This document shows, one piece after another, positions 1 to 60,140 of a DNA stretch of 60,140 nucleotides. Source of the stretch: Dehalococcoidia bacterium (GTDB taxonomy: Bacteria; Chloroflexota; Dehalococcoidia; UBA2979); the NCBI GenBank assembly GCA_019694855.1, contig JAIBBD010000001.1, positions 64,415 to 124,554 on the forward strand, in the 5' to 3' direction. Position 1 is the first letter of the stretch. Each line of letters opens with the position of its first letter. A program made the translations under genes and the position numbers. A model generated the notes under the pieces. The model worked only from the letters and a program-made list of their open reading frames with translations, did no database searches and was not told where the DNA came from.

Positions 1-1
1 C

Positions 2-559
2 GTGACGTCGCCGACCGACGTCAGCACGACGGCCAGCTCGGCGGCGCCCCCGGCATCCGATGGGCGAACGTACTGGTCGTGGGTGATGATCGCCGCCGGC
101 GCGCTGGTGCTGGTGTTGTTGCCCCGGGCATGGACGACGCGGCCAGCGCGAGCGCGGTCGCGCGTCCTCGGCACGGCGGTCGTGCTCGCGGGCGTCGTGC
201 TGTTCTACGGCGGCCACACGCACGCTCCGGCGCCCCAGTCGGTGCTCAACCAAACGAACCCATATCCGCCAGACAGCCGATCCATCGAGGCCGGGCGCTT
301 GCTGTATGAGCAGCAGTGTGTGAAATGCCACGGGGCAGCCGGGCACGGCGACGGACCGGAGGCGTCGGGACTCGTCCCTCCGCCGGCAGACCTCAGCACG
401 CATGTTCCGCTGCACACGGATGGCACCGTGTTCTACTTCATCTCCAGCGGGTTCCCCGGCACGGCGATGCCCGCGTTCGCAGGCACCCTTTCCGAGCAGC
501 AACGCTGGGACCTCGTGAACTACCTGCGGACGCTGGCGCAGCCGTTGCCCAGTCGGTAG
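2..559 (+). CDS. membrane-anchored c-type cytochrome (possibly 5'-truncated)
   Basis: Small electron-transfer protein with one c-type haem. The reading frame is open from a GTG at base 2, so the true start may lie outside the window. As read, the 185 residues hold a short polar N-terminus, two hydrophobic segments (about 27-40 and 57-70) and then a cytochrome c domain. The haem site CVKCH is at residues 106-110, and the likely sixth ligand is Met156 in a TAMPAF context. The C-terminal helix (about 163-178) is typical of class I cytochromes. The domain should lie outside the membrane. The next gene starts 62 bp downstream with its own Shine-Dalgarno site, so an operon is not proven. The partner oxidase or reductase is not visible. 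Confidence 0.8.
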   Translation: MTSPTDVSTTASSAAPPASDGRTYWSWVMIAAGALVLVLLPRAWTTRPARARSRVLGTAVVLAGVVLFYGGHTHAPAPQSVLNQTNPYPPDSRSIEAGRLLYEQQCVKCHGAAGHGDGPEASGLVPPPADLSTHVPLHTDGTVFYFISSGFPGTAMPAFAGTLSEQQRWDLVNYLRTLAQPLPSR

Positions 560-588
560 CGTTGCTCGCGCGAGGAGACGGGCCGTAG

Positions 589-615
589 TACGTTCTGGCC
601 GACGGAGGGAAGGAG
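589..615 (+). promoter_or_regulatory. candidate -10 box and strong ribosome binding site
   Basis: A TACGTT box at 589-594 could be a -10 element. It is followed by a GGAGGGAAGGAG stretch at 604-615, a strong Shine-Dalgarno site ending 6 bases before the ATG at 622. The ribosome site fixes the start of the DRTGG gene. The promoter is a weak call because no -35 box is evident. Confidence 0.4.
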
Positions 616-621
616 CTGGCG

Positions 622-1470
622 ATGCCGGTCATCGTCGTGAGCGGCAGCGAGTCCGCGGCGGGGGTAACCACCGTCGCGGTCGGTCTCGCTCATCGTCTGG
701 CGTACGCGGGGCACGAGGTGCACCTCGAGCGGCTCGCCTTTGGCGCGAACGCGGAACGGGACGCCGCCACCTTTGGATCGCTCGACTTCGCCGCGAGTTC
801 CGGCTCGCCGGTCCACGCGGGCGCCGTGCCGGCCGCAGGGGGGATCACGATTGTCGACGCCTCCGTTTCTCCGGACGCCGCCAGCCTGGCGCAGCAGCTG
901 GGCGCCACGCGTATCGAGGTCTCGGGCGACGAGGACAGGGCCGGTACCGCCTCGGTCACGCGCGTCATGAACCACGCGCGGGCGGCGGGGCCGTTGGCAA
1001 TCCCGGAGGACCGCCTGCTGGCCGCGCCGACCGTGGGCACGCTGATCGAGGCGAGCCGGGCACGGGTGCTTGCTCGCTCGGTTGAGGGAGAGCGGGCGAT
1101 CTGCGAGCACGTCGTCGTTGGCGCGATCTCGCACGATTCGGATCAGCCCTACTTCGCTCGCTTTCCGCACAAGGCGGTCGTGACGCGGGCGGAGCGTGTG
1201 GACATCGCGCTGTCCGCGCTCAGGACTGATGCCGATTGCCTGATCCTCACGGGCGGCAGTGAACCCAGTCCGTATCTGCTCGATCGGGTGGCGGCGAGCC
1301 GGCGCACGACGCTCCTCGTGACCCCCGAGGGGACCGTTGAGACTGTGCGTGACATCGAGGGGATGTTCGGCCGTTCGCCGTTCGGCGGCGACGCGAAAAT
1401 CGAGCGGATCGGGCTCCTGATGGCCAGTGCGCTCGATGACGAGGCGCTGGCGTCGCTGACCGGCCAGTAA
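622..1470 (+). CDS. DRTGG-domain protein with degenerate BioD-like P-loop domain
   Basis: Function unknown; probably a regulatory protein. Residues 1-120 look like the dethiobiotin-synthetase/CobQ-type P-loop fold found at the N-terminus of some phosphotransacetylases. The Walker A lysine is missing: the loop reads GSESAAGVTT (8-17), with Val15 where Lys is expected, so ATP hydrolysis is doubtful. Residues about 135-245 match a DRTGG domain, with TRAERVD at 188-194 in place of the name motif and an LILTGG strand at 207-212. The 282-residue length fits the two-domain form without a phosphotransacetylase domain. The start is chosen for its strong ribosome site. The family assignment is from memory of the motif pattern. 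Confidence 0.65.
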   Translation: MPVIVVSGSESAAGVTTVAVGLAHRLAYAGHEVHLERLAFGANAERDAATFGSLDFAASSGSPVHAGAVPAAGGITIVDASVSPDAASLAQQLGATRIEVSGDEDRAGTASVTRVMNHARAAGPLAIPEDRLLAAPTVGTLIEASRARVLARSVEGERAICEHVVVGAISHDSDQPYFARFPHKAVVTRAERVDIALSALRTDADCLILTGGSEPSPYLLDRVAASRRTTLLVTPEGTVETVRDIEGMFGRSPFGGDAKIERIGLLMASALDDEALASLTGQ

Positions 1471-1505
1471 GGCCTCGGTACCGCTTCGATCCGGGGCCGG
1501 CGGGG

Positions 1506-1517
1506 TATGCTGGAGGC
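1506..1517 (+). promoter_or_regulatory. TANNNT box six bases before the start of the site-2 protease gene
   Basis: TATGCT at 1506-1511 is followed by six bases (GGAGGC) and the ATG at 1518. The spacing matches the -10-to-start distance of leaderless transcripts seen elsewhere in the window (6314, 51495). The six spacer bases also contain GGAGG, but only one base before the ATG, which is too close to act as a normal ribosome site. I infer a leaderless promoter. Confidence 0.4.
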
Positions 1518-2642
1518 ATGAACCTCGGCGCTGGAATCGGCATCGGACGCATCCGCGGGATCGAAATCCGCATCCACTGGTCGTGGTTCATCATCCTCGT
1601 CCTGCTGACGTGGTCATTCGCCGACGGGCTCTACCGCGACCTGTACGAGAACTGGTCGGATAGCCAGCGCTGGACCGCCGCGGCCGTCACGAGTGGCCTG
1701 TTCTTCCTGTCTGTGCTCCTGCACGAGCTGTCGCACGCCTTTGTCGCGCAGCGGTATGGGATGTCGGTGCCCTCTATCACGCTGTTCGTGTTTGGCGGGG
1801 TGTCGAGCATCGCCGGGGAGATGCGGACCGCACGCGAGGAGTTCGCGGTCGCGATCGCTGGCCCGCTCATGTCGTGGGTGCTCGCGGTGATCTTCGGGGT
1901 GCTGTGGCTGGCGACGCACGGCACGGGCCTGGCGGGTATCTTCGGCTATCTCGCCTGGATCAACGGAGCGCTCGGCCTGTTCAACCTGCTGCCCGGCTTC
2001 CCGCTCGATGGCGGCCGAGTGCTGCGTTCGATCGTGTGGGGGCGCTCGAAGAGCCTGGTGCGGGCGACGCGAGTGGCGGCCTCAGTGGGCTCCATCATCG
2101 CGTATCTGATGATCGCGCTGGGCTTGTTGAGCGTCTTCTACTTCGGACTGCTGGGCGGGATCTGGTACGTGCTCATCGGGCTCTTCCTGAAGTCGGCGGC
2201 GGAGGGGTCGTACCAGGCGATGCTCGCCGACCGGGCGCTGCGCAACGTGGACACGCGCACGGTCATGCAGCCGCCCTCGCAGCCGGTGGACCCTTCGATG
2301 ACTGTGCAGCAGCTCGTCGACGAACGTCTGCTACGGGCCGCCGAGCGGGCATACCTCGTGGGCGATGAGGGGCGGGTGCTCGGCCTCGTGACGGCGAGCG
2401 ACATCACCCGTCTGCCCCGCGAGCGGTGGGCGAGCACGACCGTGCGGGACGTGATGGTCCCGGCGGAGCAGGTGAAGACGGTTACGCCGCAGACCGACCT
2501 CGTCGAGGCGATGCAGCTCATGCAGCAACACGACGTCCACCAGCTGCCGGTGCTCGAGGACGGCAGGCTCGTCGGCATGCTGACGCGCGGCGATGTGCTT
2601 CGCCAGATCGAGATACGGATGCGCTTCCAGGACGGGACCTAA
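1518..2642 (+). CDS. site-2 protease family (M50) intramembrane metalloprotease with two CBS domains
   Basis: Predicted zinc metalloprotease that cuts substrates within the membrane, often to release transcription regulators. Residues 1-230 are a multi-span membrane domain. The zinc-binding HELSH motif is at 69-73 and the second ligand motif, LLPGFPLDGG, is at 157-166 with Asp164. Residues about 250-370 form a CBS pair, a cytoplasmic nucleotide-sensing module. At 374 residues this is the usual size of the CBS-containing subfamily (SpoIVFB/Rip3-like). No obvious substrate lies nearby. The gene converges on the helicase gene with a 3-bp gap and no room for a terminator. Confidence 0.88.
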   Translation: MNLGAGIGIGRIRGIEIRIHWSWFIILVLLTWSFADGLYRDLYENWSDSQRWTAAAVTSGLFFLSVLLHELSHAFVAQRYGMSVPSITLFVFGGVSSIAGEMRTAREEFAVAIAGPLMSWVLAVIFGVLWLATHGTGLAGIFGYLAWINGALGLFNLLPGFPLDGGRVLRSIVWGRSKSLVRATRVAASVGSIIAYLMIALGLLSVFYFGLLGGIWYVLIGLFLKSAAEGSYQAMLADRALRNVDTRTVMQPPSQPVDPSMTVQQLVDERLLRAAERAYLVGDEGRVLGLVTASDITRLPRERWASTTVRDVMVPAEQVKTVTPQTDLVEAMQLMQQHDVHQLPVLEDGRLVGMLTRGDVLRQIEIRMRFQDGT

Positions 2643-2645
2643 CCC

Positions 2646-4883
2646 TCAGGCGGGCTCCCACTGGTCATCGACCTCGCGAGGGGCTTCCGCCTCGAGCGCC
2701 GCGAGCGAGAGCAACAGGCGTTTGACGCCGGCGCCGCCCTCGAAGGCGACGGTCACTTCCTGGTCGCCTCCGCGCAGGACACAGGACACCACGACGCCGC
2801 GACCGAAGTGGCCGTGTCGCACGCGATCGCCAGCTGCGAACTGTGGCGTTTGTGGACCGTCGTCCGCGTGCGTGTCGCGTGCGGCCAGCGCCGCGCGCCG
2901 TTCGCGCGCGCTGAGCGACCCGGCGGTCTGGCGGGCGGCGGTTGGCCTCGCGCGGTCCGCCGACGGCACGTCCGCGAGAAACCGCGAGGCGATGTTGTTG
3001 CGGAAGAGCCCCTGAAAGAACCGCCGCATCGCGTGGGTGAGATACAAGCGTTCACGGGCGCGGGTCATGCCGACGTAGCAAACGCGACGTTCCTCCTCCA
3101 TCTGCGAGGGATCGTCGATGGAACGGAAGTGGGGGAGCAGGCCCTCTTCGAGGCCGGGCATGAAGACGACCGGGTATTCGAGTCCTTTGGCCGCATGGAG
3201 CGTCGTGAGCGTGACGGCATCCGGCGCTTCGGCACCCGGGTCGTCCACGTCCGCCACCAGCGCGACCTCTTCGAGGAACGAGGCGAGGGAGTGCTCGCCG
3301 TCGAGGTCCTCGTACTGCGAGGCGACGGCGCGCAGCTCCTGGACGTTCTCCCAGCGGGCTTCCGCGTCCTCTGGGTCGCTGCGCTGGAGGTATGAGCGGT
3401 AGTGGGTTTCCTCGAGGATGGCATCGAGCAGCTGGGAAACGTTGTGCTCCTCGCGCAACGCCGTCAGACGGTCGAGCATTGCCACGAAGAGACCGAGCGC
3501 GCTGCGGATGTCGCCGCGCAGCTGCGGCAGCATCGGATCGCGGTCGCCGCGAGCGACGCGTGCCGCGACGGCGACCGGCGAGATCGCCAGTTCCTGCGCC
3601 GCGTGCCCCAGGTCCGCCAGGCTCTTCGCGCCAATGCCTCGGGCGGGGACGTTGACGACTCGCTGGAAGGCGACCGAGTCGCCGGCGTTGTGGACGAGCC
3701 GGAGATAGGCGAGGAGGTCGCGCACCTCGCGGCGGTCGTAGAAGCGAGTGCCCCCGACCACGCGGTAGCGGATGCCGTTCTCGATGCACGCTTCCTCGAT
3801 GGCGCGGGACTGGGCGTTCGTGCGGTACATCACCGCGAAGTCGGCGTAGGCGCGCGATTCCTCCCGGATCAGGCGCCGGATCTCGGAGGCGATGAACAGG
3901 GCCTCTTCGTCGCCGTCGTACAGCTCCTGGACGGTGACCGGTGCGCCCTCGGGGTTCTGCGTCCAGAGCTCACGCTGTGGACGGCCGGCGGCTTTCGAGA
4001 TGACCGCGTGTGCGGCGCGCAGGATGTGGCCGGTGGATCGGTAGTTCTGCTCGAGCAGCACGACCTGGGCACCGGGGAAGTCGCGCTCGAAGTACTGAAG
4101 GTTGCGGATGTCGGCGGCCCGCCACGAGTAGATCGACTGGTCGGGGTCGCCGACGGCCGTGATGTTGCCGTGCGCCGAAGCGAGTTCGCGCGCGAGCGTG
4201 TACTGGACGAGGTTCGTGTCCTGGAACTCATCGATCAGGACGTGGAGATAGCGCTCCGCGTAGTGGTCCCGGACCGAGAGGTCCTGGGCGAAGAGCTTCA
4301 AGACGTCGCCGAGCAGGTCGTCGAAGTCGACGGCGCTGTTTCGTTCGAGGCCGGCCTGGTACCGCTCGTAGACGCGGCCGACGATCTCCTCGAAGTAGGA
4401 GCCTGCCTCGCGGAGGACGGTTGAAGGGTCGCGTCGCTCGTTTTTCGCGGAGGAGATCGCCGAGAGGATGGAGCGCGGTGTGTAGCGCTTCGGGTCGATG
4501 TGCAGGTCGGCCGCGATGCCGCGAACGAGGGCCATTTGATCATCGGTGTCGTAGATCGCGAAGTCCGACGGCAGGCCGATCACGGACCCGTCGCGACGGA
4601 GGATGCGGGCGCAGATCGAGTGGAACGTACCCAGTGAGACATCGCGCGCCTGTGCCCCGAGGAGGCCCTCGACTCGCTCGCGCATCTCGCGGGCGGCTTT
4701 GTTCGTGAAGGTGACGGCGACGATACGCCACGGTGGCACGCCGGTTTCGACCAGATGCGCAATGCGATGGGCGATGACGCGCGTCTTGCCCGACCCGGGC
4801 CCGGCGAGGATCAGGAGGGCGCCGCGAGGCACCTCGACAGCGTGCCGCTGCGCGGGGTTGAGGACATCGTGAGTGGCGGTCAT
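2646..4883 (-). CDS. pcrA: UvrD/PcrA-type superfamily 1 DNA helicase
   Basis: ATP-dependent 3'-5' DNA helicase of repair and replication restart. The 745-residue protein has all the classic motifs: NPAQRHAV (Q motif), AGPGSGKT (Walker A, about residues 27-34), VLIDEFQDTN (Walker B), GDPDQSIYSWRAAD, and TLHAAKGLEYPVVF with VCYVGMTRAR near the C-terminus. The last 50 residues (GDRVRHGHFGRG onward) are the Tudor-like PcrA C-terminal domain that contacts RNA polymerase in well-studied members. I start at the ATG at 4883, which places the Q motif close to the N-terminus as in relatives. A longer frame opens at 4913 but adds 10 unrelated residues. It is divergent from the zinc-ribbon gene. Confidence 0.95.
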   Translation of the reverse strand: MTATHDVLNPAQRHAVEVPRGALLILAGPGSGKTRVIAHRIAHLVETGVPPWRIVAVTFTNKAAREMRERVEGLLGAQARDVSLGTFHSICARILRRDGSVIGLPSDFAIYDTDDQMALVRGIAADLHIDPKRYTPRSILSAISSAKNERRDPSTVLREAGSYFEEIVGRVYERYQAGLERNSAVDFDDLLGDVLKLFAQDLSVRDHYAERYLHVLIDEFQDTNLVQYTLARELASAHGNITAVGDPDQSIYSWRAADIRNLQYFERDFPGAQVVLLEQNYRSTGHILRAAHAVISKAAGRPQRELWTQNPEGAPVTVQELYDGDEEALFIASEIRRLIREESRAYADFAVMYRTNAQSRAIEEACIENGIRYRVVGGTRFYDRREVRDLLAYLRLVHNAGDSVAFQRVVNVPARGIGAKSLADLGHAAQELAISPVAVAARVARGDRDPMLPQLRGDIRSALGLFVAMLDRLTALREEHNVSQLLDAILEETHYRSYLQRSDPEDAEARWENVQELRAVASQYEDLDGEHSLASFLEEVALVADVDDPGAEAPDAVTLTTLHAAKGLEYPVVFMPGLEEGLLPHFRSIDDPSQMEEERRVCYVGMTRARERLYLTHAMRRFFQGLFRNNIASRFLADVPSADRARPTAARQTAGSLSARERRAALAARDTHADDGPQTPQFAAGDRVRHGHFGRGVVVSCVLRGGDQEVTVAFEGGAGVKRLLLSLAALEAEAPREVDDQWEPA

Positions 4884-4953
4884 GCACCGTCCGAACGCAG
4901 GGGGAGAGCGCACGCTGAGGGGTAGCGACCGAGGCGATCTACTACAACCCCCA

Positions 4954-4962
4954 TGGTACGCT
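4954..4962 (+). promoter_or_regulatory. extended -10 promoter of the zinc-ribbon gene
   Basis: TGGTACGCT (4954-4962) fits an extended -10 element, TG-N-TACGCT. Transcription should begin near 4969, giving a leader of about 23 bases with a GGAG ribosome site at 4984-4987 before the ATG at 4992. This rules against the upstream ATG at 4953, which would lie before the transcript start. No convincing -35 box. Confidence 0.4.
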
Positions 4963-4991
4963 GTTTGGACGTAACCACGGAACGGAGCCGC

Positions 4992-5570
4992 ATGTTGGAC
5001 GTGTTAGTCGGCTGGCCAGGTGGCGACTGGCAAACGACGCTCAAGATCGCGGGCACCCTGACGGTCGCCTACCTCCTGCTGATCTGGATTGCCTCCGTGA
5101 TGTGGGCGTTCCGCGACATCCGTGCACGTTCGACCGACCCGGTCGCGCAGGTGATCGGCGTGGCGCTGGTGACGTTCTTTCCGTTGCTGGGCATCGCGCT
5201 CTATCTGATCGTCCGACCCAGCGAGACACTCGCCGAGTCATACGACCGCGAGCTGGAGCAGCAGGCGATCCGTTCCGAGCTGGGCGCGCTCACCTCGTGC
5301 CCGACGTGTTACTACGAGGTGCAGTCAGACTTCATCGCGTGCGCGTACTGCCGCACGCCACTCCGCGAAGGGTGCCGCTCCTGCGGGAAGCTGCTGTCGC
5401 TGGACTGGCGCTACTGCCCGTACTGCGAGACGCCTCGGCCAGCCCCCGCACGGGCGCCGGAACGCGTGCGCGCTCCTCGCTACGAGTCCGAGGACGACGC
5501 GATGGAATCGGCCCGCGCGCCGCGGCGCACGCCGGCTCGCCCGCGGACAAACGTGGCAGGCGACGAGTAA
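4992..5570 (+). CDS. membrane-anchored double zinc-ribbon protein
   Basis: Unknown function. The 192-residue protein has two membrane spans near the N-terminus (about 16-38 and 51-70 after the chosen start). A charged linker follows, then two zinc-ribbon units with four CxxC pairs: CPTC, CAYC, CRSC and CPYC. The tail is rich in Pro, Arg and Ala and looks disordered. The layout, two spans plus a cytoplasmic double zinc ribbon, recurs in Chloroflexota and related phyla without an assigned role. The start at 4992 is preferred over 4953 because of the promoter and GGAG site just upstream. Confidence 0.7.
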   Translation: MLDVLVGWPGGDWQTTLKIAGTLTVAYLLLIWIASVMWAFRDIRARSTDPVAQVIGVALVTFFPLLGIALYLIVRPSETLAESYDRELEQQAIRSELGALTSCPTCYYEVQSDFIACAYCRTPLREGCRSCGKLLSLDWRYCPYCETPRPAPARAPERVRAPRYESEDDAMESARAPRRTPARPRTNVAGDE

Positions 5571-5617
5571 GCCCCGTCGCCTGCGTCTCTCTGTCCCTCG
5601 GCCGACTGACCGACTGA

Positions 5618-6205
5618 CTAGCTGAGGGCGTTCTCGAGCAGCGCCCGCATCTCCTTGAGGGTGGCGTGCCGCCAGCCGGGGGCGAAGTCCCATGTCCTCG
5701 CGCGGTAGCGGGCCAGGGCTTCCTGGCGCTCGGGGCCGTCTTCCTTCGGAGCACCGTCCAGGATGGCGCGCAGCGGGACCATCTCCTCGTTCGCGAGTTC
5801 CGGGCGCTCAATCCAGTGGCCGAGGTAGCGGTGACTGCCATCGTAGAAGACGACTGTGGGGATCGACTCAAATTCCCCCTGGTTGAGGAACTCGCTCATG
5901 ATGTCCTTGTTCTCGTCACGCGCGAAGTAGCGGACTTCCATACCTGTCGCCTCGGCGATGCGGGCCATCACCGGTACCCCGCGCCATACGTCCGGACACC
6001 AGTGCTCGCCGAGCACCAGCGCCTTCACGCCATGCTCCGCGACCAGCTTCTTCACGGCCTCGACATCGCCGGGATCCGGCGTGTACTCGTCGTAGTGCCG
6101 CTGGAACTCCTTGTGGCGTTCGGGGATCTTCTCCATCCACTCGGTGAAGGAGCCGAGACCGGTTGCGAACCGTTCCGGCGTTACGACTGAAGTGCCACTG
6201 GTCAT
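5618..6205 (-). CDS. thioredoxin-fold protein with a single active-site cysteine
   Basis: 195-residue soluble protein with a thioredoxin fold. The active-site loop reads HWCPDVWR, so only the first cysteine (Cys70) is present. The second position is Val, and no other Cys occurs in the protein. The cis-proline motif SIPTVVFYDG is intact (Pro116). It resembles Thioredoxin_9-type proteins with WCxDx loops. Without a resolving cysteine it cannot act as a classic disulfide reductase; monothiol transfer or a binding role is more likely. The ATG at 6205 has a GGGGAGG ribosome site 7 bases upstream. A perfect palindrome covers its core promoter (6235-6253), implying regulation by a repressor or sensor. 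Confidence 0.75.
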   Translation of the reverse strand: MTSGTSVVTPERFATGLGSFTEWMEKIPERHKEFQRHYDEYTPDPGDVEAVKKLVAEHGVKALVLGEHWCPDVWRGVPVMARIAEATGMEVRYFARDENKDIMSEFLNQGEFESIPTVVFYDGSHRYLGHWIERPELANEEMVPLRAILDGAPKEDGPERQEALARYRARTWDFAPGWRHATLKEMRALLENALS

Positions 6206-6234
6206 TGCGATGCCTCCCCGCGCGTTCGTTTCCT

Positions 6235-6253
6235 TATACTCCCCCGGAGTATA
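6235..6253. promoter_or_regulatory. palindromic operator over the thioredoxin-fold gene promoter
   Basis: TATACTCC-CCC-GGAGTATA is a perfect inverted repeat with 8-base arms and a 3-base spacer. Read on the minus strand, TATACT at 6253-6248 can serve as the -10 box, so a bound protein would block transcription. The form, a G/C tract flanked by ATA and TAT, is like operators of the CsoR/RcnR/FrmR family, which sense copper, nickel, formaldehyde or persulfide. The family match is inference, and no such regulator gene lies in this window. Confidence 0.55.
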
Positions 6254-6313
6254 GCACCCGTTCGTGATGGCTCCCCCGTTCGGAGGATGAGGGCGGGCCG
6301 GCGGACAGGCTCG

Positions 6314-6325
6314 TATAATCTCGCG
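6314..6325 (+). promoter_or_regulatory. consensus -10 box placed for a leaderless transcript
   Basis: A perfect TATAAT (6314-6319) is followed by six bases and then an in-frame GTG at 6326. Transcription would begin at or next to that GTG, giving a leaderless mRNA. This decides the start of the DUF1461 gene against an upstream ATG at 6287, which would lie before the promoter. No ribosome site precedes the GTG. Confidence 0.55.
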
Positions 6326-7066
6326 GTGACCGCCATTCGCTGGATCACTACCGCGCTCTTCATCCTCTCCGTACCGGTGTTCCTGCTGCTCTCCAACGTG
6401 CGGATCGCTGCCATGGAGCAGCGGGTGTACGGCTACTCGTTTTCGCACTATGACGTCGAGGCGATCACCGGAGTTGACCGGGAGCAGCTCGACCGGGCGG
6501 CGGCCGAGATGATCCAGTACTTCAAGGACGACGAGCCTCTGCTCACGACGCGCGTGCGCATCGAGGGGCAGGAGCAGCCACTGTTCTCACCTCGTGAGAC
6601 GCTCCACATGCGCGACGTAAAGAAGCTGTTCCAGCGGGCGTTCTTCTTCCAGGAGGCTTCGTTCGTGTACCTCGTGACCTACGTGGTCACGGTGTTCCTG
6701 TGGGCGCGCGAGCGTTCACTGCGCAAGCTCGCGCGCGAGTGTCTGTACGCCGGGGTGTTCACGGCGGCGCTGCTCGCCGTGGCCGCCGCGGCGATGCTCG
6801 CCGGATTCGACTCGCTGTTCAGGCAGTTCCACCTGGTGTCGTTCTCGAACGACTTCTGGGAGTTGGATCCGGCGGTCGATCACCTCGTGCAGATGTTCCC
6901 GGAGGGATTCTGGTTCCGGGTGTCGCTCCTCGTCGGGTTCGTGACGCTGGTCGAAGGCCTGGCACTCGCGGGCGCCGCGTATGCGACGCTGGGCTGGCTC
7001 AGCCAGCCGGAGCCAGTGAGGCCGCCCGCAAGACGGCCCGCCGAGGGGACCGGGGCCGCTTCCTAG
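6326..7066 (+). CDS. DUF1461/TIGR01906 family integral membrane protein
   Basis: Unknown function. 246 residues with four likely membrane spans: one at the N-terminus (about 6-25), two central, and one near 195-220. A soluble region of roughly 90 residues lies between spans 1 and 2. The segment FRQFHLVSFSNDFWELDP followed by QMFPEGFWF is the signature of the TIGR01906 family as I recall it. The GTG start is set by the TATAAT box 6 bases upstream. The stop codon lies in the same CTAG tetranucleotide as the stop of the convergent fmdB-like gene. Confidence 0.75.
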   Translation: MTAIRWITTALFILSVPVFLLLSNVRIAAMEQRVYGYSFSHYDVEAITGVDREQLDRAAAEMIQYFKDDEPLLTTRVRIEGQEQPLFSPRETLHMRDVKKLFQRAFFFQEASFVYLVTYVVTVFLWARERSLRKLARECLYAGVFTAALLAVAAAAMLAGFDSLFRQFHLVSFSNDFWELDPAVDHLVQMFPEGFWFRVSLLVGFVTLVEGLALAGAAYATLGWLSQPEPVRPPARRPAEGTGAAS

Positions 7067-7308
7067 AAGTCGGCCCAGTCCGGCTCATCGCTGTGATCGG
7101 TGTGCTCCAGGTCGTACTCGTCCGGATCGACATCGTCGTATGTGAGGTCAACCTTCGCCCGCCCGGCGAGGACGAAGGCCGAGATTTTGCGCCCCGTCTC
7201 CTTTGAACGGCAGGCGGGGCATGGCGCCGGCGCGTCCATCTGCGACAGCCGGCGCATCAGCTCGAACTCATGCCCGCACTTGCGGCACTTGTACTCGTAG
7301 ATCGGCAC
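7063..7308 (-). CDS. FmdB-family small zinc-ribbon regulatory protein
   Basis: 81-residue protein that opens MPIYEYKCRKCGHEFE, the hallmark of the FmdB family. Two CxxC pairs (CRKC near 8-11, CPAC near 31-34) should bind one zinc. The C-terminal half is acidic. FmdB-like proteins are described as putative regulators, but most, including this one, have no proven target. It lies 27 bp downstream of rpoD on the same strand and is probably co-transcribed. It overlaps the end of the convergent DUF1461 gene by 4 bp. Confidence 0.85.
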   Translation of the reverse strand: MPIYEYKCRKCGHEFELMRRLSQMDAPAPCPACRSKETGRKISAFVLAGRAKVDLTYDDVDPDEYDLEHTDHSDEPDWADF

Positions 7309-7335
7309 TTCGCCCCTCCACCGAACCAGGCGCGA

Positions 7336-8853
7336 CTAGTCGAGGTAGTCCTTCAGCTTCTTGGAGCGCGTCGGGTGACGCAGCTTGCGCAGCGCCTTCG
7401 CCTCGATCTGGCGGATGCGCTCGCGGGTGACGCTAAACTCGCGCCCGACCTCCTCGAGCGTCCGTGAACGCCCGTCTTCCAGGCCGAAGCGGAGTTCGAG
7501 CACCTTGCGCTCCCTTGGAGTGAGGGAGGAGAGGACGTCCATCACCTGCTCCTTCAGGAGCTGGTGCGAGGCCGCGTCCGCCGGCGCCAGCGCGGACTCA
7601 TCCGGGAGGAAGTCACCCAGGTGGGAGTCTTCCTCCTCGCCGATCGGGGTTTCGAGGGAGACCGGCTCCTGCGAGACCTTCATGATCTCGCGGACTCGGT
7701 CCGGCGGGAGCTCGAGCTCGCGCCCAATTTCCTCGGAGGTGGGCTCACGGCCGTATTCCTGCACCAGGCGGCGGGAGATGCGGACGAGCTTGTTGATCGT
7801 CTCCACCATGTGCACGGGGATGCGGATGGTGCGCGCCTGGTCGGCGATCGCGCGGGTGATGGCCTGACGGATCCACCAGGTCGCATAGGTCGAGAACTTG
7901 AAGCCCTTGCGGTAGTCGAACTTCTCGACGGCCCGGATCAGACCGATGTTGCCCTCCTGGATGAGGTCGAGGAGAGACATGCCGCGGCCGATGTACTTCT
8001 TGGCGACCGAGACGACGAGGCGAAGGTTGGCCTCGGTCAGCTGGCGCTCCGAGCGCTCGCCGTCGTAGGCGATCTTGTCGAAGTAGTACTTGATGGCGGT
8101 GCCGTGATCCGCCTCGAGCTTCTGCACGAGGCCCTTCGGAGGCGGGAAGACCTTCGACTCACCGCCGACCTGCTCGCCCGCCCAGCGCACGTGCTCGGGC
8201 CGCATGATGTGGGTGATGATGGAGAGGCGGATCAGCGCGGCGTACGCGCGCTCCTCGTCCCACTTCAGCTCCTTCATCAGCGCGTCTCGGGCCGGCTCGT
8301 CGAGTTCGCGGTCGATCGTGGAGCGGAACTTCTGGTCGACGATCCGCTCGGAGACGGACTGCCGGGGCAGCTCGAGGTGGCGGCTCACCGCCTGGTAGAC
8401 CGCGCGCTCCTGGTGGAACTGCTTGAACAGCTCGATCAGGATTTCGACGTGGGAGGGGTCTCGCCCCTCCGCCTTGCGGAAGTCGTCCTTGATCGCCTCG
8501 ACGTGGAGCCACTCCTCCATGGCGCGGGCGAGGCGCTTCTCGTCTTCGGCGGTGAGCAGCGGCACCTTGCCGATCTCGCGCAGGTACATACGCACCGGGT
8601 CGTCGATGCCGATGGCCTCGTCGACGATGCGTCGGGCGGCCTCGACGACTGCGCCCGCGCCGCGGTCCATGTCGTTGTCGATGCGGACCGTGATGCCGTT
8701 CTCGGACAACTGCGACACGATCGAGGAGAGCCGCTCGCGGCTACCCTCGGCCTCGGGGATGGCCGCGAGGACCTCAGCGGCGGTGACGTGGCCGGAGCGG
8801 CGTCCTTTGTTGAGGAGCTCCTCCATCCCGGCCTCTTCAAAGGTCTGCGTCAT
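7336..8853 (-). CDS. rpoD: primary RNA polymerase sigma factor (sigma-70/RpoD)
   Basis: Directs RNA polymerase to housekeeping promoters. Region 1.1-like residues lie at the N-terminus. Region 1.2 begins [12 protein letters not shown]. Region 2, which binds -10 DNA, contains [37 protein letters not shown] and [13 protein letters not shown]. Region 4.2 is [27 protein letters not shown], and the protein ends KLKDYLD like other primary sigmas. I use the ATG at 8853 because AGAGGATCGAT precedes it as a ribosome site; ATGs at 8868 and 8898 are alternatives. Length 505 residues, with only a modest insert between 1.2 and 2. It follows dnaG by 63 bp, the classic macromolecular synthesis arrangement. 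Confidence 0.95.
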
Positions 8854-8916
8854 ATCGATCCTCTCCATGGTCGCCGCCCGCTCATCGGGTCGACGCATTA
8901 CTCACTTCGTTGATGT

Positions 8917-10800
8917 TCAGACGGCGGGCGCGCCTTCGCTCTCGACCGCCGCTCCTCCACGTGCCCGTCGCGAGAGGGCGCGCTGGCGTTGATGGAGCTC
9001 ATCGAACTCCGCGACGAGGCCGTCGTCGGAACTCCCGCTGCGCCTCGATGCTGCGAGGTCCGTTGCCACCGCGACGGCGGCAGGCAGCAACCTCGCCTGC
9101 GCCCGGCGCAGCCGGAGGCGCTCGGCGATCTCGGAGACGCGCGGCTCGACGAACTTCGCGTCGATCGCGTCGGGATCCCAGATGCCGTTCGCCAAGCCGC
9201 GGACGGCGTCGAGACGCGCCCGGACGTCATCGTCGAGCTCATCGAGATGCTCATCCAGCTCGCGGAACTCGCGCCATGCCTCGAAGAGGAGGCGATTCGT
9301 CGTGTCCTCGAAGGTGTCCGGGTCGAGGATGCGCCCGGCCGGGCGTGCCTCGGAACGGAGGACAAGGAGCTGGAGGAGTTGGGTCTCACCATCGGGTGTC
9401 GTGCTGGCACCATGAGCGGCGGCCTGTGCCACGTCGCGCGGGGAGGGCACGGCGGCCGGACGGGCACGACCTCGGTTGAGGAGGGCAAGCACGGTGCGCT
9501 CGTCGACCTGCGCCATGCGCGCCATCTTCTGGACATAATGGGCGCGGACGACTGGATCGGTGACGGCGGCAACGGTTGGCGCGAGCGCTTCGAGGGCGCG
9601 AGAGCGCGCTCGGGGGTCGGCGAAGTCCGTGGTCGCGCTCACGGCGTCGAAGAGGTGGTCGGCGACCGGCTTCGCGGCGCCGAGGAGTGCCCGGACGCGG
9701 TCGGGGTCGGAGCGTACGAGGGAGTCGGGGTCCTCGCCGTCGGGTAGCGCGATCACGCGGATGTCCGCTTTCAGCACGTCCTGGTAGGAGACCAGGCCGC
9801 GCCAGTCGACGGTGGGCGCAAGGCCGTGCTCGGCTGCGCCGGCTGCCACCTCGACACCGCGCAGGGTCGCCTCGGAGCCCGCGTTGTCGGCGTCGAGCAT
9901 CAGGACGACGTTATGCGTGTAGCGCTGCAGCAGCGTCATCTGGCGGTCGGTGATGGAGGTGCCCATGGAGGCGACGACATTGCGGATGCCCGCCTGGTGG
10001 CAGGCGATCACGTCCATGTAGCCCTCAACGACGACCATGCGGTCGGCGCGGCGGGCTTCCTCGCCAGCGCGGTCGAGGCCGTACAGCGTGCCGCTCTTGT
10101 CGAAGAGGGGGGTCTGCGGGGTGTTGAGGTACTTCGGGTCCTGGTCGGCGGCGAGGGCGCGCGCGCCGAAGCCGATGAGCCGGCCTCGACCGTCTCGAGT
10201 CGGGAAGATCAGACGGTCGCGAAAGCGGTCGTAGAGCCCACGATCACCGTCGATGGCGAGGCCGGCATCGCGCAGGTCGGCGTCGGTGAAGCCACGCGCG
10301 CGGAGGTGCTCGACGAGGCCGTGCCATTCGTCCGGGGCGTAGCCGATCTGCCAGGCCTGGACGGTGGCGGCGTCGAGACCGCGCTTCTTGGCGTAGGTGA
10401 GGGCCGCGGCGCCAGACGGGCCGTGGATCGCCGCCTGGAAGTAGACGGCGGCAGCCTCGTTGGCGCGCAGCAGGCGCTCGTGCGCCTCGCGCTCGCGCAC
10501 CTCGCGGGCGGAGGGGGGCCGCAGCTCGATCCCTGCCCGCTCGGCGCAGCGCTGCAGCGCCTCGCGGAAGTCGAGGTGCTCGATGCGGCGGACGAACTCG
10601 ATGACGTCGCCGCCCGTGGCGCAGGCGCCGAAGCAGTGCCAGGTGCCGCGGTCAGGGTCGACGACGAACGACGGCGTGCGCTCGCTGTGAAAGGGGCAGG
10701 GCGACTTCCAGGTGCGCCCGCTCTTCTTCAGCGCGGGCACGTAACCGCGCACGACCTCCACGAGGTCGAGCTGGTCTTTCACCTGGTCGATGGTGGTCAC
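8917..10800 (-). CDS. dnaG: DNA primase DnaG
   Basis: Makes RNA primers at the replication fork. The 627-residue protein starts with a zinc-binding domain (CPFHSERTPSF, then WHCFGACATGGD; the CHC2 pattern has Cys, His and Cys ligands with a fourth in CFGAC). Next comes the catalytic core with a Toprim domain: VVVEGYMDVIACHQAG and VLMLDADNAGSEAT carry the acidic metal ligands. The C-terminal third should form the DnaB-interacting helical domain and is poorly conserved. The gene lies between a DinB-like gene 30 bp upstream and rpoD downstream on one strand. The dgt-dnaG order is also found in mycobacteria, to my knowledge. Confidence 0.95.
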   Translation of the reverse strand: MTTIDQVKDQLDLVEVVRGYVPALKKSGRTWKSPCPFHSERTPSFVVDPDRGTWHCFGACATGGDVIEFVRRIEHLDFREALQRCAERAGIELRPPSAREVREREAHERLLRANEAAAVYFQAAIHGPSGAAALTYAKKRGLDAATVQAWQIGYAPDEWHGLVEHLRARGFTDADLRDAGLAIDGDRGLYDRFRDRLIFPTRDGRGRLIGFGARALAADQDPKYLNTPQTPLFDKSGTLYGLDRAGEEARRADRMVVVEGYMDVIACHQAGIRNVVASMGTSITDRQMTLLQRYTHNVVLMLDADNAGSEATLRGVEVAAGAAEHGLAPTVDWRGLVSYQDVLKADIRVIALPDGEDPDSLVRSDPDRVRALLGAAKPVADHLFDAVSATTDFADPRARSRALEALAPTVAAVTDPVVRAHYVQKMARMAQVDERTVLALLNRGRARPAAVPSPRDVAQAAAHGASTTPDGETQLLQLLVLRSEARPAGRILDPDTFEDTTNRLLFEAWREFRELDEHLDELDDDVRARLDAVRGLANGIWDPDAIDAKFVEPRVSEIAERLRLRRAQARLLPAAVAVATDLAASRRSGSSDDGLVAEFDELHQRQRALSRRARGGAAVESEGAPAV

Positions 10801-10830
10801 ACTTCATAAGACACCGCAGCCCGCGGATCG

Positions 10831-11265
10831 TTACGCGGCGGGCGTTCGGCCGATGCGGAGCGCAATCCGGTCGGCCAGCGCACGTTCCTCGCCGATGACC
10901 GCGAGGAGTGTGTCGCCGGCGGCCCGAGCGACGCCGGTCTGAGCTGGGTCCAGTGCCGCGAGCGCGTCGATGAGGAGGATTGCCTCGTGATGGGCTCCGG
11001 CGAGGTCGTGGACGACCGGGGGTGGCGTGAGGCGCCGGGTGGCGTCGCCATGCGCCACAGGTGAAGGCCGGGGCGCGAGTTCGGCGAGGCGTCGGGCGTC
11101 CTCGAGAGCGGCACGTTGCCGCCGGGCGAGGTCCGCGAGCGCGCCGACGACCGTCACCCCGGGTTCGAGGTCTGCGTTGAAGTCGCTCTCTGACGCGCCT
11201 TCGAGAGACGCGATCAGGCGAGCGCGTGCTGCGCTGACCTGCTGGCGGAGATCGTCGGCGTCCAT
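10831..11265 (-). CDS. small helical protein, possibly DinB-like
   Basis: 144 residues, almost wholly predicted helix, with no signal peptide or membrane span. The pattern of four amphipathic helices, with GVTVVGALADLARRQ near residues 55-69 and a histidine pair (AHHEA) near 110, resembles DinB/DfsB-type four-helix bundles, some of which bind a metal. The match is weak and I would not assign an activity. It sits between dgt (54 bp upstream) and dnaG (30 bp downstream) on the same strand and is probably co-transcribed with them. Confidence 0.5.
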   Translation of the reverse strand: MDADDLRQQVSAARARLIASLEGASESDFNADLEPGVTVVGALADLARRQRAALEDARRLAELAPRPSPVAHGDATRRLTPPPVVHDLAGAHHEAILLIDALAALDPAQTGVARAAGDTLLAVIGEERALADRIALRIGRTPAA

Positions 11266-11319
11266 CTGCGCGGCTATTGTCCTCGACGCGCCGCCCCGAA
11301 AGCGAGCGGAGCGGGGCCG

Positions 11320-12351
11320 CTACTCGAACGCGAGCCCGAGTGCCTCGGCACGGCGGACGGCAAAGCCGTCCGTCATGCCCGAGACGTAGTCAGCGGCGCG
11401 CCGCCAGGCCGGGTCGGAGGACAGCGACCAGCCGGCGATCTCCTCGGGACGCGCTTCGTAGTAGCGGAATAGCGCCTCGACGACCCGCTGGCCGCGCTGG
11501 GCCTCCCGCAGTGTGGGCTCGACGAGGTAGACCCGCTGGAACATGAACTCGCGCAATTCATCGGTCGCCTCGAGGACTGGCGCGCTCAGTGTGATGCGCT
11601 TCTCGGCGCGGCCCTGCGCGGCCTCCCACGACTGCTCAACGCAGTCGGCGACCAGCGTCTTGATGCGATCGTCGTGGGTGGCACCGAGCACGGTGTGAAC
11701 CGCCCGAGGGAGATCGTGCTCCTCGATCAGGCGCGCCTGCACGGCGTCCTCGATGTCGTGGTTGAGGTACGCGATCGAGTCGGCGAGCTTCACGATCTGG
11801 CCCTCGAGGGTGTCGGCCGTGCCCCAGGCCTCGGCCGCGATCGATTCGCGGGTCTTGGAGTGCTTCAGGATGCCCTCCCGCACCTCGACGGTGAGGTTGA
11901 GGCCGCGGCCGTCGCGGGCGAGCTGCTCGACGATCCGGAGCGACTGTTCGTTGTGGCGGAACCCGCCCGGCAAGAGGCGGCCGAGCGCTTCCTCGCCGGC
12001 ATGGCCGAATGGAGTGTGGCCGAGATCGTGGCCCCAGGCGATGGCTTCGGTCAGATCCTCGTTCAGTGCGAGCGCGCGCGCGATGGTCCTCGCGACCTGT
12101 TGCACTTCGATGGTGTGGGTCATGCGGGTCACTACGTGGTCCGAGTCGGCCACGACAAAGACCTGCGTCTTGTGCTTGAGGCGGCGAAATGCGCGCGTGT
12201 GCACGATACGGTCGCGGTCGACCTGGTACTCGAGGCGGAGCGGGTCGGGCGGCTCAGGGACGTCGCGGCCGCGCGAGGCAGACTCGCGCGTGGCGGCGGA
12301 TGCGAGTGACGCTTCGCGATATTCGAGCAGTGCGCGGACCGACGCCAGCAT
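11320..12351 (-). CDS. dgt: deoxyguanosinetriphosphate triphosphohydrolase-like HD protein
   Basis: Predicted dNTP triphosphohydrolase, which releases triphosphate from dGTP or other dNTPs. The 343-residue length is that of the shorter dgt-like branch. HD-domain metal ligands are visible in THTIEVQQVAR, WGHDLGHTPFGHAGE and FRHNEQSLRI, and a further Asp lies in DSIAYLNHDIEDA. The N-terminal DRDRIVHTRAFRRLKHKTQVF block is diagnostic. It is divergent from ppdK with a 220-bp spacer and heads the strand run that contains dnaG and rpoD, consistent with a role in replication. No good ribosome site is visible at 12351. Confidence 0.88.
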   Translation of the reverse strand: MLASVRALLEYREASLASAATRESASRGRDVPEPPDPLRLEYQVDRDRIVHTRAFRRLKHKTQVFVVADSDHVVTRMTHTIEVQQVARTIARALALNEDLTEAIAWGHDLGHTPFGHAGEEALGRLLPGGFRHNEQSLRIVEQLARDGRGLNLTVEVREGILKHSKTRESIAAEAWGTADTLEGQIVKLADSIAYLNHDIEDAVQARLIEEHDLPRAVHTVLGATHDDRIKTLVADCVEQSWEAAQGRAEKRITLSAPVLEATDELREFMFQRVYLVEPTLREAQRGQRVVEALFRYYEARPEEIAGWSLSSDPAWRRAADYVSGMTDGFAVRRAEALGLAFE

Positions 12352-12442
12352 GGGTCGAGTGTGGGCGTCGGAGATGCGCCGGACAAGGCGGCAGCAGACT
12401 CCGCAGCCCGCGCGTTCGCTTTCTGCTGGTTCGTCTGCTCCT

Positions 12443-12448
12443 TATAAT
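12443..12448 (+). promoter_or_regulatory. ppdK -10 box
   Basis: TATAAT at 12443-12448 is a consensus -10 element. Transcription should start near 12455, leaving a leader of roughly 117 bases before the ppdK ATG at 12572. That is unusually long for this window. The -35 region shows only weak matches. Confidence 0.5.
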
Positions 12449-12486
12449 CGACCCACAGACAGCTCGCCTCCCTGAGCTACCTCGTG

Positions 12487-12525
12487 CGCTTCAGTCCGGT
12501 CTGCGCCCGCCGGAGGAACTGAGCG
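12487..12525 (+). promoter_or_regulatory. hairpin in the ppdK leader
   Basis: Three pairing blocks nest here. CGCT (12487-12490) pairs with AGCG (12522-12525). CAGT (12492-12495) pairs with ACTG (12518-12521). CCGG (12496-12499) pairs with CCGG (12510-12513). They close a 10-base loop, with one bulged T and an AGGA internal loop that resembles a ribosome site. It could control ppdK translation or simply be structured GC-rich RNA. It does not match a riboswitch I know. Confidence 0.3.
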
Positions 12526-12571
12526 TAGCGAGTCGTGCATCGCGAGAGGCGCGGGCATTGAGAGGTGCTCG

Positions 12572-15316
<2,745 letters not shown>

Positions 15317-15345
15317 CTACTCGAGCGTAGGGAAGGCCGGCGGTC

Positions 15346-16041
15346 GTGCCGTCGCACGCCGCGAGGCTGACGGCCCGACCCGCGACTGGGCGTACCTCGA
15401 TTGAGTCGGGCGTGACGCGCGTGCAGCAGTCGAACGGACGCGTCGGCTACCTGTACGTCCCCCCGGACCACCTCGAGCCGTGCCCGCTGATGGTGCTGTT
15501 TCACGGCGCCGCGCAGTTCGCGGCGCGGAGCCTCGAGTTCCTGCAGGAACCGGCGAGTGCCGCGGGCGCGGCGCTGCTCATCCCGCAGTCGCTCGGTCGT
15601 ACCTGGGACATCATCGAGGGCGGCTTCGGACCGGACGTGCAGGCGCTCGACGAAGCGCTGTCCTGGGCATTCGGCGTGCTGGACGTGGATCCGACGCACC
15701 TCGGGTCAGCGGGGTTCTCGGACGGCGGGTCCTACGCGCTCTCGGTAGGCCTCGTGAACGGCGACCTCTTCAGCCACGTCGTCGGCTGGTCGCCAGGGTT
15801 CGTATCGGCGCCGGTGCGGCACGGGCGGCCGCCCGTGTTCATCTCACACGGGACGCGTGACCCAGTGCTGCCCATTGACCACTGCAGCCGCCGAATCGTG
15901 GCGCAGTTGCGGACCGAGGCATATCAACTCGACTACCGGGAATTTGACGGCCTACACATCCTGCCGCCTGAGATTGCAGACGAGGCGTTCGCCTGGTTCC
16001 TCCGCGGGCGCGGCGAGTCCGGCGTCGCGCCCGTCGAGTGA
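15346..16041 (+). CDS. alpha/beta hydrolase, phospholipase/carboxylesterase type
   Basis: Predicted serine esterase of 231 residues, similar to the Ypfh/LYPLA-like carboxylesterase family. The oxyanion strand VLFHGAAQ, nucleophile elbow GFSDGGS, catalytic Asp in GTRDPVLP and catalytic His in DGLHILP are all in the right order. Substrate unknown; short-chain or lysophospholipid esters are typical of the family. The frame opens with a GTG at 15346, 29 bp after ppdK on the same strand, and may be read through from it. The N-terminal 20 residues are not conserved, so a later start is possible. Confidence 0.75.
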   Translation: MPSHAARLTARPATGRTSIESGVTRVQQSNGRVGYLYVPPDHLEPCPLMVLFHGAAQFAARSLEFLQEPASAAGAALLIPQSLGRTWDIIEGGFGPDVQALDEALSWAFGVLDVDPTHLGSAGFSDGGSYALSVGLVNGDLFSHVVGWSPGFVSAPVRHGRPPVFISHGTRDPVLPIDHCSRRIVAQLRTEAYQLDYREFDGLHILPPEIADEAFAWFLRGRGESGVAPVE

Positions 16042-16047
16042 GCCGGG

Positions 16048-16275
16048 TCAGTTGATGCGGCTGAGCGTGCAACCGTGCTCACGCAGAGCCTGTTCGATGC
16101 GGGCGATTTCCGCCGTCGTGCTTGCCTCGCGCTCCGAGCGCAGCTCGGCGACCGCGGCGTGCGGATCGCCGCCCAGGGTTTCGCGGATCGGGGCGGTCCG
16201 GAGCATGGCCTTGGCGCGGTCGAGGGCTCGATGCAACTCGCGGCAATGCTCGTCGTGTCCATGTCGGGCGGGCAT
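16048..16275 (-). CDS. small helical protein of unknown function
   Basis: 75 residues, highly charged and almost entirely helical, with an N-terminal His-rich piece (RHGHDEHCRELH). I do not recognise a family. The start at 16275 has GGGAGG with 6-base spacing, a strong ribosome site; a longer frame to 16308 lacks one. AT-rich sequence just upstream (around 16285-16300 on this strand, containing TTAACATATG) may hold the promoter. It lies downstream of glmS and converges on the esterase gene with a 6-bp gap. The good ribosome site is the main reason to believe it. Confidence 0.5.
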   Translation of the reverse strand: MPARHGHDEHCRELHRALDRAKAMLRTAPIRETLGGDPHAAVAELRSEREASTTAEIARIEQALREHGCTLSRIN

Positions 16276-16349
16276 ACTCGCCTCCCTTCGCATTACATAT
16301 GTTAACACGATGGGGAACGCGCTCGCGGCGCCTGGGAGGAACCTGCCAG

Positions 16350-18194
16350 CTATTCGACGGTGACGGTCTTGGCGAGGTTCCTCGGCTGATCGACATCCGC
16401 GCCGCGCTCGACCGCGATCTCGTACGAGAGCAACTGCATCACGACCGCCGTGAGCACCGGGCTGAGATCGGGCTCGACCTCCGGGAGCCGCAGCACGTCG
16501 TCGGCGATACCGTCGAGGCTCACATCGTCTGCCGAGACGATGGCGATGACGCGTCCCCGTCGCGCCTTCACCTGCTCGATGTTGGAGCGCATCTTGTCGC
16601 GGACCTCATCGCGCAAGGCGATGGCAACCGTGGGCATTCGCTCGTCGATGAGGGCGATTGGGCCGTGTTTCATCTCGCCGGCCGCATATCCCTCGGCGTG
16701 AATGTAGGAGACTTCCTTCAGCTTGAGCGCTCCCTCGAGCGCCATGGGGTACGACAGTCCGCGGCCGAGGAAGAGGAAGTCCTCGTAGGCGGCGTAGCGG
16801 GCCGCGAGTTCAGCCACGCGTGGCTCGAGGAGCAGCGTCTCGCCGATGGCCGCCGGCAAATGGAGGGCCCCCTCGACCTGTCGCCGCGAGGTTTCCGCAT
16901 CGAGGGCGCCACGCAGCCGGCCGAGGTGCAGTCCGAGCGCATGCAGCGCGATCATCGAGCCGACGAGCGTCTTCGTGCTGGCCACGGCGATTTCTGGGCC
17001 AGCGCGCATGTACACCGTGGCGTCCGCGATCCGCGTCGTCTGGGCGCCCGGCGTGTTGCAGATCGTGATCTGCGGACAGCCGGCGCGCCGCGCCTCGTCC
17101 ATGGCGGCGAGCGTGTCGATGGTCTCGCCCGACTGTGCGACCGAGATCACCAGCGTGCGGGGGTCGAGGACCGGGCTGCGGTAGCGGAACTCGGCGGCGT
17201 TGTCGACCTCGGCGGGGAGGCGCGCGTAGCGTTCGAGGTAATGCCTGCCCACCATCGCCGCATGCATCGATGTGCCCATGCCGATCAGCACGACGCGGTT
17301 GAAGTCGCGTACCTGCTCGGCGGTGAACGGCAGGTCCTCCACCTCGACGCGGTGGGGGGCGGTCAGGTACCGCCCGCGCACGGAATCGAGCGCAGTGTCG
17401 GGCTGCTCGTGGATTTCCTTGAGCATGAAGTGCTTGTAGCGACCCTTGACGGCTGCGACCGGATCCCATGGTTGCGTCTCGACCGGCTTCGCGAGCACGT
17501 GCCCGGCGGTGTCGTAGTACGTCACTTCATCGGGGCGGATGTCGGCCACCTCACCCGGTTCGAGGAAGGTGACCCGCCGAGTATGCGGGAGCAGCGCGGC
17601 GAGGTCTGAGGCGACAAAACGTTCGCCGTCCCCGTGACCGATGACGATGCCTCCGGCATTGCCCACGCGGGCCGCGACGATGCGCCCCGGCTCGTCGCAA
17701 CAGATGGCAACGACGGCCGCCGCGCCCTGGGTCTGCGCGACGACGTTCTGCACGGCGCGAGCGAGGTCGACTCCGGCCTGGATTTCATCGGCGATCAGAA
17801 ACGCGAGCACCTCGGTGTCGGTGTCCGAGGAGAATGCGAGGCCCCGCTCGACGAAGGGTCGCCGTAGCGCCTCGAAGTTCTCGATGATCCCGTTGTGGAC
17901 GACCGCGACGCGGCCGGCGGGATCGAGGTGGGGGTGCGCGTTCAGGTCCGTGGCCGCGCCGTGGGTGGCCCAGCGCGTGTGGCCGATGCCAGAGACCGCT
18001 GGCGGGAGGGATCCCTCGATCTTGCTGATCAGGTTGTCGATCTTGCCCGCCGCGCGGGCGACGTATAGCTCGTGGTTTGCGTCGAACAACGCGATGCCGG
18101 CGGAATCGTAGCCGCGGTATTCGAGTCGTCGCAGGCCATCGAGGATGATCTGGCCAGCGGGGCGCTGGCCGGTGTAGCCGATGATTCCGCACAT
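16350..18194 (-). CDS. glmS: glutamine-fructose-6-phosphate aminotransferase (isomerizing)
   Basis: First step of amino-sugar synthesis for peptidoglycan: fructose-6-phosphate plus glutamine gives glucosamine-6-phosphate. The protein is 614 residues, a standard length. The N-terminal glutaminase starts MCGIIGYTG, with Cys2 as nucleophile after Met removal. Two SIS sugar-isomerase domains follow (GMGTSMHAAMVG, SQSGETIDTLAAM, GRGLSYPMALEGALKLKEVSY). It ends in AKTVTVE, the strongly conserved C-terminus. A GGAGAGAG ribosome site precedes the ATG. I see no glmS ribozyme in the short upstream region. Confidence 0.97.
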   Translation of the reverse strand: MCGIIGYTGQRPAGQIILDGLRRLEYRGYDSAGIALFDANHELYVARAAGKIDNLISKIEGSLPPAVSGIGHTRWATHGAATDLNAHPHLDPAGRVAVVHNGIIENFEALRRPFVERGLAFSSDTDTEVLAFLIADEIQAGVDLARAVQNVVAQTQGAAAVVAICCDEPGRIVAARVGNAGGIVIGHGDGERFVASDLAALLPHTRRVTFLEPGEVADIRPDEVTYYDTAGHVLAKPVETQPWDPVAAVKGRYKHFMLKEIHEQPDTALDSVRGRYLTAPHRVEVEDLPFTAEQVRDFNRVVLIGMGTSMHAAMVGRHYLERYARLPAEVDNAAEFRYRSPVLDPRTLVISVAQSGETIDTLAAMDEARRAGCPQITICNTPGAQTTRIADATVYMRAGPEIAVASTKTLVGSMIALHALGLHLGRLRGALDAETSRRQVEGALHLPAAIGETLLLEPRVAELAARYAAYEDFLFLGRGLSYPMALEGALKLKEVSYIHAEGYAAGEMKHGPIALIDERMPTVAIALRDEVRDKMRSNIEQVKARRGRVIAIVSADDVSLDGIADDVLRLPEVEPDLSPVLTAVVMQLLSYEIAVERGADVDQPRNLAKTVTVE

Positions 18195-18283
18195 ACGCTC
18201 TCTCCGCCCCGCGCCTCTAGGTTACCGTACGTCTGAAACCACCGGCGGACGATTCGCGTTCCTCGTCCGCGTGGGCTTGCGGG

Positions 18284-18997
18284 CTAGGCGTCTTGCGGCT
18301 GGCGTGCGAAGACGATCTGCCCTTCGCTCTCGGGCCCGTATGCCCCGCGGTATTCATCCGGCAGCAGGGCGGCGATGCGGCGCATGATCAGGTCGGTGGC
18401 GCGCTCGGCATGGCGCGCCTCGGCGCTCTCGAATTCGAGGTGGAACGGCTCGCCGAACCGCACGTGGACGCGCAGCCGGTCGCGGCGCATCCAGCGGAAG
18501 AGCGTGCCGGGTACGCGGATGGACTCGGTGCCCGTGATGGCGACAGGCACGACCGGCGCATCCGCAAGCAATGCCACCATGGCGGCGCCCGGCAGCGCCG
18601 GATGGAGGCGAGCATCCTTCGAGCGCGTCCCCTCGGGGAACATGAGGACGACGTGGCCGTTGCGCAGGTAGCCACGCGCGGCGCGCAGGGCGCCCATGTC
18701 CGCCGAGAAGCGCCGCACGGGGAATGCGCCGTAGGGCCACAGCACCCAGCCCACGAGGGGCGTCTCGAACAGTTCGCGCTTGGCCATGGGGTGCACGCGA
18801 CGCTTGCTGCAGGCAGCGAGCAACGGTGGATCGAGGAGATGCAGGTGGTTCGAGACGAGAACGACGGGGCCGGTCGTCGGGATATGCTCAGCGCCCTCGA
18901 CGGTCCAACGGGCGAAGGTGTAGACGACGACGCGGGTGAGGCCGGTCAGAAAGCCGTAGATCCAGCCGGAGACCAGACGGTAGAGCAGCGACTTCAC
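18284..18997 (-). CDS. plsC: 1-acyl-sn-glycerol-3-phosphate acyltransferase
   Basis: Transfers an acyl group to lysophosphatidic acid to make phosphatidic acid at the inner membrane. The 237-residue protein has an N-terminal hydrophobic stretch, then motif I NHLHLLDPP (the NHx4D catalytic pair), motif III FPEGTRSKD and motif IV VVPVAITGTE. The start overlaps the end of the RluB-Cmk fusion gene by 4 bp (ATGA), implying translational coupling. The cmk-plsC order is common in bacteria, which supports the assignment over other acyltransferases. Confidence 0.9.
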   Translation of the reverse strand: MKSLLYRLVSGWIYGFLTGLTRVVVYTFARWTVEGAEHIPTTGPVVLVSNHLHLLDPPLLAACSKRRVHPMAKRELFETPLVGWVLWPYGAFPVRRFSADMGALRAARGYLRNGHVVLMFPEGTRSKDARLHPALPGAAMVALLADAPVVPVAITGTESIRVPGTLFRWMRRDRLRVHVRFGEPFHLEFESAEARHAERATDLIMRRIAALLPDEYRGAYGPESEGQIVFARQPQDA

Positions 18998-20493
18998 GTA
19001 CCGTTGGCGTCGCGGTAAGCGTTCAGGCAGACCTCGACGACCTCGTCGATGCCGAGCATGTCGGTATCGATCACGATGGCATCAGGCGCCGCCTGATCGC
19101 GCCGGATCGCGCGCTTGCCCGTGGAATCGAGCTCGTCGCGCGTACGCGTTTCGTCCAGCACGCGCTCGAAGGTCGTGTTACGGCCCGCATCGAGCTCCTC
19201 GCCCATGCGACGGCGCGCCCGAATCTCGGTCGAAGCCTCGAGGAAGACCTTGGTACGCGCTTCGGTGAGGACTCGCGTGCCGATGTCGCGGCCTGCCATC
19301 ACGATGGGCGATCGAGAGGCGAGCCGGCGCTGGCGTTGCACGAGCTCGTCGCGCACCTCGGCGATGCGCGAGATGAGCGAGACGTTGCGTTCGATCTCGG
19401 GCTGACGCAGGCGGTCGGTTACGTCGACGCCGTCGAGCGTCGCACGAGGCCGGGAGGGGTCGGGCCACTGCAGGTCGAGGTCGAGCCCACGGACGAGCGC
19501 GGTGACGGCGGCCGCATCGTTCGGGTCGATGCCGCGCTCGAGGACGGCCAGGGTGCAGGCACGGTACATGAGCCCGGTGTCGACAAAGCCGAGGCCGAGG
19601 TGCTCGGCGAGCGCGCGGCCGACGACGCTCTTGCCCGAAGCCGTCGGTCCGTCGATGGCGATGCTGCGGGCGAGCGAATCGGTGGAGATCGGGGGCCTCT
19701 CTCTGGCAGCGGGGTCAGCGGCGAGCGGGCCTGACGATGATAGGGAGCCTCCTTCATCAGCGTCCACCTCGACGGGCATGCCGACGAGGCGGCGGAGTCC
19801 GTGCTCCTCCTGAGGCGTCAGTCGTCGCATCGCTCCGGCCCGCAGGTCGCCGAGCCGCACGTCGCCGAAGGCCACACGGCGCAGCCGACGGACCGGGGCG
19901 CCGACTGCCGCGAGCATCCGACGCACCTCTCGTTTGCGGCCTTCGCGCAGCTGCAGCTCGACCAGCGGTCGAGGGCCGTGACGAAGCACGCGGACGCGGG
20001 CCGGCGCGGTTACCCCGTCATCGAGCGGGACACCGTTGCGGAGCAGGTCGAGGCTCCTTGCATCGGGGGTCGAGGCGACCTCCGCCTCGTACGTCTTCCA
20101 CACCTCGTACCGGGGGTGCGTAAGCCGATGTGCGAGCTCGCCGTCGGTGGTCAGGAGCAGCAACCCGGAGGTGTCGATGTCAAGCCGGCCGACGTAACGC
20201 GTGCTGGCCGCCTCGGGGGGGACGAGGGTGTAGACGGTGGGCCGGCCGCGCTCGTCGGATGCGGTGACGACGTAACCCACGGGCTTGTGCAGCATCCATG
20301 TCCCGGACGGCGCGCGGACTTCGAGCGGGCGTCCGTCGACTGTGATGCGCTGGAACGCCGGGTCCGCCTGGTCACCGAGTGCGGCGCGCTTGCCGTCGAT
20401 CTCGACGCGGCCCTCGGCGATCAGGGATTCGGCGCTCCGCCGGCTGCCGTGTCCGGCTCGAGCGAGGATCTTTTGCAGGCGCTCGCGCGTCAT
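18994..20493 (-). CDS. cmk: fused RluB-type rRNA pseudouridine synthase and cytidylate kinase
   Basis: One uninterrupted frame of 499 residues encodes two enzymes. Residues 1-60 are an S4 RNA-binding domain. Residues 65-240 are an RluB/RsuA-type pseudouridine synthase with the catalytic Asp105 in GRLDIDTSGLLLLT and the GRKREVRRML block. Residues about 241-275 are an acidic, Gly/Ser-rich linker. Residues 276-499 are cytidylate kinase, which phosphorylates CMP and dCMP: P-loop GPTASGKS at 282-289, VDTGLMYRA, and GRDIGTRVL. The pseudouridine synthase half probably modifies 23S rRNA. Its start lies 2 bp after a small membrane-protein gene, and its end overlaps plsC by 4 bp. Separate rluB and cmk genes are often adjacent; here they are joined. 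Confidence 0.92.
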   Translation of the reverse strand: MTRERLQKILARAGHGSRRSAESLIAEGRVEIDGKRAALGDQADPAFQRITVDGRPLEVRAPSGTWMLHKPVGYVVTASDERGRPTVYTLVPPEAASTRYVGRLDIDTSGLLLLTTDGELAHRLTHPRYEVWKTYEAEVASTPDARSLDLLRNGVPLDDGVTAPARVRVLRHGPRPLVELQLREGRKREVRRMLAAVGAPVRRLRRVAFGDVRLGDLRAGAMRRLTPQEEHGLRRLVGMPVEVDADEGGSLSSSGPLAADPAARERPPISTDSLARSIAIDGPTASGKSVVGRALAEHLGLGFVDTGLMYRACTLAVLERGIDPNDAAAVTALVRGLDLDLQWPDPSRPRATLDGVDVTDRLRQPEIERNVSLISRIAEVRDELVQRQRRLASRSPIVMAGRDIGTRVLTEARTKVFLEASTEIRARRRMGEELDAGRNTTFERVLDETRTRDELDSTGKRAIRRDQAAPDAIVIDTDMLGIDEVVEVCLNAYRDANGT

Positions 20494-20495
20494 GT

Positions 20496-20750
20496 TCAGT
20501 CGCGGCGGAAGCGCTCGATGACGGTCACCTCGGTGACCACGGCCCGCTTCGGGGCAGGGCGCCGGATCAGCGTGTCGATCACGTGGACGGCCGCCGCCCG
20601 CAGGACGTACTCGGTGGCGAGGCCGGCCAGTGCGACACCGGCGATGCCTCCGGCGACGGGAAGTGCGCGCAGCGGTGAGGGAAGCAGCGGCCCGTCGCGA
20701 CGCAGCGGTAGCCTCGAGGTCAGCGGGACCAGGACCGGAGGGGCGGACAT
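20496..20750 (-). CDS. small single-span membrane protein upstream of the RluB-Cmk gene
   Basis: 84 residues with one hydrophobic, Ala/Gly-rich segment (about 31-60) and a basic C-terminal tail (RRPAPKRA, then IERFRRD). I recognise no family. It stops 2 bp before the RluB-Cmk start, so the two are probably translated together. The ATG at 20750 lacks a good ribosome site. A TACCAT box about 40 bases upstream on this strand could be a -10 element. It may only be a leader for the fusion gene. The frame extends further upstream but overlaps the formyltransferase gene there. Confidence 0.45.
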   Translation of the reverse strand: MSAPPVLVPLTSRLPLRRDGPLLPSPLRALPVAGGIAGVALAGLATEYVLRAAAVHVIDTLIRRPAPKRAVVTEVTVIERFRRD

Positions 20751-20850
20751 GTGGGGCCTGTCGAGTTCATGCGGGCGACACTGGCACGATGGTACCGTAC
20801 TCAGCCAGCAGCGACCTCGGTGACCCGAGTATCGGGTTCCGCACGCCCGA

Positions 20851-21693
20851 TCAGCGCGGGATCCCGGGAGCGTCAGCGCTGCTGGCGACGATGGCTTCCA
20901 CCTCCGCCGTAAGGTCCGCTGCCGCGGCCGGCTGCCCGGCCGAATCGAATACCTGCCCGTCACGCACGACGAGACGTCCGTCCGCGAACGCCTGGAGGGT
21001 GGCCACCAGGAGCGGCGACTCACGCGCGACGCCGGCGGCTCGGATCGCGGCGAAGAGCGGACTTGCCTCGATCGCGCCATCGTCCTGCAGCGTGTTATCG
21101 CCCAGCGCGTCCCATGCTGCGTCGAAGGCGGGGCCGTGAATCGGGTAGCGACAGTAGGCGGCCACGGGGCCCGCATCCACCGCCGGTATGGCCAGGTGGA
21201 GCATCACTCCGCTCTCGGCAGCGCCGGTGCGAATCAGGCTGCGGATCACCTCGCGCCAGGTGCCAATAGGCCCCTCGGGGAGGGCGGGGTGCAGGTTCAG
21301 CAGCGGGTGGGACCTGGAGAACTCGCGCTCGAAGATGAGCATGTAGCCGGCGAGCACGCCGAGGTCGAACGGGAATCCCTCGAGCGCGCGGTCGACATCG
21401 TGGTCGTAGTCCCGGCGCCAGGCGGGCAGTGGCTCGCCGGAGCGGGAGCGTTCGCCACCGACGCGACGGCGGTACGCGACCGACGACATCGTCACGAGCG
21501 GGATCTTCAGTGACTCGACCCGATCGAGGAACTCGTCCGTCACCTCATCCTCGCCGCGGTCGCGGTTACAGAAGACAACCGCGAACTCGACTCCGGAGAG
21601 CAGCCCGGAGGCGCGAGCCGCGACGACCGCCTCGAACATCGCCCGCGAGCCCGGGCCGCGGGCGGTCGTGAACCAGCCGAGCCGAAGCGTCAC
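20851..21693 (-). CDS. formyltransferase-family protein, PurN-like
   Basis: 280 residues related to phosphoribosylglycinamide formyltransferase, which adds a formyl group to GAR in purine synthesis. The core motif NLHPALPEGPIGTW aligns with the PurN N-x-HPSLLP block (catalytic Asn and His), and VDAGPV aligns with the catalytic Asp region. The N-terminal loop is GPGSRAMF rather than the usual GSN, and the region after HPAL is altered. Substrate specificity is therefore uncertain. The C-terminal 60 residues are an extension. The GTG start overlaps the xseB stop (GTGA). No other purine gene is nearby. Confidence 0.7.
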   Translation of the reverse strand: MTLRLGWFTTARGPGSRAMFEAVVAARASGLLSGVEFAVVFCNRDRGEDEVTDEFLDRVESLKIPLVTMSSVAYRRRVGGERSRSGEPLPAWRRDYDHDVDRALEGFPFDLGVLAGYMLIFEREFSRSHPLLNLHPALPEGPIGTWREVIRSLIRTGAAESGVMLHLAIPAVDAGPVAAYCRYPIHGPAFDAAWDALGDNTLQDDGAIEASPLFAAIRAAGVARESPLLVATLQAFADGRLVVRDGQVFDSAGQPAAAADLTAEVEAIVASSADAPGIPR

Positions 21694-21911
21694 CGATCGA
21701 ATCCGTTGTCGTAGGTCTCGCGCAGCACCTGCACACGCTGCTCGACGTCGGCGAGCAGAGCCTGGCATCGATGCGCGAGGCTCATCCCTTCCTCGTAGAG
21801 CGCGATGGACTGCTCGAGCGTGAGGTTGCCGGCCTCGAGGGCCGTTGTCACCTCCTCGAGCCGCGCATACAGCGCCTCGAAGCTGACTCCGGATTCCTGG
21901 CCGGTCGTCAC
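21690..21911 (-). CDS. xseB: exodeoxyribonuclease VII small subunit
   Basis: 73-residue helical protein that pairs with XseA to form exonuclease VII. The family core is clear: SFEALYARLEEVTTALEAGN followed by LTLEQSIALYEEGMSL. Several copies wrap each XseA in the known enzyme. Its start overlaps the xseA stop by 4 bp and its stop overlaps the formyltransferase-like start, so all three are coupled. Confidence 0.93.
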   Translation of the reverse strand: MTTGQESGVSFEALYARLEEVTTALEAGNLTLEQSIALYEEGMSLAHRCQALLADVEQRVQVLRETYDNGFDR

Positions 21912-23101
21912 GCTGCCCCCTCGATCCGCGCACCACGCACCCCGTCGTGCCAGCGAACCGAGACGGCAGCACCGGGCGCCGTTTCGGCCGCCGACGCGAT
22001 CGGCCGGCCGTCGGGGTCCGTGACGAGGACGAAGCCCCGGGCGAGCGTAGCGAGCGGAGACATGGACGAAAGCAGCGCGACCTGCCGCTCGACGGTCTGG
22101 CCGGCGTGGCGTGATCGGGCGGTGACTGCGGCGGTGGCGCGGTCGGCGGCAATGCCGACTCCTCTCCGCAGGGCGTCGATATCTGGAGCGCCGCGCTCCA
22201 GCGCGAGGCCTGCGAGGTCGAGCCGCTCCCGTGCCGCGGCCATCGTGCGGAGAAGTTGCACCTCGGCGTGCCGCTGCAGGGTATCGACACGATGCACCAC
22301 CGCGAACCGGTCGGGCGCCACGAGTTCAGCGGCGGCTGAGGGCGTGGGCGCGCGCACGTCCGCCACGAGATCGGCGAGGGTTACGTCGGTCTCGTGGCCG
22401 ACAGCGGAAACGACAGGCACCGGGCTGCCGAAGATCGCCCGGATCACCGGCTCCTCGTTGAAGGCCCAGAGGTCCTCGGCCGACCCGCCGCCCCGCGCGA
22501 CGATGACCACATCGAGGTCGTCGACACGAGTGAGGGCTCGGATCGCCTCGGCAATCGCCGGGGCGGCGTCTGCACCCTGCACGGGCGCGGGCTGGAGCAC
22601 GATCTCGGCCAGGGGCCAGCGACGGCCGAGCACGTCGCGAATGTCGTGGAACACGGCGCCAGTCGGGGAAGTCACTACGCCCACGCGCCGAGGGAACCGC
22701 GGGAGGGCTCGCTTGCGCTCGGACGCAAACAGCCCCTCTTCCTCGAAGCGGGCCCGGCGACGCTCGAACTCCGCGGCCAGCGCGCCGGTGCCCTCCGGCT
22801 GGACGAAGTCGACCACAAACGACAGGTCTCCGCGCTGCTCGTACAGCGAGAGCGACCCGTACACGATCAGCGAGGCGCCCTCGTGCAGCCGGTCGCGTTG
22901 CCCCACGTTACGATTGCGGAAGAACGCGCAGCGCAGGGCGCCTCGGCCATCTTTCAGCGTGAAGTAGATGTGGCCTGAGGAGGCGAGGGAGAGGTTGGAC
23001 ACCTCGCCCGACACCCAGACCTCGGTCAGGTGACGGTTGGTCTCCAGCAGCTCGCGCAGATACCGCGTGACCTGGTGGACCGGATACACCTCGGGAGCCA
23101 T
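21908..23101 (-). CDS. xseA: exodeoxyribonuclease VII large subunit
   Basis: Catalytic subunit of exonuclease VII, which degrades single-stranded DNA to oligonucleotides. 397 residues, slightly short for the family. An N-terminal OB fold (residues about 8-105) contains VWVSGEVSNLSLASSGHIYF. The catalytic domain has PRRVGVVTSPTGAVFHD, VIVARGGGSAEDLWAFN and SAVGHETDVTLADLVADVRAPTPSAAAE in pieces. A coiled C-terminal region and a small sheet (GFVLVTDPDG) follow. The gene sits 12 bp after efp and is coupled to xseB. Confidence 0.95.
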   Translation of the reverse strand: MAPEVYPVHQVTRYLRELLETNRHLTEVWVSGEVSNLSLASSGHIYFTLKDGRGALRCAFFRNRNVGQRDRLHEGASLIVYGSLSLYEQRGDLSFVVDFVQPEGTGALAAEFERRRARFEEEGLFASERKRALPRFPRRVGVVTSPTGAVFHDIRDVLGRRWPLAEIVLQPAPVQGADAAPAIAEAIRALTRVDDLDVVIVARGGGSAEDLWAFNEEPVIRAIFGSPVPVVSAVGHETDVTLADLVADVRAPTPSAAAELVAPDRFAVVHRVDTLQRHAEVQLLRTMAAARERLDLAGLALERGAPDIDALRRGVGIAADRATAAVTARSRHAGQTVERQVALLSSMSPLATLARGFVLVTDPDGRPIASAAETAPGAAVSVRWHDGVRGARIEGAA

Positions 23102-23113
23102 GGCGCGGGCCGG

Positions 23114-23677
23114 CTACGCGTTCGAGACGCGCTCGATGTAGTTGCCTTCGCTCGTGCCGACCTTGATCGTGTCGCCCTCATTGATGAACAGCGGCACGTT
23201 CACGACGAGACCCGTTTCGAGGGTCGCCGGCTTTGTTGCGCCGGTCGCGGTGTCGCCCTTCACTCCCGGGTCGGAACGGACGATCTTGAGCTGCACCGCC
23301 GGGGGCAGCTCGATGCCGAGTGCCTCCTCGCCGTAGGCGAGGACCTGAACGACGTCGCCCTCCTTGAGGTAGGAGAGCGCGTTGCCGGCGATGCTCGCGG
23401 GTACCGCGATCTGGTCGAAGGTCTGGGTGTTCATGAACGTGAGGCCGCTCGCGTCCGAGTAGAGGAACTGCATATCGCGCCGCTCCACGCGGGCCGCCGC
23501 CAGCTTCTCGCCCGCGTTGAACGTCCGCTCGATGATGTGGCCACCGCGCAGGTCGCGCATCTTCACCCGGTATACGGCGGACTTCTTCGTCTTGACGTGC
23601 TGCACCTCTACGACCTGGTAGAGGTTGCCATCGACCTCGACGGAAACGCCGCGCTTGATTTCGCCAGTGCTGATCAC
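23114..23677 (-). CDS. efp: elongation factor P
   Basis: Relieves ribosome stalling at polyproline. The 187 residues form three beta-barrel domains (KOW-like 1-65, OB 66-127, C-terminal OB 128-187, ending GNYIERVSNA as expected for GxYxxR). The GTG start has GGGAG 7 bases upstream. The tip loop of domain I reads HVKTKKSA instead of the usual HVKPGKGG. A lysine (Lys32) still occupies the modified position, but the Pro-Gly before it is Thr-Lys. No EpmA or other modification enzyme is visible nearby. It lies 59 bp after pepP. Confidence 0.93.
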   Translation of the reverse strand: MISTGEIKRGVSVEVDGNLYQVVEVQHVKTKKSAVYRVKMRDLRGGHIIERTFNAGEKLAAARVERRDMQFLYSDASGLTFMNTQTFDQIAVPASIAGNALSYLKEGDVVQVLAYGEEALGIELPPAVQLKIVRSDPGVKGDTATGATKPATLETGLVVNVPLFINEGDTIKVGTSEGNYIERVSNA

Positions 23678-23736
23678 CGGTGACTCCCTACTGTGACTCG
23701 TGCGTGACGGGCAGGGCTTGCCGCGTCCTTCGGACT

Positions 23737-24822
23737 CTAATTCAACTTCGCAGCCGTGGAGAGCCTGCGCAAGCGCCCGTTCTCCATGACGCACTGATCT
23801 TCGATGCGGATGCCACCCCATCCGGGGAGATAGATACCGGGCTCCACAGTGACGACCTGCCCATCGACGAGGATGTCCGAGGAGCGCGGCCCCAGGCGCG
23901 GCGCCTCGTGGATGTCGAGTCCGACGCCGTGGCCCAGCCCATGGCCGAAGTAGTCAGCGTAACCCGCCTGCGCGATCACGGTCGCCGCGATCTGGTGCGC
24001 CTGCTCGCCGGTCATGCCTGCCTCGATGCGCTCTTCCGCCATTTCCTGCGCTGTCAGCACGATGTCGTAGATCTCGCGAAAGCGGGCGTCAGTCTCACCG
24101 AGGAAGATCGTGCGGGTGAGGTCGGAGCAATACCCGTCCACGATCACGCCGAGGTCCATCACGACCCCGGCATCCGGCTCGAGCGGCACATCGCGCGGGT
24201 AGGCGTGCGGAAGGGCGCCCCACGGGCCGGTGGCGATAATCGTCGGGAACGAGAGGTCGGCGGCGCCGTGCTCCATGGCAAACCGCTGCACTTCCCATGC
24301 GAGTCCACGTTCGGTCATGCCGGGGTGCGCGAGGCTCGCCGCGTGCGTAAACGCCGCATCGCCGAGAAGGACGGCCTGGGTGAGTGAGTCCACTTCCTCG
24401 GGCTCTTTCACCGCCCGGAGTGCCTCGATCGCGCCCGGCGCCGGCACGAAGGCCGGCCGGTCGGCGTCCGGCAAGGCGGCCAAGACGGTCTTCCACTCCT
24501 CGAAGTTGGCGTAGGTGAGGCCGCCTGGCTCGAATCCGACGCGCTGGCCTCCGAGGCCGGCGAGGAGGGCGGGCGCCCACTCTGCCATTGGCCCATTGGC
24601 GGGCACGAGGCTGAAGGCGGCCGCCTGGGCCGCCACCTGTTCGTAGTATCGGGCGTCGGTCGCGAAGAGCGCCTGCGAGCGGCTCACGAGGAGCGTGCCC
24701 GCCGTGCCCGTGAACCCGGAGATCCAGCGGCGGTTCGACGGGGTCGCGATCAGCAAGGCGTCGATGCCCAGCGCGTCGAAGCGCGCGCGTAGCCGGTCGA
24801 GGCGGGCGAGCTGATTGGTCAT
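23737..24822 (-). CDS. pepP: M24B Xaa-Pro aminopeptidase
   Basis: Dinuclear metal peptidase that removes an N-terminal residue before proline. 361 residues: a creatinase-type N-terminal domain (1-130, with [11 protein letters not shown]) and a pita-bread catalytic domain. Metal ligands appear in [18 protein letters not shown] (two Asp), [14 protein letters not shown] (His), VEPGIYLPG (Glu) and GGIRIEDQ (Glu). The start ATG overlaps the aroQ stop (ATGA). The aroQ-pepP-efp order is widely conserved in Gram-positive bacteria and supports both start and identity. Confidence 0.93.
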
Positions 24823-25262
24823 CCCAGCGCTTCCCTCGAGAGGCGGTCGTACAGCAGGTCCAACGCGGCGAGGTAGCCCCGGTAGCCGAAGCCGACGACC
24901 TGTCCCCACACGACGGGCGAGAGGTAGGAGTGATGGCGAAACGCCTCGCGCGCGTGGACGTTTGAGAGGTGCACCTCTACTGCAGGGACGCCCACCGAGG
25001 AGATGGCGTCGGCGATGGCGAGCGAGGTGTGGGTCAACGCACCGGCGTTGATGATGAAGCCGTCCCAGTCGCGGTGTTCCTGGATCGCATCGACGAGCAC
25101 TCCCTCGTGGTTCGATTGCAGGAAGTCGACCTCGATCCCGTGTTCCTCCGCCCGGTTGCGGATGAGCACCTCGATATCCGCGAGGGTCTGAAGGCCGTAG
25201 ATCTCAGGTTCCCGTCGCCCGAGAAGGTTCAGATTCGGTCCGTTCAGGACGAGGATCCGCAT
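24819..25262 (-). CDS. aroQ: type II 3-dehydroquinate dehydratase
   Basis: Third step of the shikimate pathway: 3-dehydroquinate to 3-dehydroshikimate. The 147-residue length is exactly that of the dodecameric type II enzyme. Motifs: [16 protein letters not shown] with the catalytic Tyr, [28 protein letters not shown], and [17 protein letters not shown] with the catalytic His. It starts 8 bp after the Xer recombinase gene. Confidence 0.96.
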
Positions 25263-25270
25263 TGCTCTTC

Positions 25271-26302
25271 TTATTCTTCCGTTCGTGACGTCGCGTCAGC
25301 CGATCCTACCGCGCCGTCGTCCCCCCGCGCTCTCTCGGCGTCACGCGCCTGTCGGAGCGCCGAGGAGACGAGCTGCGCTTTCCGCTGTGGCGTGACGGCC
25401 GTGTAGATCTGCGTCGTGTCGGCGCTCGCGTGTCCGAGCAGCGCCTGCACGATACGGAGATCGGCGTCGCCCTCGATCATGTGGGTCGCAAACGTGTGGC
25501 GCAGCAGGTGAGGGTGCACCCGCTGAGGGATGGCTGCCTGGGTGCCGTATCTCCGCACGAGCGCTTGCACGGAGCGAACGGCGAGCCGCCGCCCCTCGCG
25601 GCCGATGAACAGGGCGGGCTGTGCTCCGGTGACGAGGTGTGGCCGCCCGCGTTCGAGGTAGGCCGTGAGCGCTGCGTGCGCTGGCTCACCGAACAGGCAG
25701 ATGCGCGTCTTCGCACCCTTGCCGGTGACACGGACCTGGCGGTTCGTGAGATCGAGGTCGAGGAGGTCGACGCCCGCGGCCTCGCTGACCCGCAGACCTG
25801 CACCGTACAGCAACTCGAGCAGGGCCCGGTCACGCAGACCCCGCGCCGTGTCGGCGGGCGGCGCCTCGACCAGAGATATCGCCTCCTCGGCGGTCAGGAA
25901 CTGCGGCAGGCGCCGGGGCGCCGCTGGCGTGCGCAGGCGGAGAATGGAGTCCCCGGGCCGCGCCGACGGCAGCAGCGCCTCGCGGTCGAGCCACGTGTAG
26001 AAGGCGCGAATGGTCGTCGCCCGCCGGCGGAGCGAGGCCTGCGCGAGTCCCGTGTCACGTGCGTGCGCGAGGTAGGCCCGCGCGTCGTCTCGTCCGGCCG
26101 TTTCCACCTCGATGCCGCGCGCGGCCAGGAACTCAATGAAGGGCTCAATGTCCTGCCGGTAATTCCGCACAGTGAATCGCGAGCGGCCCAGCAGGCCGCT
26201 CAGGACCGCCAGATACCGATCGAGGAGCGCGTCGCCGTGTTCGCGCACGGCGCGACGCGCGGCGACCTCCGCTGGCTGAGGAGCTGTCGTCTGCCGCGTC
26301 AT
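25271..26302 (-). CDS. XerC/XerD-type tyrosine recombinase
   Basis: Site-specific recombinase that most likely resolves chromosome dimers. The 343 residues hold a SAM-like core-binding domain (about 25-115) and a catalytic domain with the full set: Arg in [11 protein letters not shown], Lys in [20 protein letters not shown] (His and Arg), [13 protein letters not shown] (His and the nucleophile Tyr). Position right after topA, as in the Firmicutes dprA-topA-xerC run, argues for a housekeeping Xer enzyme rather than a phage integrase. The basic/acidic tail after the Tyr is longer than usual. XerC versus XerD cannot be settled here. Confidence 0.9.
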
Positions 26303-26308
26303 CGCGCG

Positions 26309-29044
26309 TTACGCGGACTTGCGCTGACTCGCACGAGTGCTCGATCCGCGGGTGGAGCGGCCGCGCGTCGAGGCCGGCTTCGCCGCGCGCGGATCCTTGC
26401 CTTGCTCGCGCAGCTTCGCCTCGCGGGCCGCGATGAGGTCGACCGCGTCCTCGATGCCTACGGTGGCCGGGTTGCGTCCACGCGGCAGCGAGGCGTTGAC
26501 CGTGCCGTCAGTTACGTAGGGACCAAAGCGTCCGTTTCGGATCGTGACGGGCGCCCCGCTGTCGGGGTGCGGGCCGAGGTCAGCCAGGATCGACGCAGAG
26601 CGGGCGCGGCCTTTTCGAGGCTCCGCCAGCAGGGCGACGGCCTCGTCGAGGGTCACGGATGCAAGCTGGTCGTGGTCGCGCAGGCTGCGGCTCTCCGTGC
26701 CCATCTTTACGTAGGGCCCGAGTGGACCGTCCTGCGCGGTGATCGGTTCTCCCGTCACGGGGTGGACGCCCAGGGTGCGAGGGAACGAGAGCAGCATGCG
26801 TGCTTCACCGAGGGTGAGCGTCTCGAGCGTCATGCCGGGCCAGAGTGACGCGCGCCGGGGCTTGCCATCCTGTTCGGTGTCCTCTCCGAGCTGGACGTAC
26901 GGTCCGTAGCGGCCGCTCTTCAGGTAGACCGGCAACTCCGTGTCAGGGTCGACTCCGAGCGACTGGTCGCCGAGGGCGGCGCGTTCGAGGATGCGCAAAG
27001 CGGCCGGGAGGTCCAGCTCGTCAGGCGGGGTGTCCTCGGGCAGGCTGGCTCGCAGCTCGTCGTCACCCGCCTGGACGTACGGACCATAACGGCCGACACG
27101 CACCGCGACCGTGCGCCCCTGCTCGTCCTTGCCGAGCGGGATCGATGAGACCTCGCGAGCGTCGATCGCTTCCCAGCCGCTGCCAATCCGTTCTTTCAGA
27201 CCCTCCGCGGCAAGGCCGTCGGGGGCCGGGCGGCCGTCGCCGAAGTAGAAGCGGCGGAGCCACGGGGTCGCCTCGATCGCGCCTGCGGCGACCTCGTCGA
27301 GGTCGTCCTCCATGCGTGCCGTGAAGTCGAGGTCAACGAGTTCGGGGAAGTGCTGCTCGAGCAGATTCACCACGGCGAACGCGACGAACGTCGGCACGAG
27401 CGCAGAGCCACGCTTCTGCACGTACCCGCGGTCCTGAATCGTCCCGATGATCGACGCGTAGGTGGACGGACGGCCGATGCCACGCTCCTCCAGCTCCCGG
27501 ATCAGGCTGGCTTCGGTGTAACGTGCCGGCGCCTGGGTCTCGTGTCCGCGCGGTTCGGCTGCCGTGACGTCGAGCTGCTGGCCAACCACGAGCGGCGGCA
27601 GCAGGCGCTCCTGCTCGTCGAGTTCCGCTTCGGGGTCGTCGGAGCCCTCGACGTAGGCTCGCAAGAAACCGGGGAAGGTGATCACCTTGCCGGATGTGGC
27701 GAACGTGGCCGTACCGTGCTCGCCGGCATCCGCCTCGATACGCACGTTCGTGCGCCGGCCCGTGGCGTCCCGCATCTGCGAGGCGACCGTGCGCATCCAG
27801 ATCAGCTCGTAGAGGCGGAAGGCATCGGCGTCCAGCTCTCCGCGCAGGCTTTCGGGCGTCCGGAAGGCGTTGCCCGCGGGGCGGATCGCCTCGTGCGCTT
27901 CCTGCGCGCCCTTGCTGCGCGTCGTGTACTGCCGTGGGGCGTCGGGCACGTATTCGCCGCCGTAGAGCTGACGAACCTGCGCACGCGCCGCATCGAGCGC
28001 CTCGGTGGAGAGGTTCGTCGAGTCCGTACGCATGTACGTGATGTAGCCGTTCTCGTAGAGCGACTGTGCGGCGGACATTGTCCGTTGCGCGGAATAGCGG
28101 AGCTTGCGCCCGGCCTCCTGCTGCAGGGTCGAGGTGATAAACGGCGGCGCCGGGCGCTGCGTGAACGGCCGCTCCTGCACGTCGCTGACGATGCCCGTAG
28201 CACCGGCGAGGGCCGCGGCGACGGCGGTCGCGTCGGCTTCGCCGAGGAGGACGACGTCGCGGTCGTCCGCGAGCCGCCCGGTGGTCGGCTCGAAGTCGCG
28301 CCCCGATGCGACCCGCCGCGCGTCTAGCTCAACGAGGTGAGTTGAGACGTCCGCTCCGTCATCGCGGGTGCGCATGGTGGCGTCAACGTCCCAGAACGAG
28401 GCCTCGACGAAGCGCATGCGCTCGCGCTCGCGGGCCACGACGATGCGGATCGCCGCCGACTGCACGCGGCCGGCCGAGAGGCGCGGGCGGACTTTCTTCC
28501 AGAGGACCGGTGACACCTCGTAGCCGTACAGGCGGTCGAGGATACGCCGCGCCTCCTGCGCCTCGACAAGATGCTGGTCGATGTCGCGTGGGTGCTCGAT
28601 GGCGTCTTCGATGGCGTCCCGGGTGATCTCGTGGAAGACCATGCGCTTCACGGGGACCTTGGGGTTGAGCACCTCGCGGAGGTGCCAGGCGATGGCTTCC
28701 CCTTCGCGGTCTTCATCTGTGGCGAGGTAGAGCTGGTCGGCGTCCTTCAGCAGCTGCTTGAGCTTCGTGACCTGCTGCTTCTTCGTCGTCGGGACGATGT
28801 AGAGCGGTTCGAAGTCGTGGTCGACGTCCACACCGAGGCGCGCCCAGGCCTCACGGCGGTACTTCTCGGGTATCTCGGCGGCCCGGGACGGCAGGTCGCG
28901 GATGTGCCCGATCGAGGACTCGACGACGTACTCGGGGCCGAGGAACCGCCCGATCGTGCGCGCCTTGGCGGGCGACTCGACGATCACGAGACTCTTTCCG
29001 CTGCTGGCGCGTGTCCGGCCCCTCCGCCGGGGTTCAGTGGTCAA
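26309..29044 (-). CDS. topA: DNA topoisomerase I
   Basis: Relaxes negative supercoils through a transient phosphotyrosine bond. 911 residues. An N-terminal Toprim domain has VIVESPAKARTIGRFLG and LYLATDEDREGEAIAWHL. The strand-passage core has the catalytic Tyr337 in GYITYMRTDST. The C-terminal part lacks the four-Cys zinc ribbons of E. coli TopA. It carries four short repeats built on GPYV (GPYVQAG, GPYVQLG, GPYVKMG, GPYVTDG) and ends in a basic, Ser/Arg-rich tail like actinobacterial TopA. The first 11 bp overlap the end of dprA. Confidence 0.96.
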   Translation of the reverse strand: MTTEPRRRGRTRASSGKSLVIVESPAKARTIGRFLGPEYVVESSIGHIRDLPSRAAEIPEKYRREAWARLGVDVDHDFEPLYIVPTTKKQQVTKLKQLLKDADQLYLATDEDREGEAIAWHLREVLNPKVPVKRMVFHEITRDAIEDAIEHPRDIDQHLVEAQEARRILDRLYGYEVSPVLWKKVRPRLSAGRVQSAAIRIVVARERERMRFVEASFWDVDATMRTRDDGADVSTHLVELDARRVASGRDFEPTTGRLADDRDVVLLGEADATAVAAALAGATGIVSDVQERPFTQRPAPPFITSTLQQEAGRKLRYSAQRTMSAAQSLYENGYITYMRTDSTNLSTEALDAARAQVRQLYGGEYVPDAPRQYTTRSKGAQEAHEAIRPAGNAFRTPESLRGELDADAFRLYELIWMRTVASQMRDATGRRTNVRIEADAGEHGTATFATSGKVITFPGFLRAYVEGSDDPEAELDEQERLLPPLVVGQQLDVTAAEPRGHETQAPARYTEASLIRELEERGIGRPSTYASIIGTIQDRGYVQKRGSALVPTFVAFAVVNLLEQHFPELVDLDFTARMEDDLDEVAAGAIEATPWLRRFYFGDGRPAPDGLAAEGLKERIGSGWEAIDAREVSSIPLGKDEQGRTVAVRVGRYGPYVQAGDDELRASLPEDTPPDELDLPAALRILERAALGDQSLGVDPDTELPVYLKSGRYGPYVQLGEDTEQDGKPRRASLWPGMTLETLTLGEARMLLSFPRTLGVHPVTGEPITAQDGPLGPYVKMGTESRSLRDHDQLASVTLDEAVALLAEPRKGRARSASILADLGPHPDSGAPVTIRNGRFGPYVTDGTVNASLPRGRNPATVGIEDAVDLIAAREAKLREQGKDPRAAKPASTRGRSTRGSSTRASQRKSA

Positions 29045-30188
29045 CCGTTGCTCCTGCCCTCGGGACGACGTACTCGGCGACGTCCTCGCGCAGTCGAACG
29101 TACTGCATGCCGCCCATGTCGCGCACGAGGCCCTTCAATTCGAGGAGCGCGAGCGTGGCTGCCACGGTGGCGGCCGGGAGCCCGCTCTGGCGCACGACCT
29201 CGTCCACGTGACGTGGCTCTCGGGAGAGGGAGGCCATCAGCGCGACCTCGTTCGGGTCGTCCGGTGGCAGCGCGCGACCGAAGTCCATCTGGGCGCCGAC
29301 CATCGTGAGGTTCAGCGCCTCGAGGATGTCCTCGATACGCCCGACCGGCGTGGCGCCGTCCCGGAGCAGCGCCAGGGGACCGCTCGATTGGGTAGAAAAA
29401 ATCGAGCCGGGCACAGCGAACACTTCGCGGTTCTGCTCGAGGGCAAGACGCGCCGTGATCATCGCGCCGCTTGTCGGTTCGCCCTCCACCACCAGTGTGC
29501 CCAGAGCCACTCCGGACATAATGCGGTTTCGACGCGGGAAGAAGTCCGCTCGGGGTTTCGTCCCGAGCGGGTAATCGGTCATCAGCGCTCCCTGGGCCGC
29601 GATCTGGTCGGCAAGTCGCGCGTTCTCGGGCGGATAGACGGTGTCGAGACCGTTTGCGAGCACAGCGACCGTGCGCCCTCCAGACTCGAGCGCGGTATGG
29701 TGGGCGACCGTGTCGACGCCTCGGGCGAGGCCGGAGACGACGGTGACGCGGTTCGCCGCCAGTCCGCGGGCAAACTCGGTCGCCGCCTGCCGCCCGTAGG
29801 CGGTCGCGCGACGCGTCCCCACGACCGCGACGCTCCATTCGTCGTCAGGGATCCAGCTGCCTTTCACGTACAGGAGCGGTGGCGCGTCGGCGATCTCATG
29901 CAGCCGCGAGGGGTAGCGAGGATCGTCGGGGGCGAGCGCGTCGACGCCGGCCAGATGCAGTCGCTCTAGCTCGGCGAACGGATCGGTTTCGGCATGGGCG
30001 CGCGTGATGGCCTGCGCGGTGCGTACGTCGAGGCCCGCAGCATGGAGGGCACCTGCGTCGGCGTGCCAGGCGTCCTCGAGATTCGAGAAGGTCGCCTCCA
30101 GCAGCGCGAAGCGAACGCCCCCCATGCGCGGCACGCGATGGAGCGCGACGCGGTACGCCAGATCATTTGTTCGTGATGGAGCGGTCAC
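29034..30188 (-). CDS. dprA: DNA processing protein DprA
   Basis: Loads RecA onto incoming single-stranded DNA during transformation. The Rossmann-like core is clear: SVAVVGTRRATAYGRQAATEFARGL in pieces, VSGLARGVDTVAHHTAL, LANGLDTVYPPENARL, FPRRNRIMSGV, VVEGEPTSGAMITARLAL and VFAVPGSIFS. A winged-helix-like C-terminal domain follows (about 310-384). I use the GTG at 30188: it gives a normal-length N-terminus (LAYRVALHRVPRMGG) and lies 7 bases after a TAATCT box. An ATG at 30209 and a TTG at 30215 are alternatives without ribosome sites. With comEA and comEC in the window it suggests natural competence. Confidence 0.92.
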   Translation of the reverse strand: MTAPSRTNDLAYRVALHRVPRMGGVRFALLEATFSNLEDAWHADAGALHAAGLDVRTAQAITRAHAETDPFAELERLHLAGVDALAPDDPRYPSRLHEIADAPPLLYVKGSWIPDDEWSVAVVGTRRATAYGRQAATEFARGLAANRVTVVSGLARGVDTVAHHTALESGGRTVAVLANGLDTVYPPENARLADQIAAQGALMTDYPLGTKPRADFFPRRNRIMSGVALGTLVVEGEPTSGAMITARLALEQNREVFAVPGSIFSTQSSGPLALLRDGATPVGRIEDILEALNLTMVGAQMDFGRALPPDDPNEVALMASLSREPRHVDEVVRQSGLPAATVAATLALLELKGLVRDMGGMQYVRLREDVAEYVVPRAGATVDH

Positions 30189-30195
30189 GGGCTCC

Positions 30196-30201
30196 AGATT
30201 A
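30196..30201 (-). promoter_or_regulatory. -10-like TAATCT box before dprA
   Basis: TAATCT on the minus strand (30201-30196) lies 7 bases before the GTG at 30188, the leaderless spacing used elsewhere here. TTGCGT about 19 bases further upstream could be the -35 box. If correct it excludes the longer dprA starts at 30209 and 30215. Confidence 0.35.
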
Positions 30202-30260
30202 ACAAGCATGGGCAAGAAATACGCAACTGTGATGACGCTTCGGGCCGGAGATGGGTGCGG

Positions 30261-31616
30261 CTACGAAGCCGCTTCGCCTGCCGTTTCTTCCTCGAGGTAC
30301 GGGATGAGTGCGTCGATGAGGTCCGTCTTCGAGTCGAGCTGCCGTCCGATGCCGGAGAGCAGCCCCATGACCCGTGCGATGAGGATCACGTCGCCCGGCA
30401 CCTCGACGAGCGGATTGGCCCTCAGGATGCGTCCGAGGCGGACGTTGACCTCGGCGAATAGCGCTGCGTCCGCATACGCCTTGCCGGAGCGCAGCACATC
30501 GCCGAGGAACGCCTCGCCGAGTGCGTAGTAAGTGTCTTCGTCATACACGCGCGTACGGAACCCCATGCCTTCCATGGCCTCGGTTACCTGCTGCCGGTGC
30601 TGCGCGACGATGGCGCTGGTCAGGACGACCACCTGCTGGCGGAACTCCTCTGGCAGTCGTTTGGTGAGGCCGAAGTCAATCAGGCCGATGCGCGCGGGAC
30701 CGCCCGGAGTGGCCGCCGGCAGCACGAGCAGGTTTCCGGGGTGTGGATCGGCGTGGAACATCCCACGACGCAGCACCATCACGCTGTAGAGGTCGATCAG
30801 TGAATCGGCTACCTGAGTGGTGTCAATGCCGGCGGCTCGTAGCGCTTCGACGTCAGTGATCTTCGTGCCGTCGAGGTAGTCCATCGTCAGCACGCGACGG
30901 CCGGACCACTGCCAGTAAATGCGCGGCACGACGACGTCATCGCGAGTGGATAGCATCGCGGCGATCTCCTCAGCGGCGTGGCCTTCGTGGACGAAGTCGA
31001 CCTCCTCGGGGGCGTTACGCTCCATCTCCTCGACGACAGGCCGGAAGTCGATGACGGTCTCCAGCCGCGACCAGACGTTGGCGAGGAAGCGGATCGTCTG
31101 CAGGTCCCAGTGCACGATGCGTTCGATGCCGGGGTACTGCACCTTGACCGCCACGTCGTGGCCGTCGCGCGTGCGCGCGCGATAGACCTGCGCGAGGGAT
31201 GCCGCGGCGACCGCGTTCGTATCGAACTCGGCGAACACCTGCTGTACGGGGGCGCCGAGATCACCCTCGACGACAGGCCGCATGTCGGCCCACGGACGGG
31301 GCGGGACCGCGTCCTGCAGCATTGAGAGCACCTCGACGTACTCCTCCATGAGGATGTCCGCGCGGCTGCCGAGGAACTGACAGGTCTTGATGATGAGGCC
31401 CTGCTGGCGCACCGCCAGGCGCGCGACCGATCTCGCGGCACTGAGGTGAAAACGGTGCGTCGCCTCAGCCGTGCGCGCCTCGCCGAAGAAGTGGCGCTGG
31501 ATCCGTAACCAGCGCCAGCGCAACCACAGCCAGACGATCGTTGCGGTCAGCGGCACGAACCGTCGCCATCGGCCTGCCGGTGCGCGGACGTAACGGTGCT
31601 CAGGTCGGACGGTCAC
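30261..31616 (-). CDS. ABC1/ADCK (UbiB-like) atypical kinase
   Basis: Member of the ABC1 kinase-like family, linked in other organisms to quinone synthesis. 451 residues. The N-terminal signature KxGQ reads KTCQ (IIKTCQFLGSRADILMEEY), so Gly is replaced by Cys. Other family features are intact: the Ala-rich loop AAASLAQVY, the VAIK-like Lys in VAVKVQYP, the Glu/Asp block EVDFVHEGHAAEE, HADPHPGN (catalytic) and IDFGLTK (metal). An N-terminal hydrophobic stretch (about 20-35) may touch the membrane. It starts at a GTG with no clear ribosome site and is divergent from the P450 gene. Confidence 0.88.
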   Translation of the reverse strand: MTVRPEHRYVRAPAGRWRRFVPLTATIVWLWLRWRWLRIQRHFFGEARTAEATHRFHLSAARSVARLAVRQQGLIIKTCQFLGSRADILMEEYVEVLSMLQDAVPPRPWADMRPVVEGDLGAPVQQVFAEFDTNAVAAASLAQVYRARTRDGHDVAVKVQYPGIERIVHWDLQTIRFLANVWSRLETVIDFRPVVEEMERNAPEEVDFVHEGHAAEEIAAMLSTRDDVVVPRIYWQWSGRRVLTMDYLDGTKITDVEALRAAGIDTTQVADSLIDLYSVMVLRRGMFHADPHPGNLLVLPAATPGGPARIGLIDFGLTKRLPEEFRQQVVVLTSAIVAQHRQQVTEAMEGMGFRTRVYDEDTYYALGEAFLGDVLRSGKAYADAALFAEVNVRLGRILRANPLVEVPGDVILIARVMGLLSGIGRQLDSKTDLIDALIPYLEEETAGEAAS

Positions 31617-31724
31617 GAGGAAGGGGGCTCCCGCCGGATGTGCGTTCCATCCAGCGTACGGGGGGGACGATGGCCTCGCAACGTGCGCGCCGACTCGCGA
31701 GGCACGCGGTACGATCGAGTGGCT

Positions 31725-32927
31725 ATGGCCATCTTCAACCCCTTTCTGCCGTCATTCGCGAAGAACCCGTATCCGGCGTACGCCTCCCTGCGGGCGTCGG
31801 AGCCCGTCCATTTCAGCCCCACGCTGCAGGCCTGGATCGTGACCTCGTTCGCTGACTGCGAACGCGTGCTTCGCGAGCCGGAGACGTTCGCCAACAACCC
31901 GTTACTGGCGACCAGTCCGATGGCGCGGCAGTTCCAGCAGCAACGGCGTGAGTTCCCGCTCGGTGAAGTGCCGACCGTACTCAACTCCGACGCGCCCGTG
32001 CATACGCGGCTGCGCGGGATCGTGAGCCGCGCGTTCACACCGCGCGTGATCGAGGGGATGCGCGAGAGGATCGAGGAGATCACGTCCGAGCTTCTGGACG
32101 CAGCACCCGTCGGCGAGCCATGGGACCTTGTTGAGGGGCTCGCGCTGCCGTTGCCGGTCATCGTCATCGCGGAATTGTTGGGCGTCCCGGCGTCCGACCG
32201 TGAGCTGTTCAAACGGTGGTCGACCGCGATCGCCGACACCGCGACGAATGTGTTCAGCACGCCGGAGTCGGTCGAATCCACGAAACGCGCTTCGGCGGAT
32301 CTCATCGAGTACCTCGGTCGCGTCGTGGAAGAGCGCCGCCGTTCACCTCGCGAGGACGTGATCACCGCCCTCGTTCAGGCGGAAGACGAGGGCAGTCATC
32401 TCACCCGGGACGAGCTGCTCGCGTTCACCGTCGTGCTGCTCATCGCGGGCCACGAAACGACGATCAACCTGATCGGAAACGGCACGCTCGCGCTCCTCGA
32501 CGAGCCAGAACAGGCGCGGCTGCTGCACGAGCAGCCCGACCTGATCGGCGACGCGGTCGAGGAGTTCCTCCGCTTCGACAGCCCGGTCCAGGGCCTCGTA
32601 CGCGTCGCCACCCGGGACGTGGAGGTGGGTGGCCGTGCCGTCCACCGAGGCGATGCGCTCATTGTCATGATCGGCGCGGCGAATCGAGATCCGGCGCACT
32701 TCGTGGAGCCCGATCGCCTCGATGTCCGGCGCGAGGACAAGCGGCACCTGGCGTTTGGACTGGGGCCGCACTTCTGTCTCGGCGCCCCGCTCGCGCGGCT
32801 CGAGGCACAGGTTGCATTCCGGGCCCTGCTGACGCGCTTCGCCTCGGTAGAGCTGGCCGCTCCGCCGGAGCGCGGCGGCACCTTCGTACTGCGGGGGCTG
32901 CGCACGCTTCCCGTCCGTGTCAACTGA
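31725..32927 (+). CDS. bacterial class cytochrome P450
   Basis: Soluble haem monooxygenase of 400 residues. Diagnostic motifs: I-helix AGHETT, K-helix EEFLRF (ExxR), and the haem loop FGLGPHFCLGAPLAR with Cys351 as the iron ligand. The substrate cannot be predicted. No ferredoxin or ferredoxin reductase gene is adjacent, so electrons must come from elsewhere. The ATG at 31725 lies 9 bases after a TACGAT box (31710-31715). An in-frame GTG at 31719 is possible. The 107-bp spacer to the ABC1 gene holds both divergent promoters. Confidence 0.93.
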   Translation: MAIFNPFLPSFAKNPYPAYASLRASEPVHFSPTLQAWIVTSFADCERVLREPETFANNPLLATSPMARQFQQQRREFPLGEVPTVLNSDAPVHTRLRGIVSRAFTPRVIEGMRERIEEITSELLDAAPVGEPWDLVEGLALPLPVIVIAELLGVPASDRELFKRWSTAIADTATNVFSTPESVESTKRASADLIEYLGRVVEERRRSPREDVITALVQAEDEGSHLTRDELLAFTVVLLIAGHETTINLIGNGTLALLDEPEQARLLHEQPDLIGDAVEEFLRFDSPVQGLVRVATRDVEVGGRAVHRGDALIVMIGAANRDPAHFVEPDRLDVRREDKRHLAFGLGPHFCLGAPLARLEAQVAFRALLTRFASVELAAPPERGGTFVLRGLRTLPVRVN

Positions 32928-32957
32928 CGGTCGATCGAGTAACTGAAGAGCAGGACC

Positions 32958-33314
32958 ATGACGGACTACGACCCCGGAAACATCTTTGCGCGCATCCTGC
33001 GCAATGAGGTGCCGAGCGCGCGCGTTTACGAAGACGACGAGTTTGTGGCGTTCAAGGACATTGCCCCAAAGGCCCCCGTACACATCCTGGTGATCCCCCG
33101 GCACGAAGGCACGACGGCGCCCTCGGCGTTGCTCGAGAGCGACGCGGGCTGGATGGGGCGAATGGTCGTGGCCGCGACGAAGATCGCTCGCGCCGAGGGC
33201 CTCGACGAGCGTGGGTACCGCCTTGTGATGAACAGCGGGCCGGACGCGCATCAGGAAGTTCAACACATCCATCTGCACATCCTCGGAGGCAAGTCGCTCG
33301 ATTCGATGGCATGA
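32958..33314 (+). CDS. HIT-family nucleotide-binding protein
   Basis: Small nucleotide hydrolase or transferase of the Hint branch. 118 residues with the histidine triad QHIHLHILGG near the C-terminus and the expected N-terminal pattern IFARILRNEVPSARVYEDDEFVAFKDI. It lacks the N-terminal CxxC zinc pair that the second HIT protein of this window has. AGGA 4 bases before the ATG serves as ribosome site. It follows the P450 gene by 30 bp; no functional link is known. Confidence 0.92.
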   Translation: MTDYDPGNIFARILRNEVPSARVYEDDEFVAFKDIAPKAPVHILVIPRHEGTTAPSALLESDAGWMGRMVVAATKIARAEGLDERGYRLVMNSGPDAHQEVQHIHLHILGGKSLDSMA

Positions 33315-33331
33315 GCCGCACACGGCGTGGC

Positions 33332-33337
33332 TATACT
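33332..33337 (+). promoter_or_regulatory. -10 box of the tRNA gene
   Basis: TATACT at 33332-33337 is a good -10 element 17 bases before the first base of the tRNA. It lies in the 40-bp spacer after the HIT gene. No clear -35 box. Confidence 0.45.
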
Positions 33338-33354
33338 CGACGGCGACCAGCGGA

Positions 33355-33431
33355 GGGCCCGTAGCTCAGCGGCCTAGAGCAGTCGGCTCATAACCGATCG
33401 GTCCCAGGTTCGAATCCTGGCGGGCCTACCA
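33355..33431 (+). tRNA. tRNA with CAT anticodon (Ile2 or elongator Met)
   Basis: A 77-base cloverleaf including an encoded CCA. Acceptor arm 33355-33361 pairs with 33421-33427 (first pair G-T). The D stem is GCTC/GAGC, the anticodon stem GTCGG/CCGAT with loop CTCATAA, and the T stem CCAGG/CCTGG with TTCGAAT loop. Anticodon CAT is at 33389-33391. The C4-G69 and C5-G68 acceptor pairs and the anticodon arm resemble E. coli tRNA-Ile2, whose C34 is changed to lysidine, more than elongator tRNA-Met. The initiator is unlikely because the anticodon stem lacks three consecutive G-C pairs next to the loop. The Ile2 call is a leaning only. Confidence 0.9.
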
Positions 33432-33474
33432 CGTCTGAGTCTGTGTGCGATGCCGCAGCCATCGAGGTGATTTC

Positions 33475-34068
33475 ATGCGCGATCTGATCCGTGATGTCGT
33501 AAGCCGCCACGAACCCATCCTCGTCGATCCGACGAAGGATCACATGCCGGCGGCGGTGCTGCTGTTGCTGCATGAGCGAGACGGCGTCGAGCACCTGCTG
33601 TTCCAGGTCCGGAGCCAACATGTCGAGTTCCACAAGGGCGAGATCAGCCTGCCCGGCGGCGGGCGCGACCCGGAAGATGAGTCGCTGCTGATGACGGCGC
33701 TGCGAGAAACCGAAGAGGAGATCGGGGTGCATCGCTCGCACGTCGAGGTCTTCGGACGCCTCGACGACGTGGTGACCCGCACCAACTTCGCGATGTCGCC
33801 GTACGTGGGCGCGATCACGGCGGAGACGCCGTACCCGTTCCGCATCGCGAGCATCGAGATGGAGATGCTGCTGGAGGTGCCGGTGCCGTACCTGTTGAGT
33901 GGCGAAGGGTGGGAGTACATGACCACCCCGATCGGTGAGATGCGCAACTACCGTCACGGCGATCACCTCATCTTCGGCGCAACCGCGCGGGTGGTCTCGC
34001 AGCTGGTCGATAAGCTCATCGAGGCCCAGGGTGGTTCACTCTCGGGCGCGCAGGCTGCCCTTCGTTGA
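33475..34068 (+). CDS. Nudix hydrolase, CoA pyrophosphatase type
   Basis: Predicted to cleave CoA or its derivatives to phosphopantetheine and ADP. 197 residues. The Nudix box is GGGRDPEDESLLMTALRETEEEIG, shown here in parts: GGGRDPEDE and RETEEEIG. It is preceded by VRSQHVEFHKGEISLPGG, the extended motif of the CoA-pyrophosphatase (UPF0035) branch. GAGGTGA 5 bases before the ATG decides the start. The next gene overlaps its stop (TTGA). Confidence 0.88.
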   Translation: MRDLIRDVVSRHEPILVDPTKDHMPAAVLLLLHERDGVEHLLFQVRSQHVEFHKGEISLPGGGRDPEDESLLMTALRETEEEIGVHRSHVEVFGRLDDVVTRTNFAMSPYVGAITAETPYPFRIASIEMEMLLEVPVPYLLSGEGWEYMTTPIGEMRNYRHGDHLIFGATARVVSQLVDKLIEAQGGSLSGAQAALR

Positions 34069-34670
34069 CGGTCATCTACGTGCGGCACGGCGAATCCGAG
34101 GGCAACGTCCAACGGATCATCCAGGGGCAGATGGACTTCCCCCTCACAGCTGCCGGTGAAGTGCAGGCCGAGGCTGCGGGACGGCGTCTCGCCTCGAGCG
34201 GGGCGGTCGCGCTGTACACGAGCCCGCTGCGTCGCGCTCGGCGGACGGCCGAGATCGTGGGGCGATGCATGGGCCTCGAAGCCCTCGAAGTCGCGGGGTT
34301 GAGCGAGTACGGATTCGGTGAGGCCGAGGGGTTGCGCTGGCCGGAGGCCGCCGCGCGCTGGGGCCTAGCGAACCGCGACTGGGGCGTCGGGCAAGTGCCC
34401 GGGGAAGAGGGCATGGAGGCATTCCGGCTGCGCGTCCGGGCGGCTTTCGACGCGCTCCATGAGCGGCACCGCGAATCGCTTGCCGTTGCAGTGGTGCACG
34501 GCGGCGTCCTCGGGGCGATCCTCGGGTCGTTGTCCGGGCTCGCGCCACACGAGCACGTGCAGGTCTACAGCTCGAACTGCGGCATGACGACGATCGCGGA
34601 CGAGCGCGGACAGCCGACCGTGATCGGGCTCAACGACGTCTGCCACCTGCGCGAGGGAGCGGTGCGGTAG
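34065..34670 (+). CDS. histidine phosphatase superfamily protein (phosphoglycerate mutase-like)
   Basis: 201-residue phosphatase or mutase. The phosphorylated His lies in YVRHGESEGN at the N-terminus and the second catalytic His in VVHGGVLGAILG. SPLRRARRTAEI supplies further phosphate ligands. It starts with TTG, overlapping the Nudix stop by 4 bp. True cofactor-dependent phosphoglycerate mutase is longer, so a phosphatase is more likely. The metal-independent phosphoserine phosphatases known from Hydrogenobacter belong to this fold, and serA lies 3.7 kb downstream with mutS2 between, so that role is a fair hypothesis. Confidence 0.85.
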   Translation: MTVIYVRHGESEGNVQRIIQGQMDFPLTAAGEVQAEAAGRRLASSGAVALYTSPLRRARRTAEIVGRCMGLEALEVAGLSEYGFGEAEGLRWPEAAARWGLANRDWGVGQVPGEEGMEAFRLRVRAAFDALHERHRESLAVAVVHGGVLGAILGSLSGLAPHEHVQVYSSNCGMTTIADERGQPTVIGLNDVCHLREGAVR

Positions 34671-34674
34671 CCGC

Positions 34675-37041
34675 TCATTGCACCCCCGCGAGGTAGGCGA
34701 CCGTCACGCCCTCGCCACCTTCTTGCCGCGCAGCGGTCTCGTACGAGGTGACCAGAGGGTGGCGGTCGAGCATGGCGCGTACCGCGCGGCGCAACGTCCC
34801 CGTCCCTTTGCCGTGGATGAGATAGACGCGGTGCTTGCCGGCACGGGCCGCGAGGTCGAGGAACTCCTCGACGCGAGGCATCGCTTCATCGAGGCGTTGT
34901 CCTCGCACCTCGATCTCGTTCGCAACGTTCGCGGGAGGCGGCGGGGCCGGCATACGGGGCGCCGGCGCGGGTGCGCCCGGAGAAGTCCGCTCGACCTGCT
35001 GCACGCGGACGCGGGTGCGCAATGCGCCGAGCTGCACCTCAAACTCATCGCTTTCACCGGGCGCCGAGAGCACCTCGCCTGGTCCAGGAATCCCACGCAC
35101 CCAGACCAGGTGACCGGGCACGATTGCGATCGGGCCGGACATCGGAGGCGGCGCGGGCTCGGGCTCTGGCTCCGGCGGGAGGGCTTCCATCGCGCGGCGG
35201 GCGCGCGTGAGCTCGGCACTCGCCTGCTCGAGACGAGCGGCCTCAACCTGCCGGCGCGTCCGTTGCACAAGCCGCTCCGTCTCGCGAAGCTCGGCGCGCA
35301 CTTTCCGTCGGGCTTCCGCTCGCAGGTCGGCCGTCTCGTTCGTGAGCGCCTCGAGGCGCGTCTCGTAATCGCGACGTAGCGCCTCGGCGGCGTCCCGGGC
35401 TGCGGCCGCGGCGCTGGCGCGCTCCTCGGCGGCGGTGAGCTGGCGGCGGAGGTCAGCGAGGACATGCTCCATCGCCTGCTGGTCGCTCGAGAGGCCGGCG
35501 CGTGCCTCCTCGATCACGTCCGCCGGCATGCCGAGACGGGCGGCAATGGCGAGCGCGTTTGACTGGCCGGGCAGGCCCAGAGTGAGCCGGTAGGTGGGCG
35601 CCAGTGTCTCGACGTTGAACTCGACGGACGCGTTCATCACCCCGGGTGTGTGATGGGCGTACAGCTTCAGCTCGCTGTGGTGCGTGGTCGCAATCAGCGA
35701 GACCCGCTCGCGTCGCAGACGCTCGACGATCGCAATCGCGAGCGCGGCCCCCTCGGTCGGGTCTGTGCCGGCCCCGAGCTCATCGAGGAGCACGAGCGAC
35801 TGGTCATCGGCACGCTCGATGATGTCGATGATGTTCGTGACGTGGCCGGAGAACGTGGAGAGCGACTGGGCGATCGACTGCTCATCGCCGATATCCGCGA
35901 ACACCGCCTCATACACCGGCACCTGAGACCCATCGTCGGCGGGGACGGGCAGCCCCGCCAGCGCCATGAGGCAGAGCAGGCCGGCGGTCTTCAGCGCGAC
36001 GGTCTTGCCTCCGGTGTTCGGGCCGGTGATCAGTAGCGCCTGCACCTCGCCGCCGACCTCGAGCGTGATCGGGACGACGTCGCCTTGCAGCAACGGATGT
36101 CGCGCGTTCACCAGGCGAAGCTGCGCGGGGGCCGCGCGGAGCCACGGCTGCGCCTGGCCGCGGCGGTGCAGGTCGGTCGCCTGCAGCTCCCTCGCCAGCC
36201 GGGCGCGGGCCATCGCGCAGTCGACGGCGGCGAGGCGTTCGACGAGATCGACGAGGTCATCCGCGGCCTCACCCACGGCGGCGCTGAGCTCGCGGAGGAT
36301 GCGTTCGACCTCGTGCCGCTCCTGCAGCTGCAGCTCACGCCAGCGGTTCCCGAGCTCGACGACGGCGAACGGTTCCACGTACACGGTCGCGCCGGAGGCT
36401 GAAGTGTCGTGGACGACTCCGGGAACCGCGCCGCGCGCCTCGGCACGAACCGGGAAGACATAACGTCCCATCCGGATGGTGACGAGGGGTTCCTGGAGCG
36501 CTGCGCGGACCTCGGCAGCGCGAAGCATCGACTGGACGCGCTGTTGCAGCCGGTCGTGGGCAGCGTTCAGCTCGCGGCGGATGGTGGCGAGTTCGGCACT
36601 CGCCGTGTCGGCGACTTCCCCTCGGTCGTCGATCGACTGCTCGATCAGGTTGCGCAGGGGTGAGAGGTCCGCGAGGCCCGCGGCGAGGGTGGACAGCAGC
36701 GGCGCATCCTCGGCGACTCGGACGAGCGCCCGGCGGACGCGCTCGCTCGCCCGCACGGTTCCCGCGACCTCGAGCAGGTCGCTGACGGCGAGCGTCTGCC
36801 CACGATCCGCGGCCAGCGCGCGCTCGCGGACATCGTGTGCTCCCCCGAGCGAGACCTCGACTCCGACGCGGTCGAGGTGCATAGCTTCGGCCAGCTCGCG
36901 CTGGCACTCAACGACTGCGTCGCGTTCGGAGAGTGGCCGCAGCGCAAGCGCGGCCTGCCGCCCCGCCGAGAAGGCGGTCAGCCTGGCCAGCCGTTCGAGG
37001 ACGGCGGGGAACTCCAGGACGGTGAGCGTGCGGTCGTCGAT
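34675..37041 (-). CDS. mutS2: MutS2 family endonuclease/ATPase (apparent ATC start)
   Basis: MutS paralogue linked to recombination control and to splitting of collided ribosomes. Walker A GPNTGGKTVAL, Walker B LVLLDELGAGTDPTEG, a coiled-coil clamp, a KOW-like patch and the C-terminal Smr nuclease domain (EIEVRGQRLDEAM, LIHGKGTGTLRRAV) are all present. No ATG, GTG or TTG lies at the expected N-terminus. The position where relatives have Met (M-D-E-R-T-L) reads ATC at 37041, preceded by GAGGGG at ribosome-site spacing; this gives 788 residues, close to the family norm. The only conventional in-frame starts are TTGs at 37164 and 37146, adding 35-41 non-conserved residues over the divergent promoter. 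Confidence 0.88.
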   Translation of the reverse strand: MDDRTLTVLEFPAVLERLARLTAFSAGRQAALALRPLSERDAVVECQRELAEAMHLDRVGVEVSLGGAHDVRERALAADRGQTLAVSDLLEVAGTVRASERVRRALVRVAEDAPLLSTLAAGLADLSPLRNLIEQSIDDRGEVADTASAELATIRRELNAAHDRLQQRVQSMLRAAEVRAALQEPLVTIRMGRYVFPVRAEARGAVPGVVHDTSASGATVYVEPFAVVELGNRWRELQLQERHEVERILRELSAAVGEAADDLVDLVERLAAVDCAMARARLARELQATDLHRRGQAQPWLRAAPAQLRLVNARHPLLQGDVVPITLEVGGEVQALLITGPNTGGKTVALKTAGLLCLMALAGLPVPADDGSQVPVYEAVFADIGDEQSIAQSLSTFSGHVTNIIDIIERADDQSLVLLDELGAGTDPTEGAALAIAIVERLRRERVSLIATTHHSELKLYAHHTPGVMNASVEFNVETLAPTYRLTLGLPGQSNALAIAARLGMPADVIEEARAGLSSDQQAMEHVLADLRRQLTAAEERASAAAAARDAAEALRRDYETRLEALTNETADLRAEARRKVRAELRETERLVQRTRRQVEAARLEQASAELTRARRAMEALPPEPEPEPAPPPMSGPIAIVPGHLVWVRGIPGPGEVLSAPGESDEFEVQLGALRTRVRVQQVERTSPGAPAPAPRMPAPPPPANVANEIEVRGQRLDEAMPRVEEFLDLAARAGKHRVYLIHGKGTGTLRRAVRAMLDRHPLVTSYETAARQEGGEGVTVAYLAGVQ

Positions 37042-37151
37042 AGTGCCCCTCGCAGTCGCGTAGCGTCGGACCTCGATTGTAGGCGTGCGCCGCGGGACGA
37101 GGGCGGCAGGACGGTCTGGCTCGCTCGAGGTTTGCGAAGCGGTCAATTTCG

Positions 37152-37181
37152 TTGACCGTACCAACGCGCGGGCAATACGAT
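37152..37181 (+). promoter_or_regulatory. promoter of the aminotransferase-serA operon
   Basis: A -35 box TTGACC (37152-37157) and a -10 box TACGAT (37176-37181) are 18 bases apart. Transcription should start near 37188, giving a leader of about 38 bases with an AAAAGGAG ribosome site before the GTG at 37226. A short inverted repeat, CGTTG (37150-37154) and CAACG (37162-37166), overlaps the -35 box and may be an operator. Confidence 0.6.
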
Positions 37182-37225
37182 CGCAACCTCGGATCGACTA
37201 CGGATCCCCCGCAAAAGGAGACACT

Positions 37226-38323
37226 GTGAACCTGCGTATTCCCGGCCCTACCCCCGTCCCGCGGGAGGTAGCCGAGGCCGGCGCCGCCGACATGATCAAC
37301 CACCGTGGCCCCGAGTTTGCCGAGATCATCGGCCGGGTCACCGAGGGCGCGAAGCGGGTGTTCCAGACCTCGAACGACGTTCTCATCCTGACCACGTCGG
37401 GCAGCGGCGGCATGGAAGCGGCGGTCGTCAACCACGTGTCGCCGGGCGACAAGGTGCTCGTCGTCACGATTGGCGTGTTCGGCAAGCGTTTCCTCGAAAT
37501 CGTCCAGACCTACGGCGGCAATCCGACCGAGCTCGCGTTCGACTTCGGCACCGCCGCCGACCCGGCGCGCATCGACGCAGCCCTCGCGGCCGACCCAGAG
37601 TTGAAGGCCGTCCTGGTCACGCACAACGAGACCTCCACCGGCGTGACCAACCCGCTGAAGGAGATCGCGGAGGTCGTCCGCAAGCACGACCGGCTTCTGA
37701 TCGTCGACGCGATCTCGTCGCTGTCCTCGATCCCTGTTGAGACCGACGCCTGGGGCCTGGACGTAGTCGTCTCTGGGTCACAGAAGGGGTGGATGGTCGC
37801 CCCGGGCCTCGCCTTCATCAGCGTGAGCCCGCGCGCGTGGGAGGCGCAGGCAAAGTGCACCACGCCACGCTTCTACTTCGACCTGCAGCGTGCCCGCAGC
37901 AGTGCCGAAAAGGGCCAGACGCCCTGGACGCCGGCGGTTTCTCTGTACTTCCAGCTCGACCGCGCTCTTCAGATTCTCTTCGCCGAGGGCCTCGAGAACG
38001 TCTACGCGCGGCACCACCGCCTCGCTGAGAAGACGCGTCGAGGGCTCCTCGACCTCGGCCTCGAGCTGTTCGCCGCCGAGGGACACCGCTCCGACACGGT
38101 GACCGCAGTGAAGGTCCCCGAGGGTGTGGACGGTTCGCTCATCACGAAGACGGCGCGCACCGAGTTCGGCACCGTCCTCGCGGGCGGCCAGGGGTCGCTG
38201 AGCGGGAAGATTTTCCGCTTCGGTCACCTCGGTCTCGTGTCCGACGAGGACGTCGACAACGGGCTGCGCGCGGTCGCGCAGACGATGGAACGCCTCGGCT
38301 ACAAGACGCCGACCCCGGCCTGA
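37226..38323 (+). CDS. class V aminotransferase (serine-pyruvate/alanine-glyoxylate type), probable phosphoserine aminotransferase
   Basis: PLP enzyme of 365 residues. It opens NLRIPGPTPVPREV, typical of the alanine-glyoxylate/serine-pyruvate branch. The PLP lysine is in SGSQKGWM, the cofactor Asp in IVDAISSLSSIP, and TSGSGGMEAAVVN forms the phosphate loop. GTG start, with AAAAGGAG 5 bases upstream. It precedes serA by only 13 bp. In organisms without SerC, aminotransferases of this branch paired with serA act on phosphohydroxypyruvate, so I infer that role. Glyoxylate transamination is the alternative. Confidence 0.9.
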   Translation: MNLRIPGPTPVPREVAEAGAADMINHRGPEFAEIIGRVTEGAKRVFQTSNDVLILTTSGSGGMEAAVVNHVSPGDKVLVVTIGVFGKRFLEIVQTYGGNPTELAFDFGTAADPARIDAALAADPELKAVLVTHNETSTGVTNPLKEIAEVVRKHDRLLIVDAISSLSSIPVETDAWGLDVVVSGSQKGWMVAPGLAFISVSPRAWEAQAKCTTPRFYFDLQRARSSAEKGQTPWTPAVSLYFQLDRALQILFAEGLENVYARHHRLAEKTRRGLLDLGLELFAAEGHRSDTVTAVKVPEGVDGSLITKTARTEFGTVLAGGQGSLSGKIFRFGHLGLVSDEDVDNGLRAVAQTMERLGYKTPTPA

Positions 38324-38336
38324 ACGGGGTCGACCA

Positions 38337-39929
38337 GTGGCACGCATTCTGATCGCTGACACTCTGGCTCAGCAGGGTATCGACCTGCTGAGCCAGCACC
38401 ACGACGTCGAGGTCCGTGTCGGGCTGTCCGAGGACGAACTCGTCGCTGCGGTGGCGGACATCCAGGCGCTCGTCGTCCGCAGCCAGACGCAGGTGACGCG
38501 TCGCGTCCTGGAAGCCGCCGGGCAGCTAGAAGTTGTCGGGCGGGCGGGCGTCGGGGTCGACAACATCGACGTCGAGGCGGCGACGCAGCGGGGCGTGACG
38601 GTAGTCAACGCGCCGCTTGCCAACACCATGTCCGCAGCGGAGCACGCGTTCGCGCTCATGCTGGCCCTTGCCCGCAACATCCCGCAGGCACACGCGGCAC
38701 TGCAGGCCGGCCGCTGGGACCGCAACAAGTACATGGGCATCGAGCTTGCCGGCCGCACGCTCGGGATCATCGGGCTCGGGCGCATTGGCACTGAGGTCGC
38801 GCGGCGTGCACGCGCCTTCCAGATGCACGTGCTCGCCTTCGACCCGTACGTCTCGAACGATCGTGCGAGTGCGCTCGGCGTCGAGCTGCGGGACCTGGAT
38901 GCGCTGCTCGCGGAGTCGGACTTTGTCACGCTGCACACGGCCTTGCATGAGGGCACCCGCGGGTTGATCAACGCCGAACGTCTGGCCCAGGCGAAGCCCG
39001 GGATCCGCATCATCAACACCGCCCGCGGTGCCCTGATCGACGAGCAGGCGCTCTTCGATGCGGTCGCATCGGGGCAGGTTGCCGGCGCCGCGATCGATGT
39101 CTTCAGCAAGGAGCCCGCCGTAGGCAACGTCCTCACGACGTCGGACCGCATCGTGGTCACGCCACACCTCGCTGCCTCGACCATCGAGGCGCAGGATCGT
39201 GCCGCGATCTCCGTCGCCGAGGAGTTGATGGACGTCCTCGACGGTAAGCCGGCGCAGTTCGCCGTGAATGCGCCCCTGGTGGATCCAGAAACGATGGCAG
39301 TGATCGGGCCCTATCTGGACGCCGCCGAGCTCGCCGGTCGCGTCGCAGCCCAGCTGTCCTCGAGCCAGCTCGAGCGCGTGCGGATCGAGTACCTCGGTGA
39401 GATCGGGAACTACGAGGTGCGGCCGCTCCGCGCTTCGGTAATCATCGGCATGCTGGAGCGCGTAAGCACCCAGAAGGTGACCGTCGTCAACGCGGACGCC
39501 CTGGCGGAGCAGCGCGGCATCCGCATTGAGCAGGAGAGCGGGCCTGCTCGCGAGCCGTACGCCAACCTCGTAGCGGTGCAGGTAGCGGGCGCCGACGGCG
39601 CGCGCACCGTCACTGCGACGCACACCCCGTCCGGTGTCCGCGTCGTGGGCATCGACGACTACGTAGTCGACATCTCGCCCGACGCGGCGCAGCACGTACT
39701 GATGGTCGAAAATCTCGACCGGCCGGGGATGATCGGGCGAGTGGGTACCACGCTCGGCGAGTGGGGCGTCAACGTCTCGTACATGTCGGTCGGTTCAAGG
39801 CCGAGCGCGCGAGAGCAGGCGCTCATGGTCCTCGGGATCAACCGTGCGCTATCGGCCAGCGAGATTCAGACGCTGCTCGGGCTCGACAACATCTTCAGCG
39901 CGCGGCAGCTCGACCTCAGCCAGGCGTAG
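38337..39929 (+). CDS. serA: D-3-phosphoglycerate dehydrogenase
   Basis: First committed step of serine synthesis, oxidising 3-phosphoglycerate with NAD. The 530 residues have the long type I layout. The substrate and NAD domains (1-315) carry GRAGVGVDNID, GRTLGIIGLGRIGTEVARRA, NTARGALIDEQAL (Arg) and VVTPHLAAST (catalytic His). An intervening ASB domain (about 320-450) follows, then a C-terminal ACT domain (about 455-528, VLMVENLDRPGMIGRVG), the usual site of serine feedback. Starts at a GTG 13 bp after the aminotransferase gene. Confidence 0.96.
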   Translation: MARILIADTLAQQGIDLLSQHHDVEVRVGLSEDELVAAVADIQALVVRSQTQVTRRVLEAAGQLEVVGRAGVGVDNIDVEAATQRGVTVVNAPLANTMSAAEHAFALMLALARNIPQAHAALQAGRWDRNKYMGIELAGRTLGIIGLGRIGTEVARRARAFQMHVLAFDPYVSNDRASALGVELRDLDALLAESDFVTLHTALHEGTRGLINAERLAQAKPGIRIINTARGALIDEQALFDAVASGQVAGAAIDVFSKEPAVGNVLTTSDRIVVTPHLAASTIEAQDRAAISVAEELMDVLDGKPAQFAVNAPLVDPETMAVIGPYLDAAELAGRVAAQLSSSQLERVRIEYLGEIGNYEVRPLRASVIIGMLERVSTQKVTVVNADALAEQRGIRIEQESGPAREPYANLVAVQVAGADGARTVTATHTPSGVRVVGIDDYVVDISPDAAQHVLMVENLDRPGMIGRVGTTLGEWGVNVSYMSVGSRPSAREQALMVLGINRALSASEIQTLLGLDNIFSARQLDLSQA

Positions 39930-39973
39930 CTCGAGACGAGCGAACACCGCGCCACCGAGCGCCTCGCGCGACG

Positions 39974-41260
39974 TCAGTCGAGCGGGTTGAGCACCATGCC
40001 CGTCGCGAGCTTCGGGTAGAAGTACGTCGACTTCTGCGGGAGCACCTCGCCCGCGTCGGCGACGGCGACGATCTGCCGCACGTGCACGTGGTCGACGAGG
40101 AAGGCCGCTCCGTACGCGCCGGCGTCGACTTCGCGCCACGCCTCAGTTTCGTCCTCGGTGTATCCAACCGCGCCGCTCGCCCGCTGCGCCGCGTCGAGGC
40201 CGAGCAGCGGCTGGAGCACAGTCTCGTTCAGGATGAGGACATGCAGCGCGCGCGAGGCAGCTGACCAGGCACCCGGCATCGCGGCCTCGATCGCCTCGGC
40301 GGAGCGGGCTGTCAGCACGTGGAACGCCTGGGGCTCGAGGCCGATCGCGCCGAAGGACACTCGCGAGCCGACTTCCCTCTGAACGCGGGCCCACAGACTC
40401 GCGACACCCTCGGCACTCCATGGGAGGTCGAGGCGCTCCACGTCATAGAGATCGGTGAGCCGCGCCAGCAGGTCGGTGGGCACCGACTCGCGACGGATGA
40501 GCCGGTGAATCGGCAGCACGACGAGGCCGGGGTCGTCGACGGGGACGAGGCCCGCGAGGATGTAGCGGTCTGCCTCGGACGCGTCTCCGGCAGCTTCTCG
40601 TTCGTGGAGGTAGTTCAGCGCCGTGTGGTAGCGGTGGTGGCCGTCGGCGATCGTGACGTTTGAGACGGCGACGGTTGTCACCAGCGAGTCGATATCCTCG
40701 GCCGCGGTCACGGGCCAGAGGCGATGCGATTCGCCGCGCGCATCGACGGCGACGAACGCCGGCTCCGCGGTGGCAATGCGGTCGAGGACGGCGCGAGCGC
40801 GGCCCGCGGCGTCCTCGAACATCCCAAAGATGGGGCTGACGTTGGTGCGGGTCGCACGGAGGAGACGCAAACGGTCCTCCTTGGCGGCGGTGAGCGTCGC
40901 CTCGTGGGGACGCACGATACCGTCCTCGTGCGGGTGGATTTGCAGCCGCGCGAAAAAGGAACGGCGGACGTACGAGCCGCCGTGCACCTCGAATGCCTGC
41001 TCGTAGACATACAGCGCCGGCTGCTCGTCGCGGCGCAGCGCGCCCTCGCGCTCCCAGCGTTCGAGGAGCGCCGCAGCCTGGGCGTACCCGGCGTCAGACG
41101 CTTCGCAGGACTCGACATGTGCGATGTTGAACGGTGAGCGGGCGTTCAAGGACCGGACGTCCTCGCCGTCGACCACGTCGTACGGCGGGGCGATGACAGC
41201 CGAGGGCGGCGCCATCGCTGGGTCGTAGCGCAGGCCTCGGAACGGCCGGATCTCGGTCAC
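39974..41260 (-). CDS. DUF1015 family protein
   Basis: 428 residues of an uncharacterised, widespread family. It starts MTEIRPFRGLRYDP and has APPYDVV, then the central motif TIADGHHRYHTALNYL, which is strongly conserved in the family as I recall it. The DGHHR pattern recalls the active-site loop of ParB/SerK-type nucleotide-binding folds, but the relation is unproven. It converges on serA with a 44-bp gap. DUF1015 genes often sit beside serA in other genomes, to my knowledge, hinting at a serine-related role. It is divergent from the second HIT gene. Confidence 0.85.
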   Translation of the reverse strand: MTEIRPFRGLRYDPAMAPPSAVIAPPYDVVDGEDVRSLNARSPFNIAHVESCEASDAGYAQAAALLERWEREGALRRDEQPALYVYEQAFEVHGGSYVRRSFFARLQIHPHEDGIVRPHEATLTAAKEDRLRLLRATRTNVSPIFGMFEDAAGRARAVLDRIATAEPAFVAVDARGESHRLWPVTAAEDIDSLVTTVAVSNVTIADGHHRYHTALNYLHEREAAGDASEADRYILAGLVPVDDPGLVVLPIHRLIRRESVPTDLLARLTDLYDVERLDLPWSAEGVASLWARVQREVGSRVSFGAIGLEPQAFHVLTARSAEAIEAAMPGAWSAASRALHVLILNETVLQPLLGLDAAQRASGAVGYTEDETEAWREVDAGAYGAAFLVDHVHVRQIVAVADAGEVLPQKSTYFYPKLATGMVLNPLD

Positions 41261-41299
41261 GGACGGCGTCCTTCCGCTCCGCGCGTATTGGGGGCTCTG

Positions 41300-41329
41300 A
41301 TTGACCGTGCTTTTCAGGCGTCCCTAGAC
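41300..41329 (+). promoter_or_regulatory. promoter upstream of the second HIT gene
   Basis: TTGACC (41300-41305) and TAGACT (41324-41329) are separated by 18 bases, the same -35 sequence and spacing as the promoter at 37152. Transcription should start near 41336 and give a leader of about 40 bases. The GGAAGG at 41355-41360 is somewhat far from the ATG at 41376. Confidence 0.55.
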
Positions 41330-41375
41330 TGGCCGCCTACGATCCCACAGTCCTCGGAAGGTACCCGGTCAGTAG

Positions 41376-41702
41376 ATGCAGCGCTACTGCGTGTTCTGCG
41401 AGATCATCGCGCGCCGGGAGCCCGCCGAGATCCTGTACGAGTCCGAGGACGTGATCGTAATCCGGAACGTCCTGCGGTGGGTGCCGGTGATGCTCCTCGC
41501 GATGCCGAAGCGGCACATGACGCAGTCCGAGCTGTGGCAGAACGTGGGCGAGGTCGGCACCATCGCCGCCGAAATGGGCCGGCGGTTCTGCCCACAGGGG
41601 TTCCGCCTGGCCTCGAACTTCGGGTGGCACGCGATGCAGTCGCAGGAGCACGCGCACCTGCACGTCCTCGGCGGGACGTATCTCGGCGAGTACGTGTCGT
41701 AG
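41376..41702 (+). CDS. HIT-family protein with N-terminal CxxC
   Basis: 108-residue histidine-triad protein. It opens with a CVFC zinc pair, continues EIIARREPAEILYES as in Hint-type proteins, and has the triad EHAHLHVLGG near the end. The middle is shorter and more divergent than in the HIT protein at 32958, so the two are not recent duplicates. Substrate unknown; adenosine phosphoramidates and dinucleotides are typical. It ends 3 bp from the convergent rph stop. Confidence 0.85.
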   Translation: MQRYCVFCEIIARREPAEILYESEDVIVIRNVLRWVPVMLLAMPKRHMTQSELWQNVGEVGTIAAEMGRRFCPQGFRLASNFGWHAMQSQEHAHLHVLGGTYLGEYVS

Positions 41703-41705
41703 CGC

Positions 41706-42449
41706 CTAGCGCGCGACCTTCCACTCGTTCACGGCATCGCGCTGGACCGTGAAAAGCTGGCGGATCCCCGCCTCGGCAAGGTCGATCAGTCCATCCATCT
41801 GGCGGCGCGTGAACGGCTCGCCCTCGGCGGTGCCCTGCACCTCGACGAGCTGACCTGTGCCGAGCATCACGACGTTGAAGTCAACGCCGGCCTTCGAGTC
41901 TTCCGAGTAGTCGAGGTCGAGCAGCGGTTGGCCTTCGATCATGCCGACCGAGGTCGCGGCGACCTGGGTGCGGAGCGGCTGCGTCGGCAGGCGGCCCTCG
42001 CGCTGCATCCAGTCGATGGCCATGGCGAGCGCGACCCAGGCGCCGGTGATCGATGCGGTTCGCGTCCCGCCGTCTGCCTGCAGCACGTCGCAGTCGAGGG
42101 TGATCGTCTGTTCGCCCAGGCGGTCGAGGTCGACCACCGCCCGGAGCGAGCGGCCGATGAGCCGCTGGATTTCCTGCGTGCGGCCGCCCTGCCGCCCTCG
42201 CGCGGCTTCGCGAGCCGAACGAGTGTGCGTGGAGCGTGGCAGCATGCCGTACTCCGCAGTGACCCAGCCGGACCCCGAGCCGCGCAGGAAGCCAGGCACT
42301 CCGGGCTCCACGCTGGCGGCGCAGAGCACCCGGGTATCGCCGACCTCGATGAGCGCGGAGCCTTCGGCGTGGCGCAGGACGCCGGGTTCGACGCGGACGT
42401 CGCGAAGGGCGTCGGAGGTTCGGCCAAGCGCGCGCTCGCGCATCGTCAT
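41706..42449 (-). CDS. rph: ribonuclease PH
   Basis: Phosphorolytic 3' exonuclease that trims tRNA ends. 247 residues. Family blocks: [23 protein letters not shown] in pieces, [38 protein letters not shown] (shown in parts [14 protein letters not shown]), [19 protein letters not shown], and [18 protein letters not shown]. The ATG at 42449 has GGAG with 8-base spacing; a second ATG lies two codons later. It follows comEC on the same strand by 59 bp, an unusual partner that gives no functional clue. Confidence 0.96.
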
Positions 42450-42508
42450 TGTTCGACTCCTCTGCTCCGCGTGTCTGTGGGTGTGTCCGACCGTAGCAGC
42501 GCCGCCCG

Positions 42509-44773
42509 TCACTGACGAGCGGCGTGGTACCAGAGGCGCTGCCCATCGCTCGTCAGCGTCACATCGCCGTCCTCGTCGGTGCGAAGCACCCTGGCGTCCG
42601 CGTACCTCGCGAGGACTTCCGCGTTCGGGTGACCGTAGGCGTTGTGCGCACCGACGGAGACGACCGCGACCTGAGGGTGCACCGCCGCGAGGAACGCGGG
42701 CGTCGACGAGGTCTTCGAACCGTGGTGGGGGACGACAAGGGCGTCCGCATCCAGATCGACCGCGCTTTGGACGAGCCACGTCTCCGCAGCGGCTTCGATG
42801 TCCGCCGGGAGCAGGACACGGCGCTCGCCGATGGTCACGAGGAGCACGAGGCCGCGGTCATTGTCCGAGCGCGGTGCGGAGTCGGACAGCACGGGTGGTG
42901 AGAGCACCTCGATGGTGGTCCGCGCGGTCAGATGCATCCGGTCTCCGATGTCGATGATGCCCGTGGAGGGATGTGACGCGTCAGACGCCGCCAGCACCTG
43001 CCGGGCGCCTACTCGCCGTTCGACAGCAGTGGCTCCGCCCGTGTGGTCGAGGTCCTCGTGCGTCAGGACGAGCGCATCGAGGGTTGCAAACTGACCGGCG
43101 CGACTCAGCGCACCGACGACGGCAGCGTCAGGGGGTCCCGCGTCGATGAGCACGGCGTGACCACCGTCACGCACGAGCACCGCGAGGCCCTGTCCGACAT
43201 CGAGGACGGTGACGCTGGCGTTCGACTCGGTTGGCTTGAGCGCTGCATGCCAGAGACCGGCGTTGGCGCCGAGGAGCAGCAACGAGAGCGCGACCCCCGA
43301 CCTGGCGGACGGGGCGAGCGCGACCGGCTTGCCGCGCGCGAAGAGCCAGACGATCGCTACGAGGAGCGCGTACCAGGCGACCGTCACACCGCCGCTGAGC
43401 GAAGGAGTGTCGAGGAGCGCGCGCGGCGTGGCAAGTGCCCGGATCACGGCGAGGAATGCGGCGGGGGCGGGGGTGAGCAGGAGACGGAGTGGTGTGACCA
43501 GGTCGGCGATTCCGCCAAGGAGTGCCGCGAGCGCCGCCGCCACGAGGGTCGCCTCGTAGAGGGGTGCGCTGAGGACGTTCGCGGGGATCTGCAGCAGGGG
43601 CAGGACGCCGAAGGCGGCGGCCTGGATCGGAGCGACCGCGAGCGCGGCACCCGTCGAGACCGCAGCTACCTCAATGATGGCGGCGAGTGCGCCCGACGAC
43701 GTCACGCGGAGGCGCGTGAGCGCCGCGTCGCGCAGGGGCGGCGCCACGATGAGGACTCCGGCGGTGGCGCTGAAGCTGAGCTGGAAGGAGAGGCTGGTAG
43801 CCAGCCTCGGATCCAGCGCAAGCATGGCCGCGGCGGCATAGACAAGGAACACCCAGCCGGGCGTCCGGCGGCCGAGGACGTCCGCCAGCGTCAGGCCCAC
43901 CGCCATCAGTGCCGCTCGGAGCACGGGTGGCTGAGCGCCGACGAGGGTGACGTACGGCGGTAAGAGCAGGAGCGCCAGCAGCGCTGCGCGCCGACGTGGG
44001 ATGCCGGCCGACATCGCCGCCACCGCCAGGCCGAGCACGAGCGCCACGTTCTGGCCGGACACGACGACGAGGTGGATGGTGCCCGTGGCGCGCAGGTCGC
44101 GTGTGAGCCGCTCGGGCATCGCCTGCTGGACGCCAAGCAGCATGCCGACCGCGAGCGATGACTCCGGTTCACGCAGGACTCGCTCGATGTTCGCGATGCT
44201 CCGCTCATGGAGCGCGCCGAGCACGGAGTCGATCTTCGATGGCGGCTCATGTCCAATGACGCGCCATCGACTGGGGAAGGCGACCTCGGCCTCGACTCCG
44301 AGGTCGTTTCCGCGCTGCCGGGCACCGGGACTCGCCCCATCGCGCGGAGACTCCAGCTCCCCGCTCAGCTCGACCCGGTCACCGAGCCGCACCTGGCCGG
44401 TGGCCGGGACGATCACGCGAACTCGGATATGCCGAGGAGCACCGTCCACCTCGTCGACGAGGAGGCTGAAGAAGCGCGTGGTTCCGCGAACGTCCGGCGG
44501 CGATTCGACGACGCCGGAGAGGACGTGCGTGCCCTCGATCGCCTCGGACCGTTGCTGCGATTCCGCTGCAGACAGGGCTCGCAGGTGGCCGACCCCCGCG
44601 AAGGCAACGGCGGCGATCAGCACGAGCCACGACAAGTGCTCCCTCGATCTGAGCGTCACCGCGATGACGGTGGTCGCGACCAGGAGCATCGTCCAGGTGA
44701 CGGGACCGCCGAGCAGCGCCCCGAGCAGCGTGCCGGCGACAAATGCGCCCGTGACGACTGGAAGGGCGGGCAT
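42509..44773 (-). CDS. comEC: ComEC/Rec2 DNA uptake channel protein
   Basis: Inner-membrane channel for single-stranded DNA during transformation. The 754 residues run as an N-terminal pair of spans with a soluble OB-like domain (about 60-180), a competence domain with around eight membrane spans ([22 protein letters not shown]), and a C-terminal metallo-beta-lactamase-like domain ([36 protein letters not shown]). The last, a putative nuclease, retains its metal-binding residues. Its ATG overlaps the comEA stop by one base (TGATG). Confidence 0.94.
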
Positions 44774-45294
44774 CAGTGCACCGTCACGAGGTCGCGAAAC
44801 CGCTCGTACACGCGTTCCGGGACGAGGCCAAGCTCGACGAGTTGGTCGGTCGACTCGAAGGGGCCGTGGGTCGTCCGCGCCTGGACAATCGCGTTCGCAT
44901 AGGTCGGGCCCACCCCCGGTAGCGCCTCGAGTTCCTGTGCCGTCGCGCGGTTCAGATCGAGGAGGGCGAAGCGCTCACCGACGCGTGGGACGACTACCTG
45001 GTCCTCGTCGCGGACGCGCCGTGCGAGGTTGACGGCGTTCATGTCGCCGTCCGCGGTGAGCCCGCCCGCGAGTGCGATCGCGTCAGCGACCCGGTCACCC
45101 GGTCGTACCGTGACCACGCCCGGACGGGCTACCGCGCCGGTGACGGCGACCCGGATTTCGTCAATGCCGGGCGACGGGTCGCGCGATTCGACCTCGATGC
45201 CGAGGTCGTCTGAGTCGTTGGAGAACGTGAGTACGAGGAAGGCGAGCAGCGCGGAGGCGGCGAGGGCCGCGTTGAGCCATCGATGGTTTGCCAT
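44773..45294 (-). CDS. comEA: ComEA DNA receptor
   Basis: Membrane-anchored double-stranded DNA-binding protein that feeds ComEC. 173 residues: one N-terminal span (about 7-24), an SLBB domain (about 46-100, VAVTGAVARPGVVTVRPGDRV in pieces) and a C-terminal helix-hairpin-helix domain (LNRATAQELEALPGVGPTYANAI). Both parts are typical of Gram-positive-type ComEA. Its promoter region carries a 20-bp perfect palindrome, so expression is probably regulated. Confidence 0.94.
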   Translation of the reverse strand: MANHRWLNAALAASALLAFLVLTFSNDSDDLGIEVESRDPSPGIDEIRVAVTGAVARPGVVTVRPGDRVADAIALAGGLTADGDMNAVNLARRVRDEDQVVVPRVGERFALLDLNRATAQELEALPGVGPTYANAIVQARTTHGPFESTDQLVELGLVPERVYERFRDLVTVH

Positions 45295-45325
45295 GGCGCC
45301 CCCGCGAGCCTGCCCGACCGCGCGA

Positions 45326-45331
45326 AGACTA
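45326..45331 (-). promoter_or_regulatory. comEA -10 box
   Basis: TAGTCT on the minus strand (45331-45326) is a plausible -10 element about 30 bases before the comEA ATG. The palindrome at 45334-45353 lies directly upstream, between this box and where a -35 element would sit. Confidence 0.4.
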
Positions 45332-45333
45332 TC

Positions 45334-45353
45334 GCAAACACACCTGTGTTTGC
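45334..45353. promoter_or_regulatory. 20-bp palindromic operator between comEA and argF
   Basis: GCAAACACA-CC-TGTGTTTGC is a perfect inverted repeat with 9-base arms and a 2-base centre. The loop is too small for an RNA hairpin and there is no T run, so it is a DNA-binding site rather than a terminator. It sits in the -35/-10 spacer of the comEA promoter and roughly 50-65 bases upstream of the argF transcript start. I cannot name the regulator. Confidence 0.6.
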
Positions 45354-45387
45354 AGAGGCGGCAGTGTCGTGGGGCGAGTGGATTACG

Positions 45388-45393
45388 TATACT
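45388..45393 (+). promoter_or_regulatory. argF -10 box
   Basis: TATACT (45388-45393) is a good -10 element. Transcription near 45400 gives a leader of about 25 bases with a GAGGGA ribosome site before the GTG at 45425. The -35 region is weak, suggesting an activator or low basal use. Confidence 0.5.
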
Positions 45394-45424
45394 GACCGTC
45401 TCATTCCACTGTCCGAGGGAACAC

Positions 45425-46342
45425 GTGCAAAGCCGTCACCTGACGTCGATCCTCGACCTCTCCCCCGAGGACCTCGAACGGGTTCTCGATGTCGCGCTGT
45501 CCATCAAGCGCGACGGGACAGGTCCCGCGCTCTCGGGACAGGTGCTGGCGCTGCTGTTCGAGAAGCCTTCTCTGCGTACGCGCGTCTCGTTCGAGGTCGC
45601 GATGAGCCGCCTCGGTGGGCGTTCGCTCTACATCGGCAAAGAAGAGGTGCAGATTGGGAGCCGAGAGCCCGTGCGGGATGTGGCGCGCGTGTTGTCGCGC
45701 ATGGTGAATGGCGTCGCGATCCGCACGTTTGACCAGGCGCCCCTCGATGAGTTTGCGTCCTGGTCGTCGGTCCCGGTGATCAACGCGCTCAGCGATCACG
45801 AACACCCTTGCCAGGTGCTCGCCGACCTGCTCACGCTTCGGGAGCGCTTCGGCACCCTACGGGGTCTGCGCCTTGCCTACCTGGGCGAAGGCAACAACGT
45901 GGCGCGATCGCTGGCGTACGCAGCCGTCCTCGCGGGCGTCGAGTTTGTCTGCGCTTCGCCGGCCGGGTACGCCCTTACGGAGGTCGACATTGGGCAGGCG
46001 TCCGAGCTGCCGGGTGGCGGATCTGTACTGCAGACCGATGATCCCGTCGCGGCTGTTCGCGGAGCGGCGGCCCTGTATACGGATGTCTGGGCATCCATGG
46101 GCGAGGAACACCTGCTGGCGGAGCGCATCGAGGTCTTCCGTGACTACCAGCTCAACGGGGAGTTGCTCGCGGCCGCGCCCGCGGACGCCCTCGTGATGCA
46201 CGACCTGCCGGCCCACCGCGGCGAGGAGATCACGGATGAGGCGATCGAGTCTCCGCGCTCGATCGTGTTCGACCAGGCGGAGAACCGTTTGCATGCGCAG
46301 CAGGCGTTGTTGATGCTCTTGATGGGACGCTCCCCCCAGTAA
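45425..46342 (+). CDS. argF: ornithine carbamoyltransferase, with HDLP in place of HCLP
   Basis: Makes citrulline from ornithine and carbamoyl phosphate in arginine synthesis. 305 residues, standard length. The carbamoyl-phosphate site is KPSLRTRVSFE, where STRTR is usual in E. coli-type enzymes, plus HPCQVLADL. The ornithine loop DVWASMGEE is intact. The second ornithine motif, normally HCLP, reads HDLPAHRGEE: His259 is followed by Asp260 instead of Cys. GTG start fixed by the GAGGGA site. No other arginine gene is nearby. SMG strongly favours ornithine over acetyl- or succinyl-ornithine, but the Asp is worth testing. Confidence 0.92.
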   Translation: MQSRHLTSILDLSPEDLERVLDVALSIKRDGTGPALSGQVLALLFEKPSLRTRVSFEVAMSRLGGRSLYIGKEEVQIGSREPVRDVARVLSRMVNGVAIRTFDQAPLDEFASWSSVPVINALSDHEHPCQVLADLLTLRERFGTLRGLRLAYLGEGNNVARSLAYAAVLAGVEFVCASPAGYALTEVDIGQASELPGGGSVLQTDDPVAAVRGAAALYTDVWASMGEEHLLAERIEVFRDYQLNGELLAAAPADALVMHDLPAHRGEEITDEAIESPRSIVFDQAENRLHAQQALLMLLMGRSPQ

Positions 46343-46384
46343 TTCGGGCGGGCGCCGGTGCGGGCCCCGCGGAAGGCGTCACGG

Positions 46385-47224
46385 ATGCCCGATTTCTCCG
46401 GTGCCTTCGGTGACGCCGCCGACCGACTGACACCTTCGGCCGTTATCGACATCCTCATCGTCTCGGTCTCGGTGTACTGGCTGCTGCTGCTCATCCGGGG
46501 CACGACGGCTATGACGGTGCTGCGAGGCGCCGTGGTGCTCCTCGGGGGCGCCTTCCTGCTCAGCCGAGCGCTCGACTTGCTGGTCGTGAACTGGCTGCTG
46601 CGCAACTCGGTCACGGGCATCGTGATCGCGATGGCTATCGTCTTCCAGCCGGAGATCCGCCGGGCCCTCGAGCGGCTGGGGCGCACCGGACTTCGCTCTT
46701 CACTCCGCCGCGAGGAGCGGCTGCACACGGTTGATACCGTCGTGCGGGCGGCGAGCCGCCTCGCAAGGCAGGGCCGGGGGGCGCTGATCGTGCTCGAGCG
46801 TGAGACCGGGCTGCAGGAGGTGATCGACACCGGGGTGCCGCTGGGCGCGGACCTGTCCGCCGAACTCCTCGGCACGATTTTCGTCGCGAATTCTCCGTTA
46901 CACGACGGCGCGGCGATCATTCGCCTCGACCGCGTCGTCGCCGCGGGTTGCACCCTGCCGCTGTCCGAGACCCCACTCCCCGCCGAGTACGGGATGCGCC
47001 ACCGGGCCGCGCTCGGCATCACCGAGCGGACGGATGCCGTTGTGGTCGTCGTCTCTGAGGAGCGCGGCGAGGTCTCGCTCGCATCGAATGGGCGCATGCT
47101 CCCCGACCTTGATGAGGTCCGGCTCGGCCGCCAGCTGTACCGCCTGTTCGACCTCGATGGCCTCGGCCCCGAGCCGCTCCGCCTGGAGGGCAGCGGCGAC
47201 AACCCCGAACGGCAGGCGTCGTAG
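46385..47224 (+). CDS. cdaA: diadenylate cyclase CdaA
   Basis: Makes the second messenger c-di-AMP from two ATP. 279 residues with three N-terminal membrane spans (about 18-80) and a DAC (DisA_N) domain. Its two key motifs are present: HDGAAII and RHRAALGIT. GANSPLHDG-type residues (FVANSPLHDGA) complete the site. GGAAGG 8 bases before the ATG supports the start at 46385. The gene overlaps cdaR by one base (TAGTG), the usual cdaA-cdaR pairing, and opens an operon that runs to gpsA. Confidence 0.95.
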   Translation: MPDFSGAFGDAADRLTPSAVIDILIVSVSVYWLLLLIRGTTAMTVLRGAVVLLGGAFLLSRALDLLVVNWLLRNSVTGIVIAMAIVFQPEIRRALERLGRTGLRSSLRREERLHTVDTVVRAASRLARQGRGALIVLERETGLQEVIDTGVPLGADLSAELLGTIFVANSPLHDGAAIIRLDRVVAAGCTLPLSETPLPAEYGMRHRAALGITERTDAVVVVVSEERGEVSLASNGRMLPDLDEVRLGRQLYRLFDLDGLGPEPLRLEGSGDNPERQAS

Positions 47225-48498
47225 TGGCGTGGTTCTCCTCGCTTGGGTGGGAGGAGGCGCGGGCGATTGCGCGCGACCTCTGGCGGCGCACACGCGCGAA
47301 CTTCCGGCGCAGTCCAGGCCTCGCGGGCTTCTCCCTGCTCATCGGCGTCGTGCTCTGGCTCATCGTGACCGACGTCGAGAACCCGACCCGAATCGATACC
47401 TTTCCGGCGCAGATTCCTGTCGAAGCGGTCAATGTCGGCCCGGACCTCGCGGTCGCGAACGCCTCGTTGCCGTCAGTGCAGGTACGCGTATCGGCGCCGC
47501 AGGACGCCTGGGACCGGCTCACCGTGGCGAATTTCCGGGCCTTCGTGAACCTCAACGACCTCGATGCGCGAGAACAACTCGTGCCGGTGCAGGTCGAGGT
47601 GAGCGGTGTGAGCCGTGCTCGCGTCGTCGACGTCACCCCGGGCCGCATCCAGGTCAACCTTGAGCCGCTCGAGACGCGGCAGGTGCCCGTCACCACGCGG
47701 GTCGTCGGCGTGCCGCCGCGGGGATACGAGCCGGGACGAATTGAGCCGGACCGCAGCACGGTCGAGGCCGCCGGCCCGCAATCGCTGGTTTCGCGCGTGA
47801 GTGCCGTCGTCGCCTCGGTGAACGTCACCGGATTGACGGTGGGACTGGCGCAGAACGTCACGCTCGTTCCCGTGGTCGAGGGCGGCGGGGAGATCCGAGG
47901 CGTGACGGTGCGACCGGAGACGATTCGGGTCTCAGTGGCCGTGATCCAGTCCCAGCTCACACGAACGCTACCGGTCACCGCCGAGGTTACGGGGCAGCCA
48001 GCCGCGGGCTACCGAGTCTCGGGGGTCAAGGTGACGCCGACGACCGTGACGATCGAGGGACGTATCGATGTGCTGCAGGCGCTCGACTCCCTCGCCCTGC
48101 CGGGGGTCGATGTCGGGGGTCAGACGACCGACGTCAAGACGACCGTGCGGCCCACACTGCCGGAAGGCGTCACAATCGTACCTTCCGGGGCGACCGTCGC
48201 TGTCGAGGTGACGATAACGCCGGTCGCGGGCTCGATCGCGCTCACGCTCGCGCCTGAGGTGACCAACGTGCGGCAGGGGTTGCTCGCGCGAGTGAATCCG
48301 GGAAGCGTCTCGGTGATCATCGACGGTCCGCTTCCGCGTCTGAATACGCTGCCGGCAGGCGCGGTCCGCGCGACGGTCGATGCATCGAACCTCGGTGCGG
48401 GGACCAGCGACCTGCGAGTGAACGTCGTCGTGCCCGATGGTGTATTCGTGCGCCAGGTGCAGCCCGGGAGTGTCTCCGTTACGCTGGCTCCACCATGA
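47224..48498 (+). CDS. cdaR: CdaR/YbbR-domain regulator of CdaA
   Basis: Extracytoplasmic partner that modulates CdaA. 424 residues: a short cytoplasmic N-terminus, one membrane span (about 35-55, GFSLLIGVVLWLIVTDVENP) and a long run of YbbR repeats outside the cell, recognisable by recurrent VPVTTRVVG / VRVSAP / VTVTP-like strands. There appear to be four or five repeats. It has no enzymatic motif. The GTG start overlaps the cdaA stop, and its stop overlaps the der start (ATGA). Confidence 0.9.
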   Translation: MAWFSSLGWEEARAIARDLWRRTRANFRRSPGLAGFSLLIGVVLWLIVTDVENPTRIDTFPAQIPVEAVNVGPDLAVANASLPSVQVRVSAPQDAWDRLTVANFRAFVNLNDLDAREQLVPVQVEVSGVSRARVVDVTPGRIQVNLEPLETRQVPVTTRVVGVPPRGYEPGRIEPDRSTVEAAGPQSLVSRVSAVVASVNVTGLTVGLAQNVTLVPVVEGGGEIRGVTVRPETIRVSVAVIQSQLTRTLPVTAEVTGQPAAGYRVSGVKVTPTTVTIEGRIDVLQALDSLALPGVDVGGQTTDVKTTVRPTLPEGVTIVPSGATVAVEVTITPVAGSIALTLAPEVTNVRQGLLARVNPGSVSVIIDGPLPRLNTLPAGAVRATVDASNLGAGTSDLRVNVVVPDGVFVRQVQPGSVSVTLAPP

Positions 48499-49841
48499 CC
48501 GATACGGCCAATGCCGCTCCCCTCGTCGCAATCATCGGGCGCCCGAACGTGGGCAAGTCCGCGCTGTTCAACCGCCTGACGAGGACTCGTCGCGCCTTGG
48601 TCGAAGAGGTGGCGGGCACGACACGCGACCGAATCTACGGCTGGTTCGACTGGCGCGGCCGCCACGTGCGTGTCGTCGACACGGGCGGCGTCGAAGGTCC
48701 CGAGGCCGATCCCTTTTCGGCGCTCATCCGCGAACAGGTGCTCGAGGCGATCGACGAGGCGGACGCCATCGTGCTGGTCGTCGATGCCGCCGAGGGCGTG
48801 ACAGCCGCCGACGAGGCCATCGTCGACCTGTTGCGCCGCTCGACGAAGCCGGTCCTCCTCGTCGGAAACAAGGCCGACCGTCGCGAGGCGCGCTTGAACC
48901 TCGTCGACCTCCAGGCGCTCGGGTTGGGGGACCCGATCCTGATTTCGGCGTACCACGGCCAAGGCGTCGCGGACGTCATGGACCAGGTCCTGGACGTGGT
49001 GCCGGAGGCGAACGCCCCGGAGCGGGAGGAGCGACTGCGGATCGCGGTCGTGGGCCGACCCAACGTAGGCAAGTCGTCGCTCGTGAATGCCATCCTTGGT
49101 GAGCCACGGGTCATCGTGTCCGACGTGCCGGGCACGACCCGCGATGCGATCGACACGCCCTTCGAGTTCGAAGGGGCGCCGCTGCTCCTCGTAGACACAG
49201 CCGGCATCCGGCGGCGAGGCAAGATCGAGCGCGGCGTCGAGCGCCATTCCGTGCAACGTGCGGAGCACGCGATCGACCGTGCGGACGTCGTGTTCCTCGT
49301 GATCGACCAGGGGGAGCCGTCGGTCGCGCAGGACACGCACATCGCGGGGTACGTGACCGAGCAGGGCAAAGGCCTCGTGATCGTCGTGAACAAGTGGGAT
49401 CTGGCGGAGGACCGGGGTGATCGTCACGGATTCGCCAGGAGCCTCGACCACCGCTATCACTTCGTGCCCTGGGCGCCGGTGCAGTTCACCTCCGCGCTGA
49501 CGGGAGAAGGCATCCGCGACCTGTTGGAGTTGGCGGTACACATCGACCAGGTGCGCCGGCGGCGCGTGCAGACATCCGAGTTGAACCTGGTCGTGCATCG
49601 GGCAATGGCCGAGCACGGCCCGCCCTCGGTCCACGGCAAGCGACTCAAGGTGATGTATGCGACGCAGGCGGAGACGGAGCCGCCGACGTTCGTATTCTTC
49701 GTCAACGACCCCCGGCTGCTGCACTTCTCCTATCGCCGCTTCCTGGAGAATCGGCTGCGGGCGGCGTTCGGGTTCGAGGGGACCGCGATCCGCATGGTGT
49801 TCCGACGGCGCTCGGAGGACCGCCACGAGGTGTCTGCGTGA
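48495..49841 (+). CDS. der: ribosome assembly GTPase Der (EngA)
   Basis: Tandem GTPase needed to mature the 50S subunit. 448 residues. G domain 1 has GRPNVGKSALFN, DTGG and NKAD. G domain 2 has GRPNVGKSSLVN, DTAG and NKWD. A KH-like C-terminal domain (about 360-440) contains FVFFVNDPRLLHFSYRRFLENRLR in pieces. Both P-loops are intact. It overlaps cdaR by 4 bp at its start and plsY by 4 bp at its end. The der-plsY-gpsA order is conserved in many Firmicutes and Chloroflexota. Confidence 0.97.
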   Translation: MTDTANAAPLVAIIGRPNVGKSALFNRLTRTRRALVEEVAGTTRDRIYGWFDWRGRHVRVVDTGGVEGPEADPFSALIREQVLEAIDEADAIVLVVDAAEGVTAADEAIVDLLRRSTKPVLLVGNKADRREARLNLVDLQALGLGDPILISAYHGQGVADVMDQVLDVVPEANAPEREERLRIAVVGRPNVGKSSLVNAILGEPRVIVSDVPGTTRDAIDTPFEFEGAPLLLVDTAGIRRRGKIERGVERHSVQRAEHAIDRADVVFLVIDQGEPSVAQDTHIAGYVTEQGKGLVIVVNKWDLAEDRGDRHGFARSLDHRYHFVPWAPVQFTSALTGEGIRDLLELAVHIDQVRRRRVQTSELNLVVHRAMAEHGPPSVHGKRLKVMYATQAETEPPTFVFFVNDPRLLHFSYRRFLENRLRAAFGFEGTAIRMVFRRRSEDRHEVSA

Positions 49842-50464
49842 GCGTGATCGTGGTCGCCGTCGTCGGGTACTTGCTGGGTTCGGTGCAGTCCGGGCTCCTC
49901 GTCGGCCGTGTGCTACGTGGCATCGATGTGCGCGAGTACGGCTCCGGGAAGACCGGATTCACGAACACATTGCGCACGGTGGGTCTCGCCGGCGCCCTGG
50001 TTGTGGTCGCCCTCGACATCCTGAAGGGGGCGGCCCCGGTGCTGATCGGGCGGCTCGTCTTCGATGACTCGCTGGCCTCGGCAGCCGGCGGGGTTGGCGC
50101 CGTAGTCGGGCACACGTGGCCGGTGTTCGCGGGCTTCCGAGGTGGCCGGGGAGTCGCGACCTCGTTCGGCGCGTTCACGGCGGTCGCACCGGTGGCGGCG
50201 CTCCTGACCCTGGTGATCGGCGGGGTCGTCCTCGGTACGACGCGTTACGTGTCGCTGATGTCGATTACGGCGATGCTCGCGGGCTTCGCGCTACTGACTG
50301 TGTTTGTCCTCGCCGGCTGGACCGACCCTGAGTACGAGCTGTTCGGCGTGGCGGTGACGTTGTCGGTGGAGCTGAATCACCTCGGGAACTTCAAGCGGCT
50401 GCTCCGCGGTACCGAGCCGAAGATCGGACAGGGCGGCGTCCGGCGGACGCCCGGGCGGGCATGA
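49838..50464 (+). CDS. plsY: glycerol-3-phosphate acyltransferase PlsY
   Basis: Integral membrane enzyme that moves an acyl group from acyl-phosphate to glycerol-3-phosphate, opening phospholipid synthesis. 208 residues with about five membrane spans. Conserved blocks: LLGSVQSGLLVGRVL near the N-terminus, GSGKTGFTNTLRTVG (the usual GSGNxGxTNxxR loop, with Lys-Thr here), and GHTWPVFAGFRGGRGVAT. GTG start within the GTGA overlap with der. The N-terminal loop change (GSGKTG for GSGNIG/PG) is small. Confidence 0.93.
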   Translation: MSVIVVAVVGYLLGSVQSGLLVGRVLRGIDVREYGSGKTGFTNTLRTVGLAGALVVVALDILKGAAPVLIGRLVFDDSLASAAGGVGAVVGHTWPVFAGFRGGRGVATSFGAFTAVAPVAALLTLVIGGVVLGTTRYVSLMSITAMLAGFALLTVFVLAGWTDPEYELFGVAVTLSVELNHLGNFKRLLRGTEPKIGQGGVRRTPGRA

Positions 50465-51486
50465 GCCCGCAGGCGTTCCGCCGGGCGGCGGTCGTCGGCA
50501 CCACGGCCTGGGGCACGACGCTCGCGATCCTGCTGGCTCGCAACGGCCTCGACGTCACACTGCTCGCCCGGACCGAGGCCGAAGCCACTGCTCTCGAAGC
50601 TGCGCGTGAGCACGAGCGGCGGCTGCCCGGCGAGCGTTTCCCCTCAGCGCTGGTCGTCACCGCGGATGTGCGCTCACTGACGCGAGCGGAACTGGCCTGC
50701 TTCGTGGTGCCGGCGCAGACGATGGCCGATGCCGTCCGGGCGGTCGGTGCGCACGTCGCACCCGACGCGACCGTGTTGAGCGCATCGAAGGGTATCGAGA
50801 TCGAGTCGTGCCGTCGGATGTCCGAGATTCTGGCGACGGAACTCCCCGGCCGTGCCGTCGCCGCGCTCTCTGGACCCAACCTGTCGCGCGAAGTGGCGGC
50901 GGGCCTGCCGGGAACGACCGTCATCGCCTCGGTTGACGGGCCGCTCGAGGCTCTTCGTGGCGCCTTTCACCGCCCGACGTTCCGGGTGTACACCTCCAGT
51001 GACCTCGTCGGAGTCGAACTCGGGGGCGCATTGAAGAACATCGTCGCGATTGCTGCCGGCATGGTCGATGCGCTTGGCTACGGCGACAACGCGAAGGCAG
51101 CGGTGATGACGCGCGGTCTGGCCGAGATGACGCGTCTCGGCGTCGCCGCGGGCGCCGACCCGCTGACCTTCCAGGGGCTGGCCGGCGTCGGCGACCTGAT
51201 CGCCACTTCCTACAGCCGACTGTCGCGAAACCGACGGCTCGGCGAGCGCCTCGCGCAGGGCGCTTCGTTCCGGGATGTCCTCGAGGAGTCGGGCGAGACC
51301 GCCGAGGGCGCCGCGACCGCCCCGGCCGCGCTACGGCTCGCGGCGCGGCTCGGGGTGGAGATGCCGATCGCGGAGGGCCTGCACTCGATCCTGTACGGGG
51401 GCGTCGCTCCGAGCGCCGCGGTCGCGGCGCTCCTCGAACGGGACCCAAAGCCCGAGCACATCGATCTCTCGCGGGCGCGTCCCTAG
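50461..51486 (+). CDS. gpsA: glycerol-3-phosphate dehydrogenase [NAD(P)+]
   Basis: Reduces dihydroxyacetone phosphate to glycerol-3-phosphate, the substrate of PlsY encoded just upstream. 341 residues. Rossmann motif VVGTTAWGTTLAILLARNG (GxGxxG form altered to GTTAWG), SASKGIE, LSGPNLSREVA, the catalytic Lys in ELGGALKNIVAIAAG, and GYGDNAKAAVMTRGL. Overlaps plsY by 4 bp (ATGA). The stop is followed within 20 bp by a separate promoter for the HEAT-repeat gene. Confidence 0.95.
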   Translation: MSPQAFRRAAVVGTTAWGTTLAILLARNGLDVTLLARTEAEATALEAAREHERRLPGERFPSALVVTADVRSLTRAELACFVVPAQTMADAVRAVGAHVAPDATVLSASKGIEIESCRRMSEILATELPGRAVAALSGPNLSREVAAGLPGTTVIASVDGPLEALRGAFHRPTFRVYTSSDLVGVELGGALKNIVAIAAGMVDALGYGDNAKAAVMTRGLAEMTRLGVAAGADPLTFQGLAGVGDLIATSYSRLSRNRRLGERLAQGASFRDVLEESGETAEGAATAPAALRLAARLGVEMPIAEGLHSILYGGVAPSAAVAALLERDPKPEHIDLSRARP

Positions 51487-51491
51487 TCGCT

Positions 51492-51506
51492 TGTTACACT
51501 GAGGCC
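51492..51506 (+). promoter_or_regulatory. extended -10 promoter placed for a leaderless HEAT-repeat mRNA
   Basis: TG-T-TACACT (51492-51500) is an extended -10 box. Six bases follow, then the ATG at 51507, so transcription would begin at or near the start codon. GAGG lies only two bases before the ATG, too close for a normal ribosome site. The gene can thus be transcribed apart from the upstream operon. Confidence 0.5.
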
Positions 51507-52529
51507 ATGCCGAACCAGGACGACTCCAGCTCCACAAATCCGGGCGGGTTCGACGACGCGGGAGCGCCGGGCGACCTCGATGAGATGGGCGGGCGACGGC
51601 GTCCCACCGCGCAGCCGCGGGATGTGCTACGCGCCATCGGCGAGGGTGGTTCGTTGCCCTATGACGACCTCCCGGCGCTCTCCGCGGCGGACGATCAGAC
51701 GATCGCCGAACTGCTCCCGGTGTGGCCGCGCCTGGCCCCGGAGCGGCGGCGCGAACTGCTCGCCGCACTGCAGCAGCTGTCCGAGGAGGACGCGACTCTC
51801 GACTTCAATCGCGTCCATCTCACCGCCCTGCACGATCCGGACCCCGCGACGCGGATCCTCGCGATCCGCGGGCTCTGGGAGCATGAGGGTGAAGAGGTCA
51901 TGCGGCTATTGACCGACCTGGTACGGGAGGACCCCGAGGGGACGGTGCGGGCCGAGGCAGCCAGCGCACTTGGCCAGTTCGTCGTCAGCATGGAGTTCGG
52001 GCTGCTGTCGGAGGACGGCGCCGAGCACCTCGCCGAGACGCTGCGGGACGTCCTGGAGGACGCGACGCAGGAGGACGAGGTACGGGGCCGAGCACTCGAG
52101 GCCCTCGGCGCGTCGTCCGAGGAATGGGTCGCCGAGGCGATTGCGGACCAGTACGAGACCGGGACGCCTCGCATGCGCCTGGCATCGATCCGGGCCATGG
52201 GCCGGAACGCCTCAGACGACTGGTTGCCGGTGCTCATCTACAACTTTGATGACGATGACGCCGAGACCCGCGCGGCGGCCGCGACCGCCGCGGGTGAGTT
52301 GCTCCTCGAAGCGGCGGTCGAGCCGCTTTCGATGCTCGTGGACGACTCGGACAGCGAGGTCCAGATCGCCGCGATCGAGGCACTCGGCGAGATCGCCGGC
52401 GAGGCCGCGGAGGCCGCCCTGCAGCAGTTGTTGCATCGCGAGGAGCACATCGCGCAGGCGGCGCGGCGCGCGCTGGCGGAGGCGCGGATGATGGCGGCCG
52501 ACCTCGACGAGGGTTCGGAGCCAGCGTGA
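51507..52529 (+). CDS. HEAT-repeat protein
   Basis: 340-residue acidic soluble protein. The first 70 residues are low-complexity and polar. From about 75 to 335 it is a solenoid of some eight to nine helix pairs with the HEAT/PBS-lyase spacing of roughly 31 residues. Examples are DPATRILAIRGLWEHEGEE, EGTVRAEAASALGQF, PRMRLASIRAMG, DDAETRAAAATAAGELL and SEVQIAAIEALGEIAGE. Such proteins usually serve as scaffolds. The partner is unknown. It overlaps the downstream Nudix gene by 4 bp. Confidence 0.82.
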   Translation: MPNQDDSSSTNPGGFDDAGAPGDLDEMGGRRRPTAQPRDVLRAIGEGGSLPYDDLPALSAADDQTIAELLPVWPRLAPERRRELLAALQQLSEEDATLDFNRVHLTALHDPDPATRILAIRGLWEHEGEEVMRLLTDLVREDPEGTVRAEAASALGQFVVSMEFGLLSEDGAEHLAETLRDVLEDATQEDEVRGRALEALGASSEEWVAEAIADQYETGTPRMRLASIRAMGRNASDDWLPVLIYNFDDDDAETRAAAATAAGELLLEAAVEPLSMLVDDSDSEVQIAAIEALGEIAGEAAEAALQQLLHREEHIAQAARRALAEARMMAADLDEGSEPA

Positions 52530-52984
52530 CCGCTCGCGCCTCGCAACGCGATCCCGTGCGTGACGCGATGTCGGCAGGCGGCGTCGTCTACCGGCGGTCG
52601 GACGACCGCATCGAGGTCGTCCTCGTCGCGCGCCCGAGCCAGCAGCTCTGGGCGCTCCCCAAGGGGACTCCCGAGCCGGGTGAGAGCGTCGAGGCAACCG
52701 CGATCCGAGAAGTGGGCGAGGAGACTGGCCTCGAAGTACGGGTCGAACGTGAGATCGGGTCGATTCACTACTGGTACGCCGTTCCGGAAGAACGGGTGCG
52801 CGTGCGGAAGGTGGTGCACCACTTTCTGATGACGGCCACCGGGGGCGACGTGGGGCGGCATGACCACGAGTATGATGTGGTCGAGTGGATGGACATCCAG
52901 GAGGCGATGGCCCGTATGTCCTACCAGAACGAGCGCTCGATCGTCGAACGCGCGGAGGCGCTGATCCGAGAACGGAGCGCATGA
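52526..52984 (+). CDS. Nudix hydrolase, Ap4A-pyrophosphatase-like
   Basis: 152-residue hydrolase of nucleoside diphosphate-linked compounds. The Nudix box GTPEPGESVEATAIREVGEETGL is shown here as GTPEPGES and REVGEETG, with all metal ligands. LWALPKGTPEPGE just before it is typical of the bis(5'-nucleosyl)-tetraphosphatase branch. Substrate not proven. GTG start within the GTGA overlap with the HEAT-repeat gene, and ATGA overlap with the acetyltransferase gene. Confidence 0.85.
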   Translation: MTARASQRDPVRDAMSAGGVVYRRSDDRIEVVLVARPSQQLWALPKGTPEPGESVEATAIREVGEETGLEVRVEREIGSIHYWYAVPEERVRVRKVVHHFLMTATGGDVGRHDHEYDVVEWMDIQEAMARMSYQNERSIVERAEALIRERSA

Positions 52985-53553
52985 CGACGACCGCACCGCG
53001 CGTCATTGGCACGGGCCGCCTCGTGCGGCTGCGCGAGAAGCAGCTCGACGACGCTCGCCGCGACTACGAATGGCGGCGCGATCCCGAGCTCGCCCGTTTC
53101 GACGCGGCGCGTCCGCTTACCATGTCGTATCGCGCGTTCGTCTCCTCGATGTCCGAGGACCTGCGGTTCACGAGCGCCTACCGGCGCTCGTTTGCCATCG
53201 AGGAGCTCGATGCGGGGACGCACATCGGCAACGTCATGTACTACGGCTACGATCCCGCGGCGCGCGAAGCGGAACTCGGTATCACCATCGGGGACCGCGA
53301 CTACTGGTCGCGCGGCTACGGACGGGACGCCGTGAGCGTCCTCGTGCGCTATCTCTTCGAGGAACGCGACCTGGCCCGCGTGTACTTGCATACCCTCTCC
53401 TGGAACTACCGCGCTCAAGCGGCGTTCAGGCATGCCGGGTTCCACCACGTCCGGGCGGTGCACCGCGACGGCCACGACTTCGAGCAGATGGAGATCCGGC
53501 CAGAGGATCTCCTCGATGGGGCCTCGGGCGACGGCTTGGCGGGTGGACAGTAG
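52981..53553 (+). CDS. GNAT-family N-acetyltransferase
   Basis: 190 residues of the RimJ/RimL-like branch (Acetyltransf_3). The acetyl-CoA loop is RDYWSRGYGRDAVSVLVRYLF (Q/RxxGxG/A form, RGYGRD), followed by VYLHTLSWNYRAQAAFRHAGF, the usual last helix and strand. Substrate unknown; ribosomal N-termini, polyamines and antibiotics are all possible in this family. The ATG overlaps the Nudix stop, so the start is secure. Last gene of the run before the nuo promoter. Confidence 0.85.
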   Translation: MTTTAPRVIGTGRLVRLREKQLDDARRDYEWRRDPELARFDAARPLTMSYRAFVSSMSEDLRFTSAYRRSFAIEELDAGTHIGNVMYYGYDPAAREAELGITIGDRDYWSRGYGRDAVSVLVRYLFEERDLARVYLHTLSWNYRAQAAFRHAGFHHVRAVHRDGHDFEQMEIRPEDLLDGASGDGLAGGQ

Positions 53554-53580
53554 CCCCTCGGGCGTATTCGCTTCGTTCAA

Positions 53581-53609
53581 TTGCGCCCATCTGGGGCGCG
53601 TGCTACAAC
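53581..53609 (+). promoter_or_regulatory. candidate nuo operon promoter with inverted repeat
   Basis: TTGCGC (53581-53586) and TACAAC (53604-53609) are 17 bases apart, a workable -35/-10 pair. GCGCCC (53583-53588) and GGGCGC (53594-53599) form an inverted repeat around a 5-base centre within the spacer, a possible operator. There is no T run, so it is not an intrinsic terminator. The GTG of nuoA lies about 45 bases further on, after a GAGGGAG ribosome site. Confidence 0.4.
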
Positions 53610-53660
53610 GAATCCGGCCCTCGTCGGGGCGCCAGCCTGTGCTGCTGAGGGAGCCGGCGC

Positions 53661-54035
53661 GTGATTCCAGAGCAGTTCGGACGCGTTGGCGTCTTGCTCA
53701 TGTTCGCGCTTCTCTTCCCCGCGATCCCGCTGATCGCGTCGTACGCCTTCTACCGCTTTCGCATCCGTCCCGAGCACCATGACCCCATCAAGGACGCCAC
53801 CTACGAGTGCGGCGTCGAGAGTGAAGGCAGCGCCTGGGGGCAGTTCCACGCGCGATATTACCTGTTCGCCCTTGGGTTCGTAATTTTCGACGTTGAAGTT
53901 GTGTTCCTCTATCCGTGGGCGGTCGTCCATGGCGGGCTCGGATTCACTGCCCTGTTCGAGGCGGTCTTGTTCATCGGTATCCTTGCTCTGGGCCTCGGGT
54001 ACGCCTGGCGTCGCCGCGCGCTGGAGTGGCGCTAA
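53661..54035 (+). CDS. nuoA: NADH-quinone oxidoreductase subunit A
   Basis: Small membrane subunit at the junction of the two arms of complex I. 124 residues with three spans (about 8-28, 70-92, 95-115). The TMH1-2 loop holds the conserved YECGVESEGSAW with the exposed Cys. FDVEVVFLYPWA is the second family block. GTG start after GAGGGAG. The next gene, nuoC, begins on the very next base after the stop, so nuoB is not in its usual place. Confidence 0.96.
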   Translation: MIPEQFGRVGVLLMFALLFPAIPLIASYAFYRFRIRPEHHDPIKDATYECGVESEGSAWGQFHARYYLFALGFVIFDVEVVFLYPWAVVHGGLGFTALFEAVLFIGILALGLGYAWRRRALEWR

Positions 54036-54551
54036 TTGCCCCGCGGGCCGCGTCAGCTCGAGGGCCACACGGTGGCCGGTCGGCTCCGGCGGTCGCTGCC
54101 GCAGGCGGTGGTTGCCGAGACCGACGAGTGGGTCGAAGTCGCCCCCGACGCCATCGTCGATGTGGTGCGCTGGCTGCACGATGACCCTGACCTCGATGCC
54201 GCGCAGTTGAGCAACCTCTGCGCCACCGACCGCTATGACCATTTCGAGGTGGTCTATCACCTGCAGTCGCTCGACCAGAATCACCAGATCGTCGTGAAGG
54301 CGCGGGTCGGCGAGCATGAACGCGCGTCGCTGCCGAGCGTGTACCCGGTGTACAAGGGGGCGCTGCTGCAGGAGCGCGAGGTGTACGACCTCATGGGCGT
54401 CCGCTTCGAGGGCCACCCCGACCTGCGACGGATGTTCCTGTGGGAAGGCTACCCCGGGTTCCCGTTGCGCAAAGACTTCTTGCAGATCACGGGCCATCAT
54501 CCAGGCCTGCCCCACTTCCCATTCGAAGAGGCAGGACGGCAGGAGCGATGA
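54036..54551 (+). CDS. nuoC: NADH-quinone oxidoreductase subunit C
   Basis: Peripheral-arm subunit that packs against NuoD; no cofactor. 171 residues. Family block LQEREVYDLMGVRFEGHPDLRRMFLWEGYPG, shown here as EREVYDLMGVRF and GHPDLRRMFL, then FPLRKDF. Start is a TTG directly after the nuoA TAA. A later start is possible because the first 20 residues are not conserved. Its stop overlaps the nuoD ATG. Confidence 0.94.
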   Translation: MPRGPRQLEGHTVAGRLRRSLPQAVVAETDEWVEVAPDAIVDVVRWLHDDPDLDAAQLSNLCATDRYDHFEVVYHLQSLDQNHQIVVKARVGEHERASLPSVYPVYKGALLQEREVYDLMGVRFEGHPDLRRMFLWEGYPGFPLRKDFLQITGHHPGLPHFPFEEAGRQER

Positions 54552-55651
54552 CGACCGCGAGTGAGCCCTATGTCCTGAACATCGGTCCGCAGCATCCCTC
54601 GACGCACGGCGTGTTCCGCCTGCGCGTTGTGATGGACGGCGAGCGGATCCAGGACATCGACATGGTGGTGGGCTACCTGCACCGCTCGATGGAGAAGCTC
54701 GCTGAGGAGCGGACGTACACGCAGAACATCCCGTTCACCGACCGCACGGACTACCTCGCGGCGATGTCCAACAATCTGGGATACTGCCTCGCGGCCGAGC
54801 GGCTGGCGGGCATCGAGGTGCCCGACCGCGCTTCCTACCTGCGGGTGATCTTCGCGGAGTTGCAGCGCCTCGCGAGCCACTCCATGGCGAACGGCACGTT
54901 TATCAACGACGCCGGCGCGTGGCAGACGCCCCTCATGTACATGTTTCGCGAGCGCGAGAAGATCCTCGACCTCTTCGAGATGACCTGTGGCGCCCGGCTG
55001 ACGACGAATTACATGCGCATCGGGGGCGTCGCGTTTGACCCGCCTGCCGAGTTCTTTCCCGCGGTCAACGCGCTGATCGACGAGCTGCCTGACCGCATCG
55101 CGGAGTACACCGAACTGCTTGTCGACAACGAGATCCTGCTGGCTCGCTCGCGCGGCGTGGGCGTCGTGTCTGCCGAGGACGCCATCAATGGCTCGCTGGT
55201 CGGGCCGGTGCTGCGCGCTTCGGGTGTGCCGTGGGATCTCCGGAAAGCCGAGGCGTACTGCGCCTACGGAGACTTCGACTTCGAGATCCCGGTCGGACAT
55301 GTGGGTGATTGCTACGACCGCTTCATGGTGCGTCTCGAGGAGATGCGCCAGTCGGTCCGCATCATTCGGCAGGCGCTCGATGGTCTGCCGTCCGGGCCGC
55401 ACAAGACCGAGATACCGCTCGCCCTGCGCCCCGCCCCGGGAGAGGCGTACGCCCGGGTCGAAGGTCCCCGAGGGGAGCTGGGCTTCTACGTCGTGTCCGA
55501 CGGCGGCCCGGCGCCCTTCCGCTTCCACATACGGGCTCCATCGCTCATTAATCTGTCGTTGCTCCGTGAGATGGCCGTCGGTACTTCGCTGCCGGACGCC
55601 ATTGTCACGCTCGGTTCGCTTGACATTGTGGTCGGGGAGATCGACCGATGA
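54548..55651 (+). CDS. nuoD: NADH-quinone oxidoreductase subunit D
   Basis: The 49-kDa-type subunit, which forms the quinone site together with NuoB. 367 residues, as for separate NuoD proteins. GPQHPSTHGVFRL carries the quinone-site His, DRTDYLAAMSNN and HIGGVAFD-type residues (YMRIGGVAFDPP) are present, and the C-terminus SLDIVVGEIDR is the family end. ATGA overlap with nuoC and again with nuoH. The cysteines of hydrogenase large subunits are absent, so this is complex I rather than a hydrogenase. Confidence 0.96.
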   Translation: MTTASEPYVLNIGPQHPSTHGVFRLRVVMDGERIQDIDMVVGYLHRSMEKLAEERTYTQNIPFTDRTDYLAAMSNNLGYCLAAERLAGIEVPDRASYLRVIFAELQRLASHSMANGTFINDAGAWQTPLMYMFREREKILDLFEMTCGARLTTNYMRIGGVAFDPPAEFFPAVNALIDELPDRIAEYTELLVDNEILLARSRGVGVVSAEDAINGSLVGPVLRASGVPWDLRKAEAYCAYGDFDFEIPVGHVGDCYDRFMVRLEEMRQSVRIIRQALDGLPSGPHKTEIPLALRPAPGEAYARVEGPRGELGFYVVSDGGPAPFRFHIRAPSLINLSLLREMAVGTSLPDAIVTLGSLDIVVGEIDR

Positions 55652-57072
55652 TGCGCAGCGCGTGGCTTGACCCGGTGCGCGAGCCGACGCGGCGTCTGTC
55701 GCCGCAGGTGCTCGCGCCTCTCGCGGTCCTGCTTGTCGCCTTCCTGGCGCTGAACGTTGCCATCGCGGTCCTGATCGTCAGTGGACGCCTCGACGGTCAC
55801 TGGTACGACTTCCGCGACCTGGGCAATGCCGTCCAGGCGCTGCGAGAGTGGCTCGACGACCGCACCGCCGACCAGCCAGGGTGGCTGTCCGACCTGCTGG
55901 GTGACCACTGGCTGTCCTACATCGTCACCGCGCTCATCGGCGCGATTGGCATCCTCTCCTTCGTGGGCGTCGTGCTCCTCGTGCTCATCTGGGTTGAGCG
56001 GCGGCTAATCGGGCGCATCCAGGTGCGTCGAGGCCCGAACCGGGTGGGGCCGTTCGGCCTGCTTCAGCCGTTCGCCGACGCGATCAAGCTGATCCAGAAG
56101 GAAACGCTGATCCCGCGCGGCGCGGACCGCTTCATGTTCTATCTGCCGCCGGTTCTGGTGTTCATACCCGGCCTGCTGGTCTGGGCGCCCGTGCCCTGGG
56201 CGCCCCACATGTCGTACCTCGACATCAACGTCGGCGTGCTTTACCTGATTGCGATCAGTTCGCTGTCGACGCTCGCCATCTTCATGGCGGGCTGGTCGTC
56301 GAATAACCACTACGCGTTGCTGGGCGCGATGCGCACGGTCGCGATGATGATCTCGTACGAGATCCCGCTGAGCATCGCGCTGCTGTCGGTGGTGCTCTTC
56401 ACCGGCTCGATGCAGCTGTCCGAGATCGTGCAGTGGCAGGCGGACCACAACATGTGGCTTGGCGTGCTGATGCCGCTCGCCCTGTTCACGTTCTTCTTCT
56501 CCTCGACCGCCGAACTGAACCGGACGCCGAATGACATCGCCGAGGCTGAGTCGGAGATCGTAGCCGGGTTCCACACCGAGTACTCCGGGATGAAGTTCGG
56601 CCTCTTCTACGCGGTCGAGCTGGGGAACGCGGTCGCGGTGGCGGCGTTCGTGGGGACGTTTTTCCTCGGCGGCTGGTCGCTGTTCGGCCTCGAGGAGTGG
56701 GTGCCGCCGTATCTGGTCTTTGCTCTGAAGATCGCGGCGGGGTACTTCGTGCTCGTCTGGCTGCGCGGTACGCTGCCGCGCTTCCGACTGGACCAGCTGA
56801 TGATGTTCGCCTGGAAGTACCTGATCCCGATTTCGCTGTTGCAGGTCATCCTCGTAGCGTTCGAGCGCTCGATTTTCGAGCACTGGGACGTGCCGGGCGT
56901 CATCCCGTTGGCCCTGTTCACGATCGTCAATGCGGTCTTCGCCGTGCGGATCGTCCGCTTCTGGGCGCGCTTCCTCGGCTACCGGCCGGAGCGCGAGACG
57001 CTCCTCGCGCCGACGCTTACGAGGAGCGTGGGCGGTCTGCAGGCCGCGCAACGAATGCGGACGGTGCGCTAG
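55648..57072 (+). CDS. nuoH: NADH-quinone oxidoreductase subunit H with N-terminal extension
   Basis: Membrane subunit that forms the quinone tunnel with NuoB and NuoD. 474 residues, well above the usual 325-350. The canonical part starts near residue 90 (LIWVERRLIGRIQVRRGPNRVGPFG in pieces) and has the conserved ELNRTPNDIAEAESEIVAGFHTEYSG loop (seen as ELNRTPNDIAEAESE). The extra N-terminal ~85 residues contain one added hydrophobic segment (about 21-45) and a polar amphipathic stretch. Overlaps nuoD by 4 bp and nuoJ by one base (TAGTG), leaving no room for nuoI. Confidence 0.95.
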   Translation: MMRSAWLDPVREPTRRLSPQVLAPLAVLLVAFLALNVAIAVLIVSGRLDGHWYDFRDLGNAVQALREWLDDRTADQPGWLSDLLGDHWLSYIVTALIGAIGILSFVGVVLLVLIWVERRLIGRIQVRRGPNRVGPFGLLQPFADAIKLIQKETLIPRGADRFMFYLPPVLVFIPGLLVWAPVPWAPHMSYLDINVGVLYLIAISSLSTLAIFMAGWSSNNHYALLGAMRTVAMMISYEIPLSIALLSVVLFTGSMQLSEIVQWQADHNMWLGVLMPLALFTFFFSSTAELNRTPNDIAEAESEIVAGFHTEYSGMKFGLFYAVELGNAVAVAAFVGTFFLGGWSLFGLEEWVPPYLVFALKIAAGYFVLVWLRGTLPRFRLDQLMMFAWKYLIPISLLQVILVAFERSIFEHWDVPGVIPLALFTIVNAVFAVRIVRFWARFLGYRPERETLLAPTLTRSVGGLQAAQRMRTVR

Positions 57073-57587
57073 TGGAGTCGACCGGGATTGTCCTCGGCTT
57101 CTGGCTGTTGAGCGGCGTCACCGTCGCCAGCGCGTTGCTGGTCTTCCTGTCGCGCAACCTGCTGCACGCCGTGCTTGCCCTCGTGCTGAGTTTCCTCGGC
57201 ATGGCCGGGTTGTTCGTCACGCTGTCCGCTGACTTCATCGCGGTAGCGCAGGTGCTGATCTACGCCGGCGCCATCTCGGTGCTCTTAGTCTTCGCCGTGA
57301 TGCTCACACCGCTGGCTTCGCGCGACAACGCGAACTCGCTATTCGTGCTGCCAGGGGTGCTCATCGGCGCTGCATTCGCGGGCATCGTCGGGTTCGTGGC
57401 GATCGATGTCGACTGGCCCGAGCTGACCGGGAAGGCGGTGCTCGGCCGCGACTTCACCACGACGGTGCAGGGCATCGGCTCGGCGCTCCTCGACCCATAC
57501 GTGCTCGCATTCGAGATCGCGTCGGTTCTGCTGCTCTCCGCGCTCGTGGGCGCGATTGTCCTCGTACGGGAGGACGAGCCCGCATGA
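57072..57587 (+). CDS. nuoJ: NADH-quinone oxidoreductase subunit J
   Basis: Membrane subunit of 171 residues with five predicted spans. The conserved third helix region DFIAVAQVLIYAGAISVLLVFAVML is visible in full, including the pi-bulge Tyr-Ala-Gly. GTG start shares its first base with the nuoH stop. A longer frame upstream overlaps nuoH and is not real. ATGA overlap with nuoK. Confidence 0.94.
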   Translation: MESTGIVLGFWLLSGVTVASALLVFLSRNLLHAVLALVLSFLGMAGLFVTLSADFIAVAQVLIYAGAISVLLVFAVMLTPLASRDNANSLFVLPGVLIGAAFAGIVGFVAIDVDWPELTGKAVLGRDFTTTVQGIGSALLDPYVLAFEIASVLLLSALVGAIVLVREDEPA

Positions 57588-57910
57588 GCGTGACACTGGC
57601 GCACTACCTCGCGGTATCGGGCGTCGTCTTCGGGATCGGCATTGCCGTTGCGCTGTCGAAGCGCAATGCGATCGCCGTGCTCATGGGCGTCGAGCTCATG
57701 CTCAACGCGGTGAACCTGACGTTCCTCGCGTTCTCACGCTTCAGCGCGGCCTTCTCGGAGAATTCGGCGCCGATCGCGGGCCACGTCTTCGTCGTATTTG
57801 TGCTCACGGTCGCGGCTGCCGAGGCGGCCGTCGCGCTGGCCATGGCGGTGCTCGTATACCGCCGCCGCGAGACGGTAGACCTCGACCGCATCAACCTGAT
57901 GCGCTGGTGA
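57584..57910 (+). CDS. nuoK: NADH-quinone oxidoreductase subunit K
   Basis: 108-residue, three-span membrane subunit. The two key membrane glutamates of the proton path lie in GVELMLNAVNLTFLAF and in AAAEAAVALAMAV. Length and layout are standard. Overlaps nuoJ by 4 bp. A 16-bp gap separates it from the DUF2007-like gene. Confidence 0.96.
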   Translation: MSVTLAHYLAVSGVVFGIGIAVALSKRNAIAVLMGVELMLNAVNLTFLAFSRFSAAFSENSAPIAGHVFVVFVLTVAAAEAAVALAMAVLVYRRRETVDLDRINLMRW

Positions 57911-57926
57911 TGCGGAGCGTGCGCCG

Positions 57927-58115
57927 ATGTGGGTGAAGTTCATGGAGGTTCCGGACGGCTACGCAGCCGTCATCTGGAAGGAGCTCTTCAACACCGAAGC
58001 GCTGTCGGTCCGCGTCGTCCCGCCGCTCGAACTTGGCTCGATGCGCGACGCACGGGAGATCTGGGTCCCCGACGGTAAGACGCACGTTGCGCGCGAAGTG
58101 TTGAACAAGATCTGA
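57927..58115 (+). CDS. DUF2007-like small soluble protein inside the nuo operon
   Basis: 62 residues, no membrane span. The pattern MWVKFMEVPDGYAAVIWKEL, then LSVRVVPP, then EIWVPDGKTHVAREVL matches the DUF2007 fold, a small ferredoxin-like domain annotated as putative signal-transducing. It lies between nuoK and nuoL and its stop shares a base with the nuoL start (TGATG), so it is made with complex I. It has no Cys and cannot hold an iron-sulfur cluster. Role unknown; an assembly factor or accessory subunit is plausible. Confidence 0.7.
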   Translation: MWVKFMEVPDGYAAVIWKELFNTEALSVRVVPPLELGSMRDAREIWVPDGKTHVAREVLNKI

Positions 58116-60037
58116 TGAGCGACATCCCCGAGGGCGCAGCCTGGGCCATCTACTTCGTCCCGCTCAGCGCCGCAGTGCTGATCGCGGCACTGTTGCGTGG
58201 GCGGCCACGCGAGGCCGGGCGCCTCATGATCGTCGCGGTCGGGGTGTCCTGGCTGCTGGCCCTCTGGGCGCTCGCGACGGTGCGCGACCACGACGGCGAG
58301 GCTGTGGGCTTTGCTGCTCACAGCTGGGTGCAGCTATTCAATCTCGACGTGGCGTTTGGCATTCGCCTCGACGGACTGACTGGCGTGATGCTGGTGGTGG
58401 TCACCAGCGTGGCGCTGCTCGTGCAGGTCTACTCCACTGAGTACATGCGCGGGGATGGCGGCTACAGCCGCTACTACGCGTATATGGGTCTGTTCACCTC
58501 CTCGATGCTCGGGCTGGTGCTCGCATCGAGCCTGCTGCAGCTCTTCATCTACTGGGAGCTGGTCGGCCTGTCCTCGTACCTGCTGATCGGGTTCTGGTTC
58601 CAGCGGCCCTCGGCCGCCGCCGCCGCGAAGAAGGCGTTTATCGTTACGAGATTCGGCGACTTCGGCTTCCTGCTCGGCGTACTTCTCATCTGGTCGAAGA
58701 CGGGCGACTTCGACATCGCGACGATCAACGCGCACGCCGAAGAGCTGTCGGCCGCGGTCCTCGCGGGCTTCACACTGGGGTTATTCGCGGGCGCGGTCGG
58801 CAAGTCGGCGCAGTTCCCATTGCACATCTGGCTGCCGGACGCGATGGAAGGCCCGACGCCGGTGTCCGCGCTCATCCACGCCGCCACGATGGTGGCGGCC
58901 GGTGTCTACCTGATTGCGCGCTTCTTCCCGACCTTCGAGGCGGCGCCGAGCGAGGTGCGTACCCTGATCGCGTACATCGGCGCCGTCACGGCGCTACTGG
59001 CGGCGACGATGGGCATCGTCGCGACGGACATCAAACGCGTGCTGGCGTACTCCACGATCTCGCAGCTCGGGTACATGGTGATGGCCCTCGGGCTCGGCGG
59101 GTACGTGGCGGCGATCTTCCACCTCTTCACGCACGCCTTCTTCAAGGCGCTGTTGTTCCTCGGCTCGGGTTCCGTGAACCACGCGACCGGTACCTTCGAT
59201 ATGCGGAAGATGGGCGGCCTGCGCTCTTCCATGCCGGTCACCTGGTGGACGTTCCTGATCGGGTCGCTGTCGCTGTCCGGGGTGTTCCCGCTCGCTGGCT
59301 TCTGGAGCAAGGACGAGGTGTTGCTCGACGCGTGGGAGCACAACCGGCTCCTTTTCGCCGTTGGCGTCATCGTGGCCTTCATGACGGCGTTCTACATGTT
59401 CCGCGCCATCTTCATGACGTTCTTCGGCGAGTACCGCGGCGGCGAGGCGTCCGAGCATGGGAGTGACGCCGCGCACCACAGCGGACCGCATGAGTCACCC
59501 CTCCCGATGTGGGCGCCCCTGGCGCTCCTCGCGGTCCCGGCGGTGCTGATCGGCTTTGTCAACGTCACCGGCGGCTTCGGCCACCTGATCGAGGGCGCCC
59601 TGCCCGAGGTTCTGCGCGAGGGTCACCCGGACCTCGATGCGGTCGTCCTCGTGAGTTCGACGCTCGCCGCGCTCTTCGGCATCGGCGCCGCGGCGGCGAT
59701 CTACTTCGCGCGCACCCCCGCTCCCGAGGTGCTGCGCTCCCGCCTCGGCCCGCTGCCAACGGTCGTGGAGAACAAGTACTACATGGACGTGATCGCCGAA
59801 GACATCATCGTGCGGCGCGTCCTCTACGGCGGTCTCGCGCGCGCGGCCGAGTTGTTCGATACCTACGTCGTCGACATGGCCGTGAACACAGCCGGCCGAG
59901 CGACGCGGCTCGCGAGTGAGTTCTCGCGGCGCACCACCTTCGGCCAACAGCAGGCGTACAGCTCGCTGTTGCTGGCGGGCGTCGTCGCGGCGATCGTGGC
60001 CCTCTTCGTCCTCAGCGGGAATGTGTTGGAGCGGTAG
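58115..60037 (+). CDS. nuoL: NADH-quinone oxidoreductase subunit L
   Basis: The distal antiporter-like proton-pumping subunit. 640 residues with about 14-16 spans and the long lateral helix at the C-terminal end. Key residues: Glu in LFIYWELVGLSSYLLIGFW, Lys in GKSAQFPLHIWLPDAMEGPTPVSALIHAATMV (seen as GKSAQFPLHIWLPDAM), and Lys in HAFFKALLFLGSGS. FNLDVAFGIRLDGLTGVM opens the core. It starts at the TGATG overlap with the DUF2007-like gene and is followed directly by nuoM. Confidence 0.96.
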   Translation: MSDIPEGAAWAIYFVPLSAAVLIAALLRGRPREAGRLMIVAVGVSWLLALWALATVRDHDGEAVGFAAHSWVQLFNLDVAFGIRLDGLTGVMLVVVTSVALLVQVYSTEYMRGDGGYSRYYAYMGLFTSSMLGLVLASSLLQLFIYWELVGLSSYLLIGFWFQRPSAAAAAKKAFIVTRFGDFGFLLGVLLIWSKTGDFDIATINAHAEELSAAVLAGFTLGLFAGAVGKSAQFPLHIWLPDAMEGPTPVSALIHAATMVAAGVYLIARFFPTFEAAPSEVRTLIAYIGAVTALLAATMGIVATDIKRVLAYSTISQLGYMVMALGLGGYVAAIFHLFTHAFFKALLFLGSGSVNHATGTFDMRKMGGLRSSMPVTWWTFLIGSLSLSGVFPLAGFWSKDEVLLDAWEHNRLLFAVGVIVAFMTAFYMFRAIFMTFFGEYRGGEASEHGSDAAHHSGPHESPLPMWAPLALLAVPAVLIGFVNVTGGFGHLIEGALPEVLREGHPDLDAVVLVSSTLAALFGIGAAAAIYFARTPAPEVLRSRLGPLPTVVENKYYMDVIAEDIIVRRVLYGGLARAAELFDTYVVDMAVNTAGRATRLASEFSRRTTFGQQQAYSSLLLAGVVAAIVALFVLSGNVLER

Positions 60038-60140
60038 ATGCTGACGGCGTTCCTGCTCCTCCCCATCGCCGGCGCTCTCGTGATCGCCCTGCTGCCGCGC
60101 GACCGCGCGGCCGACGCCCGATGGGTCGCGCTCATCGCGT
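60038..60140 (+). CDS. nuoM: NADH-quinone oxidoreductase subunit M (5' part only)
   Basis: Begins with ATG on the base after the nuoL stop and runs off the window after 34 codons. The visible N-terminus, MLTAFLLLPIAGALVIALLP, is a first membrane span typical of NuoM. The identity rests mainly on its place after nuoL. Confidence 0.75.
   Translation, partial: MLTAFLLLPIAGALVIALLPRDRAADARWVALIA

Follow-up and report, generated by a model that had tools for sequence, protein, structure and literature searches.

According to Tan et al. (PMC3902906), CsoR operators commonly contain a TAC-X9-GTA inverted repeat around G/C tracts, and the type 1 operator of RcnR, as cited in the same article, reads TACT-G6-N-AGTA. 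TTHA1953 of Thermus thermophilus is reported as a CsoR-family repressor of sulfur oxidation (PMC10318464), and InrS (PDB 5fmn) is presented as the nickel sensor of nrsD. Here, we compare with these systems a palindrome in a Dehalococcoidia genome of 2.46 Mb in 130 contigs. The window, that is, the whole stretch of DNA analysed, comprises 60,140 nucleotides (C32:64415-124554). It contains the following features around the palindrome.

5618 to 6205, minus strand: gene of a Thioredoxin_9 protein (PF14595; family scan, E 4.5e-28) of 195 aa, in which the single Cys of WCPDV replaces CxxC
6235 to 6253, no strand assigned: palindrome TATACTCC-CCC-GGAGTATA, of TAC-X9-GTA form, a candidate CsoR-family operator (read from the sequence and motif scans)
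6248 to 6256, minus strand: TGCTATACT, extended -10 of the Thioredoxin_9 gene, which shares bases with one arm of the palindrome (read from the sequence)
6326 to 7066, plus strand: divergent Lit-like gene (PF07314; family scan, scanned from 6329; start codon and promoter inferred)

The palindrome is exactly as the preliminary description gave it, with perfect 8-base arms and a 3-base centre, CCC. It falls in the intergenic region that separates the Thioredoxin_9 gene on the minus strand from the divergent Lit-like gene on the plus strand. Six perfect 8+3+8 palindromes occur in the 60-kb window, so symmetry by itself is not rare; of the six, only this palindrome has arms rich in A/T (5 of 8 bases, against 1 to 2 in the other five). 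At up to 3 mismatches, no other copy was found in the window (mean 0.00 in 100 shuffles) or, with the 3 centre bases left free, in the 2.46-Mb genome. The whole-genome motif search that had been suggested thus yields no second copy, and a regulon built on the exact motif is ruled out.

Read on the minus strand, one arm gives TATACT, which lies within TGCTATACT at -51 to -43 from the Thioredoxin_9 ATG. The earlier assignment of this arm to the -10 box of the gene at 5618-6205 agrees with the orthologues, since 18 of 37 distinct Thioredoxin_9 promoters, the window's own counted, have a similar extended -10 (loose pattern TGNTANANT or TGNTAYRCT); counterparts include TGGTACACT and TGCTACACT. WCPDV is present in 48 of the 49 Thioredoxin_9 proteins read, named duplicates counted. 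Among 13 titled loci carrying relatives of the protein, 11 belong to Chloroflexi/Dehalococcoidia and the others to Thermoflexus and Terriglobia, all of them metagenome-assembled. The Lit-like gene starts about 70 bp from the palindrome. A TATAAT at 6314-6319 ends 6 bases ahead of its in-frame GTG, and the gene is perhaps leaderless, transcribed from this element.

The palindrome can be written TAC-TCCCCCGGA-GTA, a TAC/GTA inverted repeat with about 9 bp between the arms, which flank a G/C tract. By this geometry and tract it fits the CsoR-type operator class (PMC3902906), as had been proposed. The genome also encodes members of the regulator family, whose presence the proposal presupposed: two PF02583 genes, L001 and L002, score over the cut-off. 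Both proteins score below the NCBIfam cut-offs for RcnR and FrmR.

L002 is divergent from the thioredoxin gene trxA and the thioredoxin reductase gene trxB, whose products each score above the NCBIfam equivalog cut-off, and ATACCCCTTGGGGGTAT lies directly ahead of the L002 gene. The family was searched in 44 genomes, in which L002-type genes (at least 55% identity) occupy 28 loci, the own locus counted. TACC-N7-GGTA, which has the X9 spacing, occurs in the own promoter of 26 of these 28, and trxA lies divergent beside the gene in 27; in the last one, the contig extends only 52 bp on that side. Cys-His-Cys is the Cu(I) ligand set of CsoR. L002 has this set as C34, H59, and C63, of which the first Cys is kept in 27/28, the His in 27/28, and the last Cys in 28/28; linkage to copper efflux genes is absent, the neighbours being trxA-trxB. 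The RLXR stretch (RLSR) and the Gln (VTQL) are also retained.

L001 is followed directly by the gene of a heavy-metal P-type ATPase with E1-E2_ATPase and HMA domains. The best NCBIfam models for this ATPase are copper ATPases, with scores below the cut-off, and its frame is cut by the locus end. The L001 gene might itself supply the regulator of the window palindrome, which would place the thioredoxin-fold gene in the copper response; its linkage to the ATPase gene and G/C-rich repeats such as CCTCCCCGCGGGAGG in the L001 region speak for this. The spacing of the copper-type operators speaks against it. TAC-X13-GTA palindromes were found in 7 of 20 copper-type loci (L049, L051, L064, L065, L066, L067, and L070; e.g., ATACCCCCCCGGTGGGGGTAT). 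A filtered scan of the same 20 loci gave 8 with a site (4 X13, 4 X7), none with X9, and the remainder without a recognisable site. We therefore consider binding by L001 quite unlikely and, on the shared X9 spacing, group the window palindrome with the L002-type operators. By eye, CACCCCCTCCCGGTGGGTA adjoins CCTCCCCGCGGGAGG upstream of the L001 frame 889-1476; it may be the likely operator of L001, with the X13 spacing kept in degenerate form.

To score the palindrome independently, a matrix was built from 26 csoR-promoter sites with the window palindrome excluded, because the degenerate pattern described below derives partly from the window site. Of the 28 csoR loci, L091 has no site in the stretch covered and L092 lies at a contig end; neither contributed to the matrix. 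The window palindrome scores 13.7 bits, compared with 20.5-30.5 bits for the 26 training sites. It is the top site across the 60 kb, the runner-up scoring 7.8, and its score was reached in 0 of 100 dinucleotide shuffles of the Thioredoxin_9 promoter. By chance, 13.7 bits are reached at a rate per position of 1.2e-6 (66% GC) to 1.9e-6 (50% GC), which corresponds to about 0.07 expected scores per window and about 3 per genome. Much of the weight thus rests on the position of the palindrome in a promoter. It has T/A at the fourth position of the TAC arm in both arms, where the 26 sites of the regulator have C/G.

Thioredoxin_9 protein matches, a few of them weak, were found in 39 of the 44 family genomes, and 35 orthologue promoters could be scored. 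Two carry strong sites (L042, 10.6 bits; L036, 9.7) and three carry weaker ones (L022; L025, 2.9; L029, 2.0). The sites of L022, L025, L029, and L036 overlap the -10. At 9.6 bits, 2/35 Thioredoxin_9 promoters compare with 0/681 background windows (Fisher p 0.002), and at 1.9 bits, 5/35 compare with 2/681 (Fisher p 4e-6). The five site-bearing relatives come from three other genera, so that independent events are fewer than rows, whereas the Fisher test treats rows as independent. L046 (57 bp upstream) and L162-L173 (12 duplicates of promoters under G handles) were set aside in this test. The nearest orthologues, L020 and L021 (74 and 73% identical), have no site, though their genomes hold an L002-type regulator, and no site was found in six added promoters from distant genomes, in five of which no CsoR was found. 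The motif is thus mostly not kept upstream of orthologues, contrary to what the preliminary description would lead one to expect. Given this sparse and patchy presence, the site appears to have been gained and lost across relatives; the genome analysed is the sole representative of its genus (g1) in the family searches.

A second inverted repeat, GGCRCRGTARAA-N4-CWGYGCC, was observed in 16 of 36 orthologue promoters at up to 4 mismatches (L027-L032, L034, L035, L037, L038, and L040-L045; L029 only at 4). It replaces the CsoR-type site in these promoters and stands alongside it in L029 and L042. A perfect palindrome, GGCGCAGTAACTTCTACTGCGCC, is present in L041 and L045. The second repeat is absent from the window's own Thioredoxin_9 promoter (best match, 7 mismatches). 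It is possibly the operator of another regulator, and the Thioredoxin_9 gene may accordingly answer to more than one regulator within the family.

Palindromes over a -10 are bound by many regulator families. The window palindrome could thus be the site of a TetR, MerR, ArsR, or other non-CsoR repressor and resemble a CsoR operator by accident, a reading to which the different repeat in the 16 promoters of other genera lends some weight. The match to the csoR matrix, the spacing, and the G/C tract oppose it, and the frames nearby, four of which were family-scanned, showed no other recognisable regulator; we regard it as improbable. Much the same holds for the view that the palindrome arose by chance over an ordinary, unregulated promoter. 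Such a palindrome would be in keeping with the six 8+3+8 palindromes in 60 kb, the nearest relatives without a site, and the roughly three equal scores per genome. It accords poorly with the fact that this is the sole AT-rich TAC-X9-GTA palindrome of the six, with the 0.07 such scores expected per window, and with the enrichment at the same promoter in relatives, and we give it a small chance.

If the palindrome is a CsoR-type operator, further genes may share its regulator. A degenerate pattern, ATACYCCNNNGGRGTAT, was modelled on two sites, that of the window and that of L002, and matches both without mismatch by construction. At up to 1 mismatch, it gave 89 forward matches in the 44 genomes, compared with 9 for the reversed control. 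Among the matches listed (75 of the 89), 24 lie at csoR promoters, one of these at a csoR fragment. The other 51 comprise 47 that were analysed as 45 loci, 2 from the own genome (C32, C11), and 2 that were left out (G025, one of G027). The matches listed lack those of G041-G043 and one from G040. Gene calls near the sites came from simple ORF heuristics, and the assignments used here rest on tblastn and family scans.

Among the matches listed, the site precedes a relative of the own genome's NifS-like cysteine desulfurase by 30-65 bp in 12 of the 45 non-csoR loci (tblastn); L119, L124, and L128 are only 46-47% identical, and the match in L109 is short and close to the end of a contig. For the desulfurase of the own genome, the best NCBIfam models are desulfurases (NifS, E 1.2e-136), with scores below each cut-off. 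In a further 11 of the 45 listed loci, the site lies upstream of a 72-aa zinc-ribbon protein (tblastn), which matches DUF7351 below the cut-off and has no NCBIfam match. By tblastn, the 45 listed loci also include one trxA, one aldo/keto reductase, and 20 with no assigned gene. Five sites, L133 and L137-L140, belong to genomes that yielded no CsoR gene, and they match none of these genes.

Two CsoR-type sites about 26-28 bp apart precede the zinc-ribbon gene in L108, L151, and L153 (C38:21318 and 21345 in the own genome), and tandem sites were also seen by eye in L113, L114, and L131. In four genomes of genus g9 (L133, L134, L135, and L136), the site lies near a common long frame, QWGSLLRGTIAPP..., or close variants of it; in one of them (G019, L133), a CsoR gene was not found.

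At up to 2 mismatches, the scan of the own genome returned 7 sites, at the promoters of Thioredoxin_9, csoR-trxA, the desulfurase, the aldo/keto reductase, the zinc-ribbon gene, and nadA (C59), and on C28. Membership in a regulon is not claimed for nadA, relatives of which occur in 0 of the 45 loci among the matches listed, or for the C28 site, which has no clear gene or tRNA closely after it.

The earlier idea of a stress regulon with an unseen regulator can be kept in modified form: genes of thiol and sulfur metabolism share the operator type and L002 is a candidate regulator, whereas the exact motif is single-copy. Taken as a whole, the preliminary interpretation is partly supported.

In our assessment, the palindrome is probably the operator of a CsoR/RcnR-family repressor, most likely L002, acting by the mechanism set out here (probability roughly 0.6). 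L002 was chosen on account of the X9 sites in 26 of 28 own promoters, the trxA linkage, the matrix ranking, the recurrence of the site, and the enrichment at Thioredoxin_9. In this mechanism, the apo or reduced L002 repressor would bind the TAC/GTA arms across the G/C tract and, by covering both the transcription start and the extended -10, block RNA polymerase. The repressor would be released when Cu(I), persulfide, or some other electrophile, acting as the thiol-reactive signal, binds or modifies the Cys-His-Cys set. The one-cysteine thioredoxin-fold protein would then be made together with TrxA/TrxB, the cysteine desulfurase, and the zinc-ribbon protein. That L002 binds the window site and represses the promoter, which signal it senses, and what the Thioredoxin_9 protein does are predictions from sequence.

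More broadly, an undescribed Dehalococcoidia clade of CsoR proteins might act as general regulators of thiol and sulfur trafficking, with thioredoxin, thioredoxin reductase, the desulfurase, the tandem-operator zinc-ribbon protein, the aldo/keto reductase, and, for the lineage at hand, the thioredoxin-fold protein with one cysteine as targets, while the second paralogue would keep copper through X13 rather than X9 spacing. We propose this tentatively, at somewhat less than even odds. Literature surveyed at the level of titles and abstract openings, with few subscription papers covered, yielded no description of a trxA-linked CsoR regulon. If the proposal is true, what a CsoR-family repressor governs in this lineage, for which every named relative included here is metagenome-assembled, is thiol redox and sulfur delivery and not metal efflux. 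Operator spacing would then separate the regulons of the two paralogues within a cell, and the single-cysteine Thioredoxin_9 protein would gain a candidate place in a persulfide or thiol stress response.

The best solved sequence relatives of the L002 protein include InrS (5fmn) and the entries 7mq1-7mq3, deposited as csoR. We take 7mq1-7mq3 to be CstR persulfide sensors. In the alignment, InrS has Cys-His-Cys like L002, and 7mq1 has Asn at the position of His59. Visual inspection of the 3.2-kb L002 locus revealed no gene for nickel export. The minus-strand sequence of the window site, TACT-CCGGGGG-AGTA, has ends identical to those of the RcnR type 1 operator around a 7-base tract, but the tract is C2G5, compared with G6N in the RcnR operator as cited in PMC3902906. 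The TAC-X9-GTA repeat around a G/C tract, together with the RLXR stretch and the Gln of L002, resembles the CsoR type 2 operators and the Streptomyces lividans CsoR as described in PMC3902906. The targets given for S. lividans CsoR in that article are copper-related, whereas the genes associated with the operator type here encode thioredoxin, thioredoxin reductase, a desulfurase-like protein, and a zinc-ribbon protein. The TTHA1953 motif given in PMC10318464, TACNNTACNNNNGTANNGTA, differs from the window site in having no continuous G/C tract, and the targets reported there are sox genes. L002 nevertheless resembles TTHA1953 (PMC10318464) in that a CsoR-family protein would serve a sulfur-related regulon and that two paralogues in one genome would have separate operators.
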